In this document: positions 1 to 64,000 of the stretch, in pieces | Layout of the letters: every line of letters begins with the position of its first letter | Position numbering within the stretch: position 1 is the first letter of the stretch | NCBI GenBank assembly: GCA_963971225.1 | Contig: OZ020270.1 | Coordinates: forward strand, 21,773,689 to 21,837,688 | DNA: 64,000 bases | DNA from: Melieria omissa | Taxonomy: Eukaryota > Arthropoda > Insecta > Diptera > Ulidiidae | Direction: 5' to 3' | Translations under genes and position numbers: made by a program | The notes under the pieces: generated by a model | What the model saw: the letters and a program-made list of their open reading frames with translations, nothing else | What the model was told of the DNA's origin: nothing | The model's database searches: none

Positions 1-67
1 ACGACATTCATTCATTCATTAATCATTCATCATCATAACTGGCGAACTTTGCAGTTTATACTAGTAC

Positions 68-1503
68 CAGTGGCGTCCCCAGGGGAGGGGATTCGGGGGA
101 TGGACCCCCCCTTGGTGGATAAATTTACTTATCCAATTTGATGTAACAATATAGAATTGTTAAACATTTTTATTATTTGCTTAATCGCTTCTGTGAGCAC
201 CCACTTAAAACCTAATAGTTGAACCTCGCATGATCTGGTCAGACCACGGTGTAAGCAAGAGGATTGTTGTTAAAAGAGGATTGTTTGTAGAGGATTGTTG
301 TTAAAAATATAAAAAAACCAGAAAGTGTGAACACAATGATTTTTTTTGCTTGCCTGCGGTGTTTTTACGTAAAACGGAAAAAATTATACTAGAATAATTA
401 AGTAAATAGCCAGTTTCAACTTCAAGGCATACATTTTGAAATAAAAAAAAAACGACAGAGGCAAAAAAAAAAATTTTTGTTTATGGAATTGTTTTAACTG
501 GAAAACACCCAATCGATTTGATAAAAACCAGACGAAAAGACCACAAATACTTCCTTCACTTCAGGAATGTAGTTGAATGGGCCCAAAACGCGGACATAAC
601 CATGAATACAATCGATAAATATATATTAACTTTTAATATGTTCCGACATTATTTTTCAACAAAATTTCTAATTTACTAACCCAAAAGAAAATAAAAGCCA
701 GGCAAGTGAAAATCAGTTGGACCAGGTAGATTTTGCGCCAACTAACTTATGTCATGATTGCATGTGATTGCACGAGTCAAATGGAAAAACCTAATTGAAG
801 CCCTATGCTCCGTAAAGGGCTGAAGAAACATACGAAAAAAATATTTTTAAGTCATTCTGACAATATTTACGTAAGAAATTTCAAACCATTTTTACTAACT
901 GGAAAATTTGCATGAAAATATACCATAGTCTGGCCACACCATGATTTTGGTTTTTGTATTCGATGTGGTCTGTCCAGAACCGGATGCCCGCAGAAAGGTT
1001 AAGAATAAATGAATCCAAAATTTGTATTGCATTTGTTCTCGCAGAATAATTGTATTTTCAGTATTCCCAAAAGTATCGACTATTTACCAAAGTTGTAGTC
1101 AAACGCAGACTTCATGCCAACCCTGCATCAACTGTTGAAATTTGAAAAAAATGCAGATAAATTTTTTTTGGTGAATTGTGTGTAAACATGGAAACATGGT
1201 CACCTCTATCATAATTAAATTTCATAACGTCATACATTTTAATATATATTTTTTAAATTTATTTTACATAGCTGGTGTGTTATGCTTTTTAAAATAGGTC
1301 TTTTGAGTTTTTCGGAATTCTAGTTTCCAAAATTTAAACAAACTTGAATTTTTTATTATTAATTTTTGTATTGTATTTGTATTTTATTATAATTTTATGC
1401 AACATGTATTAAAAATAATATACAAAGATGAAAGTATTAAAATGGCGGTAAACCGTAATTTTTTGCATATCCCCCCCTTCCCGAAATCCTGGGGACGCCA
1501 CTG
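68..1503. mobile_element. Non-autonomous hAT-type DNA transposon
   Basis: The left end reads CAGTGGCGTCCCCAGG and the right end is its reverse complement, a 16-bp terminal inverted repeat. The 8-bp duplication actagtac lies at 60-67 and again, identical, at 1504-1511. An 8-bp duplication with CAG...CTG ends is the hAT signature. The 1.4-kb interior is AT-rich and holds no ORF resembling a transposase, so the element would need one supplied in trans. The perfect duplication suggests a fairly recent insertion. Confidence 0.93.
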
Positions 1504-1511
1504 ACTAGTAC

Positions 1512-2885
1512 GATTGGTGCATGACTGCCGGTTGAGTCCTCTACTAACCGCTTATCTTTAGCAATCTAATGGGAAAGTGTTTTTATAATCGTCGCTACTA
1601 TAGTACAATCAGCAGCGATAATCACGCTTCAGACGTTGTGCCGTTGTTTTGCTTATTACAAATCGAAAAGCATTTTCAACGCGCTAATTTAATGAATGTA
1701 TTTAACACGAGACAGATTTGACATCATGAAAATATGAATGTTTTTGACGATTTAAAGCACTTGACTGGAAGAAATCGTCTCTCCAGCTAGGTCGCCTCGA
1801 AGTCCGAAATAATTTGGGCTGAGATTACACCGAGTAGTAAGTCGTTAGGCCGCTCTAATACCACGGGCACAGCAGACAGCCTAGGCGTATACGGAGGCGC
1901 AGGACGCGAAACACACCACAGGGCAGCGCAGCGCAAATGAAACTGTGTGACCCAGAAAATATGTGAACTGCGTATACGAATCTCGTAAAATCAGCACACG
2001 TGTTTTGTATTCATTCCATAAACTCAGCAATGCGAGTTATTTGTCTAAATTGGACTTTGAAAAAGAATCTATATAGTAAAATATGGGTGTAATATCGGCT
2101 GTTCACGCAGTTTTTCAATTAGTTCTTAAATTTTTGCAAGCTAACGTGTCAGCTGCGCGTAGGAAAATTTATTTCAACTACAACGTGACGCGGGTGGGCG
2201 CAGGCACGTCCCTCCGCCGCACGCGGCTATGTCCAATGACTAGATGACACAAAAGTGAGAGGGGAACACGGTTGCTAATTTGGTCAATCTAGGCCCCAGA
2301 GTCGCAAATTCGGTCAATCTAGGCCCCAGAGTTGATAAGGGTTCATACAGCAAATTCTCCATACAAAAGCAAGGGCAAGGGCTGCTGGTGCGTTCGAAGT
2401 TTATTTGCAAATAAAATAATTTTTTTTTTTCATTCTGTAGTACGTTCATAGGAAATTGATTGCAAAAAACCGTTGTTGCTGAAAAACGTCACAAGTATGT
2501 TGCAACGTGTTTTAATATGATTTTACTTCAGTTTTTCCTGACTGCCCTCAAAGCCTTTACGTTTTGCGAATTGCTTGAGTTGCACCTCTGCGTTTGAAAA
2601 TAGTTCAACTTGCCATCACTGTTTCTTGCTACACTAGAAACGGCAAACTCAATGAGACATGAACTGAAGGAAAACGCAACCGAATATCTGCTGACTTTAG
2701 CGTATGAAATAATTTATTTCTGCTTTTTGTTGGTACGGGTTACAATCAAAATTTCGTAGACCAGTAAACAAGGTGGTTGGCAACGCTATATTTACAGCAA
2801 ATAAGAAAAGTTATAATGGTCTGAAATTCATTTCCCCGCTCAGTTTCGCGTCACGTAGTCACTGCTATGTCGCTGTGTACGCTGT
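1512..2885. other. Intergenic, no gene seen; one short tandem duplication
   Basis: I see no coding region, RNA gene or element ends in this 1.4 kb. A 21-bp unit starting ggtcaatctaggcccc occurs at 2282-2302 and 2312-2332 (period 30). Two GC-richer patches (about 1850-1950 and 2180-2230) have no recognisable content. Confidence 0.5.
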
Positions 2886-3434
2886 CATATCGAGCCCTTC
2901 CCGCGATTTTATCGTATGAGCCATTTTTACTGAAATTTTTTTTTTACCGAAAACGATAGCGCTATAAACTAACCATCAGTCCCTAAAAGCTCACTTCTCT
3001 ACGATGAACCGTTCTGAAGTTAGAGAAAAAACAATTTTATCGTATGTCCACTTCACATTTTTCCTTCATTTTTTGTGCCCGCGACTAGCTATGCGATACG
3101 ATAAAATTGCTCTAGTTACAAAATTTAAATTTTTGACTTTATTGCAAAAGTGTAAAATTGAAAATATTTTAATAGTGAAAAGTGAATATTACATAATTGT
3201 TGAAGGTGAACAATGGCCTATTTGCAGGAAAAGGTTTTTGTCTTAATTCTTTGCAGTGTGACGTGCGTGTTATAAAAAATAGGTGTGCAGTGGTTCGCAG
3301 TTACGTATTGAGTAAATTGAGGTGCAGTAATTTGATGATAAATTAAAAAATAATAATTAAGTTAATGCTTTGATAATAAGTAAAAGTAAAGAAAAAAAAT
3401 AAATAAAAGTTCAAAAAAAAAAGTTCTGTTTCAG

Positions 3435-3658
3435 TGCCCAAACCGCAAGGCATTATCAACGCTGGTCCCTTATAGTGACATCGATACAAGTTGTAATAAA
3501 GAACCAGAAATTTGTGTAGGAAAGCGGGGAAGGAGAAATAAGAAATTTGCCAAAAAGAGTTGAAAATCAGGCGAACAGCGGAGTTGGCTCACGAATATTT
3601 AGATTTAAAATTTGATGGAATGATAAAAGATGTGCTAGTCAAAACATATGACGAATAA
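3435..3658 (+). pseudogene. Coding remnant inside the TIR element
   Basis: A splice-acceptor-like tract (tttcag, ending 3434) is followed by a reading frame beginning CPNRKALSTLVPYSD. It shifts by one base near 3560 and continues in the neighbouring frame, ending KDVLVKTYDE before TAA at 3656-3658. Two frames that read sensibly on either side of a single shift suggest an old exon, perhaps of this element's transposase. I do not recognise the family. Confidence 0.35.
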
Positions 3659-4030
3659 AGTACAGTGGACGTCCAGTTTAACGAACTTTCCATTTAACGA
3701 ATTATGGATTTAACGTACGGCCAAATTGTCTCCATTGCTGGTTCTATATTAAGAACAAAAGTGAAATTTGCTATTCGATATAACGAATATTTATGCTGTT
3801 TTTCACCCTTCCAATTGTTTTTTTTGAGCATTCACATTCTTTACAATAGGTCTGTTTGGCCAGATTTACCAGTAAAAACTATCCAGTAAAAAATATGAGG
3901 AGAGTAAGCTAGCGTACGCTCCCTAAAATCAAACTATCCAAAAACGTAAACAAACAGCAATTTGTAAACAATACACAGTAAAAAGGGTGTAAACAGGAGG
4001 GTTAAAGAACAAAACAGCTGATCTAAAAGT

Positions 4031-4320
4031 TTCATTTGAGGTTTGAAGTGGTAGGGAAAATTAAGTTAAATCAGACATTTAATGCAAAATGCAAATAGTT
4101 CGTTGCGCTCAATCCCTTTCAGCTTCAGCGGGTAAAGCTGAGCAAGACGGTTGTGGGTCAGCAGGCTTGCGAACGCACCATTTCTTTGCTGTTTCCATTT
4201 GCCCCCAATGTTTTCAAATATTTATGTTTCGTATGGCAGCTAGTCATATGTTTTTCTTGTTCTTCTTCTTACTGGCAAAAAGTTACTGGACATAATTTCT
4301 CCAGTAAAAACTTGCAAGTT
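4031..4320 (+). repeat. Dispersed repeat shared with 30070-30385
   Basis: About 290 bp is recognisably homologous to the reverse complement of 30070-30385. Shared anchors include gtttcrtttgaggtt, aatccctttcagctt and the stretch around ggtaaagctgagcaag. Both copies lie within larger DNA elements. The family is unknown. Confidence 0.6.
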
Positions 4321-4778
4321 CTCACGAAATGAACTGCCACTTTACGCTCTCAGTTTCTCTCTCGTTACTAGAGATTTGGCGTCAACAAACAGGATCCAGT
4401 AAAAATTTGTACAAATTTGTACAAATTCGTACAAATTATTCTCTGCCAAACAGAACTAATAACAATGAATGTTTGGTTTCGTCAAGTGAACGGTACCTCA
4501 ATTGTTTTTGTTACGTTAAAACTTTAAAATTTACGTCAAGTTACCAATATTTTCAAATTCTGTTTGTATGCATTGCTGATCATTTTCACAGGATTTGTTT
4601 TGCGTTCGGTCGGCGTTTTTCTTTTAAAAATTAAAATTTCAATAACCAATCAAGAAAAATGTCCATACAGAAAAGTTTACTTGCGGTAAAGAAGCAATCC
4701 GCATCGAATACTTTACACTGTACACACATAGCCATTTTGTATTTTGAAAATGCTGGAATAAAACATGATATTTTTTAA

Positions 4779-5050
4779 CCTTCTGTCTATCCTTTGCTCA
4801 AAATTGCTTTCGCTGTCCTTTGGGGTCAGGATGACCCCAATCAAACTGTTATATAATTTACTGACAAAACATGAAGAAATCTTACACATAAATCATAAAA
4901 GAAAAGAGGAAAGCCTCGAATAGTGTTTTTCTTGATTTTTTATTGGGTTGTAATCGCGATTAACACTTAATAACACAAGTACACAAAGCCGCTCAACCGT
5001 ATTTTGAATTCAGCCTGGGGTCAAATAGACCCCACGGGACAGGCAGAAGG
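4779..5050. mobile_element. piggyBac-like MITE (TTAA target)
   Basis: TTAA at 4775-4778 and 5051-5054 flanks inverted ends CCTTCTGtC... and ...GaCAGgCAGAAGG. Just inside each end is a short ggggtc/gacccc palindromic patch. The TTAA duplication and 272-bp size fit a piggyBac-type MITE. It is the innermost layer of the nest at 2886-5573. Confidence 0.8.
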
Positions 5051-5573
5051 TTAAAAACTGAATATGTGAGATTTATTTCTTTAAGAAGGGTGGTTTAAAA
5101 CAAAAAAAATTTCGATCGATTCTAAATTTCGATAAGATTCTTTATATTGGACGTCCACTGTATTTAATTTTTCCTGAAATTTTTTTATTTTTTATATAAA
5201 ACTTCACTATATCACTATGAATTACACTACGTCAATCTGAAAGTAACAATTCTTTGTATTCAATAAATGAAAATAGATTATACCAAGGAAAACATTATTT
5301 TTTACTTAGAAACGAGTTTATCGTATGTCCCACTGCAATATTTAAATCGCTCATAATAGTGCCCGCACAAATTATCGTATGTCCAAAATAACACCGTTCC
5401 GCTTTGCTGAAGTTATTAAAATAACCTTTTCCAAGTGTGGAACCCTAAATAAAGTGTGTATGCCAAAAATCATGCAGCTTTGTTGCGCCAATGCAGAGAA
5501 AACCAAAAAAAACGTCTCCTGTAAAATTTGGTTTTTGGCTCATACGATAAAAACGCGGGAAGGGCTCGATATG

Positions 5574-6047
5574 GTACTGCTCAACTATAAGGTATGGCTC
5601 AACTATAACGTTGTAGCAAGCCACCGGCTGATTGTTTATCGCTTCTGTTAAAATCGTCGGTGTGTTGCCGCATCGGTTGAAATGAAAATACCTGACTGAA
5701 AACACCTGTCCTGAGCACTTTTCCCGTTTTTTCAATCGTAATACATCCCTCTTTCTCAACTAATTTTGAGAATACTGATAAACAATCCTACCAACAAAAT
5801 ACATGTGGTTTTTGGTTGTGGTTTTCCGTACAACTAATTCAAATCATCACTTTCGCGCAGAAACACGTGCACCGGCCAAACAGTCAAACTTTCCCCAAAG
5901 GCGCTTACGTGCTTTTCATTAACTTAGCATTCTTGGCTTTAACGTACGGTTTGTCCGCCGCTGTCACCAACTTCCTAATCGGTTAGCGCTAATCGCGCCT
6001 GCAGTTGGATATATGGTTTCGTTTTGTACGTTGCCGCTCTTTGTTTG
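5574..6047. other. Intergenic, nothing identified
   Basis: Apart from a short local duplication (gctcaactataa at about 5578 and 5598), I see no gene, element end or RNA. Confidence 0.5.
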
Positions 6048-6055
6048 ATTCGACC

Positions 6056-6923
6056 CAGTGGCGGCTTAAAGTACTCGGGGGCCCGGGGCGACGACGGCTG
6101 TGGGGCCACCCTAAATTCTTCAACTTTATGAAATTCAAAAAAGTTATCTAACTGCGTTAATTTTTTTTATTCAAACGTATGCAAATAAAGTAGCATAAAA
6201 ATGCACATATAAAAAAGAAAACAAACCTGTAGCACAACAGCAATTGTAAACTAACAAAAGATATCATTTCAACACGTGTAAACGTCTAAAAAACAACATT
6301 AAAGGAACATTCATTTTCAGTCATTTTTCTAATTCTTATTTGCATTCGACATTAATACAATGTAAAAAAATTGTTGGCAGTCGTGTGCATAATAAAAAGT
6401 ATGCATACAAATACACATACAAATGCATATACTAACAGTTAACAAAATTAATAAGACTTTAATAATTGCCTAGCTACCCGCAACCATCTATGTTGTGCGT
6501 GCGAATTTGTACAGGGTTGAAAGGGACCTACAGTTTTATGCCGATTCCGAACGGAGAGTTAGGAGCTTTTTCATAAGCAATTTTACTCTCAGAGGTTTGC
6601 CATTTCCTGCTGAGCGGACAGCCGCCGAAAGAAAAATTTTTGTTTTTCTTTTTTCGGTGTTAGCGCAACGGAGTCTTGAACCTGGGTTCGTCGCATTTGA
6701 CTCGCGGCCTGGATAATGCGATATTTAATTTGTATTTGCCTATTTTGCGCAAAGTTTTAAGTTAAAAATTAAATATTGCAATCTTCGGGAGAAAACTTTT
6801 TTAAAATTTGTAAACAAGTGTTATTTAGAAAGGATAAAAAAAATTATATATACAAGCTTCTCTCTGGAGCCCCCGCAGCCCGGGGCGGTCCGAACCTCCG
6901 CCCCACCACTTAAGGCGCTACTG
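6056..6923. mobile_element. Non-autonomous hAT element carrying a SINE
   Basis: The ends are CAGTGGCGGCTTAA and its degenerate inverse TTAAGGCGCTACTG. The 8-bp duplication attcgacc is identical at 6048-6055 and 6924-6931. Both subterminal regions are G/C-rich (ggggcccgggg and cagcccggggc). There is no transposase. A SINE fragment lies inside at 6466-6716. Confidence 0.9.
6466..6716 (-). mobile_element. tRNA-derived SINE, head-truncated copy
   Basis: This copy is homologous to the better preserved SINE at 10518-10835: the blocks gttgtgcgtg, gggacctacagttttatgcc and ctctcagaggtttgccattt are shared. On the minus strand the tRNA-like head with box A is missing, while sequence next to the box B position remains. 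It has no coding capacity. Confidence 0.8.
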
Positions 6924-6931
6924 ATTCGACC

Positions 6932-7650
6932 CATTATCGCGTCGGCCGTAATTTATTTATTAGCGGCTAAGAGCGATTGGCCCGTAAGATAGTACCGATG
7001 CTGTTGTGCTTTTGCTGTTATTATTATTTTAGCCCACTGAGGAGGCGTTATTGAGCTGCGCGAGCGTTCGTAGTCGAGCATTAGCAGCGTGTAGATGTGC
7101 GTGTAGCGGTCGTTTGAGAGAGTAGTGTGCGCGATGTGCGACATTGACAAAGAAACAACGCCACACAGAAATCCTTAAGGCGCAAGTGCGCAGCGACAAG
7201 TCAACGCACTGTTAACGGTAGTCTACCGCAATCGAGTTGCAAAGCCAGCGACGCGGCCAACAACTCAGCACTTGACGAAGGGGTTAAGTATCCAAACACG
7301 ACCAGTTAGTGCCGCTCAGTTGCAACAAAAGTCGGCTGGCAACAGCGTCAACATCACAAGCAGCAACAGCAGAACACACACCGCAACTGCAGCAGGTAAT
7401 TACAACATCGACGACGGAAATGCCTCACAGAAAAAGTGACGCGACGCACACTGGGGTAATTCATGCCGATTTTTGGCGATTAATTCACCCGACCTATTTA
7501 GACATGAAAAAAGTATTAGGTTTAGTTAATTATAGATAAAGAAGTAATAAATAAATGTATTTGAACATACTTTAGTGGATTTTTTTTTTTTATGACCAAA
7601 AATGCAAAATTGTTACAAAAGGGTATTGTACAGAATTCCTCGCTTATTTA
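6932..7650. other. Intergenic; CAG/CAA-rich patch, possible untranslated exon
   Basis: At 7040-7400 base composition is more balanced than in the surroundings. A CAG/CAA-rich stretch ends in a donor-like site (gcag|gtaatt, about 7394). This could be a 5' untranslated exon of an unseen gene, but nothing confirms it. The longest frames are short and unlike any protein I know. Confidence 0.25.
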
Positions 7651-8215
7651 TTAATTACTATCGGAATCATCATCGTATTCAGCCACGCTTTCACCTTCGC
7701 ATCCATCGTTATCATCATCATCATCATTGTTCATATCATTGCGTTCTTCTTCCGCAATTATCAACAAATCCAATGCTTCCCTTGGCATCCGCGTAACTGC
7801 TCTATGCGGCAATTTCGTTTCTGTCGATATAATGGGATCAGAATTTATAAGCAGTCTATTTAGAACGTCTTCGTTGGTTTTTTTCTCGGCTACTTTTTCG
7901 AGAAAAACATTTCCTGAAAGCCTTAAAATCTTTATCTCTCGCTTCCCGCGCTTCTTCAGATAATTCACCGATTCGCAACAAGGCGTGAGCTATGACCTCT
8001 GGTCCATTAATTAAATATTTATGAACAGTCGTAGGCATGTTATACCAAGGATAGTACTCAACGAAAGATTCGGCACAATTTAAGGCAAAGAGTTGGTCAT
8101 TATGTAATAAAGACTTTAACGAGTATACCAAATAACATTGGATTTCGTTCCTAAATGAAAACAACCACCTTTTTTAATAACTTGAAAATTTAGTCTTTTG
8201 CAGTTACCCTTTACC
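7651..8215 (-). pseudogene. Unidentified repeat X, copy 1: frameshifted coding remnant
   Basis: On the minus strand a frame begins at 8164 with MFSFRNEIQCYLVYSLKSLL and includes MPTTVHKYLINGPEVIAHAL and LSEEAREARDKDFKAFRK. Near 7900 it shifts into a second frame that continues with EDVLNRLLINSDPIIS and ends in an acidic tail (poly-Asp from a gat/atc run at about 7700-7740). I recall similar multi-copy uncharacterised arthropod proteins but cannot name the family or a function. Copy 2 at 16823-17340 is close in sequence and also broken. The repeat continues at 10319 beyond a Helitron insertion. Confidence 0.6.
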
Positions 8216-8262
8216 TAATTAGTTTAATGCACATCACTGCGGTTATTTCAATCGATTACACA

Positions 8263-10318
8263 TCTTCTATATATATATAAATGAAACCTGGTTCGGCTGC
8301 TTAAAACTCGAAAACGACTGGACCAACTTGGATCCTTCCTTCGGCGGGTTTGTTCAAAACTATTACGTGAAGGTTTAGAAAAAAAGAAAAACCATAAGTC
8401 ACACATCAATTAAATTTGGTACAAACTTGCTATTTGATCATATCCTTCAATAGAGGGAATGGGATGGGTATTGATGGGGTATGGCACCGCCCATATAACT
8501 CAAATCTTTTAAATGGAATAGCTAGAATTGTAAGTCGAACAGAATTGAAATTTGGTGCACCGTCGTTTCATAGATGTGTCAAACTACTGTTAAAATTTGA
8601 TGAGGGTTGAACAAGGGGCGTTTTTATGCAGCAGAACTGTAAGTCGTACATCAATGAAACTTGGTATGAACCTACCATTTAATCACATCTTTCGGCAGAG
8701 GGAATGAGGCGGGTATTTAACAAGGGGGCGTGGCACCTTCCATACAATTCAATTCTTTTAAATGGAATAGCTTCGGAGTTGTAAGCCACACAGCATTGAA
8801 ATTTGGTGTACCGTCGGTTCATAGATGTGTCATTCTACTGTTAAAATTTGATGAGCGTTGAACAAGGGGCGTGGCGAATGTTTTATACAGCAGAATTGTA
8901 AGTCGTACATCAATTAAACTTGGTATGAACCTACCATTTAATCATATCTTTCGGCAAAGGGAATGGGACGGGTATTTAACAAGGGGGTGTGGCACCGCCC
9001 ATACAACGCAAAGCTTTTAAATGGAATAGCTTCGGAGTTTTAAACCGCACAGCATTGAAATTTGGTGTACCGCCGTTTCATAGATGTGTCATTCTACTGA
9101 TGGGATTTGATCGGCGTTGGTCCAATTTTTGATGATCCAACAGTTATGCAGTACACACACACATCAGTGAAATTTGGTACGAACAAGTAGTAGTACAATT
9201 CGACTAGAAGAAAGTTGTGAGCATTGGACAAGAGGGCGTGGTACCGCCTCCATTTTTATATACATAGATTGTTAGCCCTAACTGACTGACTGATTGATTG
9301 TTTGATTCATCATCGCTCAGCCCAAACCGCTGAAGCTACAAACATGAAATTTGAACTGTTTGAATACATCTTGAAAAATGAACCTCCGCTAAGACGGGAT
9401 TTTTGAAATTCGGTGTGTAAAGGGGCAAAACATGTGTTAAGGTGTTGTATGAAGAAAAGTGATTTAAGAGTCATATTGATTTCGAACTTCCTGAAACTAC
9501 TCTAAAACAAAATTAATTCTACACGTATTTAATAATTTTTCGAAAATCAAAATTTAACTGGACCAACAATGGGTAAAGATTTGTTTAAGGGTAGACTCGA
9601 AAAAAACATGGACCGATAGGCCTATTGACTTTAAAAATTGTAAAAATACTTGAAATATACACGCGTTTCTCTTTATTTTTAAAATGTAAATAGAACTGGA
9701 GCAATGACGGGTTAAAAGTATGTATGGAAAAACAAATTTTTTTGAGCCTTTTGTCTTGAAACTTGGTGAAAGTATGTAAAATAACTCGATACGTGTTTTT
9801 GATTTTTCCGAATATTAAAATCGAACGGGGTCAACGACCGGTTAAAAGTTTGTATGGCGAAACTGTAAAAAAACTTGAATGAATGGGGCCATGGACTTCA
9901 AACTTTGTGAAAGTACTCTAAGTGAGAAATATTTTGACACGTGTTTTTCACTTTTTTGAAAACTAAAACGGGGTCAACAATGGGTTAACAGTTTGTATGG
10001 AGAAACACGATTTATTGGACATTTTGACTACAAACTTAGACAAAGAGTAATTAAATCGGGAAAAAATTAAAATGTGATTTTAATTTTTTTGAAAATTTAA
10101 ATCTACCGTGGTAAACTAAGGGTTAGGAATTTGTTTAGAGTAAATGTGAGAACTCATGATTTAAAGGGCCTTTTGACTTCACAGTATTTAGAACCACTTG
10201 ACAACAAAGATAATAGACATATGCTTTTTCTTAAATCAAAATCTGACGGGGTCAACAATGCGTTCAAAATTTGTATCGGGTGAAACAAGAGAGCTTGCGT
10301 ACAGCGGGGCCCAGCTAG
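8263..10318. mobile_element. Non-autonomous Helitron
   Basis: The element starts TCTTCTATATATATATAAAT and ends CTAG (10315-10318) after a GC-rich stretch (gcggggccc). It sits exactly between A (8262) and T (10319) with no target duplication. The second copy of repeat X shows the unoccupied site (around 17345), so both ends are confirmed within this window. The 5' TC, 3' CTRR and A|T target are Helitron hallmarks. I see no Rep/helicase coding sequence. The left half carries long tandem repeats, and the right half carries degenerate units of a gggtcaacaatgggtt-type motif. Confidence 0.9.
8395..9150. repeat. About 255-bp tandem repeats inside the Helitron
   Basis: Three diverged units recur with a spacing of about 252-259 bp. 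For example, attgaaatttggtg occurs at 8543, 8795 and 9054, and ttttaaatggaatagct also recurs. Each unit carries ggcaccgcccat-like and gggtatt blocks. A central tandem array is common in non-autonomous Helitron-type elements. Confidence 0.8.
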
Positions 10319-10508
10319 TAAGTAATACAAACAATAACAATGCCCAATATTGCAACTTCTGATAAATAATGCTGACCTAGTTTTGCACACACCGTACAAC
10401 AAAGAAAAATGAAATAATCTAAGATATCGGAATTTATTTGGTTCTGCATCATTTGAGATGATTTTGTATTGTGTTTCATAAATATCTTAAAAGCCAAACA
10501 TACGTATG
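10319..10508. repeat. Repeat X, copy 1, continuation after the Helitron
   Basis: This stretch (taatacaaacaataacaatg... to ...catacgtatg) aligns with 17349-17530 of copy 2 at high identity. It is the part of repeat X displaced by the Helitron. The repeat then continues with gtcgcgatatcccgcc at 10836 after the SINE, and with taatatgctagttaatat at 11454 after the solo LTR. Confidence 0.75.
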
Positions 10509-10517
10509 GTCGCGATA

Positions 10518-10835
10518 ATAATAATAATAATAATAATTGACTGGCACGACAGCCCGCTTACGCGAGACTAAGGCCTAGCTTCCCGGAACCACCCGTGTTG
10601 TGCGTGTGAATTTTGTACGCGGGTGGAAGGGACCTACAGTTTTATGCCGGTTCCGAACGGCAGGTTGGGAGCTTTTACTCTCAGAGGTTTGCCATTTCCA
10701 GCTGAGAGGACAGCCACCGAAAAAGAAAACAAGTTTCCCGTTATTTTTTTTAGGTGTTATTACAGGCAGTATTTGAACCTGCGGTTGCTGCCTTTGACTC
10801 GTTGTCCAACGCACTAACCAACTGAGCCACGACGT
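10518..10835 (-). mobile_element. tRNA-derived SINE, full length
   Basis: On the minus strand the head carries a pol III box A (TGGCTCAGTTGG, 10818-10829) and a box B-like motif (GGTTCAAATAC, 10769-10779). A tRNA-unrelated body follows, with a tail of ATT-type triplet repeats at 10518-10537. The 9-bp direct repeat gtcgcgata flanks it at 10509-10517 and 10836-10844, as expected for L1/RTE-type target-primed insertion. It interrupts repeat X. Confidence 0.88.
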
Positions 10836-10956
10836 GTCGCGATATCCCGCCTGTTCAGACTCTGTACTTATAAACATTATGTAACTAATGTCAAACGTTC
10901 TCACGACAGAATTGGGCTCGGTTCCCACCGCTGCAAGTACTAATATTACGCGCCAG

Positions 10957-11095
10957 TATTCGGCAGTCAATGCATTTTGCATACTCAAATTCAATTCAGC
11001 AGTCAATGCATTTTGCATACTCAAATTCAATTCAGCAGTCAATGCATACGCAAATTCAAGTCGGCAGTCAATGCATTGTGCACACTCAAATTTCA
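10957..11095. repeat. About 42-bp tandem repeats in the solo LTR
   Basis: There are four units built on gcagtcaatgcattttgcat followed by actcaaattcaatt. The first two are nearly identical and the last two are shortened or diverged. Confidence 0.85.
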
Positions 11096-11303
11096 CTTGG
11101 TTAGTCGCAACATAAGCAGAAGCGGCGTAATCAATATGCAATACAGTTTGGGCAAGCGTGGGAATGCTTAGTCAGCAGCGAGGTCCAACGTGCCCGTGAG
11201 AACGTTTGACATTGGAAATATTATAAAAGCCAAAGAAAAGTGTAAATAAAGAGAGTCAATTGGAAAACAGCAAACAGATAACACGCTTATTCTTGACTCA
11301 GGG

Positions 11304-11420
11304 CTGAATCGGTTCAAGTGCCGAGTCAGACTCCAACCACATTATCCTGAATCGGTTCAAGTGCCGAGTCAGATTCCAACCCAATTATTCTGAATCGGTT
11401 CAAGTGCCGATTCAGACTTT
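11304..11420. repeat. Three tandem copies of a 42-49-bp unit in the solo LTR
   Basis: The core ctgaatcggttcaagtgccg recurs three times (about 11304, 11347, 11391), separated by agtcagactccaacc-like spacers. Confidence 0.85.
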
Positions 11421-11473
11421 AATGACAAACCAGTCACTAAACACTATCTCGCCTAATATGCTAGTTAATATAG

Positions 11474-11885
11474 TGTTACGAATACTAGGTCTAGTGGGCT
11501 GTTACGTATCACTGGATTGTGCAATTTGAAAATGAAACAACTTTGTTTATTCGAACGCAGCCAATTATTATTCACAGTTTACACTTTACTGTACGTTCAC
11601 TTAAGTATTTGCTTAATTACTCCGTGTGGCAACTTCACTTGTCAAAACCAGACTGACTCGCTGCGCCGCACCCGGCTGCCTTTTATACCTGCCCGGCCAT
11701 CGCGCAGATCGTTCTCGCACATTCCCGAGTGGACTAAAGGTTTCCATGATGATCGCGACCATCGTTGCCAGATTGGACTAAAAGTTATTATCGCGGCCGT
11801 CGTTGCCAGATTGAATTATAGCACGGCGCGTAGCGGCAGGGTTGCTTTGCACAGCGACAGACTGTCTTCGTTATACTGCCCACCA
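11474..11885 (-). repeat. 3' LTR of gypsy copy 1
   Basis: Begins TGTTACGAATACTAGG and ends ...TTCGTTATA. It is nearly identical to 16355-16769 but lacks an 18-bp stretch near 11565. Its inner neighbour (11886-11900) is a purine-rich tract on the minus strand (GTGGTGGGCAG), the likely polypurine primer. Confidence 0.9.
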
Positions 11886-11886
11886 C

Positions 11887-13545
11887 TTAGACTTGTTCGT
11901 CCCGAACAAGTGCCGAGGCTCCGCTGTGATGAGATGCCAAGCGCTCCAAATGGACTACCTTCAGCTTAGCGCCTCTGTGGCTGCTACGTTGAATCCTGTA
12001 TACCACGTTGTTAATCCTAGTCACGACTTCGTACGGTCCTTCCCATGACGCTTGCAGTTTCGGAGACAAACCTTTCCTCCGCTGCCGGTTGTAGAGCATT
12101 ACAAAATCGCCTTCTTGGAACCCTGCTGAGTTGGCCCGTAGATCATATCTGGCTTTCGCCTTATCGCTGACCAGTTTGGTGCGGCTCCTTATAAACTGGT
12201 GAATTTCCTCCAGTTCCGCCCGCTTATTGACCACGTAGTCCGTCTTAGCGCCTCCCGTGGTGCTGACTACCCCGAACTTCAAGTCAGCGGGTAATCGCAA
12301 CTCTGTGCCGAACACTGCTCGGGCTGGTGTGAGTGATGTCGTGTCGTGCGGGGCTGACCTATACGCCATCAGGAACAGGGGGATATGCGTGTCCCAATCC
12401 TTTTGATTTCTGCCTGCCACTTTTCGCAGGTATTCCTCCAGTGTCCGGTTAAAGCGTTCCACCATGCCGTCGGACTGTGGGTGCAAAGGAGTGGTACGAG
12501 TTTTCTTTATCCCCAGCAGCTCACACACTTCCTTGAATACCGCAGACTCGAAATTCCGGCCTTGATCTGAGTGCAACTCCAACGGAACTCCAAACCTGGC
12601 TACCCAGTTGTTTACCAGCTTTTCCGAGATCGTAGTGGCCTCCTGGTTAGGAATAGGGTACACTTCGGGCCATTTGCTGAAGTAATCCATTACCATCAGC
12701 ACATACTTGTTGCCTTGAGTGCTAGTTTGGAATGGGCCGGCGACGTCCATAGCAATCCGCTCGAAGGGCGCTCCCACGTTGTACTGCTGCATGCGGCCTC
12801 GAGATTTTCTTGTCGGCCCTTTCGCGGCTGAACATCGGTCGCAGCTCTTAATCCACTCGGCTACAGACTCCTGACATCCTACCCAGTAGAATCGTCTTTT
12901 TACTTTGGCGACGGTTTTGGTGATGCCCAGGTGCCCTCCACTGGAGTCGTTATGGTATGCCTCGATGACCTCGTTGATTCTGCATTTCGGCACTACCATT
13001 AGGGAGTTGCTGGTCCGACCATCCGCGCTCTCCCATTCGCGGTAGAGGCATCCTTCTTTCAGTCGCAGACTATTCCACTGTGCCCAGTAAGCCTTAGCGA
13101 TCGGGCTTTCGCCGGCCATCTCCCGCCAGTCTGGACGTGCGCCTTGCTCCTTTCCTTCGACGATTTTTGCAAGATCCGCATCCTCACGCTGGTCTTTTTG
13201 TAGCCTCTCCACCAACCACTCTTCCTCTGGCATAACGCTTACCAACCGAACGTCCACTATCTGTTCTTTGCTTTCGGCTCGCGAGCACTGCCTGCATTCG
13301 ACTTTGCACGGACGGCGGGACAAGGCATCGGCATTTCCATGGCTACTGCCTTTGCGATGCTCTATCGTGTAGTCGTAGCTTTGCAGTCGCTTGATCCACC
13401 GCGCCAATTGCCCTTCAGGATCTTTAAAGTTCAGGAGCCATCTCAATGCCACATTATCTGTGCGCAGGCGAAACCTTTGTCCATACAGATATTTGTGGAA
13501 GTGTTTTACGCAGTCCAATACCGCCAGCAGTTCTCTCCGTGTCAC
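11887..13545 (-). CDS. gypsy copy 1 pol: RNase H C-terminal part and integrase
   Basis: A 552-residue frame. The N-terminal part is RNase H-like (RLRTDNVALRWLL, about residues 27-39). The integrase zinc-binding HHCC region is at about residues 200-250 (GGHLGITK ... CDRCSAAKG). The catalytic core has Asp in MDVAGPF and Asp in HSDQGRNF, followed by a Glu-containing MVERFNRT block. The C-terminal tail binds the LTR termini in this family. It acts in the retrotransposon particle and nucleus to insert cDNA. The frame has lost the first part of RNase H through the deletion at about 13558. Confidence 0.9.
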   Translation of the reverse strand: MTRRELLAVLDCVKHFHKYLYGQRFRLRTDNVALRWLLNFKDPEGQLARWIKRLQSYDYTIEHRKGSSHGNADALSRRPCKVECRQCSRAESKEQIVDVRLVSVMPEEEWLVERLQKDQREDADLAKIVEGKEQGARPDWREMAGESPIAKAYWAQWNSLRLKEGCLYREWESADGRTSNSLMVVPKCRINEVIEAYHNDSSGGHLGITKTVAKVKRRFYWVGCQESVAEWIKSCDRCSAAKGPTRKSRGRMQQYNVGAPFERIAMDVAGPFQTSTQGNKYVLMVMDYFSKWPEVYPIPNQEATTISEKLVNNWVARFGVPLELHSDQGRNFESAVFKEVCELLGIKKTRTTPLHPQSDGMVERFNRTLEEYLRKVAGRNQKDWDTHIPLFLMAYRSAPHDTTSLTPARAVFGTELRLPADLKFGVVSTTGGAKTDYVVNKRAELEEIHQFIRSRTKLVSDKAKARYDLRANSAGFQEGDFVMLYNRQRRKGLSPKLQASWEGPYEVVTRINNVVYRIQRSSHRGAKLKVVHLERLASHHSGASALVRDEQV

Positions 13546-14344
13546 ACAGTAGTTGCGTTCCGGTGCCCAGTTTTTCCTTCAGGCGTGCAAAAGCCTGTTC
13601 CTGCTCCTCGTTCCACTCGAAAGCTTGGCTCTTTTTCGTCAGTTTGTGCAAGCTGCTGGCTATGTTCGCGAATCCCGGAACAAATCGGCGGTAGTATGTG
13701 CACAGGCCCAGGAAACTGCGGAGTTCGTGTAGATTGCGTGGTCGGGGCCACTCCTTCACCGCCGTGATCTTGCCTTCGTCCGTATGTACTCCGCGAGCGG
13801 AAACCGGGTGACCCAGATATTTGACCTCTTTTTGAAACAGCGAGCACTTCTTTGGGTTGAGTTTAAGCCCGGCTTTCTGTATTCGCTCAAATACCTCCTT
13901 CAGCTTTTCCAGGTGGTCGTCGAAGCTTTTGCCCATCACGATTATGTCGTCGAGGTACACCAGACACGTCCGCCAATGCAGCCCTTTCAGCACACGTTCC
14001 ATTAGCCGCTCGAATGTTGCTGGTGCGTTGCAGAGTCCAAACGGCATGACGGTGAACTGCCACAACCCGTCGCCAACACTAAAAGCCGTTTTCTCCTTGT
14101 CCTTGTCTGCAAGCTCTACCTGCCAATAGCCGCTGCGTAAATCGAGTGCGGAAAACCACTGTGTGCCTGACAGTGTGTCCAGGGTGTCATCGATCCGAGG
14201 TAGTGGATAGCTGTCCTTCTTGGTCACGTCATTGAGCTTTCGATAGTCCACACAAAATCGGGTACTGCCATCCTTTTTCTTGACTAGCACGACCGGCGAG
14301 CACCAAGGACCTGACGAAGGCTCTATGACCTTTTCTTTATGCAA
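13454..14344 (-). CDS. gypsy copy 1 pol: reverse transcriptase fragment
   Basis: A 296-residue frame with the RT fingers/palm signature (VLVKKKDGSTRFCVDYRKLN), LPRIDDTLD, and the catalytic YLDD box near 13950. It joins the thumb and connection region, then runs out of frame at the roughly 145-bp deletion (about 13558), giving an unrelated tail. It also lacks a frame-continuous start because of the 8-bp deletion near 14340. Confidence 0.88.
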   Translation of the reverse strand: MHKEKVIEPSSGPWCSPVVLVKKKDGSTRFCVDYRKLNDVTKKDSYPLPRIDDTLDTLSGTQWFSALDLRSGYWQVELADKDKEKTAFSVGDGLWQFTVMPFGLCNAPATFERLMERVLKGLHWRTCLVYLDDIIVMGKSFDDHLEKLKEVFERIQKAGLKLNPKKCSLFQKEVKYLGHPVSARGVHTDEGKITAVKEWPRPRNLHELRSFLGLCTYYRRFVPGFANIASSLHKLTKKSQAFEWNEEQEQAFARLKEKLGTGTQLLCDTERTAGGIGLRKTLPQISVWTKVSPAHR

Positions 14345-15239
14345 TCAAATTTGTGACCTCTTCCCTCTTGGCCAGAGGAACTCGTCTAGGTGGTTGGCGG
14401 ATTGGTTTCGCACTGCCGGTGTCGATGTGGTGCTTCACTATGGCTGTTCTTCCGCCTGCTTCTGCCGCAAATATTGACCCATAGTGCTGCAGGAGAGACC
14501 TCGCCTTCTGTTTCTGCTTGGCCGTCAACTCGCTGCTCCACTGGCTCTCCTGCGGTATGGCGTCCATGTTAAAACCGCTCTTCTTATTACCTCCAGGCGG
14601 GCTACTCTCGCAATTGACCACTGCTACAACTTCCTTACACTCGCCAATTACCTCATCTTTCCCGACATATCTGGGTGCATTCAGGGGGTTCAGTATTCTG
14701 ACTGGTATTCTGCCATTTTTAGGTTCCACTAATGTACGTCCGATGATGATGTTGTCGTGTCCTTGTTTCGGTGCTTCTACTACCCACAGCCGACTCGTCA
14801 CATCGTCCTCGCCCACCTTTGCCCACACAATCGCCTCAGAATTCTCTGGTATCCTCCTGTGTTGACACGATATAACCTTCCTTACCGCCACGCTTCGCTC
14901 ATAGCCGGTGTGCAGCGGGAATTCAACGTTGGCATATCTCAGCACATTTTCCTTCAGGTCCAGCATAAAACCGTGCCTAATCATGAAATCCACGCCGATA
15001 ATCACGTCGTCCATTATATCCGCGACGATGAACTCATGTTCCAGGCTACTGGTGCCGATAGCAATCGTTTTTGTAACTTTCCCTCTTACCGGCGCGCGCT
15101 CGCCAGTCGCAGTCCGCAGCTGTATGCCATGCAGCGGTTCCCAGTTCTTCAGCAGCTTCCTTTTTATGATCGAATATGACGCTCCAGTATCCAGTGTCAA
15201 CACGAACAATTTTCCATCTATCCTTTCTTCAATTGTCAA
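14337..15239 (-). CDS. gypsy copy 1 pol: aspartic protease region
   Basis: A 300-residue frame with the retropepsin active site LDTGASYSI at about residues 17-25 and a second glycine-rich strand (DDVIIGVDFMIRHG). It continues toward the RT N-terminus and terminates at the frameshift near 14340. Copy 2 has lost this active-site segment, so only copy 1 retains it. Confidence 0.85.
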   Translation of the reverse strand: MTIEERIDGKLFVLTLDTGASYSIIKRKLLKNWEPLHGIQLRTATGERAPVRGKVTKTIAIGTSSLEHEFIVADIMDDVIIGVDFMIRHGFMLDLKENVLRYANVEFPLHTGYERSVAVRKVISCQHRRIPENSEAIVWAKVGEDDVTSRLWVVEAPKQGHDNIIIGRTLVEPKNGRIPVRILNPLNAPRYVGKDEVIGECKEVVAVVNCESSPPGGNKKSGFNMDAIPQESQWSSELTAKQKQKARSLLQHYGSIFAAEAGGRTAIVKHHIDTGSAKPIRQPPRRVPLAKREEVTNLIA

Positions 15240-15383
15240 GCTGCTGGGCTGTCGTTTCAGCTGTGAGACAAGGATGGTGGGGCGGCAGATTGTAGGGATC
15301 AGCTCACGCCCCTTTGGGCTGGCCCGTTTCAGTTTAACGGCTCCTCGTCCTCAGCCCTGCGCTTGTTGGCTGAGCCTCGATTG

Positions 15384-15677
15384 TCAGCATGTCGCTTCAG
15401 GCGATTGCGATCGAGAACGGGAACGCCTCTTTCGTTGGCGGCAGTCTCGTGATATGTGGCCCTGCTTGCCACATACCCAGCAAACAACTTTAGAGGAGAC
15501 CACCCGTGGCCTGTCCGGTGGCTCAGAGCTTATGGCCTGGATCGTAATGTTGTTGTCTGGCTGGATTTGGCGTATCCTTGCAGGTGCATACCGAGTGCTC
15601 CCAATCCATGTCGCCTCATATGTCATCGCGCTGGTCACCATCTCCCTAAATGTCGGCTTGCCCATCTTTCTGTTCAT
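15384..15677 (-). CDS. gypsy copy 1 gag: C-terminal zinc-knuckle fragment
   Basis: A 97-residue frame with one CCHC knuckle (CWVCGKQGHISRDC), followed by an Arg/Ser-rich tail (RKRRSRSRSQSP) that likely binds genomic RNA. It is separated from the gag N-terminal part at 15834-16274 by a deletion of about 480 bp, judged against copy 2. Confidence 0.85.
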   Translation of the reverse strand: MNRKMGKPTFREMVTSAMTYEATWIGSTRYAPARIRQIQPDNNITIQAISSEPPDRPRVVSSKVVCWVCGKQGHISRDCRQRKRRSRSRSQSPEATC

Positions 15678-15833
15678 GGAATCTCCCAGACTATCAACTC
15701 GTTTGTTCAGGGAATCATCAAGATCGTCAACAAGTTTGTTCAGGGAATCATCCAGGTCGTCGACTCGTTTATAAAAGTGCTCGCTTACCCGCGTCTCCAG
15801 GTGCTCGACTTTCCCATTAATCCTGTCTGAGAT

Positions 15834-16274
15834 TTAGTCCACCTTCTGCTCCAAGCGCGCAGAAATTTCCTGAAGCTTGCTGGACAACTCCCGATTTGCA
15901 TTTTCCAGTTTTGCTGACATTTCCCGGTTCGTAGTTTCCAGTTTCGCTGCAATTTGCGCCGACATTTTACGATTGGAAGTCTCGAACATGCCTCTCATTG
16001 CAACCATAAGCTGGCTCATGTCCATTGCTTGTGGTGGCGCAGCCGCTGCAGCCGTACTTTGCATCGACGCAGCACCCGCAGGCGATTCCTCCACTTTGGC
16101 CGACGCCACTTGTTCTTGCGCTCCGAACTCGTGCACAGTCCAATCGACGCCTCGTTCCTCACATGCTTCTCGCAAGCGCAACTGCAACTCCACCTTTCCG
16201 CCAGCAGTCGGCAAATTCCAGGCAGCCAGCTCCTTCTTCAGCTGGTCCACCTTCAGCAGCTCGAATTTAACCAT
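15834..16274 (-). CDS. gypsy copy 1 gag: N-terminal SAP-like fragment
   Basis: A 146-residue frame starting MVKFELLKVDQLKKELAAW. It has the helix-turn-helix spacing of a SAP domain (leucines, then a Gly-Gly-Lys, then LRLREACEERG), followed by an Ala-rich linker and repeated ETTNREMSAKLE-like coiled-coil heptads. It stops early at a TAG near 15834. The corresponding frame is open in copy 2. Confidence 0.85.
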   Translation of the reverse strand: MVKFELLKVDQLKKELAAWNLPTAGGKVELQLRLREACEERGVDWTVHEFGAQEQVASAKVEESPAGAASMQSTAAAAAPPQAMDMSQLMVAMRGMFETSNRKMSAQIAAKLETTNREMSAKLENANRELSSKLQEISARLEQKVD

Positions 16275-16334
16275 GTCTGTGCTTTTATAATTTTATTTCT
16301 TTAGTTTTATTTTTTTTATTTTCAATTTTCCACA

Positions 16335-16352
16335 ATCCCATTTCTGACACCA
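16335..16352 (-). other. Primer binding site (tRNA-Leu-like), gypsy copy 1
   Basis: On the minus strand, TGGTGTCAGAAATGGGAT begins two bases inside the 5' LTR. It is complementary to the 3' end typical of tRNA-Leu (...ACACCA), with one change relative to copy 2. Confidence 0.75.
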
Positions 16353-16354
16353 AA

Positions 16355-16769
16355 TGTTACGAATACTAGGTCTAGTGGGCTGTTACGTATCACTGGATTG
16401 TGCAATTTGAAAATGAAACAACTTTGTTTATTCGAACGCAGTCCAACCAACAGTCACTTTATTATTCACAGTTTACACTTTACTGTTCGTACACTTAAGT
16501 ATTTGCTTAATTACTCCGTGTGGCAACTTCACTTGTCAAAACCAGACTGACTCGCTGCGCCGCACCCGGCTGCCTTTTATACCTGTCCGGCCATCGCGCA
16601 GATCGTTCTCGCACATTCCCGAGTGGACTAAAGGTTTCCATGATGATCGCGACCATCGTTGCCAGATTGGACTAAAAGTTATTATCGCGGCCGTCGTTGC
16701 CAGATTGAATTATAGCACGGCGCGTAGCGGCAGGGTTGCTTTGCACAGCGACAGACTGTCTTCGTTACA
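16355..16769 (-). repeat. 5' LTR of gypsy copy 1
   Basis: This 415-bp repeat matches 11474-11885. On the minus strand it runs TGTAACGAAGACAG to ATTCGTAACA, with TG...CA ends. It carries the element's promoter by position. Confidence 0.92.
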
Positions 16770-16783
16770 ATAGATATATAACA

Positions 16784-16822
16784 GAGATACGTACTAGCCC
16801 ACTAGAACTAGCATTCGTAACA
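16784..16822 (+). repeat. Truncated gypsy LTR end in opposite orientation
   Basis: The block agatacgtactagcccact...attcgtaaca matches the 3' end of the solo LTR at 40642-41064, in inverse orientation to gypsy copy 1. It abuts repeat X copy 2 at an atat that is uninterrupted in copy 1 (about 7731). It is a leftover of an earlier insertion. Confidence 0.7.
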
Positions 16823-17530
16823 ATATCATCGCGTTCTTCTTCCGCAATTAACAAATCCGATGATTCCCTTGGCATGCGCGTAACTGCTTTATGAGGCAAT
16901 TCCATTTCTGTCGATATAATGGGATCAGAATTTATAAGCAGTCTATTTAGAACGTCTTCGTTAGTTTGTTGATCGGCTACTTTTTCGAGAAAAATATTTC
17001 CTCAAAGCCTTAAAATCTTTATTTCTCGCTTCCCGCGCTTCTTCAGATAATTCACCGATTCGCAAGAAGGCGTGAGCTATGACCTCTGGTCCATTAATTA
17101 AATATTTGTGAACAGTCGTAGGCATGTTATAGCAGGGATAGTACTCAACGAAAGATTTGGCACAATTTAAGGCAAAGAGTTGGTCATTATGTAATAAAGA
17201 CTTAAACGAGTATACCAAATAACATTGGATTTCGTTCCTAAATGAAAACAACCACTTTTTTTAATATCTTGAAAAAGTAGTCTTTTGCAGTTACCCTTTA
17301 CCTAGATAGTTTAATGCACATCACTGCGGTTATTTCAATCTATTACTCATAAGTAATGCAAACAATAACAATGCCCAATACTGCAACTTCTGATAAATAA
17401 GGTCAGCTGACCTAGTTTTGCACACACCGTACAACAAAGCCAAATGAAATAATCTAAGATATCGAAATTTTATTTGGTTCTGCATTATTTGAGATTATTT
17501 TGTATTGTGTTTCATAAATATCTTAAAAAC
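16823..17530 (-). pseudogene. Unidentified repeat X, copy 2, with coding remnant
   Basis: Homologous to 7731-8262 plus 10319-10508, here uninterrupted. A minus-strand frame at 17251-16961 repeats the MFSFRNEIQCYLVYSFKSLL...LSEEAREARNKDFKALRK segment of copy 1 and is broken at the equivalent region. It lacks the acidic tail because an LTR fragment replaces it. Its value is that it shows the empty sites for the Helitron, SINE and solo LTR in copy 1. Confidence 0.65.
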
Positions 17531-18110
17531 CAAAAAATACTCACGTGTCGCGATATCCCGCCTAATATATCGTCTAATATGCTGGTTAATATAAATCTAA
17601 CATGCCGGCCCCCCGTAATGTAGGTTAAAAAGCATAAAGAAATACTAAAAACCATACATTGAACAACAACAAAACTAACATAAAACATGTCGCTTGTTGC
17701 TTTTCTCATATTTTTTGCATTTACATTTATTTTTTGCGTTCCTTTCACAGGGCGCGTGCATATTTTGGCCAAAACTTCACATACAAAAATCGAAATGCTG
17801 CAAAAGTGCGCAACAATAGCGCAATTCTTTTTTCATAGAAAGTTGCTAGAATATCCGCAGATTANNNNNNNNNNNNNNNNNNNNNNNNNNNNNNNNNNNN
17901 NNNNNNNNNNNNNNNNNNNNNNNNNNNNNNNNNNNNNNNNNNNNNNNNNNNNNNNNNNNNNNNNNNNNNNNNNNNNNNNNNNNNNNNNNNNNNNNNNNNN
18001 NNNNNNNNNNNNNNNNNNNNNNNNNNNNNNNNNNNNNNNNNNNNNNNNNNNNNNNNNNNNNNNNATTTAAGTTTTTGAAAATAAAAGATTAAAATTAACT
18101 GAAAATAATA
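17531..18110. other. Intergenic with assembly gap
   Basis: Repeat X-like sequence fades out after about 17615, and unassigned AT-rich sequence follows. A run of 200 N occupies 17865-18064, so the true distance is unknown. No gene is visible on either side of the gap. Confidence 0.8.
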
Positions 18111-18114
18111 TTAA

Positions 18115-18442
18115 CACGTTAAAGACCGCATGCCCACCGGTGGGTCACTCCGCAACAACATTACCGGCCCGCGTGCTCACGGGTTAGCACACGACATGTT
18201 TTACCTGGGGACCGCTTTTACACCGGTGGGCATGATTTAAATTCAATTTATGTACAGTAGTCCATTCGCCGGTCCCTCGAAGAGATACTGCATATAGCGG
18301 ACTTAGTTAATTTGACATAGCCTCATTTTAAAACGATTTTTTTTAAATCAAACAAAATTGAAAATAATATACGTAATTAACAATAAAAAAACTGCCGGTC
18401 CCTATGTGAGAAATAAGATTTTTCAATGCGGTCTTCAACGTG
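18115..18442. mobile_element. piggyBac-like MITE (TTAA target)
   Basis: TTAA at 18111-18114 and 18443-18446 flanks inverted ends CACGTTAAAGACCGCATG and CAATGCGGTCTTCAACGTG (one central mismatch). Internally the 12-bp palindrome-like cccaccggtggg appears and is echoed by caccggtgggcat at about 18222. The element is 328 bp and has no ORF. Confidence 0.85.
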
Positions 18443-18446
18443 TTAA

Positions 18447-18886
18447 GAAAAATTAAAAATCCATAAAAGTAAGAAATATTTTAAAAATAAACAAAAATTT
18501 GGAACAAAAAATTAAATTTTTTTAAATCTTAAAAGGAATACAAAAATTTTAACGCAAAACAAAAATGTTTTAGGTTTGTTGCTGAAAAATTTTAATTCAA
18601 CAGACTTGGAAAAATTTTAATTTCGATGACTTTTACCATCTGCGACACTCTTGGCTCAGTGACTAGTGCGATCCAACGCACTCAACTTAACCAAAGCAGC
18701 GCAATCTGTGCCCTGAGTGTTTTTTTCAGTTTAGATCAATATATATAATATTCGTCTTTGCTCGACATTTCAGATCTACATGGTCAACGCTGACTAAAAT
18801 ACAATTTGCCTGTGTTGTTTGCGACTGCATCTTGAAGTGCGCTTCATCCGCAACTGTTTATAGATTTGTGTTGTTACATCGTCACC
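18447..18886 (+). promoter_or_regulatory. Upstream/5' region of ABCD
   Basis: Sequence preceding the ABCD start codon. A TATA-rich stretch (atatatataatattcg, about 18740-18756) lies about 140 bp upstream, and the start is in a good context (gtcaccATGG). I cannot fix the transcription start. An in-frame upstream ATG at 18866 is in poorer context. Confidence 0.35.
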
Positions 18887-21672
18887 ATGGGTGCACTTTC
18901 CAAGTGTCTGGATATTGTGGCGCAGAAATATGAGGAGAGTGGCTTGCCGAAAACTAATTTCAGTCACGCGCTGGTGGGCGCGGCCATATGTGCCTATATG
19001 CTGAAGATGACATATCCCTATCTAAATAAGCATCGTGGGCCTACTGCGTACAACGCAATTAAATGCAAGTCACACAACAACAATGTCAGCAAAACATTTG
19101 ACACACTTGCCACTGTCGCCAGCGACGATCCTTCCGACGAGGAGTCCAAGTTGGCCGAAGCCGAGAAGCTGCTGGTTGCGCAGCAGTTACGCAGCCAGAA
19201 AAACCACCACCATCTGGAACCAGGACTGAACAGGGAATTCCTGAAGCAGCTTAGCAAACTGGTACGCATTATGATACCGCAGCTGTTGTGTTACGAGACC
19301 GGCCTTTTAGGCGTTCACACGCTCTGCCTCATATCGCGCACGTTTCTCTCCATTTACGTGGCGGCGCTAGAGGGCGCCATCGTTAAATTCATCGTCCGCA
19401 AGGATTTAAAGCAGTTCGCAATTGTGCTGTTGAAGTGGTTCGGTATTGCAATACCTGCAACGTTCATCAATTCGATGATACGCTTTCTGGAGAGCAAACT
19501 GTCGCTAGCCTTTAGGTGAGTCGTCGGCGCCCATAGTCGAACCGTGTGATATACAAAGTTTTGTTTGTCTTCTATTTCCAGAACGCGCCTAGTGCGGCAT
19601 TCATATCGTTTGTACTTTAAGAACCAAAACTACTATCGGGTTTCGAATTTAGATGGTCGAATTGAAAACGCCGACCACCGGTAAGCAGCTGCTCTTACCC
19701 AGATGCTGTACTCATATTGCAAACGTAATCGTGTTGTCTCCGACTTTAGATTAACCGAAGATATTGCCGTCTTTGCCAGTTCGGTAGCACACTTGTACAG
19801 CAGCCTAACCAAACCGTGCTTTGATTTAATGCTAATTGGGTTTGCCTTAATGCGCTCGGCACAAAAAATGAAAGCCAATATTTTTTCAGGTACTGCAGTC
19901 TGGTCTACAAGGCATTTTATGTACTTAAAAATTCGTTTTTTTGCCTTTTGCAGGACCTATTTTAGCTGTCTCTGTGATATCGTTAACCGCCCATATTATG
20001 CGCGTGGTTTCGCCTAAGTTCGGCCAATTAGTGTCCGAGGAGGCCAATCGTTACGGCTACTTGCGGCACATACATTCGCGCATTATCACAAATGCCGAGG
20101 AAATAGCCTTTTATGGCGGCCACAAGGTAAACGACTCAACTCAATACTTAACTCAATTCTCACACTCTGCGTGTCTATACCACAGGTGGAGTTACAACAG
20201 TTACGCCAGGCGTACAATCGTCTGGTCAATCAGATGAACAACATTTTTACGCAGAAATTGTGGTTTGTCATGTTGGAGCAGTTCTTCATGAAGTACGTGT
20301 GGTCCGGCACAGGCATGGTCATGGTTTCGCTGCCCATATTGACGTCAACCGTTGGGCCGTCGTCGACTGGCGATGTGCGCAAAAGTAGGTCCGACACTTC
20401 GGATTCGAACGTTAGCGAGCGCACGCAGTATCTGACGACTGCACGCAACTTGCTCATCTCCGCCGCGGACGCCATCGAGCGGCTAATGTCGTCGTACAAA
20501 GAAATCGTTGCCTTGGCCGGCTACACGTACCGCGTAGCCGGCATGATGGAGGTCTTGGAGGAGACCGCGCAAGGCATCTACAGCAAGACGACCGTGGCCG
20601 AGAACAACGAAATGAACGGCGTTATTGAATTCAAAAACGGCAAACCAATTGCGAAAGGGCGCATTATCTATACCGACAATAACGACGACATGACCATTAC
20701 GTTGCATGCTGTGCCCGTAGTGACGCCCAACTGCGATGTGGTGGTACCTAGCCTGACGTTGTGCATACAGGAGGGCATGCACTTGCTGATCACCGGCCCA
20801 AATGGTTGCGGCAAGTCGAGTCTGTTTCGTATATTGAGCGGTCTGTGGCCAATATACGCGGGCGAACTGCACATCCCACGCCCTGTCGAGGGAAAACCGT
20901 GCATGTTCTACATACCACAGCGGCCATACATGTCGATAGGGAGTCTTTGTGATCAGGTCATTTACCCAGACAGTCGCGAAGACATGATACGCAAAGGTAT
21001 TACCGAGAACGAATTGCAATCGATATTAAAGATGGTGTGTCTGGAGCACATAGCACAACGGTTAGTCTTAAGTACGCTAACTAAATGCTGTCTAAGCTCA
21101 GAAACTTTTTCGAACCAATTTTTGAAAGCTTAGAGCAACGAGCGTTAGCGCGCCAAATACTTTATACGACCTGATTGAATAACTAACTGCAAATAATGAA
21201 ATCGCTTTAAATATTTGCAGTGACAACTTCAATGTGGTGCGTGATTGGAAGGATATTCTGTCCGGCGGCGAGAAGCAGCGCATGGCAGTAGCGCGTTTGT
21301 TCTACCATAAGTACATATCTTCACGTGTTTGTGAAAGCTACAGATATTTTTATTAACTTCTTGTATTTCTTTTTGCTAGACCCAAATATGCGCTGCTCGA
21401 CGAGTGTACGAGCGCTGTATCGATTGATGTAGAGAGTTCAATTTATGAAATTGCTAAAAGCATGGGCATTACGTTGCTAACAATTACGCACCGGCCAACT
21501 TTATGGTTAGTTGCAATCAACGCACTTTTTTAAACAAAAAGCCATTCTGTTAATTTTCCTTTTAATTTTTTTGCTATTTTCTAGGAAATTCCATACGCAC
21601 ATACTTGAATTTGACGGTCAAGGTGGTTGGAGTTTTCGGCAGATGGCACCAAATGAACAACAAAAATTGTAG
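18887..21672 (+). CDS. ABCD: Peroxisomal ABC half transporter, subfamily D (ALDP/ABCD1-2-like)
   Basis: Eight exons with GT-AG introns: 18887-19515, 19582-19680, 19750-19889, 19954-20126, 20186-21060, 21221-21310, 21380-21505, 21585-21672. The frame is consistent throughout and gives 739 residues (human ABCD1 has 745). ABCD half transporters dimerise in the peroxisomal membrane and import very-long-chain acyl-CoA for beta-oxidation. The N-terminal half is the transmembrane domain, with the family's [10 protein letters not shown] loop. The ATPase domain has Walker [10 protein letters not shown] (from residue 551), signature LSGGEKQR (652-659), Walker B YALLDE (672-677) and the H-loop His (706). 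The C-terminus (EFDGQGGW) also matches ALDP. It is much closer to ABCD1/2 than to ABCD3. All catalytic motifs are intact, so it is likely functional. The gene is tail-to-tail with CPT2. Confidence 0.96.
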
Positions 21673-22810
21673 TTCCTATCAAAAGAAATATATATAAATA
21701 TATATATATATATATCAAAAGTGAAATGCAAGGCTTCCTTAAAGAAATTTTATAAGCATACATCAATTAATTTAATCAAACGAACACATGTAAATATATG
21801 GTATATAAAAATTCGTAAACCGCTTTAATCTGTTGAGTTTTTTAATATAATTAATCAATTTAAGCAATAATTGTAAAGGGTGCGCCATCTGCTACTTTTT
21901 TTATATTTGAAAAAACAACACGCTTTTTATGATGTGAAATCAATTTTTTTTATTGATAAATGAAGGTTGGTTTATGCCATTTCTCCATTGTTCTACTGAT
22001 TTTGCTATCAAAGCAATAATTTGTTTCGCTTCCTTTTTAACTGTTTTTATTTCTCACCTAAACTTTTTTCCGGGCGCACTACTATCAATCGAAACATCAG
22101 CCGTTCAGTGGTTAACTGCATTACATTGCCCAATTAAAATATTTCTCTACAAGTATTAAAATAACCTAACAATGTTCAACAAAATAACTATAAGTCAAGT
22201 CAAACAAAATTACTGCGAAGCACTGCCCCGAAAAAAGGTTAATTTCAATAAAAATTTAAAGGTGTTAGTATTATACGATGCCGTAACCATAATGTTTACG
22301 CAAATAAATTCGATAATTTCAATCAATCATCGCCTGCAGGTTTACGAAAAACAGTAGTGAGAAAGCCGCCAAAAGATATTTTGTTGTAATATATTACTAA
22401 ACGTTTATGTAAACACAAATGACGTTAAAAATTGCAGACATACAAATTACAAGACATGAAAATATATGGATATATTGGTTATTATTACCAATATATCCAT
22501 ATATTGTTTTAACATTGTTTTATAATAAATATAATTGAAGGGATTTCAATAAAAACCTGATTCAAAAAACAATCATTTTTAGCATTTTCGTTTAGAAAAA
22601 AATAATTTTACTTTACTCGACATGATTTAAAAAAAATCACGATTGTGAACTTTTGTTACAAACAACAAAAATTCCAGAATTTCACGTATAATATGCCTTA
22701 GAAAAAATCTTTGTAAAATGTGAATAATCATAACTGCCTGACAACAAAATGCTCTGAAGAGATTTAACATAGCTTGTCGTAACTCGTTTTTTCTGCATTG
22801 GCTACAAACA
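21673..22810. other. Intergenic between convergent ABCD and CPT2
   Basis: The 3' ends of the two host genes face each other across 1.1 kb of AT-rich DNA. It includes an (AT)n run at about 21690-21716 and a hairpin at 22461-22505. No further gene is visible. Confidence 0.7.
22461..22505. repeat. 19-bp perfect inverted repeat (hairpin)
   Basis: aatatatggatatattggt (22461-22479) is followed after a 7-nt loop by its exact reverse complement (22487-22505). It lies in the intergenic region downstream of both genes. It could be a small MITE or simply AT-rich palindromic DNA. Confidence 0.7.
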
Positions 22811-25179
22811 TTACTTCTTTTCCGCCGCCAAGACGCTCTGAATGTCATCAAGCGCAGTGTGCAGACTTTCAATAAACGCTTTGCCGTCGCGCTGTTGCTC
22901 ATACGACGACACCACTACACCGCAATCATTGTTCTGAATACCGTAGCTGAAAAGTAAAATTATATTGAATTATTTTCCACAACACTCCACAATCGTGATG
23001 CACTAACCCCACGCCCAGACCGTCTGGCACAACAGGACCAAAGGCGCCCGCTAATAGCGCATTCGACGACAGTGTCGATGTGCTGATGATGTTGTAGTTG
23101 ATCTTGCGGTAGGCCTCGGTTTGGTACAGCTCGGGCAATGCGGGGCTCTGCTTTGCCGCCAGTTGCCGCAGCGCGAACAGATGCCGATCGAAGCCCTGTC
23201 CCATAGCCGCTTCCTTTGTCAGCTGACCGTGACGAATCGAGCAGCGGCCAATCATGGCGCGCAGTTCGGCCGCAGCCGGCCGATTGTTGGCTGGCTGCAG
23301 CAAGGCTTCGCAGAAAACACGTGTCGCTACCGTACACGGTCGTATCGTCTCAGTCCGACCATGGCGAAAGGCGGCTGTACTGCAGGACTCGTAAGTACCC
23401 ACATAGTCGCGGAAAGCGCGCCGATAGGCCAGCTGAAACGACAGCTGCATCACTGCATCTGGACTGACGCCGGCCGCTTTGCAGCTGCGTTTGCTGATGC
23501 CTGAATAGCGAAGCATATGCATGTTGAGGCTGCGAACCGTTTCTCTGTTTTGTCGTGTGGCTTCTGCCACCGCCACTTGCAGCCTAGAGTCATCGGTCGT
23601 GAAGTCCAGTCCACGCACTGGAGCGGCTGCGCCAGTAGCAACCGGTGACGGTATAGTGTCGGATTGGACGAACGGCCGTTCGGTGGTCTCCTTGTAGATC
23701 TCATTAAAATATCGTAACACGGCGACGCCGTCGCCCCACGAGTGCTCGAAGTTGATTGCCGCAGTACCGTCGGCAGCAACCAGCAGCGATACCGACTTGT
23801 CGAACCAGCTGCAAACACACATACAAAGGCATCAGTTTGGATGCTAAGTTGTTTTTCAATGGCCTACCGGTTGTGGCCATCACTCGCCAGCAAATGCTTC
23901 AGCAGCGGCACCGGGTTCTGCTCGTCGTAGACTGGGTCGTCAGCCGTGTCCAGGCAGAGACAGAACAGCGCCGCATCCACGTCCTGCTCCAACAGGCGTT
24001 GGTTGTGTGTTGCAATACCTGTCGCTAGATGTTGCCGTGAGCGCGCCCACTCATCACGCTGCCCGGCCGTCAGCACGCCTAGCGGTACTGCCGCGGGCGC
24101 GCGTTGTGCATCTGTTTGTAACACCAGTTGTAAATTGCCCAAAATTACGCTGGCCGGCAGTATGTGACCTTTTGTGTCCATCACGTCGACCGCATACATG
24201 TTGCCGCGTCTCATGACCAAAATGTGCCGCGCGTCGCTGCTCTGCACCAGCCGATCTTTGCCTAGCTCGGGTATACGCGAAACGCCAAACAGCCGATTGT
24301 ACTGGCTCATGTCTAGCGGGAATGCTTTGAAGGCGTACGCTGCATAGGTGGCAACTGTCTGTGGCATTAGGCGCATCCAGCGGTGAAATTGCGGTGTTTC
24401 GCTTTTGCCCGGATTCATATGGTACACTTCCGGCTCAAGCTGCGCGGACTGTAGCGAGCGCCAGAAGCGCAAGGAGCTCACCACCAAATTTGTGGCACGC
24501 GTCAGCTGCGCACCGTAAGCGGGCCGTGGATCCTGTTTCAGAACCAGCAGCGGATTATAGTTGAGCGGCAGCGGTACACGATCGCTAAGGTACATATCGA
24601 ACCTGCGCGGTAAGTTGAAGAAAGTTGTATATGCATTGCATGGAAAGATGTAAACAAATTCGAGTTTTTACAATCGTTCAACTGATTGGGGCTTTTAAAT
24701 CGATATGACTTTTCTAAAAATGGGTGGAAAGTGCCAATTGGACTCTTTTGAAAGTCGTTCATTTCACTGCCAACTCACCATGGCTCCGATATGTAGCTAG
24801 TGTGCTTATTTGCCTTATCGCGCTTGTGGAGCAGAGCATGCAACTCAGCTCCCTCCCCGTGCCGAAAAGCGTCCACTTGGCACCGTGCTTGCTCATAGGC
24901 GGACGCCTTGAGTATGGGATGCACAGCAGCTAGAAATCGCTCGCAGGTGCGCTCCAGGAGCGGAATGGGCAGCCGCGGGAGTGAGCGCTGAAAGTGAAAC
25001 GTAGGGAGCTTAGAACGCTGCATGTACTGGTAGCTGTCCGACAATCGCTCAGCCGAAGCGCCGGATGACATGCAACGCAACAGCGAAACCCGACCGCCGT
25101 AGCTGCCCGGTGATTGACCCATGGTCAAAAGTGTCGTAGTGGGGAAGCGCAACATCCTGTCGTATCCTTGCAGAGCCAA
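22811..25179 (-). CDS. CPT2: Mitochondrial carnitine O-palmitoyltransferase 2
   Basis: Four exons on the minus strand: 24779-25179, 23868-24602, 23008-23808, 22811-22946. All junctions are GT-AG and in phase, giving 690 residues (human CPT2 has 658). CPT2 sits on the inner mitochondrial membrane and transfers the acyl group from carnitine to CoA. The catalytic His is residue 401 in FEHSWGDGVAVLRYFNE. The substrate-pocket motifs YESCSTAAFKHGR-like (here with RHGRTETIRP), GQGFDRHLFALR and STSTLSSNA are all present. The N-terminus (MALQGYDRMLRFPTTTLL..., with several Arg) looks like a mitochondrial presequence. Met9 is an alternative start. The stop is at 22811-22813. No lesions seen. Confidence 0.96.
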
Positions 25180-25402
25180 ATGTTGATTAGCTTTTTTCTT
25201 ATAATTAGCTTTTTTCTTATAATTAGCAGTGAGTAACTTGTAGCCAGTTAAAGAAAAATATGGCGTTCACAAAAAGACCAAATCTTATTTGTCTTTTATA
25301 CAAAATTAAAGCTAAATGTAAACTTAATATAACGACAACAAAAGGGCAAAGTCCCGCAACTACCAGTCAAAAACTAGCGGACTGCTGACAAAGTAGAACA
25401 CT
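25180..25402. other. Upstream region of CPT2
   Basis: About 220 bp between the CPT2 start and the TIR element at 25403. A short direct repeat (ttagcttttttcttataa, about 25187 and 25205) is present. No TATA box is evident. Confidence 0.4.
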
Positions 25403-25744
25403 AGTGGGCGGCTAGTACAATTAATAGTATAAACAGAATCAAGTCGTCGGCCGATTTTTACGCAGCGAACGTACGCTGTCAAAATTCAAACACACAGCAG
25501 TGCATGTGATTGCCCACAACGACGACGACTGCGATAGTCGGCCGACGACCAGTCGTCCGACGATAGAACAAATTCTACTTTTGTCGGTGAAAATCGAAAA
25601 AATAAACAAACGAAAAATTCGGCAAAAATTGTGAGATTTGTGCTATTTTAAGGTTGCAAAGTTTTAAGTGGTTCAAATTTTAATAGAAAATTGTGTTAAA
25701 TAATCAATTTTGTCTCTCCCCTTCGTACGTTTTGGACAAGACGA

Positions 25745-26000
25745 ATGAACAGGACGGAGATCCTAATTGAGGAAGTTAGGAAGAATGAGTGCCTCTTCGA
25801 CTTATCGAGCCATCGAACCCAGCCATGACAAATGAACCAGCAGCGAAAGAAATCGTGCCCGCACTGACAGTTGCGCTTCTGATAAGAGTTGCAGCTGGAG
25901 CCGGTTTCGTGGTGCCGTCAAGGAATTTGGCTAATATTGCTGCCCCGAAAGTAGCAAAAGTCATCGCCTGGACAAATCAAGTTTGCGCATATGACAATAC
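25745..26000 (+). pseudogene. MADF-like DNA-binding domain remnant
   Basis: From ATG at 25745 the frame reads [20 protein letters not shown], the typical first helix of a MADF (Myb/SANT-like) domain. It then shifts, and the neighbouring frame continues with [12 protein letters not shown], resembling the second helix. The rest is not recognisable. At least one frameshift makes it non-functional. Confidence 0.5.
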
Positions 26001-26122
26001 GCCCGTTCCTACGCCAGATGAACACTTTCCGCACAAATTGGGGGTGCCAGCTAGCAGCACCAAAAAAATCACCAGTGCCGATAGCAACAGACGATCGAAT
26101 TACCACGCCCACAGCAGCCGCC

Positions 26123-26817
26123 ATGTCGCTGAACAAAGCCAAACGCATCGCCGCACAGCGCGCCGTCGACGAGTGGATGAAGAACAACACCGCAGTGGGC
26201 ATTGGCAGCGGCTCGACGGTAGTGTTTGCCGTCGAGCGCCTGGCAGAGCGGGTGCGCTCCGAGGGACTGGAGGTGGTGTGCGTCAGGCGAATCAGCTGAT
26301 TGTCGAGCATCAGCTGCAGCTGGGCGATCTGGACCGGCATCCAAAGCTGGACGTGGCCATCGATGGCGCCGACGAGGTCAATAGCGACATGGTATTGATC
26401 AAGGGCGGCGGCGGCTGTCTGCTTCAGGAGAAAATAGTGGCCGCCTGCGCGAAGCAGCTTATTGTCATAGCGGACTACACCAAGAACTCGCAGCGCCTGG
26501 GCGAACAGTACAAGAAGGGCATTCCGATCGAGGTGGTGCCCATGGCATATGTGCCAATTAGGCAGCGCATTGCGGCCATGCATTGCGGGTAGCTGCAGCT
26601 GCGCATGGCGGTAGCCTAGGCGGGACCGTGCGTCACGGACAATGGCAACTTCATACTTGACTGGCACTTTGAGCCGACAACCGTTTACGACTGGAAGGCG
26701 GTGAATGAAGATTTGCTGCTCATACCGGGCGTGGTCGAGACAGCTTTGTTCGTGGACATGGCAACGAAGGCGTATTGTGGTATGGCCGACGGCAACGTTA
26801 AGACGCAGGAAAAGTAA
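26123..26817 (+). pseudogene. Rpi: Ribose-5-phosphate isomerase A pseudogene
   Basis: The intronless frame starts [20 protein letters not shown] and has the phosphate-binding loop [19 protein letters not shown] deletion of about a dozen bases near 26282 shifts the frame. Homology resumes with [21 protein letters not shown], the substrate-binding IDGADE and KGGGGCLL motifs and [13 protein letters not shown]. In-frame TAG codons follow near 26590 and 26617, inside the conserved LRMAV block. The C-terminal part (VTDNGNFILDW, IPGVVETALFVDMA, ending QEK and TAA at 26815) is still readable. The normal enzyme interconverts ribose-5-P and ribulose-5-P in the pentose phosphate pathway. This copy is dead. 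The lack of introns suggests a retrocopy or a captured exon. Confidence 0.85.
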
Positions 26818-27011
26818 AGTGGAATACAGGGCAACGAATTTACTTTAAATATCCAGGATAAAGTTGAACAATTTGTTTTTCTTTTTTCGTAACTATTTTT
26901 TGCTACTTTTGATGGTTTTATATGTATGTATTCGAATCTCATTTTGTTTTGTAAACACGCTGCTTATTACAAAAACATAATAATAAATAAATCCTTAGCC
27001 AGGTATGTGTC

Positions 27012-27245
27012 TTAATACAAATTGCTTTTAATCGCGCGGTCCAATGAATCTCGCCAGCGGTTCTCGAGCGAGTAAGTGTTGCATTGCACCTTCAGAAGGA
27101 CTCCTTGCTTCGCGTTGGCAGCAGACTTTCCTTGGCGTAATTGAATAATGACAGCAGACCCTGTTTCTTGCCGCGAGAGAAATAGTTTGTGACCACATCG
27201 TGATTGTCTGTAACGTATATACACATTCAGATTAACCGCCCTCAA
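27012..27245 (-). pseudogene. Possible exon remnant, unrecognised
   Basis: On the minus strand an acceptor-like acgttacag is followed by a frame reading DNHDVVTNYFSRGKKQGLLS and then FNYAKESLLPTRSKESF, interrupted by a stop. Composition is less AT-rich than the surroundings, which suggests former coding sequence, but I do not recognise a family. It lies inside the 25403-27465 element, next to the Rpi copy. Confidence 0.25.
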
Positions 27246-27465
27246 AGGACAACAATAACGACGTACCCATATGCTCGTTTTCTCTACTTATCGAATTCAT
27301 GTTGATTTCACTCACTCAAAATAAAATTGTGTGTTTGCAGGAATAATTTTTGTGAACAGCTGATGCGAATGTCAACGCGCTGCGAATAAATTCGGTTCGA
27401 AAAATTCGGCCGACGATTTGGTTCTGTTTATACTTTAACCAAAGTAAATCCTAAGTAGCGCCACT

Positions 27466-28519
27466 CTTTTTTGGCCGGACACCAAAGGCAGTGTTGCCGC
27501 ACAAACAGTGTTAGCCCATAACGATTTTCTGTCGGTTTTGGGAGTAAATTGTATGCCTAATTTTCTGACTGCTCTTTCCAATCAAGAAAAAAGAAATGTT
27601 TGAAAGATTAAATATCTTAACGAAACTGTAAAATTATTGGAGAAATACAATAGTTATTACCACAATTGATTAAAATATACAACATTTTAATACAAATTTC
27701 AATTTTGCTTTCGCACAAATAATGTCATGATGAAAACATAAAACATTCCGAGTCAATATCAAGGTAATTTTGTTATCGTACAAGGTAAAATGCAAACGAG
27801 TAAATTTCTTGTAGATAATTATTTCAAAATGTGTGTGTTATAGTAAGGTCATGCATCTTCAGAACTCTGAATACGTACTAAAAATATGTTGTTATTCATT
27901 TTGATGGTTAATACAAACTCACAACACGATAATTTAATCAAAAGATGATTGAATGTGTTCAGAAGAACATATTCGTATTCATTATTAAATATCTCTGATG
28001 CGACTGAACTGAGTGAAATAATTTAAATGAAATCATAAACATCTCAAACATTTCCTATCTAAATACATTTCTATATTCACCATCGATAACAAAAATTTCA
28101 ACCCTGTCTTATAAAAATTTGACCACTTTCACCACAAAATGTGCAAATTTCACCTCCAAGGCAAAAATGAAATGCCATTTTTGATTAAATTGTTCAAAAG
28201 GAACAAAATATCGCAACGAAACACATTCAAAATTAATATAATTAAATATAATAAAGTGCAGAAGTGAAACCTGGTGAGTATCTATCAAACGTACTTTTTT
28301 AAATTGTATTTTCTCAAGTCGAGGAAATGCAATTCGCCGGGTAGCCATTATATCCAGTAGCAGGAGCATATTCCTCGGTTTGCTCCATCGAAATGCAATG
28401 TGCGAGCTGTAATGTAAGTAAGTCTGAATTTAATGAAGACATATCTAAAACGTCGCTTTAATTTCTTTTTCCCCACCACTTTGCCTGGATCTCTGTCTTA
28501 TCGTCGACCAATTGAAGGA
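27466..28519. other. Intergenic, AT-rich, nothing identified
   Basis: No coding sequence, RNA gene or element termini could be supported here. Confidence 0.5.
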
Positions 28520-29300
28520 TTATACAAGCACGGGAAGATTCACTTAAGCGTTTAGCGAAACGCCCCAGCGATGAACGATATGTGGATGTGGCAAATCGCA
28601 AGCGACCAACAGGCACTGACAGTCGTTTCGGGGCACCTCCACCGCCACGTTTTGATGCAAGTCTAGTGTCATCCAGAAGGTACGTTTTACATTCTATTCT
28701 CTTGTTCTCCCTAGGCCGAAAAAAAATATTCTGAAAACATTCTATTTATCTATTTGCGTGTTGGTTTTATTCCGCAGTTACGATAAGAAGCGTGACGATT
28801 ATGGCAGCTCAACTTCTAGCAAGCGTGGCATTGACGGCTACACAACGGCCACGAAACGCCTGGACTATTCCAAGCGCGACGATAACACAAGCAGCAGCTC
28901 AAAGCGGCCAGCTATTGATGATTACACTACAGCGCCGGCAAAGCGAAGCACCGATGACTACAGCAAACGCAGTACTAGCGACTACATTTCATCGTCCACG
29001 TCGTCAAAACGTGTGGTCAACGACTACAGCACCGGCAAACGCGTTGACTACTCTATGCAGCAGTGGCATGTACACTGGCGGCCAGCAAGCACAGGATCAT
29101 TATGGTGCACCGGTGTCACCCTATTGAAACGCAATCGAAAGTTTGATGTTTGGTTGGTTCAATTGAACAGCATCAATACACACATAAGTCGTATTAAATT
29201 GTATTAAACCCCTTTTCTAATTCAGCCAAACGCAAAACCAGACATCGAATCAACAACCATAACAACTATCGGCAGGCGGCATCCTACTGCTAGCAGCGTC
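28520..29300 (+). pseudogene. Frameshifted remnant of a Ser/Tyr/Lys/Arg-rich low-complexity protein
   Basis: Two or three exon-like blocks with intact splice-type borders: about 28520-28679 (donor gaag|gtacg), 28778-29130 (acceptor cgcag), and a last block after ttcag at about 29226. The first encodes RLAKRPSDERYVDVANRKRP and GAPPPPRFDASL. The second encodes repeated (D/S)YSKR-, SKRG- and DDY-type units (KRLDYSKRDD, STDDYSKRSTSDY). Near 29055 the sensible frame shifts (SSGMYTGGQQAQDHYGAPV). The pattern resembles the disordered C-terminus of an RNA-binding protein. I cannot name the parent gene. No RNA-binding domain is present, so this is probably a partial copy. Confidence 0.45.
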
Positions 29301-29886
29301 TAGATCTGAAAATGAGTTTGCTTTTTCCACACCAACCCAAGGGGTATGCAAAATGGCGCGTTACCGATGTTTTTTGGGTGCTCGGTTCCCCTGTAGGCAT
29401 ATTTTCACCCTTACAATATTTTTTATACTTATGATATACATATAAAAATAAATATATGTAATAAATAAATATATATAATAAATAAATATATATATTATTG
29501 AAAATTCAATCAGGAATACGATTTGAATTCATTTGCAACTGACAAGGACTTGTGGTGAATATATATAAGAAAGGCAGAGTTGCTCTTGAATAAAAAACGA
29601 AATAATTTAAATTTGTCCATACATTTTGGTAAAAACCAACTAATTTATGAGAATTTTATTTAGCTTTCTTTTCTCTGGTTATACCAACATGAAAAGTCAG
29701 CGATTCCTTTATAAAATCGTCTTAAATTACGTTTAAGAAATTCATAGAAACCGCAATTTGTTCAGTATTTTTCACGTACACGCAATCCTGGCTTTGGTGT
29801 TCGGCCACCGTGGTGAGTTCAGTTTTACACGTGAACAACAACAATTTGACAGTTCTTGTCATACAGAATCGACGTCTGGTTGTCAA
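29301..29886. other. Intergenic with AT microsatellite
   Basis: AT-rich. An imperfect aataaatatat repeat runs from about 29440 to 29500. No gene visible. Confidence 0.5.
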
Positions 29887-29927
29887 AGAGTGGCGCTACT
29901 TAGGATTTACTTTGCTTTAACTGCGGC
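29887..29927 (+). repeat. End fragment of the 25403-type TIR element
   Basis: AGAGTGGCGCTACTTAGGAT and the following bases match the reverse complement of 27440-27467 almost exactly. After the hAT-like insertion at 29928-32116 a tctaaaacagagc stretch resumes, resembling the next part of that TIR (agtataaacagaacc). So a second copy of the family began here and was split. Confidence 0.5.
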
Positions 29928-30069
29928 CAGTGTTGGGCGCAATTTACTCATTTTCACGTTGCTCTTCTTTTCTTCAGATATTTCGCTTGTATACATATTA
30001 CTTGTTTGTGTTTAAGCGGGCTTGCGGATACGCAACTATAGATCTGTTTGGGATAACTTGTATGAATTA

Positions 30070-30385
30070 GTACAGTTTTACTGGAAATTCTTTGGTTGAC
30101 ATACACATCTCTTGCAACAGGAGAGAAAATCAGCGGTAACTTTTCCGTTTTTAGAGCAAAAAAAAACATAATTGACTGGTATATGATCGCCTGCAAAGAC
30201 AAATAATTTTCGCAAGCTTTTGAAGGCAAAGGCAGTAAAGAAATTCTGCTGAACCACAACCGGCTTGCTCAGCTTTACCTGCTGCGGCTGAAAAGCTGAA
30301 AGGGAAGATTCGCAGATTGAGTCCACGAACCATTTGCCGTTTGCATCAAATATCTGATTGATTTTGAACCTCAAACGAAACTATT
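30070..30385 (-). repeat. Dispersed repeat shared with 4031-4320, with a short open frame
   Basis: Homologous to 4031-4320 in inverse orientation. On the minus strand it holds an open frame of 98 residues (30374-30078), beginning MRFKINQIFDANGKWFVDS. The equivalent frame in the other copy is broken. I do not recognise the peptide. Confidence 0.5.
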
Positions 30386-31381
30386 TATTTACTTTATTTT
30401 ATTATATTATATGTAGGATAAAAATAAATTATTATCTTACTGTTAAAATAGCTAGCCAGGGCTATCAGCTCAAAACAATTAAATCAGCTTTTTTCGTTAA
30501 CCTGTTTACATCATTTTTCCTGTGTAATGTGAATGTGCCAAGTTCGACTGGTGTAACCAAGACCCATATAGGGTACATTCGCCAACATCACAGTACAGCT
30601 ATAGTGAAATATGAGAGAGAAAGCGTATGAAAGAATGCACCTTGACAAATGTCAAAAGTGTCAAAAAGTCAGGTGCGTTCAGGCAGGAAAAAAATTGACT
30701 GGAAAAAAATAAAAATGTGTCGAAATTAACTGAAAAGCCTACCTATTTCTTCAACTGCCGCTGGAGCAGTTTGACAGTTGTTCATGTGCAGAAGTGCTCA
30801 TGTATACACGTATAGAAATACATTCACAAATTTTCGTGTTTTCTGTCTCAGCTCTAAGCTTGCAAAATTTAAGATATCTTATTATCCCTTTCGGTACTTC
30901 TGTTTTGTTTTTAACTTTAAAAATCTTTATTTTCCATTTTATTACTGTTAAAGCCTTCATAATGAATATTCAAAAGTAATTTTTTAAAATATTGCTCGAA
31001 AAAGTGGTAAGAAATAAAAAAATCGTACAGCCTTAGTGAACTATATTTGGGATCTAACTTTTTTTACATTTACTAAAGCAATAAATACCTACTAGATTAC
31101 TTACATAAACCTATAAAATAAATTGGTTTTTGTAATAGAATAAATAAAAGTACGAAGTGACCTCTTTTGGTAAAATACGCAGCTCGATAGGACTGCGCAC
31201 TTTCTGAACCCTTACAATTTTCTTGGTACACTAATCAAAATATTTTTTCATGATTTGGTATAAAAATCTTCAGAGAAAAATACAAAAATTGAAAAATATA
31301 GTATCCACAAGTTTTTGACCTAAAATAGGCACTGAAAAGAGACTATGCCATATGGCATAGAATAACCGAAAGGGTTATATA

Positions 31382-31981
31382 GGGTGTTTTTTTTAGAGGT
31401 ATAGAACTTCGAATTGAAATAAAACACAAGAAAATCGTTTTAATGTCCATCAATTTGGCTTTATTGGAAGGATAATTTTATGCCATTAATGTTTAAATAT
31501 GATTTCGGGCATGTGGTCGCCGCGGCTGGCTCGAATAAAGCCAATTCTACAGGTCCAATTTTCAGTTGATGGACAAAGCTCCAATTGCTGTGCACGGTGG
31601 CGAATCGATTCATTCGGGTCCTCTTAAACATTTTGCTCTACAGCGGCAATTGTTTCTTCGGTGCGCACTGTTCGACGTCTCTGCGGATGCGTATTATCAC
31701 ATAGAGTAAACGTAGTGCGAAAACGACCCATGGTTAACCGAATTAATTGCTCTGATGGACGATGTCGACCATAAAATAGACGGAGCTTGCGGTAAACTTC
31801 GCGAACTGAACCATTATTTTCGAAATAAATTTGCACGATTTGCAAGCGTTGTTCTTTTGTCAACCTGTTCATGATGAAATGGCAAACCAAACTGAACATA
31901 AATGACATTAGAGTTGCCAGATTTGACCACAAAATGCCAGTTTTATCTCTATTCGAAAAACAAACTTCTAAAAAAACACCC
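31382..31981 (-). mobile_element. Deleted mariner-like element
   Basis: TA at 31380-31381 and 31982-31983 flanks inverted ends GGGTGTTTTTTTTAGA and TCTAAAAAAACACCC. At 600 bp it is far shorter than an autonomous mariner. It retains only the start of the coding region (31624-31932, minus). Confidence 0.82.
31624..31932 (-). pseudogene. N-terminal helix-turn-helix of a mariner-type transposase
   Basis: The frame of 102 residues contains MNRLTKEQRLQIVQIYFENN and SVREVYRKLRLFYGRHRPSE, the amino-terminal HTH region common in insect mariner-type elements. It reads on to TVRTEETIAAVEQNV and then ends. The DNA-cleaving DDE domain is entirely missing, so at most it encodes a DNA-binding fragment. Confidence 0.75.
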
Positions 31982-32116
31982 TATATATGTTATATGTTTA
32001 ATAATAATAATGGCTTACTCTCCTGATATTTTCAAATGGAAAGTTTACAAACAGACCTTATGTAATATATAATAAATTTCTATTTAGTGCAATAACAGGT
32101 TTATTGCCCAACACTG

Positions 32117-32459
32117 CTTGCGACAGTCTAAAACAGAGCAGCAGTGTTGCTAACATTTCAAGTATGTAGTTAAGCTAATGGACGACGGACGGAAAAAAGT
32201 AGAGCATTCGCACATTCAAGGCTAATTCCGTGTCAGTCAGGCGCCCTGCAGGCACTACATATATTGTGTTGGGTGTTCACAAAAGTTTGCCAGCTGCTAA
32301 TAGGAAAAAGCGTCAAGTATTTACGATATGACAGTTAACAAATGACATTGGGATGTCTAGCATCTCCTCAACAGTTCCATGGCACAATAAACAAGGTAGT
32401 GGCACGAAAAAAGCAACAAATTCACTTGTATTTAGTTAGTGTTTTCGTTCGGTCCATTG
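32117..32459. other. Flanking sequence, nothing identified
   Basis: No gene or element ends seen apart from the left target octamer gtccattg at 32452-32459 belonging to the next element. Confidence 0.5.
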
Positions 32460-33398
32460 CAGTGCTTCCGAACGTACTACTATAGTAGTATTTTGCTACT
32501 ATTTCGTCATTTGTACTACCGTACTACCCACAGACCGATTATACCACTATTTTCTGAGATATAAACGTACAAGCAAAAAAATTACGATATCAAAGTTATG
32601 TTTTGCTGCGATGTTAAAAAACAATTTGGCGAACACAAAATGGTCCTTTCGCTTCCACTTTTGGCCTTTTTTGATAAAATTTTGATACAAAAAATTTTAG
32701 TTGAGTGGCAACCGTAATTTTAAGAAAAGAATATACAAACATGTTACCGAACTAAACATTGCCGAAGGACGAAATTTAAACCAACGTTGTCGTTTTTTAA
32801 CAATAACAACAATGTAATAATAAAGAATGTACGACAATGACTTTAAAAGTCGTCTTTGCCGTTTTTTATTTCTAACCAAATATCCTTGGTTTGTGAGCAA
32901 CTCTATCACTTGTGTTTCAAGGTGACACCTTTTAACCGCGTTGCCAAACGCAACGGATGCGATACCCAAAAAAGAACATCAGTTATATTACTGTATTTAT
33001 ATACAAAATAACTCAATATTTTAGCATATTCTTGTAGGAATCTTTTAAAATTTGATAAAGAAAATAAAGTGGTTGTTGGGACGTCGACAAGTCAGAAAAA
33101 ATTAAACTGAAATGAAACGTGTAATTCGCAATCATTGGAATATACTGATAAAAGTGTATAAAATCTTCCGATTTCTCTTTGGCTTGGCATTTTTATTCAA
33201 CCAGTGCAAATTAGGGCCAAATCCCGCTGGATTATTAATCATACAAATTAATTTTTAAATTAAAAATTTCAATTTAAGGTATGCTCAAAATTGTGCCATT
33301 TTTAAGAAAATATAAATAAAAAATATTGTTCGTGGTGTTTCGTTTTTTTGCTGTTAATTGGTTTCTCATGTTTGTTCTCTTGAAGTCCTAAAAGTAAT

Positions 33399-33742
33399 TG
33401 TAGTAATAAAACGCAACCGAATTTATATTAATTGAGTTTATTTGTTGAATGTTTAAAATTACTGGTGGTTGGATTGTATTGTTGGCGGTTGCTCGGCGGT
33501 TGTGCGGCGGTTGTGTAATAATCGTATTGTATTGTTGGCGGTTGTGCGGCGGTTGTGTAGTAATTGTATTGTATTGTTGGCGGTTGTGTTTATTGGCAGT
33601 TTTTTCGCTGCCGCCCTACCCGACTGCTTCCTTCGCGCGTTTCTTTCTGACTGACTTTTCCCGACGGCTGATGCTGCCACCCTGCACTTGAACAGTGCGG
33701 CCACTGCCGATGTAAATGGTGTAGCCATATCTGCTCCTTACA
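33399..33742 (-). repeat. 3' LTR of the BEL element
   Basis: Begins TGTAGTAATAAAACGC and ends CTCCTTACA. It has internal repetition of attgttggcggttg. On the minus strand it is preceded by a G-rich polypurine tract (GGGGGGTGGGG, 33743-33755). Confidence 0.92.
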
Positions 33743-33763
33743 CCCCACCCCCCGTGAATCTCC

Positions 33764-36700
33764 TTAGAATTCACCAATCTTTAAAACAGCTAATTTGGAC
33801 GCCGGTCGACGCAGCAGTCCCGTTGTTGTCTTTACGTCTGCAAACCGAACTTGTCCGTCCTTCGCTGGATACACGTTGACGACGATTCCCTTCTGCCATT
33901 GACTTCTAGGCAAGGATGGCTCACAAATGATGACTACGTCCCTCAGTTGGATAGGCGGTGTCTTGTCATGCCACTTTTGTCGATGGAGCAGTTGCGGTAA
34001 AAATTCGTTGGTCCACCGTTTCCAGAGGCGATCCTTCAAGTTCTGGGCTATACGCCACTGCTTCTTTAGGCAAATCTTCATGTCGACAGGCTGCGGAGTT
34101 TGCGTGGAATTGACGCATCCAAGCAAGAAGTGGTTGGGCGTCAACGGCTCATCCTCCATTGTGGTGAGTGGAATGTCTGTCAATGGACGAGCATTAACAA
34201 TGTTCTCCGCTTCAATCAGGACGCTTTGCAACGTTTCCATCCTCGGGGCTACTTCACGTAAAGTATGATGAAGCAGTCGCTTAACGATCCGGATCAAACG
34301 CTCCCAACACCCTCCTGAACTGGGGTTTGAAGGACAGTTAAACACCCAATCGATTCCGCGGCCAACCGCCTCGGTCTGAATACGATCCACATCTAGCAGC
34401 TTCTCGGCACCCTGTAGCTCCTTCTGGGCCCCAATAAAATTAGTCCCATTATCGCTTCTGATTCGCACTGGAGTACCACGTCTGTTGATAAAGTTTCGTA
34501 GGCATATCAGGAAAGCATCAGTTGATAAATCTGCTGCCACCTCCAAATGCACTGCCCGCACTGTCAAGCAGGTGAAAATCACGGCCCAACGTTTTACGTG
34601 GCAACGACCAACCGTGACAGTGAATGGGCCGAATAAGTCCACTCCCGAATATGCGAAAGGTCGCACATACGGCGTGACACGATCTACCGGCAGCTGACCC
34701 ATTTGTGGTGGAGCAGGCTTCGCTCGTTCAAGTTGACATTGCGGACATTTCTTCTCGACAGCTCTCAAAACGGCACGTGCACGAACAATCCAGAATCTTT
34801 GTCGTACTTCATTGATGGCTACAGCTTGGTTCTGATGATGGTTCTTCTCGTGGTAATGTTGCATTATCAGGCGCGACACCGCATGGTTTTGAGGTAGAAT
34901 TATTGGGCGCCTGGCACTGAATGGCAAGTACGTAGCTTCATCGATTCTTCCCCTCACACGCAGTAGTCCGTCGTTCTCTAAGTACGGCGATAGCAAGTAC
35001 ACAGAGCTTCCCCTTGGTACTGGCAGTCCAGCTGTTAGCACGTCAACTTCTTTGGTGTAACACTCCCTCTGAACCATGCGGCAGATAAGTTCTTCGGCCT
35101 CGTCGACTTCAACTACTGTGAGTGGACCTCTCAATTGCTGACGCGCCTCCGCATCTGTCCTCGAACGTCCGATGTTCTTGAAACGTACAACCCAAGCGAT
35201 GGTCCTCTTCAACTTCGTGTACGATGAGAACCTGTCATATTCAATCACGCGGCTCGTCTGCGAATTTATAAGAAATTGTAGTTGCACCTCTTCTTCTGTC
35301 ATACCTGGCGGCGGCCCGATAATGAACGTCGGCCAAGACGCTTCTTCTTGCTTCAAAAAGTCTGGACCCTTAAACCATCGGCTATCACCACTGAGCTTGG
35401 ACGGAGACTTCTGGCGTGTGGCTTCATCGGCAATGTTGATTTCTGTCGGCAGCCAACGCCACTGTGACGGCTGTGTCGTATCTAGTATCTCGGCTATTCT
35501 GTGACCTACAAACGGTTTGTACTTCCTCTTGGTTGACTGAATCCAGTGCCAGACCGTGTTCGAGTCGGTCCACAAAGTGACACTTGCGATGTTGACGTCA
35601 TGGTTACGGCATATCGTCTGGCTTAAACGCGTACCCAATACAGCAGCTTGTAACTCCAACCTCGGGATTGACATCAATTTCAGCGGCGCATTGCGGGTTT
35701 TGGCAGCTACAAATGCGACGTCCCACCCCCCGTTTGTGGCTATACGGAAGTACCCCACAGCGGCAAACAACACCTGGCTTGCGTCCACAAAGATGTGAAG
35801 TTGGATCTCGTTGGATGAAACAAAGGATGTCGAATATGGTCGCGGCACCTTAATTCGGCTGGCTTCTTCAAAGTTGTTCCACCACGTTCTCCATTGCTTG
35901 TCTAATTCTTCCGGGATGGGCTCATCCCACTCTACGTTGCTTCGCCAGACCTGCAGCATCAATATCTTAGCCGTTGCCATAATGTCGGCAAGCAGACCAA
36001 ATGGGTCGAAAACCGACATAACTATGCCCAGGAACTCTCTCTTCGTCGGTGCCCGCAGCGTATTGAGCACGTCTGGTGGTATGCGGTGGAACTGCGTATG
36101 AAACTCGAACGTGTCGCTACGCACGTTCCAGTGCATGCCCAGCACCTTTTCTGATGTCGCTTGTTTCTCCATATTGACCGTGTCGTACTTCGTGGCTCCC
36201 TTCATTGCCTGTTGGACCTGACTGGAATTCGATATGAAACTTCTCAACTCAAACCCGGCTTCTGCATGTATGGCGACGACTTGACGGCAAATCTCTACAG
36301 CGGCTGCTTCATCGTTAAAGCTGCAAACGAAGTCATCCACATAATGCTTCTCAACTACAGCGTCCACCGCGGCTGGGTAGCGTTCTTTAAATCGGCTGGC
36401 GTTGTGATTCTTGATGAACTCCGCACAACACGGCGAGCATGAAGCGCCAAACATCATCGACGTCATACAGCAATGTTCAACAGGCCGGCTGGGGTCACTG
36501 CGCCACAGGAACCGTTGGGCGTGCTGGTCCTCGGGTCTTATCCTCACCTGTGAGAACATCTCCCTTATGTCAGCCGCCACACCAACTGCGCCCTGACGAA
36601 ACCTGAACAGGATGTTTAATAACGGCTTGGCTCGTTCTGGTCCCTTTAGCAACCAGGAATTCAATGCAACGCCCTGCACTTTGGCGGCTGCGTCGAAAAC

Positions 36701-37918
36701 AATTCTCAGCTTGTCAGGCTTATACGGGCTCTGCACGGCGAAATGTGGCAGATACCACACTGGGCGATTGGTTTCTGCTATCTCGTTTGGCGACAAAACT
36801 CTTGCGTACCCCTTGGCGAAGTACTTCGACATCTCTTCCTGATACCTTCGTGCGAACTCAGCATCACTCTTCATTTTCCTCTCAATTCCATGCAAACGTT
36901 TGACGGCAGCCTCATAACTTTCTGGCAGCTTCGGCGTGTCCGAACTCCACAACAGCCCTGTTTCAAAATATTTGTCACATATCTTGGTCGTACTGCTCAT
37001 AATACTTCGTGCCCGTTTGTCGTCGTCACTCTCAGGTAGCGATCGCGCTGTTTCCGCTCCAAACTGGTCGGTGGCAACGTACTCGGCGACTATCCGATGT
37101 AATTCCTCTAACGGACGGGCCTCACGAATGTGTAGCATCACTGGCGGCGACGGACTTGAGGATTTCACCGGACCGTAAGCCAACCATCCCAGTTTTGTCT
37201 GGATGGCTAGTGGCCGGTCTTGCCGAGCCTGTACGGTGACACTGGCGGCTGTCAGATGGGCATTGTCCAAACCGAGTAAAAGAACCGGTCGGGCATCGAT
37301 GTATTCCTCAATCGGCAACGACTCCAAATAACCCAAATTGGACTTCTTGAATGACTGTGTTGGCAAATTTAATTTCTTGACTGTATGTACGTTCCTGACT
37401 GCAAACTTCTCTCCGCTGGTGCGATTCGCTACTTCCAACGTGACTCGGCGTGACTGTTCCGTCTTTATTTCCTCGTCGTACCACTGAAGAGTCAACGGCT
37501 GAAGTTGCCCTCTCAGCCCCAGTTTGTCCGCCACGCCTTCTTCCACCATTGATACAGCTGACCCATCATCGAGCATCGCAAAGGCGTCCATCTGCCCATT
37601 CGGTCCACACAACTGCACCGGAATCACTTTAAATAGTTGACTGTACTTCAAACTAGGCGTGGAACAATTCAACACCGGCTGTGATGGTTGCATGATCTGG
37701 CAGGCTGGGCCCTGGTCGTTAGCCCCTTCATGCAGGCTGGCGCACAGTGTCGTGAGTGTAGCCAAAAATACAAAAAGTCGATGTTGCAAATATGATATTT
37801 TTTTTACATACATGGTGAGATAATACTCCCAATAAGACAAATCTAAAATATTTCTTAAAACAAATAATAAATGTAAGCAGGAGCCATCCACAAAGTTGAG
37901 CCTTTTCTTGGAACACAT
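33764..37918 (-). CDS. BEL/Pao pol polyprotein (protease, RT, RNase H, integrase)
   Basis: An open frame of 1384 residues. The first 40-odd residues come from the inserted Transib-like DNA, and true pol starts near residue 59 (SLHEGANDQG). In order: the A17-type aspartic protease core (MLDDGSAVSMV, about residues 115-125), RT with the YVDDFV box (about residue 510-515), RNase H-like region (IFVDASQ ... TDSNTVWHW), zinc-binding integrase N-terminus (ending CPQC), and the integrase core with GVDLFGPF, RSDNGTNF and a Glu in the following CWERL block. The BEL-specific C-terminal domain ends at VLKIGEF. All catalytic motifs visible are present. No internal stop. Confidence 0.93.
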   Translation of the reverse strand: MCSKKRLNFVDGSCLHLLFVLRNILDLSYWEYYLTMYVKKISYLQHRLFVFLATLTTLCASLHEGANDQGPACQIMQPSQPVLNCSTPSLKYSQLFKVIPVQLCGPNGQMDAFAMLDDGSAVSMVEEGVADKLGLRGQLQPLTLQWYDEEIKTEQSRRVTLEVANRTSGEKFAVRNVHTVKKLNLPTQSFKKSNLGYLESLPIEEYIDARPVLLLGLDNAHLTAASVTVQARQDRPLAIQTKLGWLAYGPVKSSSPSPPVMLHIREARPLEELHRIVAEYVATDQFGAETARSLPESDDDKRARSIMSSTTKICDKYFETGLLWSSDTPKLPESYEAAVKRLHGIERKMKSDAEFARRYQEEMSKYFAKGYARVLSPNEIAETNRPVWYLPHFAVQSPYKPDKLRIVFDAAAKVQGVALNSWLLKGPERAKPLLNILFRFRQGAVGVAADIREMFSQVRIRPEDQHAQRFLWRSDPSRPVEHCCMTSMMFGASCSPCCAEFIKNHNASRFKERYPAAVDAVVEKHYVDDFVCSFNDEAAAVEICRQVVAIHAEAGFELRSFISNSSQVQQAMKGATKYDTVNMEKQATSEKVLGMHWNVRSDTFEFHTQFHRIPPDVLNTLRAPTKREFLGIVMSVFDPFGLLADIMATAKILMLQVWRSNVEWDEPIPEELDKQWRTWWNNFEEASRIKVPRPYSTSFVSSNEIQLHIFVDASQVLFAAVGYFRIATNGGWDVAFVAAKTRNAPLKLMSIPRLELQAAVLGTRLSQTICRNHDVNIASVTLWTDSNTVWHWIQSTKRKYKPFVGHRIAEILDTTQPSQWRWLPTEINIADEATRQKSPSKLSGDSRWFKGPDFLKQEEASWPTFIIGPPPGMTEEEVQLQFLINSQTSRVIEYDRFSSYTKLKRTIAWVVRFKNIGRSRTDAEARQQLRGPLTVVEVDEAEELICRMVQRECYTKEVDVLTAGLPVPRGSSVYLLSPYLENDGLLRVRGRIDEATYLPFSARRPIILPQNHAVSRLIMQHYHEKNHHQNQAVAINEVRQRFWIVRARAVLRAVEKKCPQCQLERAKPAPPQMGQLPVDRVTPYVRPFAYSGVDLFGPFTVTVGRCHVKRWAVIFTCLTVRAVHLEVAADLSTDAFLICLRNFINRRGTPVRIRSDNGTNFIGAQKELQGAEKLLDVDRIQTEAVGRGIDWVFNCPSNPSSGGCWERLIRIVKRLLHHTLREVAPRMETLQSVLIEAENIVNARPLTDIPLTTMEDEPLTPNHFLLGCVNSTQTPQPVDMKICLKKQWRIAQNLKDRLWKRWTNEFLPQLLHRQKWHDKTPPIQLRDVVIICEPSLPRSQWQKGIVVNVYPAKDGQVRFADVKTTTGLLRRPASKLAVLKIGEF

Positions 37919-38934
37919 TTTTGCCAGAGCAACTCACTATTTTTATGCTAAATGTAAGTAGCATTTTTAGCTTACATGTACTACGTATGGATACAAATTA
38001 CATACCTAAGAAAAATATAGAGTTTGGGCAGCAGCAGGTGCTACTTTTTTGTTTTGTTTTGATCAGCATATGCGAAGTTACGTTGCTTTAAAGAAACCCG
38101 GCCTGGCTTACGAAATGTGAGAAAAATTGCTAACTTTGGGAGACGATAAAAAGAAAACGTCTCAATGCATCTCTGCAGTGATTAGTGCAAAACAAAGACA
38201 CAAGTACGACCTTTCAAATAAAAAGAAAATTAGCTGCGTCGACCTGCGTTCCCACCTAAAACTTTACTTCTTGTAGTGGCACCTACAGTCAAAAATTGTG
38301 ATTTTTCGAAGTATGGCTTGGGACGCACAATGAAAACTGCGGAAAAACAGCTGTTACAATGGTGAGCTATATAAAAGACAAGGTGGGAACATTGTTCGTA
38401 TCTTCAAAGTAGGCAGAATGTCACGCCCACTTTAAAAATTTAAACATTTATACCAAAATATGGTAACACAAGCTGAAAAAATTAATACACGAATTCATGA
38501 AGGAAAAGTTTTGGCCACTAAATAAATATTCTCCAGCTGCCACGCCCACTTTTAAGGTTTAAGAAAGCTTAAAAATTAAAATCACATCGTAGAACGGTAT
38601 TACAAACAGCCTTTTAAAAATACAGTTGTAGTTGTAGTAAAATGCGAATATTTTTGAAAGTGGGCATGGCAGACCGCCCATTTTTAGTTTGAGCTTTTAG
38701 GTCAGTAATTCAAGCATAAATGCAAAATTTCATAATTCTATCACTAATATTAAGCAAGTTATTTCAATATTACAGTTCCTGTCGTAAGGGGGGTGGGCGT
38801 GGCAGTGGTCCAATTTAAATGATTTTTTGGAAATTTCTTAATTTTGATCCCGAAAACGATCTCACCAAGTTTCATCGAGGTAGGACAACGCTAAGTATTT
38901 TTGGCCACGGCTTATATGGGATCGCGACACTGTG
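37744..38934. mobile_element. Transib-like non-autonomous element with 12/23 RSS-like ends
   Basis: The ends are the 10-bp inverted repeat CACAGTGTCG, flanked by the 5-bp duplication tggcg (37739-37743, 38935-38939). The BEL reading frame is continuous across the target once the insert and one duplicate are ignored, so both borders are certain. A 5-bp, GC-rich target duplication and CAC-starting termini are the Transib signature. Left end: heptamer CACAGTG (37744-37750), 12-nt spacer, CCAAAAATA (37763-37771). Right end read inward on the minus strand: CACAGTG (38934-38928), 23-nt spacer, CCAAAAATA (38904-38896). The 1.2-kb interior has no transposase, only AT-rich sequence with several cacgcccactt-type motifs. 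Confidence 0.85.
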
Positions 38935-39979
38935 TGGCGTGGTGAAAGCGACGGCACTCGTTAACTCCACACGGCTTCTTTGAACGGCAGTTCGATACGT
39001 TATGTCCTTTGCGTAGGCAAGCAAAGCATAACTTCTCTTTCTTCACCACGTTCCAGCGGTCTTGCACACCCAGTGATTGATGGAATTTTTGGCAATTGGC
39101 GATGACGTGAGCGGCGTGGCAACAATAGCACTGAATCGCCTTCTCGGTGGCGCCCTCATTGACATGCATTACTCGCCGTGGCGTCGTTGCAGCGTTCTTT
39201 GGAAGCGATGTTGATACTGTAGACATTGTAGCCACTACTCGTCCTAACTCGGTTAACCATTTGGCAAAATCTCCAACTGTAGCATACGGCTTAATTATGC
39301 TTGCACAACGGGCCCACTCAAACTGCTTGCTTGGCGGCAATTTGCTGACCAGTTGCTCCAGCAACAATGGATTTGCTAGATGCTGCTCACTCTTGGCAGA
39401 TGTTAGGAAGGCCACCACATTGCGAACGTTTGTCGAGAAAGCGACGACTGACTCCAGCTTGCTCTCAGGAATAGCTGGAAAGTTCTGCAGCTTACTCAAT
39501 TGACAACGAATTAACAGATCCGACCTACCGAATCGGAATTCCAATTCCGCCATTGCTTGTGAGACGCCCTCTGGGTAAATCAGCATCGACGCTACAGCTT
39601 CCTTGGCTTCACCTACTAAACACTTATGCAACCGCATGAGGTTCTGTCTGTCGTTGTACTTAAACACTTCAGTGCTGTCTTTAAAGTTGGCACAGAACAG
39701 CGGCCAGTCCTCTGCCTTGCCCGAAAATGTAGGTAGATCGTACAGTTTTACTGTACCCGTCTCGACCAGCACGGCGTCGCTGTGGTTGTCTGCTGCGGGT
39801 GTCGACACTTCTCGAGGCTGCATTAGCAGCGCGTCGGCTTGGATTTGTTGGCGCAGGTTGCTGATATCCCTCTGCTGCTCCTCGCTGTTATGTCGAACCT
39901 CTTCCATCGTGGACTTTAGTGACCTCATCACCTCTAGCAATGCCGCCAACGAATCATGACTCCCACTTTCCATTATCAA
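38912..39979 (-). CDS. BEL/Pao gag
   Basis: A frame of 355 residues starting MIMESGSHDSLAALLEVMRS, with an N-terminal coiled-coil-like stretch (about residues 10-50). The conserved capsid region follows (LYDLPTFSGKAEDWPLFCAN, about residues 78-97), then zinc knuckles CYCCHAAHVIANC and CFACLRKGHNVSNC (about residues 284-330). The last residues and stop come from the inserted Transib-like DNA. In the uninterrupted element gag would read straight into pol. Confidence 0.92.
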   Translation of the reverse strand: MIMESGSHDSLAALLEVMRSLKSTMEEVRHNSEEQQRDISNLRQQIQADALLMQPREVSTPAADNHSDAVLVETGTVKLYDLPTFSGKAEDWPLFCANFKDSTEVFKYNDRQNLMRLHKCLVGEAKEAVASMLIYPEGVSQAMAELEFRFGRSDLLIRCQLSKLQNFPAIPESKLESVVAFSTNVRNVVAFLTSAKSEQHLANPLLLEQLVSKLPPSKQFEWARCASIIKPYATVGDFAKWLTELGRVVATMSTVSTSLPKNAATTPRRVMHVNEGATEKAIQCYCCHAAHVIANCQKFHQSLGVQDRWNVVKKEKLCFACLRKGHNVSNCRSKKPCGVNECRRFHHATQCRDPI

Positions 39980-40512
39980 AACTGTACTTTACTCTACGAA
40001 TGTTCTTCTATAACTTGTTCAAACTTGATCGGCGTCCCTTCTCAACTGTCCAATCCGCACTCGCGACTATTACCGGCAAACACTGCGAGTAACGGCACTT
40101 GGAATCATCCCTCTACAACGGCTTCGAAATCAAAACGGCGACAAACTATCGCGAATGTGTAGATGACGCACAGATGCCAACAGCGAACATTAACTTGTTC
40201 TGACTTGATCGGCGTCTTTTTCACTGTCTCTTTCGCACTTACGGCGACTACTGGCAAACACTGCGACTAACGGTACTGGCAATTTCTCCTTTACAACGGC
40301 TTCGAAATCTAACGGCAACGTAACTGGCAAATACACGGCGTCTCTTTTTACGGCGGCTTCGAAATCTAACGGCAACGTAACTGGCAAATACACGGCGAGT
40401 CTTTTTCTTTTTACGGCGGCTTCGAAAACGAACGGCAACGTAACTGGCAAATACGGCGGCTTCGAAAACGTTCGCGAAGGCAAGGGCGACCAACGGATGC
40501 CAATAAAACGAA
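39980..40512 (-). other. BEL 5' untranslated leader with tandem repeats
   Basis: Lies between the right LTR and the gag start. At about 40290-40480, units containing ggcttcgaaa and aacggcaacgtaactggcaa repeat three to four times with a period of about 57-63 bp, and a diverged unit lies near 40070-40130. The base pairs next to the LTR should hold the primer binding site, but I could not match a tRNA with confidence. Confidence 0.75.
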
Positions 40513-40641
40513 TGTAGTAATAAAACGCAACCGAATTTATATTAATTGAGTTTATTTGTTGAATGTTTAAAATTACTGGTGGTTGGATTGTATTGTTGGC
40601 GGTTGCTCGGCGGTTGTGCGGCGGTTGTGTAATAATCGTAT

Positions 40642-41064
40642 TGTAACGATGAGCCAGTCTGTCGCGGTGCAAAGCAACCCTGCCGCTACGTGCCGTGCCA
40701 TAACCCAATCTGGCAACGACGGCCGCGATAGTAACTTTTAGTCCAACCTGGCAACGATGGTCGCGGTCATCAGGGAAACTTCTAGTCCAATCTGGCAACG
40801 TGCGAGAACGATCTGCGCGACGGCCGGACAGAGTATAAAAGGTGGCCAGATGCGGTGCAGCGAGTCAGTCTGGTTTTGACAAGTGAAGTTGCCACACGAA
40901 GTGACTAAGCAAATACTTAGGTGTACGAACAGTAAAGTGTAAACTGTGAATAATAAAGTGACTGTTGGTTTATTTTATTGTCTGCGTTTAAGAAACTGTG
41001 TTTTATTTTCAAATTACACAATCCAGAGATACGCAACAGCCCACTAGACTTAGTATTCGTAACA
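40642..41064 (+). mobile_element. Solo LTR of the gypsy family
   Basis: The 423-bp LTR runs TGTAACGATGAGCC to ATTCGTAACA, related to the LTRs of the two gypsy copies but in plus orientation. The 4-bp duplication gtat is at 40638-40641 and 41065-41068. The internal region was lost, presumably by LTR-LTR recombination. Confidence 0.93.
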
Positions 41065-41187
41065 GTATTGTATTGTTGGCGGTTGTGCGGCGGTTGTGTA
41101 GTAATTGTATTGTATTGTTGGCGGTTGTGTTTATTGGCAGTTTTTTCGCTGCCGCCCTACCCGACTGCTTCCTTCGCGCGTTTCTTT

Positions 41188-42439
41188 CAATGATAACATG
41201 ATGCGAAACTGAGAGCGCTCGACCACAATACATACTCAAAATCCGCACTAATACACCGATAACATCAGACCTTAGGGTTGATTTTGCCAAACATCAGACC
41301 CGGGGGTTGCACAGAACCGTACTGTTGATTTCCCATACAAGGGCCATGGCGAGGGTTGCGTTTACTTTCAATTTTTTAAACATTGGAAAATCAATTTTAA
41401 TTTCTTTGTAACTATGTAATCTTTTGGAAGAAAAGTGATTAAAAAATTACAATATTTCCCGAAAACCAGTCAAAAGTGTTTTAATACGTGTTTAACACAT
41501 TTTTTATTCAGCTTTTATTGAATTTTATTCGTGAAATTTGAATGAAATGTGAATTTGATGAAAGCTCCAGAGGAGTTTTTGCGATAATTGCGACAGCCAT
41601 ATTTTGCTATCCCTTTTTATACGGGTGCGCATATTAATAGAAAATATATTATATATATGTTATATATATATGTATATGTATATATATGTATATATGATAT
41701 GCGCACCCGTATAAAAAGGGATAGCAAAATATGGCTGTCGCAATTATATAATATAGATATATGCATATATATACATATGTTTTCTGATACGATTTTATAA
41801 TCGCGAAGTAGCAGACTATACTTATAAACATAAATTGTTTACTGTCCGACATTTATTAGTTTCGGCTACTTCTGGTTTTTGTGGTCCGTTTAGTCCGTGT
41901 TTTTTTCGAATTGGGAAACAAACGCATTAAATACATTTTTTTTATTTGTTCCTCTCTGAAATCATTGTTAAAAAAATTGTTAAAATGTTACAAAATCGTT
42001 AAAAAAAAATGGGTAACGCGCCGTATTGCCTCAGTGGTGGTTCGGAAAATGCAAATTAGTTATTATTAGTTTTTACATATGCACAAAGAAATAAGGATTT
42101 CTTTTTTACATCTTTATATCTCTGCATATTACAACTTTTCCCTAACATTTTCATTTAAATTAAATAATTTTGATCATTTCATATATTTTTTCCTTATTTT
42201 ACACTGCTTCGTACAATAAGACTGCGAACATACTTTTTTACAAGTACATAAAAATTGCAACCCCGCGTTAGGAACAAATTTGCAAGTCAGCTGCTTGCTA
42301 CAATACGAATTGTTCCACAAAGAGAGAAAGCTGGCAGGGTTGACGATTTTCTTTTCAGCTCACACGGATTGTGTTCGTGTGACCAAAAAAAACGACAAAA
42401 TTTCGTCAATCCTCTCAGTTTCGCATCATGTTATCATTG
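41188..42439. mobile_element. P-like non-autonomous TIR element
   Basis: The 27-bp inverted ends begin CAATGATAACATGATGCG. The 8-bp duplication gtttcttt is identical at 41180-41187 and 42440-42447. CA...TG ends with an 8-bp duplication suit the P superfamily, though hAT cannot be excluded on size alone. No transposase. It contains the perfect hairpin at 41584-41747. Confidence 0.85.
41584..41747. repeat. Perfect 51-bp inverted repeat with AT loop
   Basis: Arms 41584-41634 and 41697-41747 are exact reverse complements (ataattgcgacagccatatt...). They are separated by 62 bp of TA-rich loop. TA dinucleotides flank the inner attgcgac ends, so it may be a tiny TA-target MITE. A transcript would fold into a long hairpin. 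Confidence 0.9.
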
Positions 42440-42548
42440 GTTTCTTTCTGACTGACTTTTCCCGACGGCTGATGCTGCCACCCTGCACTTGAACAGTGCG
42501 GCCACTGCCGATGTAAATGGTGTAGCCATATCTGCTCCTTACAGTAAT

Positions 42549-43056
42549 ATTCGAGCGATATTATTAAAAAAAATTAATAACACATAATTTTTGTTATGGA
42601 ATTTTAAACTTCAGGTATTTTAAAACCCGTCTACCAAAAAACCTTTAAAAACAAATTGCAGTATATTTTTCTTTATTTGTTTATAAAAATATATTCAAAC
42701 TGGGGTTTTTAGAGTAGACAAATAGTTATAAAATGGGCTGCATTAGGCGAGAACTTGTACGTATTCTAGATATGCAAATATTAAGCTACTATATTTTTGA
42801 AAAGATCTTGCCAGTTTTTCCCTATTTGAGCAAATATCAGCAAATATGTAAATCATGCTAAACCACGTCTATTAATATAATTCGAGTATTGTATAAAGTA
42901 CATTTTGGTTAAGATTAAGTATTGTATCAAAGCTTTATAAATTTTTTCCGTTGAAGTCCATCGAAAAAGAAGTGTTTTGAAACTTAGTATTTGATTTAGT
43001 AGTTGATGAATCCTTGCGATTTTTTATACTGTGAAGAAAATATGTAAGTGTACTAC
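42549..43056. other. Outer hAT interior between the BEL and P insertions
   Basis: AT-rich, no ORF. It ends in gtgtactac, the left side of the P target. The corresponding uninterrupted sequence (gtgtactactcaaag) is preserved in the other hAT copy at about 52617. Confidence 0.7.
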
Positions 43057-43998
43057 CACTAAGCAAATAAACACATAGAGGTACCACGCAATACAAAATT
43101 TTTCGGTCACGCAAATCTAGCACAGTAGGTCCCACACGTACATCGGCTATACGAAGTTTTGTCGCTGGCTTCGTCAAACTTAAATTTTCGAAGTTTATCT
43201 TCATTCTTTGTGGGATGTTCGACAAGGAACATCAATTGCGAGCTGTGCTGTGCTGCTTGGCACGAGACGGTACGCCGCGGCGTACCGTTTGCAAATTCGA
43301 ATATGCAAGGGTGTGTGTCCGTGTGAAAATAAATGTGCGTGTTGCTTGTGTATGCGCTGAGGCAAATGAAAACAATACGATCGTTGCTCGAGAAACTGCA
43401 CAAGATGAAAAGCAAATTGAATTTCCATGGCTTTCGGTTCTGCTATGAATAATGAACCATGTGAATTTACAAAGGCGTACAGTAGAGTGTGCGTTCCTAT
43501 TGATAAAAAACCAAAACCATGAATTTCTGCTGTGCAATGTTGGCATTCATGTAGGCTACGTTGCCTTCTGACCTAATAAAATTCATACCGATAAATTTTT
43601 AAATTCATATAATAATAGCAACATATTATTATTTATTATTATCATTTCCTTAACATTTATATTATTTAGCAGTTTTATGTGTTCTTTAGTATTTTTATTT
43701 TATTCTTATTTTTCGGTTTACTTGCAATTTTCTCTTTGAGCCAAATGCAATTTTTTCTTAGCAAAATTATTAAAAAGTAATCTAATATAAATTGCTTATG
43801 TTCCCTACAAGTAGACGGTTCTGAAAACCACAATTTGTATTCATCTACTTTTGTTACGTTTGCAACACACAAATTGTACAAAAGCTTTTTTATATTGGAG
43901 GAATGAGGGGTTGCCTTAAAAAACGTATGAAATGTGTTGTAAAAGATTTTTGAAACAAAAAAAATTTGTCGATTGGAGCTTTTAGTTTTAAACTACTG

Positions 43999-46900
43999 TT
44001 AAAATAGTTGAAATTTTTTTAAAAATATAAACATTTCGTTTCCTTGTAAATTACAAAGCTCATCTTTTATTAACTTTTTGCAGTTATGACAGTCAAATTT
44101 TTCAATAGTTTTCATCAATATGAAACCAGAGAAATAACGAAGGGAACCATCACTCATATGTTCATTTTTTATAATCCCTAAGGCATTTGAAGAATTCGCT
44201 TTCTCTGCATCAGATATGTCCTTTGATAAGCAAAATTCTTCACCGAACTCTTGATTTATAGCATTTTGAGTTTCATTGTCGATTTCAAACAAACTGGTAT
44301 TATTGTCAATTGTTATAAATGAACCTTCGTCAGTTGGTTCACAATTGGAGGTTCCTGCCGTAAATGCTATTATTTTCATTGAGATCATTTTCGCAAGCAT
44401 TTGGTCAAACTCAAAAAGTGAAGGATTATTGTTTGTAACTACTCTTTTTCTTACCAAATAAAAAAGATTTTCAAGCGGGTCTTGATTAAGTCTTGATAAT
44501 AAAAGAAAATTGGATTTTTCCGCCCAGATATCTTGTGAAAGAGACAAAACGGAAGTAATTGATAAAACTATACCATTTAAACAGTATACCGTTTTCGGAT
44601 ACTGACAACTTTTGACATAGTTTTTCATTTCCTTCAAATAATTTTCGATATTGTTATTCTCACGAAGAGCTGATCGGAAAGGATTTTTATCAAAAAGAAC
44701 ATGGCTATTCAAACAATCAAAAAGTCTGTTTATTTTTTCAATAAATATAGCTGTGGACAAAGCTTTCTCTTTGCAATCATTATAACAGCCATTTTCAACC
44801 AAAGATTTTATGGCTGCGGATACAGTATGGCTAAATATTTGAGTTGCGTATTTAACCTTCATTTTTTCAAATTAATTAGGATAAATATGTTTTTTTGTCA
44901 ATTTGGGACAAAGGCGGGTTGAATTGTTTTTATCTAATTCATATAACCTGCAAATAATTGACCAAGAAATTTGTCCATCAGGCGAAGTGATATCATTTCG
45001 TGTTAAAATATTTCTTAGTGATTTTATTAGATGGGGAACATCGTACAATGCATAAATTGATTTCGAATCTACGACGGTAAATGGCGATTCAGACGTTATT
45101 CCCAATTTAGCGAATGAAGATCTGTTGTTTGACCCTTGATCACACACAATTGCTCTTACGTTTATACCCAGTTTTTGAGAAATTTTTACATTATTTTTTA
45201 TAATTTCTTTAAGTTCATTTGACGTCAAGCCGGTAGAAGAAGCGTAATAGCTCAAAACGTATTTCCAATTTGAATACAGCCCCCTTAGCATAAAAACGCA
45301 AACTCGACCAGTAAGTTGGATTTTTCTTTCGGTTCCATCATCAACAAAGCCCACAACTTCATCATTAAACAGATTGTACTGTAAATGTTTTCTGACAGAA
45401 AATTCATCGAACATCAAAACAGCTTCTCGTTCGTCGATATTCATAACTTGAAAAATTTTTTCAAGCGCGCTAAACAATTTTTGGCTTATGCCTGGCTGCA
45501 ATGATTTTATTGGAGCCCATCTTAGCAACGACGTTTTAGAAGGTAAATTTAATTTCAGTTCGTCCCTTAAGCGGCCTTTAGACGGTCGCACATGTTTGCA
45601 ATCATGTGCGATGGGGGAAATGTGCGATGGGGGAAATGTGCGATGAGCGTTTACACGGTCAAACATGTGCGCACACTTCAGTTGTCTCGCTGCTGCCAAC
45701 GAAGCAACATGGTATGCGCTTTCGCATCAATTTCTTTAAATTTGCATAAAAGCACATCTATGCTGCGTTTCTTTTAATTTTTATTTTTATATTCTTCACC
45801 TTTTACTTTTCACAGTTCGGGATTGTGTTTATACACCTCAAAGAACTCCTTCCATAATATTTGATTTTTTTGCGACGCCATCCTCACTGCTCGCTGTCCA
45901 CCGATCGAATGAAAAAATGCACTATGTGTGTCACACAGCCGTTTACACGGTCGCACATGTGCGTCGCGCCGACAGAGAAATCAAAAAATTTTGAAAACCG
46001 TCGCACATGTCCGACGACACGAATTTCTTACATTTACACGGTCATTCTTCTCGTCGCGCCGCACATGATTGCGGTCATGTGCGACCGTCTAAAGACCACT
46101 TTAAGAATTGGTAAGAAGCTGCAGAATAAAAGAACATGCTTTGTGCTATAACTTTTTCTTTTTCTTGCCAAAGAACTCTTTTCTTTAGTAACATTTTACA
46201 AAATATGGCAGTATTTTTGGACAAAGATTTCTTAGCGACAAAATCATCAACTGCCTGTTCTATATTAGTCGCTCTTATTTTTTTGTTTCTTTTATACTTA
46301 TTCGAAAGCAAATTTTTCTGTAATTTTACAATCTTTCTCTTTTGGTCATAAATAATTTTTTTTTTGTTTTTTAATGTCACCGCATGCGTCCCAATATTTC
46401 TTTCTGTAAAAAGCTTCGTTTTGTTCCCTTTTTAAACAATAAGTGTAGTATTGGTCTTCTTCTTTTTTTTTTATTTCCGTTCCCAAATTGTTGGACAAAT
46501 TTTTCCACGCATTATTTCTGCAAGGATCCTCAAAAGCCAAAAAATCTGCAATATCTCCCACAGTGTCCATTGAAGAGTCTGACAATTGTATTGGATCATC
46601 AAAATTTTTAAATTCTGCGAAAGGAAGTGCTTGACGTTGAATCGAAACATATTGATCAATTTCATCCTCTATTTCATTGAAATCAAATAAATGGGGGGAG
46701 CTCTCTGTGTTACTTTGGGAAGTTATTTTTTTAGGTTCAGGTTGAGAGTTGGTATCGCGTTCTTTTTCAGAAGTCTGTTACCAATAAACTTAGGTTCAAA
46801 ATGGTTATCACAAATAAATGCCTTGTCGATATTTTCATCTTTTTTGAGATTGCATTTTGCGATCCATTTATTTCTGAAATATTCATTTTTCGGAAATTTA

Positions 46901-47010
46901 AAAAGCCAAACTTTAAGAGACCCGTAATCATTCCTATAGCTCCTTTGACAGGAAAAAATAGCGCATTTCTTGTTATTTTTACGCTTTTTGTCGAACTTAC
47001 TTATATTCAT
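43999..47010 (-). pseudogene. P-element transposase with THAP domain, broken
   Basis: From ATG at 47010 the frame gives a THAP zinc-binding domain (CAIFSC ... W ... CDNHF ... AIPTL, residues about 16-90). A homopolymer frameshift near 46725 breaks it. The next frame continues through an acidic linker (DSSMDTVGDIADFLAFED) and a Lys-rich coiled coil to 46101. A 530-bp TTAA element (45571-46100) follows, and the frame resumes exactly. The core (LMFDEFSVRKHL, IVCDQGSNNR, YDVPHLIKSLRN) is typical of P transposases. A TAA at 44872-44874 interrupts it, and the C-terminal part (LLSRLNQDPLENLF) runs to 43999. Three lesions mean no full-length protein. Confidence 0.85.
45571..46100. mobile_element. TTAA-target MITE inside the P transposase
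   Basis: TTAA at 45567-45570 and 46101-46104 flanks ends sharing CTTTAGACGGTCGCACATG in inverted orientation. Internal gcgcacatg/catgtgcg motifs recur many times. The P reading frame is continuous over the TTAA, proving the insertion. Probably piggyBac-type. Confidence 0.85.
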
Positions 47011-47089
47011 GATAAAAACTTGATGACGTTAATACGAGTAAAATCAAGTCAAGTTTCAAAAAAAGGGTCGTCAACAAAATTGTTTAGGG

Positions 47090-47300
47090 ATTGAACCACG
47101 TCAGAATTCGCTTAAATGTTTAAATTTAAACAAATTGTTTGGGATTCAACCACGTCAGAATTCGCTTAAATTTTTCAATTTAAACAAATTGTTTGGGATT
47201 CAGCCACGTCAGAATTCGCTTACATTTTGAAATTTAAACAAATTGTTTTTGATTCAACTACGTCAGAATTCGCTTAAATTTTTTAATTCGAACAAAATTT
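47090..47300. repeat. 54-bp tandem repeat, four copies, in the P element leader
   Basis: Units beginning gattcaaccacgtcagaatt occur at about 47090, 47143, 47197 and 47251, each followed by cgctta, an AT spacer and aacaaattgttt. They sit upstream of the THAP start codon. Confidence 0.88.
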
Positions 47301-48167
47301 TCAAATCAGTTAACGCAAGGCATACGAAAACACGCAACCAGGCAGCGCAACGATTAGATTGATAATGAGCTGTTCTCAGCAAATTTGTTGAAGCGAAAGC
47401 GATCGCCAACGAAAAAAGGTATACACACAAAAAATAAGCGCGAACAAGTGAAATTGTGTTGTTGCTTTTGTTGGCATTTTTGGTGGTTGATTATTTCATT
47501 GCGTGTGAAGGCAACGCACACAATTTTGCGAATGTTTTCGATAAGCCAAAGTGCGTATGGGACCTGCTGCGCTGAAAGCAAGGCGCATAACAGCAGCAAT
47601 AAGATCATTACAGCGCACCAGGGCTGCCGAACGTACTACTATAGTAGTATTTTACTACTATTTCATCATCTGTACTACCGTACTACCCACAGGCCGATTG
47701 TACTACTATTTTCTGAAATATAAGTTTTAGCAGTTGAATTTTCATATTTTAAGTAAGGCTAAGTTTAAGTTACCAAACTGAACATTGCCGAAGCACGAAA
47801 TTCCAACCAATGTTGCTGTTTTTTATTTCTAACCAAATATCTTTGGTTCGTGGGCAGCCCTACCACATGTGTTTCCATATTATGGCGTTCAAACTGACGA
47901 CTTAAACGTGTTTAATGTGCTTAAACACGTTAAATGAACAAAACCAGTTCGAAAACCTGTTCATTCACATGCAATTGTTGTTGGAAATTAAACGTGTTAA
48001 ACCATTTAACATGTTTTGAAACGAGTTTAACGCAAGGTTGCATCCGAAAGCTTTCTATGAAAAAGCTTTTTTGTCAACTGAACACAGCGCACACCCTAAA
48101 CACAAACCAGAAAAAAACATCCATACAGATTCAGCTGTCAATTTATCACAACAAAACCAATCAAATA

Positions 48168-48737
48168 CACCTAAGTCTGTTTTTACACGGTCTTTTTTTA
48201 CACGGTTTTGATATAACACGGTTTGAAAATTGAATATTTTTAATTTTTTTACACGATTTTATTCCATTTAGCACGATTTGAAATTTTATGTACTTAAATT
48301 TTTTTTGTCAAATTTAATTTTTGCGAAGTATGTTCATATCACAAAAAAGTATTTATGAAAGAAAAAAGTCTGAAACCATCGATAGTATCGATAGTGCTAT
48401 CGATAGTTTGCGAACACTAGCTTAAAGATTTAAGTGAATTCCCTTTTAGCGCGTACAAGCAATTTTTACTGGTCAAAGCAAATGTGAATAGCACTAATTT
48501 AGGGGAATTCCCTTTATGTGCATACAATAAAATTTACTGGTCAGAGCAATTGAAACGTGTTAATATTTTGTGAACTGTCAATGCAATAAGACGTGTTTGG
48601 TAAAGAAATTTTAATAGGTTTTAGAGATTAGGAACAAATCACCCATTTTTGTATACGATCAATGTCTTTTTTTACACGGTTTTTTTTTACACGGCTTCTT
48701 CTGGAACCAATCTACCGTGTAAAAACAGACTTAGGTG
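48168..48737. mobile_element. TA-target MITE at the Harbinger tip
   Basis: TA at 48166-48167 and 48738-48739 flanks CACCTAAGTCTGTTTTTACA and its inverse. The motif ttttttacacgg recurs near both ends. No ORF. Tc1/mariner or pogo-type by target. Confidence 0.85.
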
Positions 48738-48882
48738 TACTACGTTTACATTGAGCCCAAATGCGTAGTTTGAGATGAGTCATTTCAAAGTGTTTACATT
48801 GCCTCATTCGCATCTCGTTTAACAGCTGATTTGTGTTGTTTTGAATTTTGAATTTACGCTGTGAATTTCAAAAATTGTGAAA

Positions 48883-50329
48883 ATGGACACAAATCTGCAG
48901 AATTTTTTAATAATAGACCAAATCAACCGATTTAATCAATTACGAGCTGCTTTAGAAGCCCTTACGCGCTTCTGCAATCATTATATGCAAAATCGCCGAC
49001 GCATAAAAGCAAAAAAAAGGAGAGTCCAATTGCAATTGCATATGTTGGTTCGCTTGTCCATCGGGAGCCCGAAGGCAAGCAAACGGTTTTGGATGAAGGT
49101 ACTTTAGTGTGTTGAAAGTGAAATAGCAAACGTGTATAATTGTTCTGCAATTATTAGCCTCGCCGAAGCAATTTCTGGGAGCAAGAAGTTCCCGAAAGCG
49201 GCGACGACTTCTTCAAGGAAAATTTTCGGATGACAAGAGAAACGTTCATGGAATTAGTGGATAACATGAAAAATTTTACAAAAAGTGCATCTAATTTTCG
49301 GCAACCTATACCGTTGGACAAAAGGACTGCAATTGCCGTTTACGCTCTTGGCTCTTCCGCAGAATACAGGACAATAGGAAATCTATTCGGCGTTTCAAAA
49401 TCTACAGTTTGCATGGTTTTAAAGGAATTTTGCAGGGAATTTTGGGCTGTTATGAAACCTAAATATCTGAATGCGTATCCACTTAATGAATCAACAGTGC
49501 GAGATTGTGTCCAAGGATTCAAAAAATTAGGATTCCCGCAATGCATCAGCGCTGTTGGTAAAACAAAATTCAGTTATGCACATATAAACAAGTGTTTATT
49601 AACTCAAATCCTTTTTAGATGGGTGCCACATTGAAGTACGACCCCGGTCCGATGATGCCGTTGACTACTATAACTACAAAGGGTGGTATTCCACAGTATT
49701 ACTTGCTTCAGTAGATTATAGGTTGGTACAGAGTTTAGTTTGCAAAATAATACTCCAAGACTTTCATTTTCTCTTTCTCATTTTCAGGTACAGGTTCATG
49801 TATATCAACGTTGGCGCCCCTGGCCGGTGCAATGACTCCCAAATTTTCGAAAAATCATCCTTAAAACAGCATCATCTAAACCCTATTCTGAAGCAGATGT
49901 CTACCCCAATAAATGGAGTGAATATTCCAGTTGTGATGCTTGGGGACTCTGCTTTTCGGTTTTCGGATATATTAATGAAACCCTACCCATACAAAGCCAC
50001 TACGAATGCGTATGAAAAAAAATTCAATTATACCCTCTCGAAATGCAGAAGAGTGGTTGAAAATGCATTTGGACACCTGAAAGGTAGATTTCGACGAATT
50101 GGGAAAGGCCTGGACAACCACATTGACAACACAAGTCTTATTATAAAAAGTGCATGCGTTTTGCATAACTTTTTAAACGAAAAAAATGATGCTATAAATA
50201 TGCGTTGGATGCAACAACTTCGAGAACAAGAAGAATCTCTGTTCCGACCGCAGCCGGAGGGGAATTGCACCCTGACTGACAATGACCGTACAGCTGAAAA
50301 TATAAGAGCTGCAATATCGGTTTATTTAG
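48883..50329 (+). CDS. PIF/Harbinger DDE nuclease (transposase)
   Basis: Exons 48883-49098, 49158-49557, 49619-49721 and 49788-50329 join in frame with GT-AG borders (420 residues to that point). The HTH-like part includes RTIGNLFGVSKSTVCMVLKE. The catalytic triad is visible: Asp in VDGCHIEV (codon spanning 49557/49619), Asp in LGDSAF, Glu in VVENAFGHLKGRFRR. The last exon ends in a good donor (ttag|gtaaat), and I could not find the terminal exon. Reading through would run antisense to the neighbour. No stop or shift is seen, so the nuclease may be intact. It cuts and moves the element together with the Myb/SANT partner. Confidence 0.85.
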
Positions 50330-50339
50330 GTAAATGTTT

Positions 50340-51141
50340 TTATTTTTTATTTAAAATTTCTAGCAATGATTTCTGGAAGCCTTCCGATGAAGTAACGAAT
50401 TTTTCCAAGAGTTCGTTTCTACGTTCTTCAATAGATATCAGAACTGCATCGGTTTCCCGTTCTTCCTGCGCAATTTCTTTCAACAGCTCCTTTGTTTCCA
50501 TTAGCTCTCTAGTAATGCCAGTGCTGTCTCTTTGTTTATTTTTTTTAGAGCACCCAGCACATTCGGACAGTGGAGACTGTGGAACTACAGGAGATTCTGA
50601 GCAGTTGCTTAATGAACTGTCGGCGAGTGAATTTGTGGATGTTGGGGGAATGGCAACATAGTCTGGAATGTTTTTTTCTATATTGAATGTTTTTGCATGT
50701 AATAATAGATAATAAATGTTGATATACCTATGCTCTCTTCAATCAGCTCTTCAATGTTGTTGCACTTAAAACTGCCCAAAATTTCATGTACCGTGCGATA
50801 TAAAGGCCACTCTGAGGGTGTTCCTCCCGACACACCCACCTTACCCTTTTCCTTTCTGAAAAAATACAACACATTCATTGCACTACAGTTTGCAACTGGC
50901 ACATCAAAGAAATCAATAATTTAATTTACCTATATCTACCAGTGAGGTTATTTATCTTTGTTCGGACTTCCTCACTGGAGACGCACAGTCCAGATTCCCC
51001 CAGTGACTCTGCAATGTCCTTAAAAATGTGACCGTTTTTTCTTGTCCCACGCAATTCCACAATTTTCTCTCGCCACAGCTCGCAAAGAAGCTCTTCTCCA
51101 GCCGCTGACCACAGAAACTTTCTTTTTTTGGCTTTCTCCAT
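50340..51141 (-). CDS. Harbinger Myb/SANT-like DNA-binding protein
   Basis: Three minus-strand exons, 50930-51141, 50728-50855 and 50340-50662, give 220 residues with stop at 50340-50342. Exon 1 is a Myb/SANT-like domain (FLWSAAGEELLCELWREKI ... VRTKINNLTGRYR). Exon 2 contains PSEWPLYRTVHEILG. The C-terminus is a coiled coil (METKELLKEIAQEERETDA). In characterised Harbingers this partner brings the nuclease to the nucleus and the element ends. The open frame and phased introns suggest it is intact. Confidence 0.85.
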
Positions 51142-51502
51142 ATCTAGGTATTCAATATAAAAAAATAAAAGAAAATATTTACATTAAATGTAATATTATT
51201 GTTAAAATTACGAATAAGCGATACTTACCAATCGGTATTTGCGCAGATTTTCAATTTGAATTTCGTTTGTTTTGATTTTGAACTGTCAAAAAGAAGCAAA
51301 AGCTTTTGAAGCGTTTGAGAGCGCTTTCATTTTGCGATGCGTTCGATAAAATTGGTCATGTTTTATCGCATTTGCTTCGTCGTTTTGTTGAAATGAGTCA
51401 TTTCGTCGATTTGAATTTGTATGGGGAAATGCGTGATTTGGCTTCGCATTTGAGAATTTTTGCCCAAATCACGCATTTGGGCTCAATGTAAACGTAGTAA
51501 AA

Positions 51503-52696
51503 CATTGAAAATGTGAAAATTTTGAAATATATAAAAATTATCGTTTTGCTCGCACTGCTTTCATTCCATTCATTGCTTTTTTGTGGAATCTGAATACAAG
51601 GCGTCTAATATTGAATGAAGTTGAGTACGATGCCGTGGTTTATGAAATATGCGCCAATATTTCGCTCGAATTATGTTCCCAGCACATCAGTTAACAAAAT
51701 TATTTGTTTGTTGTTTGTAAACAAACTGCTGTCAAATTAAACTTCATTGAGCAGTCTGGACGGTTGTGTTCAATAAAAAGCTCTTTTTACTTAAACTAGT
51801 TTAAATGAGTCAGTTTGAACGCCATATATGTTTCACTTTTTGATGGACTTTTTTCAATCAAGCAAATGAGCTCGTCGTAGAGTTGCCGTTGTGCGACTAA
51901 AGTGACAATTGCACCTTTTTGAACCGCGTTGCCAAATGCTGTTCGTATAATAGTTCACATTATTCTAATCATATGATATAAGATGTTGATAGTCATAAAT
52001 AGGTATCGGATTTATATGCAAAAACTATACAAACACTATGCAAAAAATGCAAAAATACGCAAAATATGCAAACATATGCAAATATACAGTGCATATGTTA
52101 GCTCATTTTTAATATTTTTCAATAAAAATATTTTCTGTCTTGGTCCCACTCAAATCGGAAGCTCCAAAAAAATATGCATTTGCATATAAACCCGATCCCT
52201 AGTCATAAACTTTGAAAACAACGCAGCAGATGCGATACCCAAAAATGAACATCGTGAAATAATAGAGTAATATTACTGTATTTAAATACAAATTAACTTA
52301 TACATTTTTGTACATTCTTGTAGGAACCTTTTACAATTTGATAAAGACAATAAAGTGGTTGCTGGGACGTCGACGAGTCAGAAAAATTAAACTAAGGTGA
52401 AACTCGTAATCATTAGAATATCCTGATATAAGTGTATAAAATCGTTCGATTTCTCTTGGGGTTGACATTTTTTTTAACCATATTCGATAACGATATTTGA
52501 TATTAATAAAAAATTTTAATAATACTTAGTTTTATTATCGAATTTTCAACTTATAAAACAAATTGCGGGAAAATTTTTGTTGAATCATTTTTTTACATTG
52601 TTTAGAAAATATACATGTGTACTACTCAAAGTCCATAAATACTACCCAAAAATCACAATTTGTACTACTGAAGAAAAATTGAAAACGGCAGCACTG
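51503..52696. other. Right parts of the nested TIR and inner hAT elements
   Basis: 51503-51826 belongs to the TIR element. 51827-52696 is inner hAT sequence and aligns with 32880-33200 of the outer copy (for example cgttgccaaa and gatgcgatacccaaaa). An extra stretch of about 280 bp at 51935-52215 is absent from the outer copy. No genes. Confidence 0.6.
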
Positions 52697-52959
52697 CAGC
52701 GCACAGTTGATGTGCGACTGACCACATCAACATAAAGCAAATTATGAAAGCTGACTTCGAATTGAGAAGTTTGCCGAAGTCATCGCGAATATGTTCGAAT
52801 AGCCGAAGTGCGTATGGGACCTACTACGCTGGTACGCAAATTTGTGCGAGTTGACACCTCTATATGTTTATTTGCTTAGTGGTATTACTCAAAGTCCGTA
52901 TATACTACCCAAAAATCGTAACATGTACTACTGAAACAAAATTGAAAACGGCAGCACTG

Positions 52960-53114
52960 GTCCATTGTCAAAATCGGACGGACGGTTCACTCGCCAACGG
53001 TACTGCCAGCATCGAATAAACGTATACGCTGATACGCCAGGGTTACTAACTGTCCGGTTTTCGACCGGACAGTTGGTCAATTTTAAGCAAAATTCTGAAC
53101 ATTTTTGTGTATAT
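52960..53114. other. Spacer between the outer hAT and gypsy copy 2
   Basis: Includes the right hAT target octamer (52960-52967) and a short inverted repeat aactgtccggttttcgaccggacagtt-like hairpin centred near 53068. No gene. Confidence 0.6.
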
Positions 53115-53562
53115 TGTTACGAATACTACGTCTAGTGGGCTGTTACGTATCACTGGATTGTGCAATTTGAAAATAAAATACACTCAGTTTCTTAAACGCA
53201 GACAATAAAATAAACCAACAGTCACTCTATTATTCACAGTTTACACTTTACTGTTCGTACACTTAAGTATTTGCTTAATTACTCCGTGTGGCAGCTTCAC
53301 TTGTCAAAACCAGACTGACTCGTTGCGCCGCATCCGGCTGCCTTTTATACCTCTCAGGCCATCACGCAGATCGTTCCCGCACATTCCGGAGTGGGCTAAA
53401 AGTTTCCATCATTGCCAGGTTGGACTAAAAGTTATTATCGCGGCCGTCGCTGCCAGATTGGACTAAAAGTTACTATCGCGGGCGTCGTTGCCAGATTGGA
53501 TTATAGCACGGCACGTAGCGGCAGGGTTGCTTTGCACAGCGACAGACTGTCTCATCGTTAGA
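53115..53562 (-). repeat. 3' LTR of gypsy copy 2
   Basis: 448 bp, starting TGTTACGAATACTACG. Slightly longer than the copy 1 LTRs because of an extra ggactaaaagtta-type internal repeat. Ends CATCGTTAGA. Confidence 0.9.
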
Positions 53563-53573
53563 CTGCCCACCAC

Positions 53574-54152
53574 TTAGACTTGTTCGTCCCGAACAAGTGC
53601 CGAGGCTCCGCTGTGATGAGGCGCCAGGCGCTCCAAATGGACTACCTTCAGCTTAGCGCCTCTATTGCTGCAACGTTGAATCCGGTATACCACGTCGTTA
53701 ATCCTAGTCACGACTTCGTACGGTCCTTCCCATGACGCTTGAAGTTTCGGAGACAAACCTTTCCTCCGCTGCGGGTTGTAGAGCATTACCAAATCGCCTT
53801 CTTGGAACCCTGCTGAGTTGGCCCGTAGATCGTATCTGGCTTTCGCCTTATCGCTGACCAGTTTGGTGCGGCCCCTTATAAAGTGGTGAATTTCCTCCAG
53901 TTGAGCCCGCTTATTGGCCACGTAGTCCGTCTTAGCGCCTCCCGTTGTGCCGACTACCCCGAACTTCAAGTCAGCGGGTAACCGCAACTCTGTGCCGAAC
54001 ACTGCTCGGGCTGGAGTGAGTGATGTCGTGTCGTGCGGGGCTGACCTATACGCCATCAGGAACAGGGGGATATGCGTGTCCCAATCCTTTTGATTCCTGC
54101 CTACCACTTTCCGCAGGTATTCCTCCAGTGTCCGGTTAAGGCGTTCCACCAT
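53574..54152 (-). CDS. gypsy copy 2 pol: integrase C-terminal part
   Basis: A 192-residue frame starting inside the integrase core at MVERLNRTLEEYLRK (with the catalytic Glu) and running through the C-terminal DNA-binding part to RDEQV. It is out of frame with the upstream integrase (54101-55282) because of a small indel near 54165. Confidence 0.85.
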   Translation of the reverse strand: MVERLNRTLEEYLRKVVGRNQKDWDTHIPLFLMAYRSAPHDTTSLTPARAVFGTELRLPADLKFGVVGTTGGAKTDYVANKRAQLEEIHHFIRGRTKLVSDKAKARYDLRANSAGFQEGDLVMLYNPQRRKGLSPKLQASWEGPYEVVTRINDVVYRIQRCSNRGAKLKVVHLERLAPHHSGASALVRDEQV

Positions 54153-55282
54153 GCCATCGGACTGAGGGGCAACGACGTGGTACGAGTTTTCTTTATCCCC
54201 AGTAGCTCACACACTTCCTTGAATACCGCAGACTCGAAATTCCGGCCTTGATCTGAGTGCAATTCCAACGGAACTCCGAACCGGGCTACCCAGTTGTTTA
54301 CCAGCTTTTCCGAGATCGTAGTGGCCTCCTGGTTAGGAATAGGGTACACTTCGGGCCATTTGCTGAAGTAATCCATTACCACCAGCACATGTTTGTTGCC
54401 TTGAGTGCTAGTTGGGAATGGGCCGGCGACGTCCATAGCAATCAGCTCGAAGGGCGCTCCCACGTTGTACTGCTGCATGCGGCCCCGAGATTTTCTTGTC
54501 GGCCCTTTCGCGGCTGAACATCGGTCGCAGCTCTTAATCCACTCGGCTACAGACTCCTGACATCCTACCCAGTAGAGTCGTCTTTTTATTTTGGCGACGG
54601 TTTTGGTGATGCCTAGGTGCCCTCCACTGGAGTCTTTATGGTATGCCTCGATGACCTCGTTGATTCTGCATTTCGGCACTACCATTAGGGAGTTACTGGT
54701 CCGACCATCCGCGCTCTCCCATTCGCGGTACAGGCATCCTTCTTTCAGCCGCAAACTTTTCCACTGTGCCCAGTAAGCCTTAGCGATCGGGCTTTCACCA
54801 GCCATCTCCTGCCAGTCTGGACGTGCGCCTTGCTCCTTGCCTTCGACGATTTTTGCAAGATCCGCATCCTCACGCTGGTCCTTTTGTAGCCTCTCCGCAG
54901 ACCACTCTTCCTCTGGCATAACGCTTACCAACCGGACGTCCACTATCTGCTCTTTGCTCTCGGCTCGTGAACACTGCCTGTATTCGACTTGGCACGGACG
55001 GCGTGACAAAGCATCGGCATTTCCATGGCTACTGCCCTTGCGATGTTCTATCGTGTAGTCGTAGCTCTGCAGTCGCTCGATCCACCGCGCCAATTGCCCT
55101 TCAGGATCTTTAAAGTTCAGGAGCCATCTCAATGCCGCATGATCTGTGCGCAGGCGAAACCTTTGTCCATACAGATATTTGTGGAAGTGTTTTACGCAGT
55201 CCAATACCGCCAGCAGTTCTCTCCGTGTCACACAGTAGTTGCGTTCTGGTTTCGATAGAATCCTACTGTAGTACGCTATCAC
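54101..55282 (-). CDS. gypsy copy 2 pol: RNase H and integrase N-terminal/core
   Basis: A 393-residue frame with RNase H residues (RLRTDHAALRWLL), the HHCC zinc region (GGHLGITK ... CDRC) and the integrase core Asp residues (MDVAGPF, HSDQGRNF). Ends prematurely after a frameshift near 54165. Confidence 0.88.
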   Translation of the reverse strand: MIAYYSRILSKPERNYCVTRRELLAVLDCVKHFHKYLYGQRFRLRTDHAALRWLLNFKDPEGQLARWIERLQSYDYTIEHRKGSSHGNADALSRRPCQVEYRQCSRAESKEQIVDVRLVSVMPEEEWSAERLQKDQREDADLAKIVEGKEQGARPDWQEMAGESPIAKAYWAQWKSLRLKEGCLYREWESADGRTSNSLMVVPKCRINEVIEAYHKDSSGGHLGITKTVAKIKRRLYWVGCQESVAEWIKSCDRCSAAKGPTRKSRGRMQQYNVGAPFELIAMDVAGPFPTSTQGNKHVLVVMDYFSKWPEVYPIPNQEATTISEKLVNNWVARFGVPLELHSDQGRNFESAVFKEVCELLGIKKTRTTSLPLSPMAWWNALTGHWRNTCGKW

Positions 55283-56460
55283 TTGTTCCTGGCCGCTATT
55301 ATCTGTGATAGCACACCGCCAATACTATTCCCGCTTGCATCTGTATCCAGCACAAACATCTCCCCAGGCACGGGGAAGGCCAGAATTGGGGCACTGCACA
55401 GTTTTTCCTTCAGACGTGCAAAAGCCTGTTCCTGCTCCTCGTTCCACTCGAAAGCTTGGCCCTTTTTTGTCAGTTTGTGCAAGCTGCTGGCTATGTTCGC
55501 GAATCCCGGAACAAATCGGCGGTAGTATGTGCACAGGCCCAGGAAACTGCGGAGTTCGTGTAGATCGCGTGGCCGGGGCCACTCCTTCACCGCCGTGATT
55601 TTGCCTTCATCCGTATGTACTCCGCGGGCGGAAATCGTATGACCCAGATACTTGACCTCCTTTTGGAACAGCGAACACTTCTTTGGGTTGAGTTCAAGCC
55701 CGGCTTCTCGTATCCGCTCGAATACCTCCTTTAGCTTTCCCAGGTGGTCGTCGAAGTTTTTACCCATCACGATTATGTCGTCGAGGTACACCAGACACGT
55801 CCGCCAATGCAGCCCTTTTAGCACACGTTCCATTAGCCGCTCGAATGTTGCTGGTGCGTTGCAGAGTCCAAACGGCATGACGGTGAACTGCCACAAACCA
55901 TCGCCAATACTAAAAGCCGTTTTCTCCTTGTCCTTGTCTGCAAGCTCCACCTGCCAATAGCCGCTGCGTAAGTCGAGTGTGGAGAACCACTGCATGCCTG
56001 ACAGTGTGTCCAGGGTGTCATCGATCCGAGGTAGTGGATAACTGTCCTTCTTGGTCACATCATTGAGCTTCCGATAGTCCACACAAAACCGGGTACTGCC
56101 ATCTTTTTTCTTGACTAACACGACCGGCGAGCACCAGGGGCCCGAAGAAGGCTCTATGACCTTGTCTTTCCGCATGTTCTCAATCAAATTTGTGACCTCC
56201 TCCCTCTTGGCCAGAGGAACTCGTCTTGGCGGTTGGCGAATCGGTTTTGCACTTCCGGTGTCGATGTTGTGCTTCACTATGGCTGTTCTTCCGCCTGCTT
56301 CTGCCGCAAATATTGACCCATAGTGCTGCAGGAGTGACCTCGCCTTCTGTTTCTGCTTGGCCGTCAACTCGCTGCTCCACTGGTTCTCCTGCGGTATGGC
56401 GTCCATGTTAAAACCGCTCTTCTTATTACCTCCAGGCGGGCTACTCTCGCAATTGACCAC
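55279..56460 (-). CDS. gypsy copy 2 pol: reverse transcriptase and RNase H start
   Basis: A 393-residue frame covering the region before RT, the RT core with YLDD (near 55780) and the beginning of RNase H with its first Asp (VLDTDASGNS), which copy 1 lacks. Upstream it is cut off by the TAG near 56473, and downstream by a frameshift at about 55280. Confidence 0.88.
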   Translation of the reverse strand: MVNCESSPPGGNKKSGFNMDAIPQENQWSSELTAKQKQKARSLLQHYGSIFAAEAGGRTAIVKHNIDTGSAKPIRQPPRRVPLAKREEVTNLIENMRKDKVIEPSSGPWCSPVVLVKKKDGSTRFCVDYRKLNDVTKKDSYPLPRIDDTLDTLSGMQWFSTLDLRSGYWQVELADKDKEKTAFSIGDGLWQFTVMPFGLCNAPATFERLMERVLKGLHWRTCLVYLDDIIVMGKNFDDHLGKLKEVFERIREAGLELNPKKCSLFQKEVKYLGHTISARGVHTDEGKITAVKEWPRPRDLHELRSFLGLCTYYRRFVPGFANIASSLHKLTKKGQAFEWNEEQEQAFARLKEKLCSAPILAFPVPGEMFVLDTDASGNSIGGVLSQIIAARNK

Positions 56461-56472
56461 TGCTACAGCTTC

Positions 56473-57000
56473 CTAACACTCGCCAATTACCTCATCTTTC
56501 TCGACATATCTGGGTGCATTCAGGGGGTTCAGTATTCTGACTGGTATTCTGCCATTTTTGGGTTCCACTAATGTACGTCCGATGATGATGTTGTCGTGTC
56601 CTTGTTTCGGTGCTTCTACTACCCACAGCCGACTCGTCCCATCGTCCTCGTCCACCTTTGCCCACACAATCGCCTCAGAATTCGCTGGTATCCTCCTGTG
56701 TTGACACGATACAACCTTCCTTACCGCCACGCTTCGCTCATAGCCGGTGTGCAGCGGGAATTCAACGTTGGCATATCTCAGCACATTTTCCTTCAGGTCC
56801 AGCGTAAAACCGTGCCTAATCATGAAATCCACGCCGATAATCACGTCGTCCATTATATCCGCGACGATGAACTCATGTTCCAGGCTGCTGGTTCCGATAG
56901 CAATCGTTTTTGTAACTTTTCCTCTTACCGGCGCACACTCGCCAGTCGCAGTCCGCAGCTGTATGCCATGCAGCGGTTCCCAGTTCTTCAGCAGCTTCAA
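56473..57000 (-). pseudogene. gypsy copy 2 protease remnant without active site
   Basis: 175 residues homologous to the back of the copy 1 protease (DDVIIGVDFMIRHG onward). The segment with the catalytic Asp-Thr-Gly is deleted: the flanking text agcagcttc-aattgtcaag is joined directly, with a ttc repeat at the breakpoint. Ends at an in-frame TAG where copy 1 has Lys. Confidence 0.85.
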
Positions 57001-57096
57001 TTGTCAAGCTGCTGGGCTGTCGTTTCAGTTGTGGGACAAGGACGGTGGGGCGGCAGATTGTGAGGATCAGCTCACGCCCCTTTGGGCTGACCCGTT

Positions 57097-58509
57097 TTAG
57101 TTTAACGACTCGCCGTCCTCAGCCCTGCGCTTGTTGGCTGGGTCTCGATTGTCAGTATTCCTCGCTTCAGGCGATTGCGATCGGGAACGGGAACGCCTCT
57201 TCCGTTGGCGGCAGTCCCGTGATATGTGGCCCTGCTTGCCACATACCCAGCTAACAACTTTAGAGGAGACCACCCGTGGCCTGTCCGGTATCTCCGAGCT
57301 TATGGCTTGGATCGGAATGTCGTTGTCCGCCTGAATCTGGGGTATCCTTGCAGGTGCATACCGAGTGCTCCCAATCCATGCCGCTTCATATGTCATCGCG
57401 ATGGTCACCGTTTCCTTAAATGTCGGCTTGCCCATCATCAATGCACTGCGACGTGTTTCTGGATCATGAAGACCTTCAATAAACGACTCAATCTTCATCC
57501 TCTCGAGATCATCAGCACCAAATTTTGGGTAGCACAACTGTACGAGCCGCTCAATGTCTGCTGCATATGTCTGCAGCGCCTCGTTGGCTCTTTGCTTGCG
57601 GTTCTTCAGCTCACAGTAGTATAGAGCATGGTTGTGCTCGTCGCTATACTTCATCATGATGGCACCGTAATCACTTCTTAAACATTCTGGAACTGATTTG
57701 ATCACCTCGGCCGCAGGACCTTTCAGCGCCAGTGCCAACCTCCGACCTTTCCTGATATCTGTCCACTGATTTTCCAAAGCAGCCAAGTCGAATTGCAATT
57801 TAAATGTATCGAACGGCGCAGCACCATCATAAGTAGGCACTTCTGTTCTGGCAGCAAAACCGTCCTGAACCGGTGGCAAACATTCTCGTGGCTGTACCTC
57901 TCGAAGCCGTTCGTCAATCTTTCTGTGCATCGAATCTTCCAGACTGTCAACTCGTTTGTTCAAGGACTCATCCAGGTTGTCAACTCGTCTGTTCAGGGAT
58001 TCACCTACTTCGTCAAATCGTTTGTCCCAATTGTCCATTCGCGTCTCGAGATGCTCAACTTTCACGTTCAGCCTATTGGAAATTTCCTCCACCTTCTGCT
58101 CTATGCGCGCAGAATTTTCCACCATTTCTCGATTTGCAGTCTCGACTTTTGCCGAAATTTCGAGATTCGTAGTTTCCAGCTTCGCTGCCATTTCTCGATT
58201 CGCCGTTTCTATTTGCGCCGACATGCCTTTGAGTGCAGCCATTAGTTGGCTCATGTCCAACGCTTGTATTGGCGCAGCCGCTGCAGCTGTACTCTGTAGC
58301 GATGCAGCACCAGCAGGCGACTCCTCCACCTTGGCCGACGCCTCTAGTTCTTGCGCTCCGAACTCGTGCACGGTCCAATCGACGCCTCGTGCCTCACATG
58401 CTTCTCGCAAGCGCAACTGCAATTCCACCTTACCGCCAGCAGTCGGCAAATTCCAGGCAGCCAGCTCCTTCTTCAGCTGGTCCACCTTCAGCAGCTCGAG
58501 TTTAACCAT
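57097..58509 (-). CDS. gypsy copy 2 gag, complete
   Basis: A frame of 470 residues. Residues 1-45 form a SAP-like domain (LKVDQLKKELAAWNLP, then GGKVELQLRLREA). An Ala-rich linker and a long coiled coil (about residues 95-215, with ETANREM and LNRRVDNLDE heptads) follow, then a capsid-like region (APFDTFKLQFDLAAL, FIEGLHDPETRR). The zinc knuckle (about residues 428-440) has its first Cys changed (SWVCGKQGH versus CWVCGKQGH in copy 1), which should weaken zinc binding. The tail is Arg/Ser-rich. Confidence 0.9.
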   Translation of the reverse strand: MVKLELLKVDQLKKELAAWNLPTAGGKVELQLRLREACEARGVDWTVHEFGAQELEASAKVEESPAGAASLQSTAAAAAPIQALDMSQLMAALKGMSAQIETANREMAAKLETTNLEISAKVETANREMVENSARIEQKVEEISNRLNVKVEHLETRMDNWDKRFDEVGESLNRRVDNLDESLNKRVDSLEDSMHRKIDERLREVQPRECLPPVQDGFAARTEVPTYDGAAPFDTFKLQFDLAALENQWTDIRKGRRLALALKGPAAEVIKSVPECLRSDYGAIMMKYSDEHNHALYYCELKNRKQRANEALQTYAADIERLVQLCYPKFGADDLERMKIESFIEGLHDPETRRSALMMGKPTFKETVTIAMTYEAAWIGSTRYAPARIPQIQADNDIPIQAISSEIPDRPRVVSSKVVSWVCGKQGHISRDCRQRKRRSRSRSQSPEARNTDNRDPANKRRAEDGESLN

Positions 58510-58562
58510 GTCCGTGCTTTTATAATTTTATTTATTTATTTGTTTACTTTCAATTTTCCACA

Positions 58563-58580
58563 ATCCCACTTCTGACACCA
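58563..58580 (-). other. Primer binding site (tRNA-Leu), gypsy copy 2
   Basis: On the minus strand TGGTGTCAGAAGTGGGAT starts two bases inside the 5' LTR and is complementary to a tRNA-Leu 3' end. Confidence 0.8.
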
Positions 58581-58582
58581 AA

Positions 58583-59027
58583 TGTTACGAATACAAGGTC
58601 TAGTGGGCTGTTACGTATCTCTGGATTGTGTAATTTGAAAATAAAACACAGTCAGTTTCTTAAACGCAGACAATAAAATAAACCAACAGTCACTCTATTA
58701 TTCACAGTTTACACTTTACTGTTCGTATACTTAAGTATTTGCTTAATTACTCCGTGTGGCAACTTCAATTGTCAAAACCAGACTGACTCGCTGCGCCGCA
58801 TCCGGCTGCCTTTGATACCTGTCAGGCCATCGCGCAGATCGTTCTCGCACATTCCGGAGTGGACTAAAAGTTTCCATCATTGCCAGGTTGGACTAAAAGT
58901 TTCCATCATTGCCAGGTTGGCCTAAAAGTTTCCCTTATCATCGCGGTCGTCGTTGCCAGATTGAATTATAGCACGGCGCGTAGCGACAGGGTTGCTTTGC
59001 ACAGCGACAGACTGTCTTATCGTTACA
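58583..59027 (-). repeat. 5' LTR of gypsy copy 2
   Basis: 445 bp, TG...CA on the minus strand. It contains a local duplication of tttccatcattgccaggttg not seen in the other LTRs. Confidence 0.92.
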
Positions 59028-59136
59028 ATATTTTCATCAGTTCAGTTGCAATTGAAGTTTGTCAGTTGCAATTGAAAATATAAATTTTATCAGCACGGTA
59101 TACAGTAACATCTTTTTTCTATTTATTATATATATA

Positions 59137-60104
59137 GGGGAAAGTGGGGTAATGACGGCATAGTTTTCATTTAGCATCAAAACATATCCAAAAATTGATA
59201 TTTTTGATCAAATCAGAGTTAAGAGCACAACTAGAACACATATGCTAATAAAGTGTATCGGCAGATTTCAAAAATTCTGATTTTAACTATAAAAAATTAG
59301 AATCTATAAAAAAAGTTGGGTTTTGTCATTTAGAAAAATGGTGGGGTAATGACGGCCACTCAAAAAAACCGACCAGAAATCGCACAAATATCAACACAAA
59401 TCGCTGTGAATGCTTAATAAAGGCTCCGTGAAAAAAAACAAATGGAAATTTGACATTTTTGTAATTGTAACTTTATTGATAGCTCACAAAAAGCGGAAGA
59501 GAAACGAAATTGAAACATATTGAAAAAAATGCCTCAAACTTACAATACAACGACTGGGACTTGTGAGAATGTATAGTGCAGAATAGCTATACCGTCTAGA
59601 ACGACTGGACAAGCAGTGGATCTCTTTAAATGGCATAAAAGGCCTCAATGATGAACAAATATCATCATGCGGATTCCAAAAATACTTCTTAATGACATGG
59701 CCGTCGTTACCCCACCTCTAGTGGCCGTCATTCCCCCACTGACCTCATTTTGCGCAAGCATGCAGTACAAATAAACTATGCAAGACACATGACAAATTTT
59801 ACTTGATTTAGAAAGCTAATATCAATAGCAACATTTTAACATATTTACCTTGATTGTGTAGCTGAAAGTTTTGACGAAATAATCGATATTTTGAACACCT
59901 TATAAAACTTTCGAGTAGTTACGTATCGGCACTGGTCTGGAACTACAAGTTATAATAAATCCACACACTTCAGCTTCTACTTAAAAACAAGCTTACGAAA
60001 CAAGCTTTCTGTTACAGTAAACGGTTTAGACCTACGTCAACTTTAAATACCAAAAATGGTGATGGCCGTCATTACCCCATGGCCGTCATTACCCCACTTT
60101 CCCC
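59137..60104. mobile_element. TA-target TIR element with repeated internal motif
   Basis: TA at 59135-59136 and 60105-60106 flanks 23-bp perfect inverted ends starting GGGGAAAGTGGGGTAATGAC. The end motif ggccgtcattacccca recurs internally (about 59340 as its inverse, 59700, 59723, 60062, 60082). No ORF. Probably a Tc1/mariner-type non-autonomous element. Confidence 0.88.
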
Positions 60105-60106
60105 TA

Positions 60107-60725
60107 CCATTAATAAAGATCAGATAACACAATAATATTATAAATGTGATAATAAAAGTCATATAATTTTTTTCGAGTTTTTTAATAAAACATCCACTAC
60201 ATTTGAAAATTATGAGGCTACGCTCAAATTGAAGCACGGAGATGAAAAGGTGAAATTAAAGTTTATTACCGAATTATGGTGATGGTTTAGAGTTATTTTG
60301 CCTTCATTGAATGCTTAATGCTTTTTATTTAATTTAATTTTTTGTTATTATTTTTTAATTTTATTGTGATACATTTTTTGTAGGTGTTTTGTTATACTAA
60401 AAACTGCACTAATGTACTAATTTTCTTTTGGTATATACGCACAAACTTTCATATATATTGCTTGCAATAATATTCATATATACATATCATCATATACATA
60501 TTCCATTTATCAATGTAACTTTGCACTTATTTATTTCATTAAAGATGTAAATAACAAAAAGGTGAAATTAAAGTCAGTTTCATTTGAGTTTGATTCACTT
60601 CATTCATTCACTTCACTTGCTTTATTAATTCACTTCATTCATTCACTTCACTTGCTTTATTAATTCACTTCATTTCATTCAATGACTTTACTCACTTCAT
60701 TTACTTAACTTCTAATTTTCTATAG
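60107..60725. other. AT-rich stretch with a cattcactt-type repeat
   Basis: At 60588-60710, ttcattcacttcacttgctt and tattaattcacttca alternate two to three times. The stretch leads into a splice-acceptor-like end (ttctatag, 60725). It may be an intron of the THAP gene that follows. Confidence 0.5.
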
Positions 60726-61231
60726 GAGAGATGAATGGGTTCGCCTTCTCGGTGCAGAAGAGTTAGCAGCTTCTTCATCAATTTTATATGCCTGCTCTGA
60801 GCATTTCTCGGAAAAGATGCATTTCAGGAAGAAACTGAAGCGCCTTGCAGTTCCTGATATTAAGGACTGTATCGAAAAGAAAGTGCACACTTTGTTTGAA
60901 GTATAACTTTAATAAAAATTTTTTTGATCAGATTTTTTGTTTTAACATTTGTTGCATATACTTTAAGGACTACAAATTTTTTTTTTATAACAAATTTATT
61001 TTTCAAATAAATGTATATCTAATTTTTTGTTTGACCCCCTTCATTAGATTTTTTACAGATGCTTGCGTTATGATTTTTGTTGCTTTTCTCCAATTTTTTT
61101 TTAATTCCTGAAGATTTTTAGCTTCCTGTCCATCTTTAATGAGGTTTCTTTTGGCTAGTGCCCAGTAGCGCTCTATTGGATGTAGTTCCGGTGCATTTGG
61201 CGGATTCTCATTTTTATCTACATATTTGATG

Positions 61232-61558
61232 TTATTTGCTCTTAGAACCTCTAAAGTGGCCTGGGCGTAATGCGCGGTTCCGCGGTAAATCCGGCCAGAA
61301 GAGTGCAGGTGCAGTATGCTTTTTATAAAATTGAATAAGGCGTTTTTTTAGGCACGCCTTCCTATAAATTTCTGCATTTTTAGTGCCTTTTGTAAAATAG
61401 GAAGACGATTTTAAGCCGCAAGAGCAAATAGCCTGCCATACTAGCACTTTCTCTCCAAACTTTTCCAACTCGATTGCACGCACTGAGTCATCTACAGTAT
61501 CGCCTTTGCGTTTCGTGTAAAATTGTGGTCCTGGCAGTGATTTTGAGTTCATTTTTAT
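61232..61558 (-). pseudogene. Outer Tc1-like transposase, C-terminal remnant
   Basis: After the nested element the frame gives MNSKSLPGPQFYTKRKGDTV and EKVLVWQAICSCGLKSSSYF, the middle of a Tc1-type DDE domain. It shifts near 61300, where the text corresponding to the second Asp block is scrambled. Not functional. Confidence 0.75.
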
Positions 61559-61561
61559 ATA

Positions 61562-63222
61562 CAGTATGTGGAAAAAATAAGTTTCCAATCAGTAAATATG
61601 AATAAAGAGACACATTCTTTTGGTTTTTGCAAATATTTTTTGGAATTTATTTCTTGATTTCGAAGGTTACTTCTTAGTGGATAAAGAAAAATAGAAAAAC
61701 ATAACAAAACTCATTTCTTGCTGTTGTTTTCAAAAGTGTTTTAAAAGAATCCAAATTAGAATGTTGAAAAAGTAAGTTTACAAATTATTTAATACCCACA
61801 ATGTCCCCCATTTCGAAAAGATAGTTTTGCAAGTCGGTCTTGCATCGTGTCCACAAGCTTTTGACACTCTTCTGGAGTAAATTGATTCCAGTTTGAGATA
61901 ATGCAATCCTTGAGTTGCTCCAAGTTTTGAGGCCTTTCCTTGGCAATGCGACTTTTCAGTATTGCCCACGCGTTTTCAATAGGGGAGAGGTCGGGGCTTT
62001 GTGGACGCCATTTTAAAATGTTTATATTTTTTCCAGAAAGGAATTTTATCACGTCTTTTGCTGTGTGAATAGGTGCATTGTCCTGTTGAAATACGAAATC
62101 TGGGCTGATCAACCGATTTCCTTCAGGTATGGCAGTCTCTTTCAGAATTTTCATGTACACACCTGCATTCACCTTGCCTTCCAAAACTACTACTGCACCA
62201 GTGCCATAAGCACTGATGCACCCCCACACCATTAAACCCCTCTCCACCGACTTGACAGTTGGTAATGTACATTTGTATGACAGGGCTTCTCCCGCCTTGC
62301 GCCAAACATGAACCATACCATGCGAATATTTGAGCCTTACCATGGACTCATCGGTCCATAGTACGTTATTCCAAAATTGTTTAGGTTTTAATACATGTTC
62401 CTCGTAAAATTGCATTCGTTTCCTCATATTTACTTTGCTAACGTACGGAACTTTGCGTGCCACGCGTCCATGTTTACTGCTCGCTCGGAGCCTATTGCGT
62501 ATGGTGTATACAGAGGGGGGGTCCTTGCCTTCGATTAATAATTGAGAATGAATTTTTGGCACCGACGTTAATGGGCTAGCCTCTGATATTGCCAAAATTC
62601 GTCTATCGAGTTTTTCGGATGTAATTTTAGGGCACCCTGGTCGTTTTATTCTATGAACTCTGTGCTCGTTCTTATAGGCGACAATCACTTTACGAATTGA
62701 TGTGTGGGATTTACCAAATTTTTCGGCAATGTATCGCAACGTATGACCATCTTTATGAAGACTTACAATTGCTTTACGCTCTTCATTAGTCAATTGCTTG
62801 AAACGCCCCATATTTTCACTGCTTTTGATTCCTCTGTAGTAAAAAAATGGACGTTGTCAATATTACACTTTAAAAGCAAAACTTCAATACAAATGCGAGC
62901 TATTTACCTCAATTTGGTTATATTGAAGTGAATTTATTAACAAAAAATTTATATTGAGAAAAAATCGTTCACTCCGTTGAAATAATTGCCACTTATTTGC
63001 GTTGGAAACTTACTTTTTCAACGCTCGCGTGACCCAATAACAGAAAGTTAATAGTACCGTTAGTTTAATTTTACAGTTATACCTTTCCAAATTCTCTCAT
63101 ATGATCCCCTATGTGAGTACTTTAAAAAATGAGAGTGACAAAAATCACGTGTAATATACAGGGTGAATACAAGTCTTCAATGTAAAACTATACAATTGGA
63201 AACTTATTTTTTCCACATACTG
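61562..63222 (-). mobile_element. Tc1-type transposon, apparently intact, with IR/DR ends
   Basis: TA at 61560-61561 and 63223-63224 flanks 28-bp perfect inverted repeats starting CAGTATGTGGAAAAAATAAG. A second, related copy of the inner part of the repeat lies about 200 bp in on each side (gttgaaaaagtaagtttaca at 61764; inverse at about 63002-63023). This gives the paired-site IR/DR layout known from Sleeping Beauty-type elements. The transposase ORF between them is uninterrupted. Confidence 0.93.
61789..62811 (-). CDS. Tc1-type DD34E transposase, intact ORF
   Basis: 340 residues, the usual length for Tc1 transposases. The N-terminal paired-like HTH domains start MGRFKQLTNEERKAIVSLHK, with YIAEKFGKSHTSIRKVI as the recognition part. 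A basic GRPR-like linker (KRPGCPK, about residue 57-63) follows. The catalytic triad is Asp in WTDESMV, Asp in FQQDNAP and Glu in SPIENAW, with exactly 34 residues between the last two. No stop or frameshift. The stop codon is at 61789-61791. It excises and reinserts the element at TA. Confidence 0.95.
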   Translation of the reverse strand: MGRFKQLTNEERKAIVSLHKDGHTLRYIAEKFGKSHTSIRKVIVAYKNEHRVHRIKRPGCPKITSEKLDRRILAISEASPLTSVPKIHSQLLIEGKDPPSVYTIRNRLRASSKHGRVARKVPYVSKVNMRKRMQFYEEHVLKPKQFWNNVLWTDESMVRLKYSHGMVHVWRKAGEALSYKCTLPTVKSVERGLMVWGCISAYGTGAVVVLEGKVNAGVYMKILKETAIPEGNRLISPDFVFQQDNAPIHTAKDVIKFLSGKNINILKWRPQSPDLSPIENAWAILKSRIAKERPQNLEQLKDCIISNWNQFTPEECQKLVDTMQDRLAKLSFRNGGHCGY

Positions 63223-63231
63223 TATGTCTCA

Positions 63232-63680
63232 TTATCCATAATGATGCACGAAACTCTTTCTTTGCAGAGACGGGTGTATAGTTTTCTGCATCGCGTTTTG
63301 CCAGCCACTTTTTGTTTTTCGTTTTTTTTTTGGTATTTTTTGTTTTTTATATGTTTTTAAGTTATTCCTCTGCTTCACTCTTTGCACCATCGCCACACTC
63401 GTTCTAGCTCGTTTAGCTAAATCCCTGATGGACATGCACTTGTTTTCGTTAATTAATTGTTTCACTTTTTCCTCCATTTTTGGGTCTTTAGGACCCTTTA
63501 TACGGCCATTTTTTGGTAGGTCGTTGATAGTGCAATGTTCACCATACTTAACAATAATCTTTTTAACGGCGTTTATGGACACGCGATGTCGTTTGGCTAA
63601 TTTTCTATACTAAGCACCTGTTTCAGTGCACCAACTGTACACAATTTTTTTGCGGACGTCTAACTCGATACGCGTCATTT
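63232..63680 (-). pseudogene. Outer Tc1-like transposase, N-terminal remnant
   Basis: On minus, from MTRIELDVRKKIVYSWCTET (63680) through an in-frame stop near 63610, the frame continues with VSINAVKKIIVKYGEHC and MSIRDLAKRARTSVAMVQRV, two HTH segments of a Tc1-like DNA-binding domain. The frame ends just before the first catalytic Asp block because of a shift. Confidence 0.8.
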
Positions 63681-64000
63681 TCGTAATAGAAAAATATATG
63701 AGACAAAATTTGTGTGAAATGAGTATTTCAAGGCCTACTCTATTTAACGGCATTTTTAGATTAAAAAAAAATGTATGCTGCGAGAAAATTACGTTACAAA
63801 GTGTGTACTTTCTTTTCGATACAGTCCTTAATTTAAGACCCTCAAATATTAAAAAAAATGAACTATCCACTGTGAGCAATACAGAAGTTAGTTTAGGTAG
63901 CTTAGGTGCAGATATTATTGTGCTAGGTGTGGAAGATTTTGTTCCACAAGAGATTTCATCCGAAAATGAACTAAAAGCGAGCGTAATCTCTTCAGAAGAG

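Follow-up and report, generated by a model that had tools for sequence, protein, structure and literature searches.

A probable non-autonomous Transib element with 12/23-spaced ends in the genome of the fly Melieria omissa

Analysis of the window, a 64 000-nt stretch of Melieria omissa contig OZ020270.1, revealed a 1192-bp element (37743–38934, plus strand) that is very probably an internally deleted, non-autonomous Transib, moved through bipartite 12/23 ends by a RAG1-like transposase. The element was delimited by its borders, its target site duplication and its copies elsewhere in the genome. It belongs to a lineage that keeps the 12/23 layout while symmetric ends characterise the three other Transib families read in this genome; it is an element of an ordinary kind, seen with unusual clarity. 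The Transib-type identity put forward in the first-pass annotation is upheld by 5-bp CGNCG-like duplications, by CACAGTG ends and by a relative that combines the same 23-type end with a RAG1-like transposase.

The left, 12-type end comprises the heptamer CACAGTG (37743–37749, plus strand), a 12-nt spacer (37750–37761) that departs from the majority of copies at two letters, and the nonamer-like block CCAAAAATA (37762–37770). The right, 23-type end lies on the minus strand and comprises the heptamer CACAGTG (38928–38934), a 23-nt spacer (38905–38927) with CATATA at spacer positions 10–15 (38913–38918) and again the block CCAAAAATA (38896–38904). Read inwards, the ends are therefore CACAGTG-N12-CCAAAAATA on the left and CACAGTG-N23-CCAAAAATA on the right, an asymmetric 12/23 layout. 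The first-pass annotation had placed the right end exactly here, and the heptamer and block that it saw at both ends can be read directly in the window copy. At the left end, its 12-nt gap and block stand, but its positions are one base off: the heptamer starts at 37743 rather than 37744, and the spacer, of the correct length, occupies 37750–37761 rather than 37751–37762. The 5-bp duplication tggcg that it described was found as identical TGGCG copies at 37738–37742 and 38935–38939.

An uninterrupted BEL frame had also been claimed around the element, and minus-strand open frames are indeed present on both sides. The left frame (35999–37741) matched an RVT_1 domain (E value 2.2e-7) and the right frame (38936–39988), which we take to be of BEL/Pao type, matched DUF1759 (E value 4.8e-11), the two frames having been searched separately for domains, unjoined. 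The element plus one duplication amounts to 1197 (3 × 399) bases, and by coordinate arithmetic the two host frames are in phase.

Searching the fly's own genome (490 Mb, 164 contigs) with the element returned at least 43 matches in about 40 separate places, including the window copy, among the best 40 of 343 candidates that were scored. Thirty loci were read, namely the window copy and 29 others, and among these the copy nearest to the window element differs from it at 5 of 1192 sites, which suggests, from sequence comparison, that the element moved recently. Both ends of the window copy, and of most copies read, carry CACAGTG, and identical 5-bp, GC-rich duplications flank 25 of the 30 copies, 20 of them exactly CGNCG and five off by one or two places. 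The left spacer measures 12 nt in 27 of the 29 other copies (L007 is without that end and the heptamer of L014 is cut), and the right spacer measures 23 nt in 27/29 (22 nt in L012; L026 is truncated). Two copies with matched duplications, L012 and L083, have 12/22 spacing, indicating either that the 23-nt spacing is not absolute or that both copies changed after insertion.

Changes were scored per site against the majority base of the 29 other copies, with positions 61–1132 of the element taken as the interior. The nonamers showed 2 changes in 513 sites, the heptamers 4/391, the spacers 20/999 and the interior 742/30 884; relative to the interior, this gave P=0.0007 for the nonamers, P=0.09 for the heptamers and P=0.46 for the spacers with sites treated as independent, values that serve only as a guide since sites and copies share ancestry. 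The spacers thus change at about the rate of the interior while the nonamer rate is low, indicating that the spacer letters drift and the block is held. The expectation of the first-pass annotation, that the two lengths and the block would be kept while the spacers varied, was borne out in most of these copies. Low change is not limited to the nonamer, as the right inner flank (element positions 1133–1153) is also slow (7 changes in 609 sites). Nor is the 23-nt spacer wholly free: CATATA occupies places 10–15 in 43 of the 53 23-type ends listed and is common to diverged subfamilies in which the other spacer letters vary. With that exception, the ends show the conserved nonamer and free spacer of a recombination signal sequence (RSS).

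Genome-wide, the pattern CACAGTG-N(5–35)-CCAAAAATA returned 461 matches in 490 Mb, while a reversed control pattern returned 15. CACAGTG-N12-CCAAAAATA accounted for 144 matches (control, 0) and CACAGTG-N13–22-CCAAAAATA for 29 (control, 5); the end pattern exceeds chance. Twelve of the 29 intermediate matches (hand count), for instance that at L086, have a 14-nt spacer, and these places possibly represent a further family with another spacing. In the first 100 of the 461 matches listed, all on contig C1, the spacer was 12 nt in 30, 23 nt in 53 and of other lengths in 17; by eye, two of the 53 ends with 23-nt spacers look unrelated to the family. When the ends of the subfamily were searched with up to three mismatches, the 27-letter 12-type end was found in 311 places and the 39-letter 23-type end in 224, with no control match for either.

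Five 23-type ends without a listed partner (L076–L080) were examined among the CACAGTG-N(5–35)-CCAAAAATA matches. L076 does have a 12-type end, with the block CCAAAAATG; L078 proved to be a transposase-bearing copy, described below; and at L077, L079 and L080 no exact heptamer was found on the opposite side within the retrieved piece. Six loci with diverged ends were also examined. L081 and L082, which belong to other subfamilies, are 12/23 with different spacers and unequal flanking 5-mers; L083 has equal flanks; L084 has a 12-type end opposite a 23-spaced one with an altered block, between unequal 5-mers; L085 is a 23-type end alone; and L086 is a 14-spaced end alone, its opposite end not having been found.

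The 12- and 23-nt spacers fall into at least three groups, starting TCGCGA, GGGCGT and TAACGA, and the two spacers of one group begin alike. If 11 bp of the longer spacer are omitted, 10, 11 and 9 of 12 places match within three subfamilies, the third of which is a single element, and 8 of 12 match in the window copy; between subfamilies, the same comparison gives 4 to 9 of 12. We read the two ends as what may be a single bipartite site that occurs in two lengths differing by a helical turn, each subfamily keeping its two versions alike. Internal deletion would have removed the transposase gene of an autonomous parent and left its cis-acting ends in place. A RAG1-like Transib transposase, presumably supplied in trans, would contact both the CACAGTG heptamer and the A-rich nonamer-like block of each end; cleavage at the heptamer border and insertion into CGNCG targets would then generate the 5-bp duplications. 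Both ends would present the same site with or without 11 bp in the spacer, and since 11 bp is about one helical turn, both contact points would face the same side of the helix.

A candidate source of such a transposase family is L078 (contig C1), a degraded copy that carries the 23-type end of the window family at its end and encodes a RAG1-like transposase. L078 and L087 match the element at element positions 387–648 (77% identity) and 796–1192 (78% identity), and the transposase lies between these two stretches. Three pieces of the L078 transposase matched HzTransib (6pqn) in a PDB sequence search (E values 2e-33, 9.5e-16 and 0.0017), while the two pieces tried against Pfam gave no RAG1 match. 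The counterparts in the L078 protein of D126, D225 and E436, which the consulted part of PMC6941560 names as catalytic, are D, D and E, on a numbering offset of 17 that we inferred. A RAG1-core-like DDE transposase is thus associated with the window 23-type end through L078, in a broken frame, and not through the window copy itself. The first-pass annotation had called for an autonomous copy with such a transposase, and L078 answers this in part, supplying the transposase and the 23-type end; its frame is broken, so that an active transposase source is not demonstrated, and no 12-type end was seen, the 5′ part being replaced by unrelated sequence in the portion read, which we read as a probable insertion. 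A second transposase copy (C4:43658683–43659231, minus strand) is 91% identical to a 204-aa piece of the L078 protein, for which a protein database returned 11 relatives, one of them named, from Bactrocera tryoni. The region C1:80014172–80019830 (5.66 kb, 23..12) was considered as a parent and rejected, as it gave no transposase match and its flanks are non-identical.

Several other Transib families are present. A search with Pfam RAG1 yielded 68 scored places, the best of 166 candidates in this genome, distributed over several families. Family 1 (one copy read at both ends, C4, approximately 30.634–30.638 Mb) has CACAGTG heptamers and CGGCG on both sides, and family 2 (one copy) has the heptamer CACTATG; both are 23/23, a spacing that depends on our having set the start of the A-rich block at CAAAA. 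Family 4 (L066) is 22/22 with GAATG duplications. Two open frames first taken as the family 2 protein are probably not transposase. The 204-aa piece of the L078 transposase has at least 169 matches in the genome, found by scoring 150 of 1421 candidates, and many of these matches have long open frames; Transib transposases are abundant here, whereas autonomous Transibs usually number one or a few copies according to the relevant passage of PMC4411706.

Pairs were counted between adjacent ends only, from 311 listed ends after merging, with the window 12-type end added by hand. Among these listed ends, 63 of the 64 facing nearest neighbours within 3.5 kb are 12/23 and one is 12/22 (raw count), and no 12/12 or 23/23 facing pair was found within that distance. 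Extending the distance to 10 kb gave 65 12/23 pairs, one 12/22 and two 12/12; on contig C1, the 33 facing neighbours within 10 kb comprise 31 12/23, one 12/22 and one 12/12. Nine of the pairs, at C4:28.65–28.71 Mb, lie in one tandem array and do not count as independent. That array (C4:28652964–28711968), which contains the element, consists of nine 12/23 pairs and a tenth 23-type end in the same orientation, mostly at steps of 5–6 kb. Both 12/12 pairs were set aside: C1:88534410–88541435 represents two abutting, interrupted copies with intervening DNA that looks retrotransposon-like by eye, and C3:47084940/47092345 (7406 bp) spans separate elements, beginning with L013, which has its own 23-type end.

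These counts leave room for a reading in which the asymmetry was frozen without any pairing rule, the 23-nt spacing being the older Transib layout and one end of the ancestor having lost 11 bp, a loss tolerated through helical phase and inherited by all copies. This account could equally well be right or wrong. The three symmetric families of this genome (two 23/23, one 22/22) make 23 a plausible ancestral length, about one 11-bp block distinguishes the two ends within a subfamily, derivatives made by internal deletion would retain one end of each kind regardless, and, according to the consulted part of PMC8355894, jawed vertebrates recognise 12/23 asymmetry only with RAG2, which is absent from Transib. 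Against it, the 12 and 23 lengths persist with other spacers (L081 and L082) and in facing pairs that span 324 to 3184 bp, like-with-like pairs are missing within 3.5 kb among the listed ends, and in ProtoRAG asymmetric pairs outperform symmetric ones (PMC8289069, in the portion consulted), albeit in the presence of a RAG2-like protein. The 12/23-like pairing rule for movement raised in the first-pass annotation is possible. The listed pairs do no more than agree with it, since descent of all copies from a single asymmetric ancestor would yield identical pairs; sequence cannot tell whether 12/23 pairing is required.

It is also conceivable, but improbable, that the copies were mobilised by one of the abundant symmetric 23/23 Transib families of the same genome rather than by a 12/23 clade of their own. 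Family 1 shares the CACAGTG heptamer and has stop-free open frames of 657–689 aa in seven of 30 extracted loci; nevertheless, the element's DNA matches L078, whose transposase is distant (30% identity to family 1 and 36% to family 4), and families 1 and 2 have blocks and spacers unlike those of the element. That the element is non-Transib, with CAC ends that resemble RSSs by chance, is hardly credible and largely contradicted, since despite the failure of family 1 and 4 proteins to match within 37743–38934 (E value up to 10), it has a relative with an HzTransib-like protein, CGNCG-like 5-bp duplications and 461 rather than 15 matches to its end pattern.

RAG1, the antibody-shuffling enzyme, is thought to descend from the Transib kind, and the 12/23 rule, the origin of which is open, ensures the ordered assembly of antigen-receptor genes. 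In vertebrates, the bend in the 23-nt spacer is made by an HMG-box protein. It is of interest, though we consider it doubtful, that a RAG2-less Transib transposase might synapse its ends only as 12/23 while symmetric sister families share its nucleus, with CATATA as a built-in bend; if true, the V(D)J pairing rule would extend to a transposon lineage. With its hundreds of 12/23 ends, its several subfamilies and the symmetric families beside them, this genome offers natural substrates for testing lopsided pairing without RAG2.

Returning to the reading of the element as an internally deleted Transib with 12/23 ends, likeness to RSSs is no novelty. The legend to Figure 2 of PMC8355894, with reference to Kapitonov and Jurka 2005, gives Drosophila melanogaster Transib5 and Anopheles gambiae Transib2, N1, N2 and N3 as 12/23-asymmetric, in agreement with the first-pass annotation, which mentioned RSS-like pairs for a few insect Transib families, and the present element is a well-sampled addition to this known kind. 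Compared by description only, it shares with Transib5_DM and the Anopheles families ends in which about 12 and about 23 nt separate the heptamer from the nonamer-like block; what differs is that several subfamilies and 64 facing end pairs come here from one genome. The symmetric Transibs (HzTransib and families 1, 2 and 4) likewise have CAC ends, a RAG1-like transposase and, in the copies read here, 5-bp duplications, whereas spacing in the families of this genome is equal at both ends and HzTransib shows little or no nonamer likeness, according to excerpts of PMC8289069. With the RSSs of V(D)J recombination, the element shares an identical CACAGTG, spacers of 12 and 23 nt and an A-run in register with the consensus nonamer ACAAAAACC (6 of 9 letters by hand count; consensus from the same excerpts), but its signals are transposon ends with CGNCG-like duplications and have no known recombination role. 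ProtoRAG of amphioxus also has asymmetric bipartite ends and 5-bp duplications but differs in its 27/31 spacers and RAG2-like partner (PMC8289069 and PMC7204232, both in part).

The sources consulted, each in part, diverge on the weight of asymmetry. PMC8355894 argues that the source of the 12/23 rule may be a Transib with 12/23 ends, but the RAG2 requirement that it describes for recognition of 12/23 asymmetry by vertebrate RAG speaks against such a rule in a RAG2-less transposon. In the relevant passages, PMC9435367 describes subgroup I Transibs as all asymmetric-ended and subgroup II as including both kinds, PMC8289069 reports symmetric ends in most Transib families and a preference of ProtoRAG for asymmetric ones, and PMC7204232 predicts that asymmetry matters relatively little to invertebrate RAG-like enzymes; the portion of PMC11844651 consulted holds nothing bearing on spacing. 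Whether a Transib needs a lopsided pair is not settled in these portions of the literature.

Finally, the window contains remnants of another Transib transposase family on the minus strand (7447–8095 and 16846–17182), with 51–55% identity to family 4 over the best stretches. The transposase fragments at 7759–8095 and 16846–17182 were considered as part of the element's own family and rejected, as they belong to this other family. The first remnant has a CACACTG end at 7447, adjoining CGACG.
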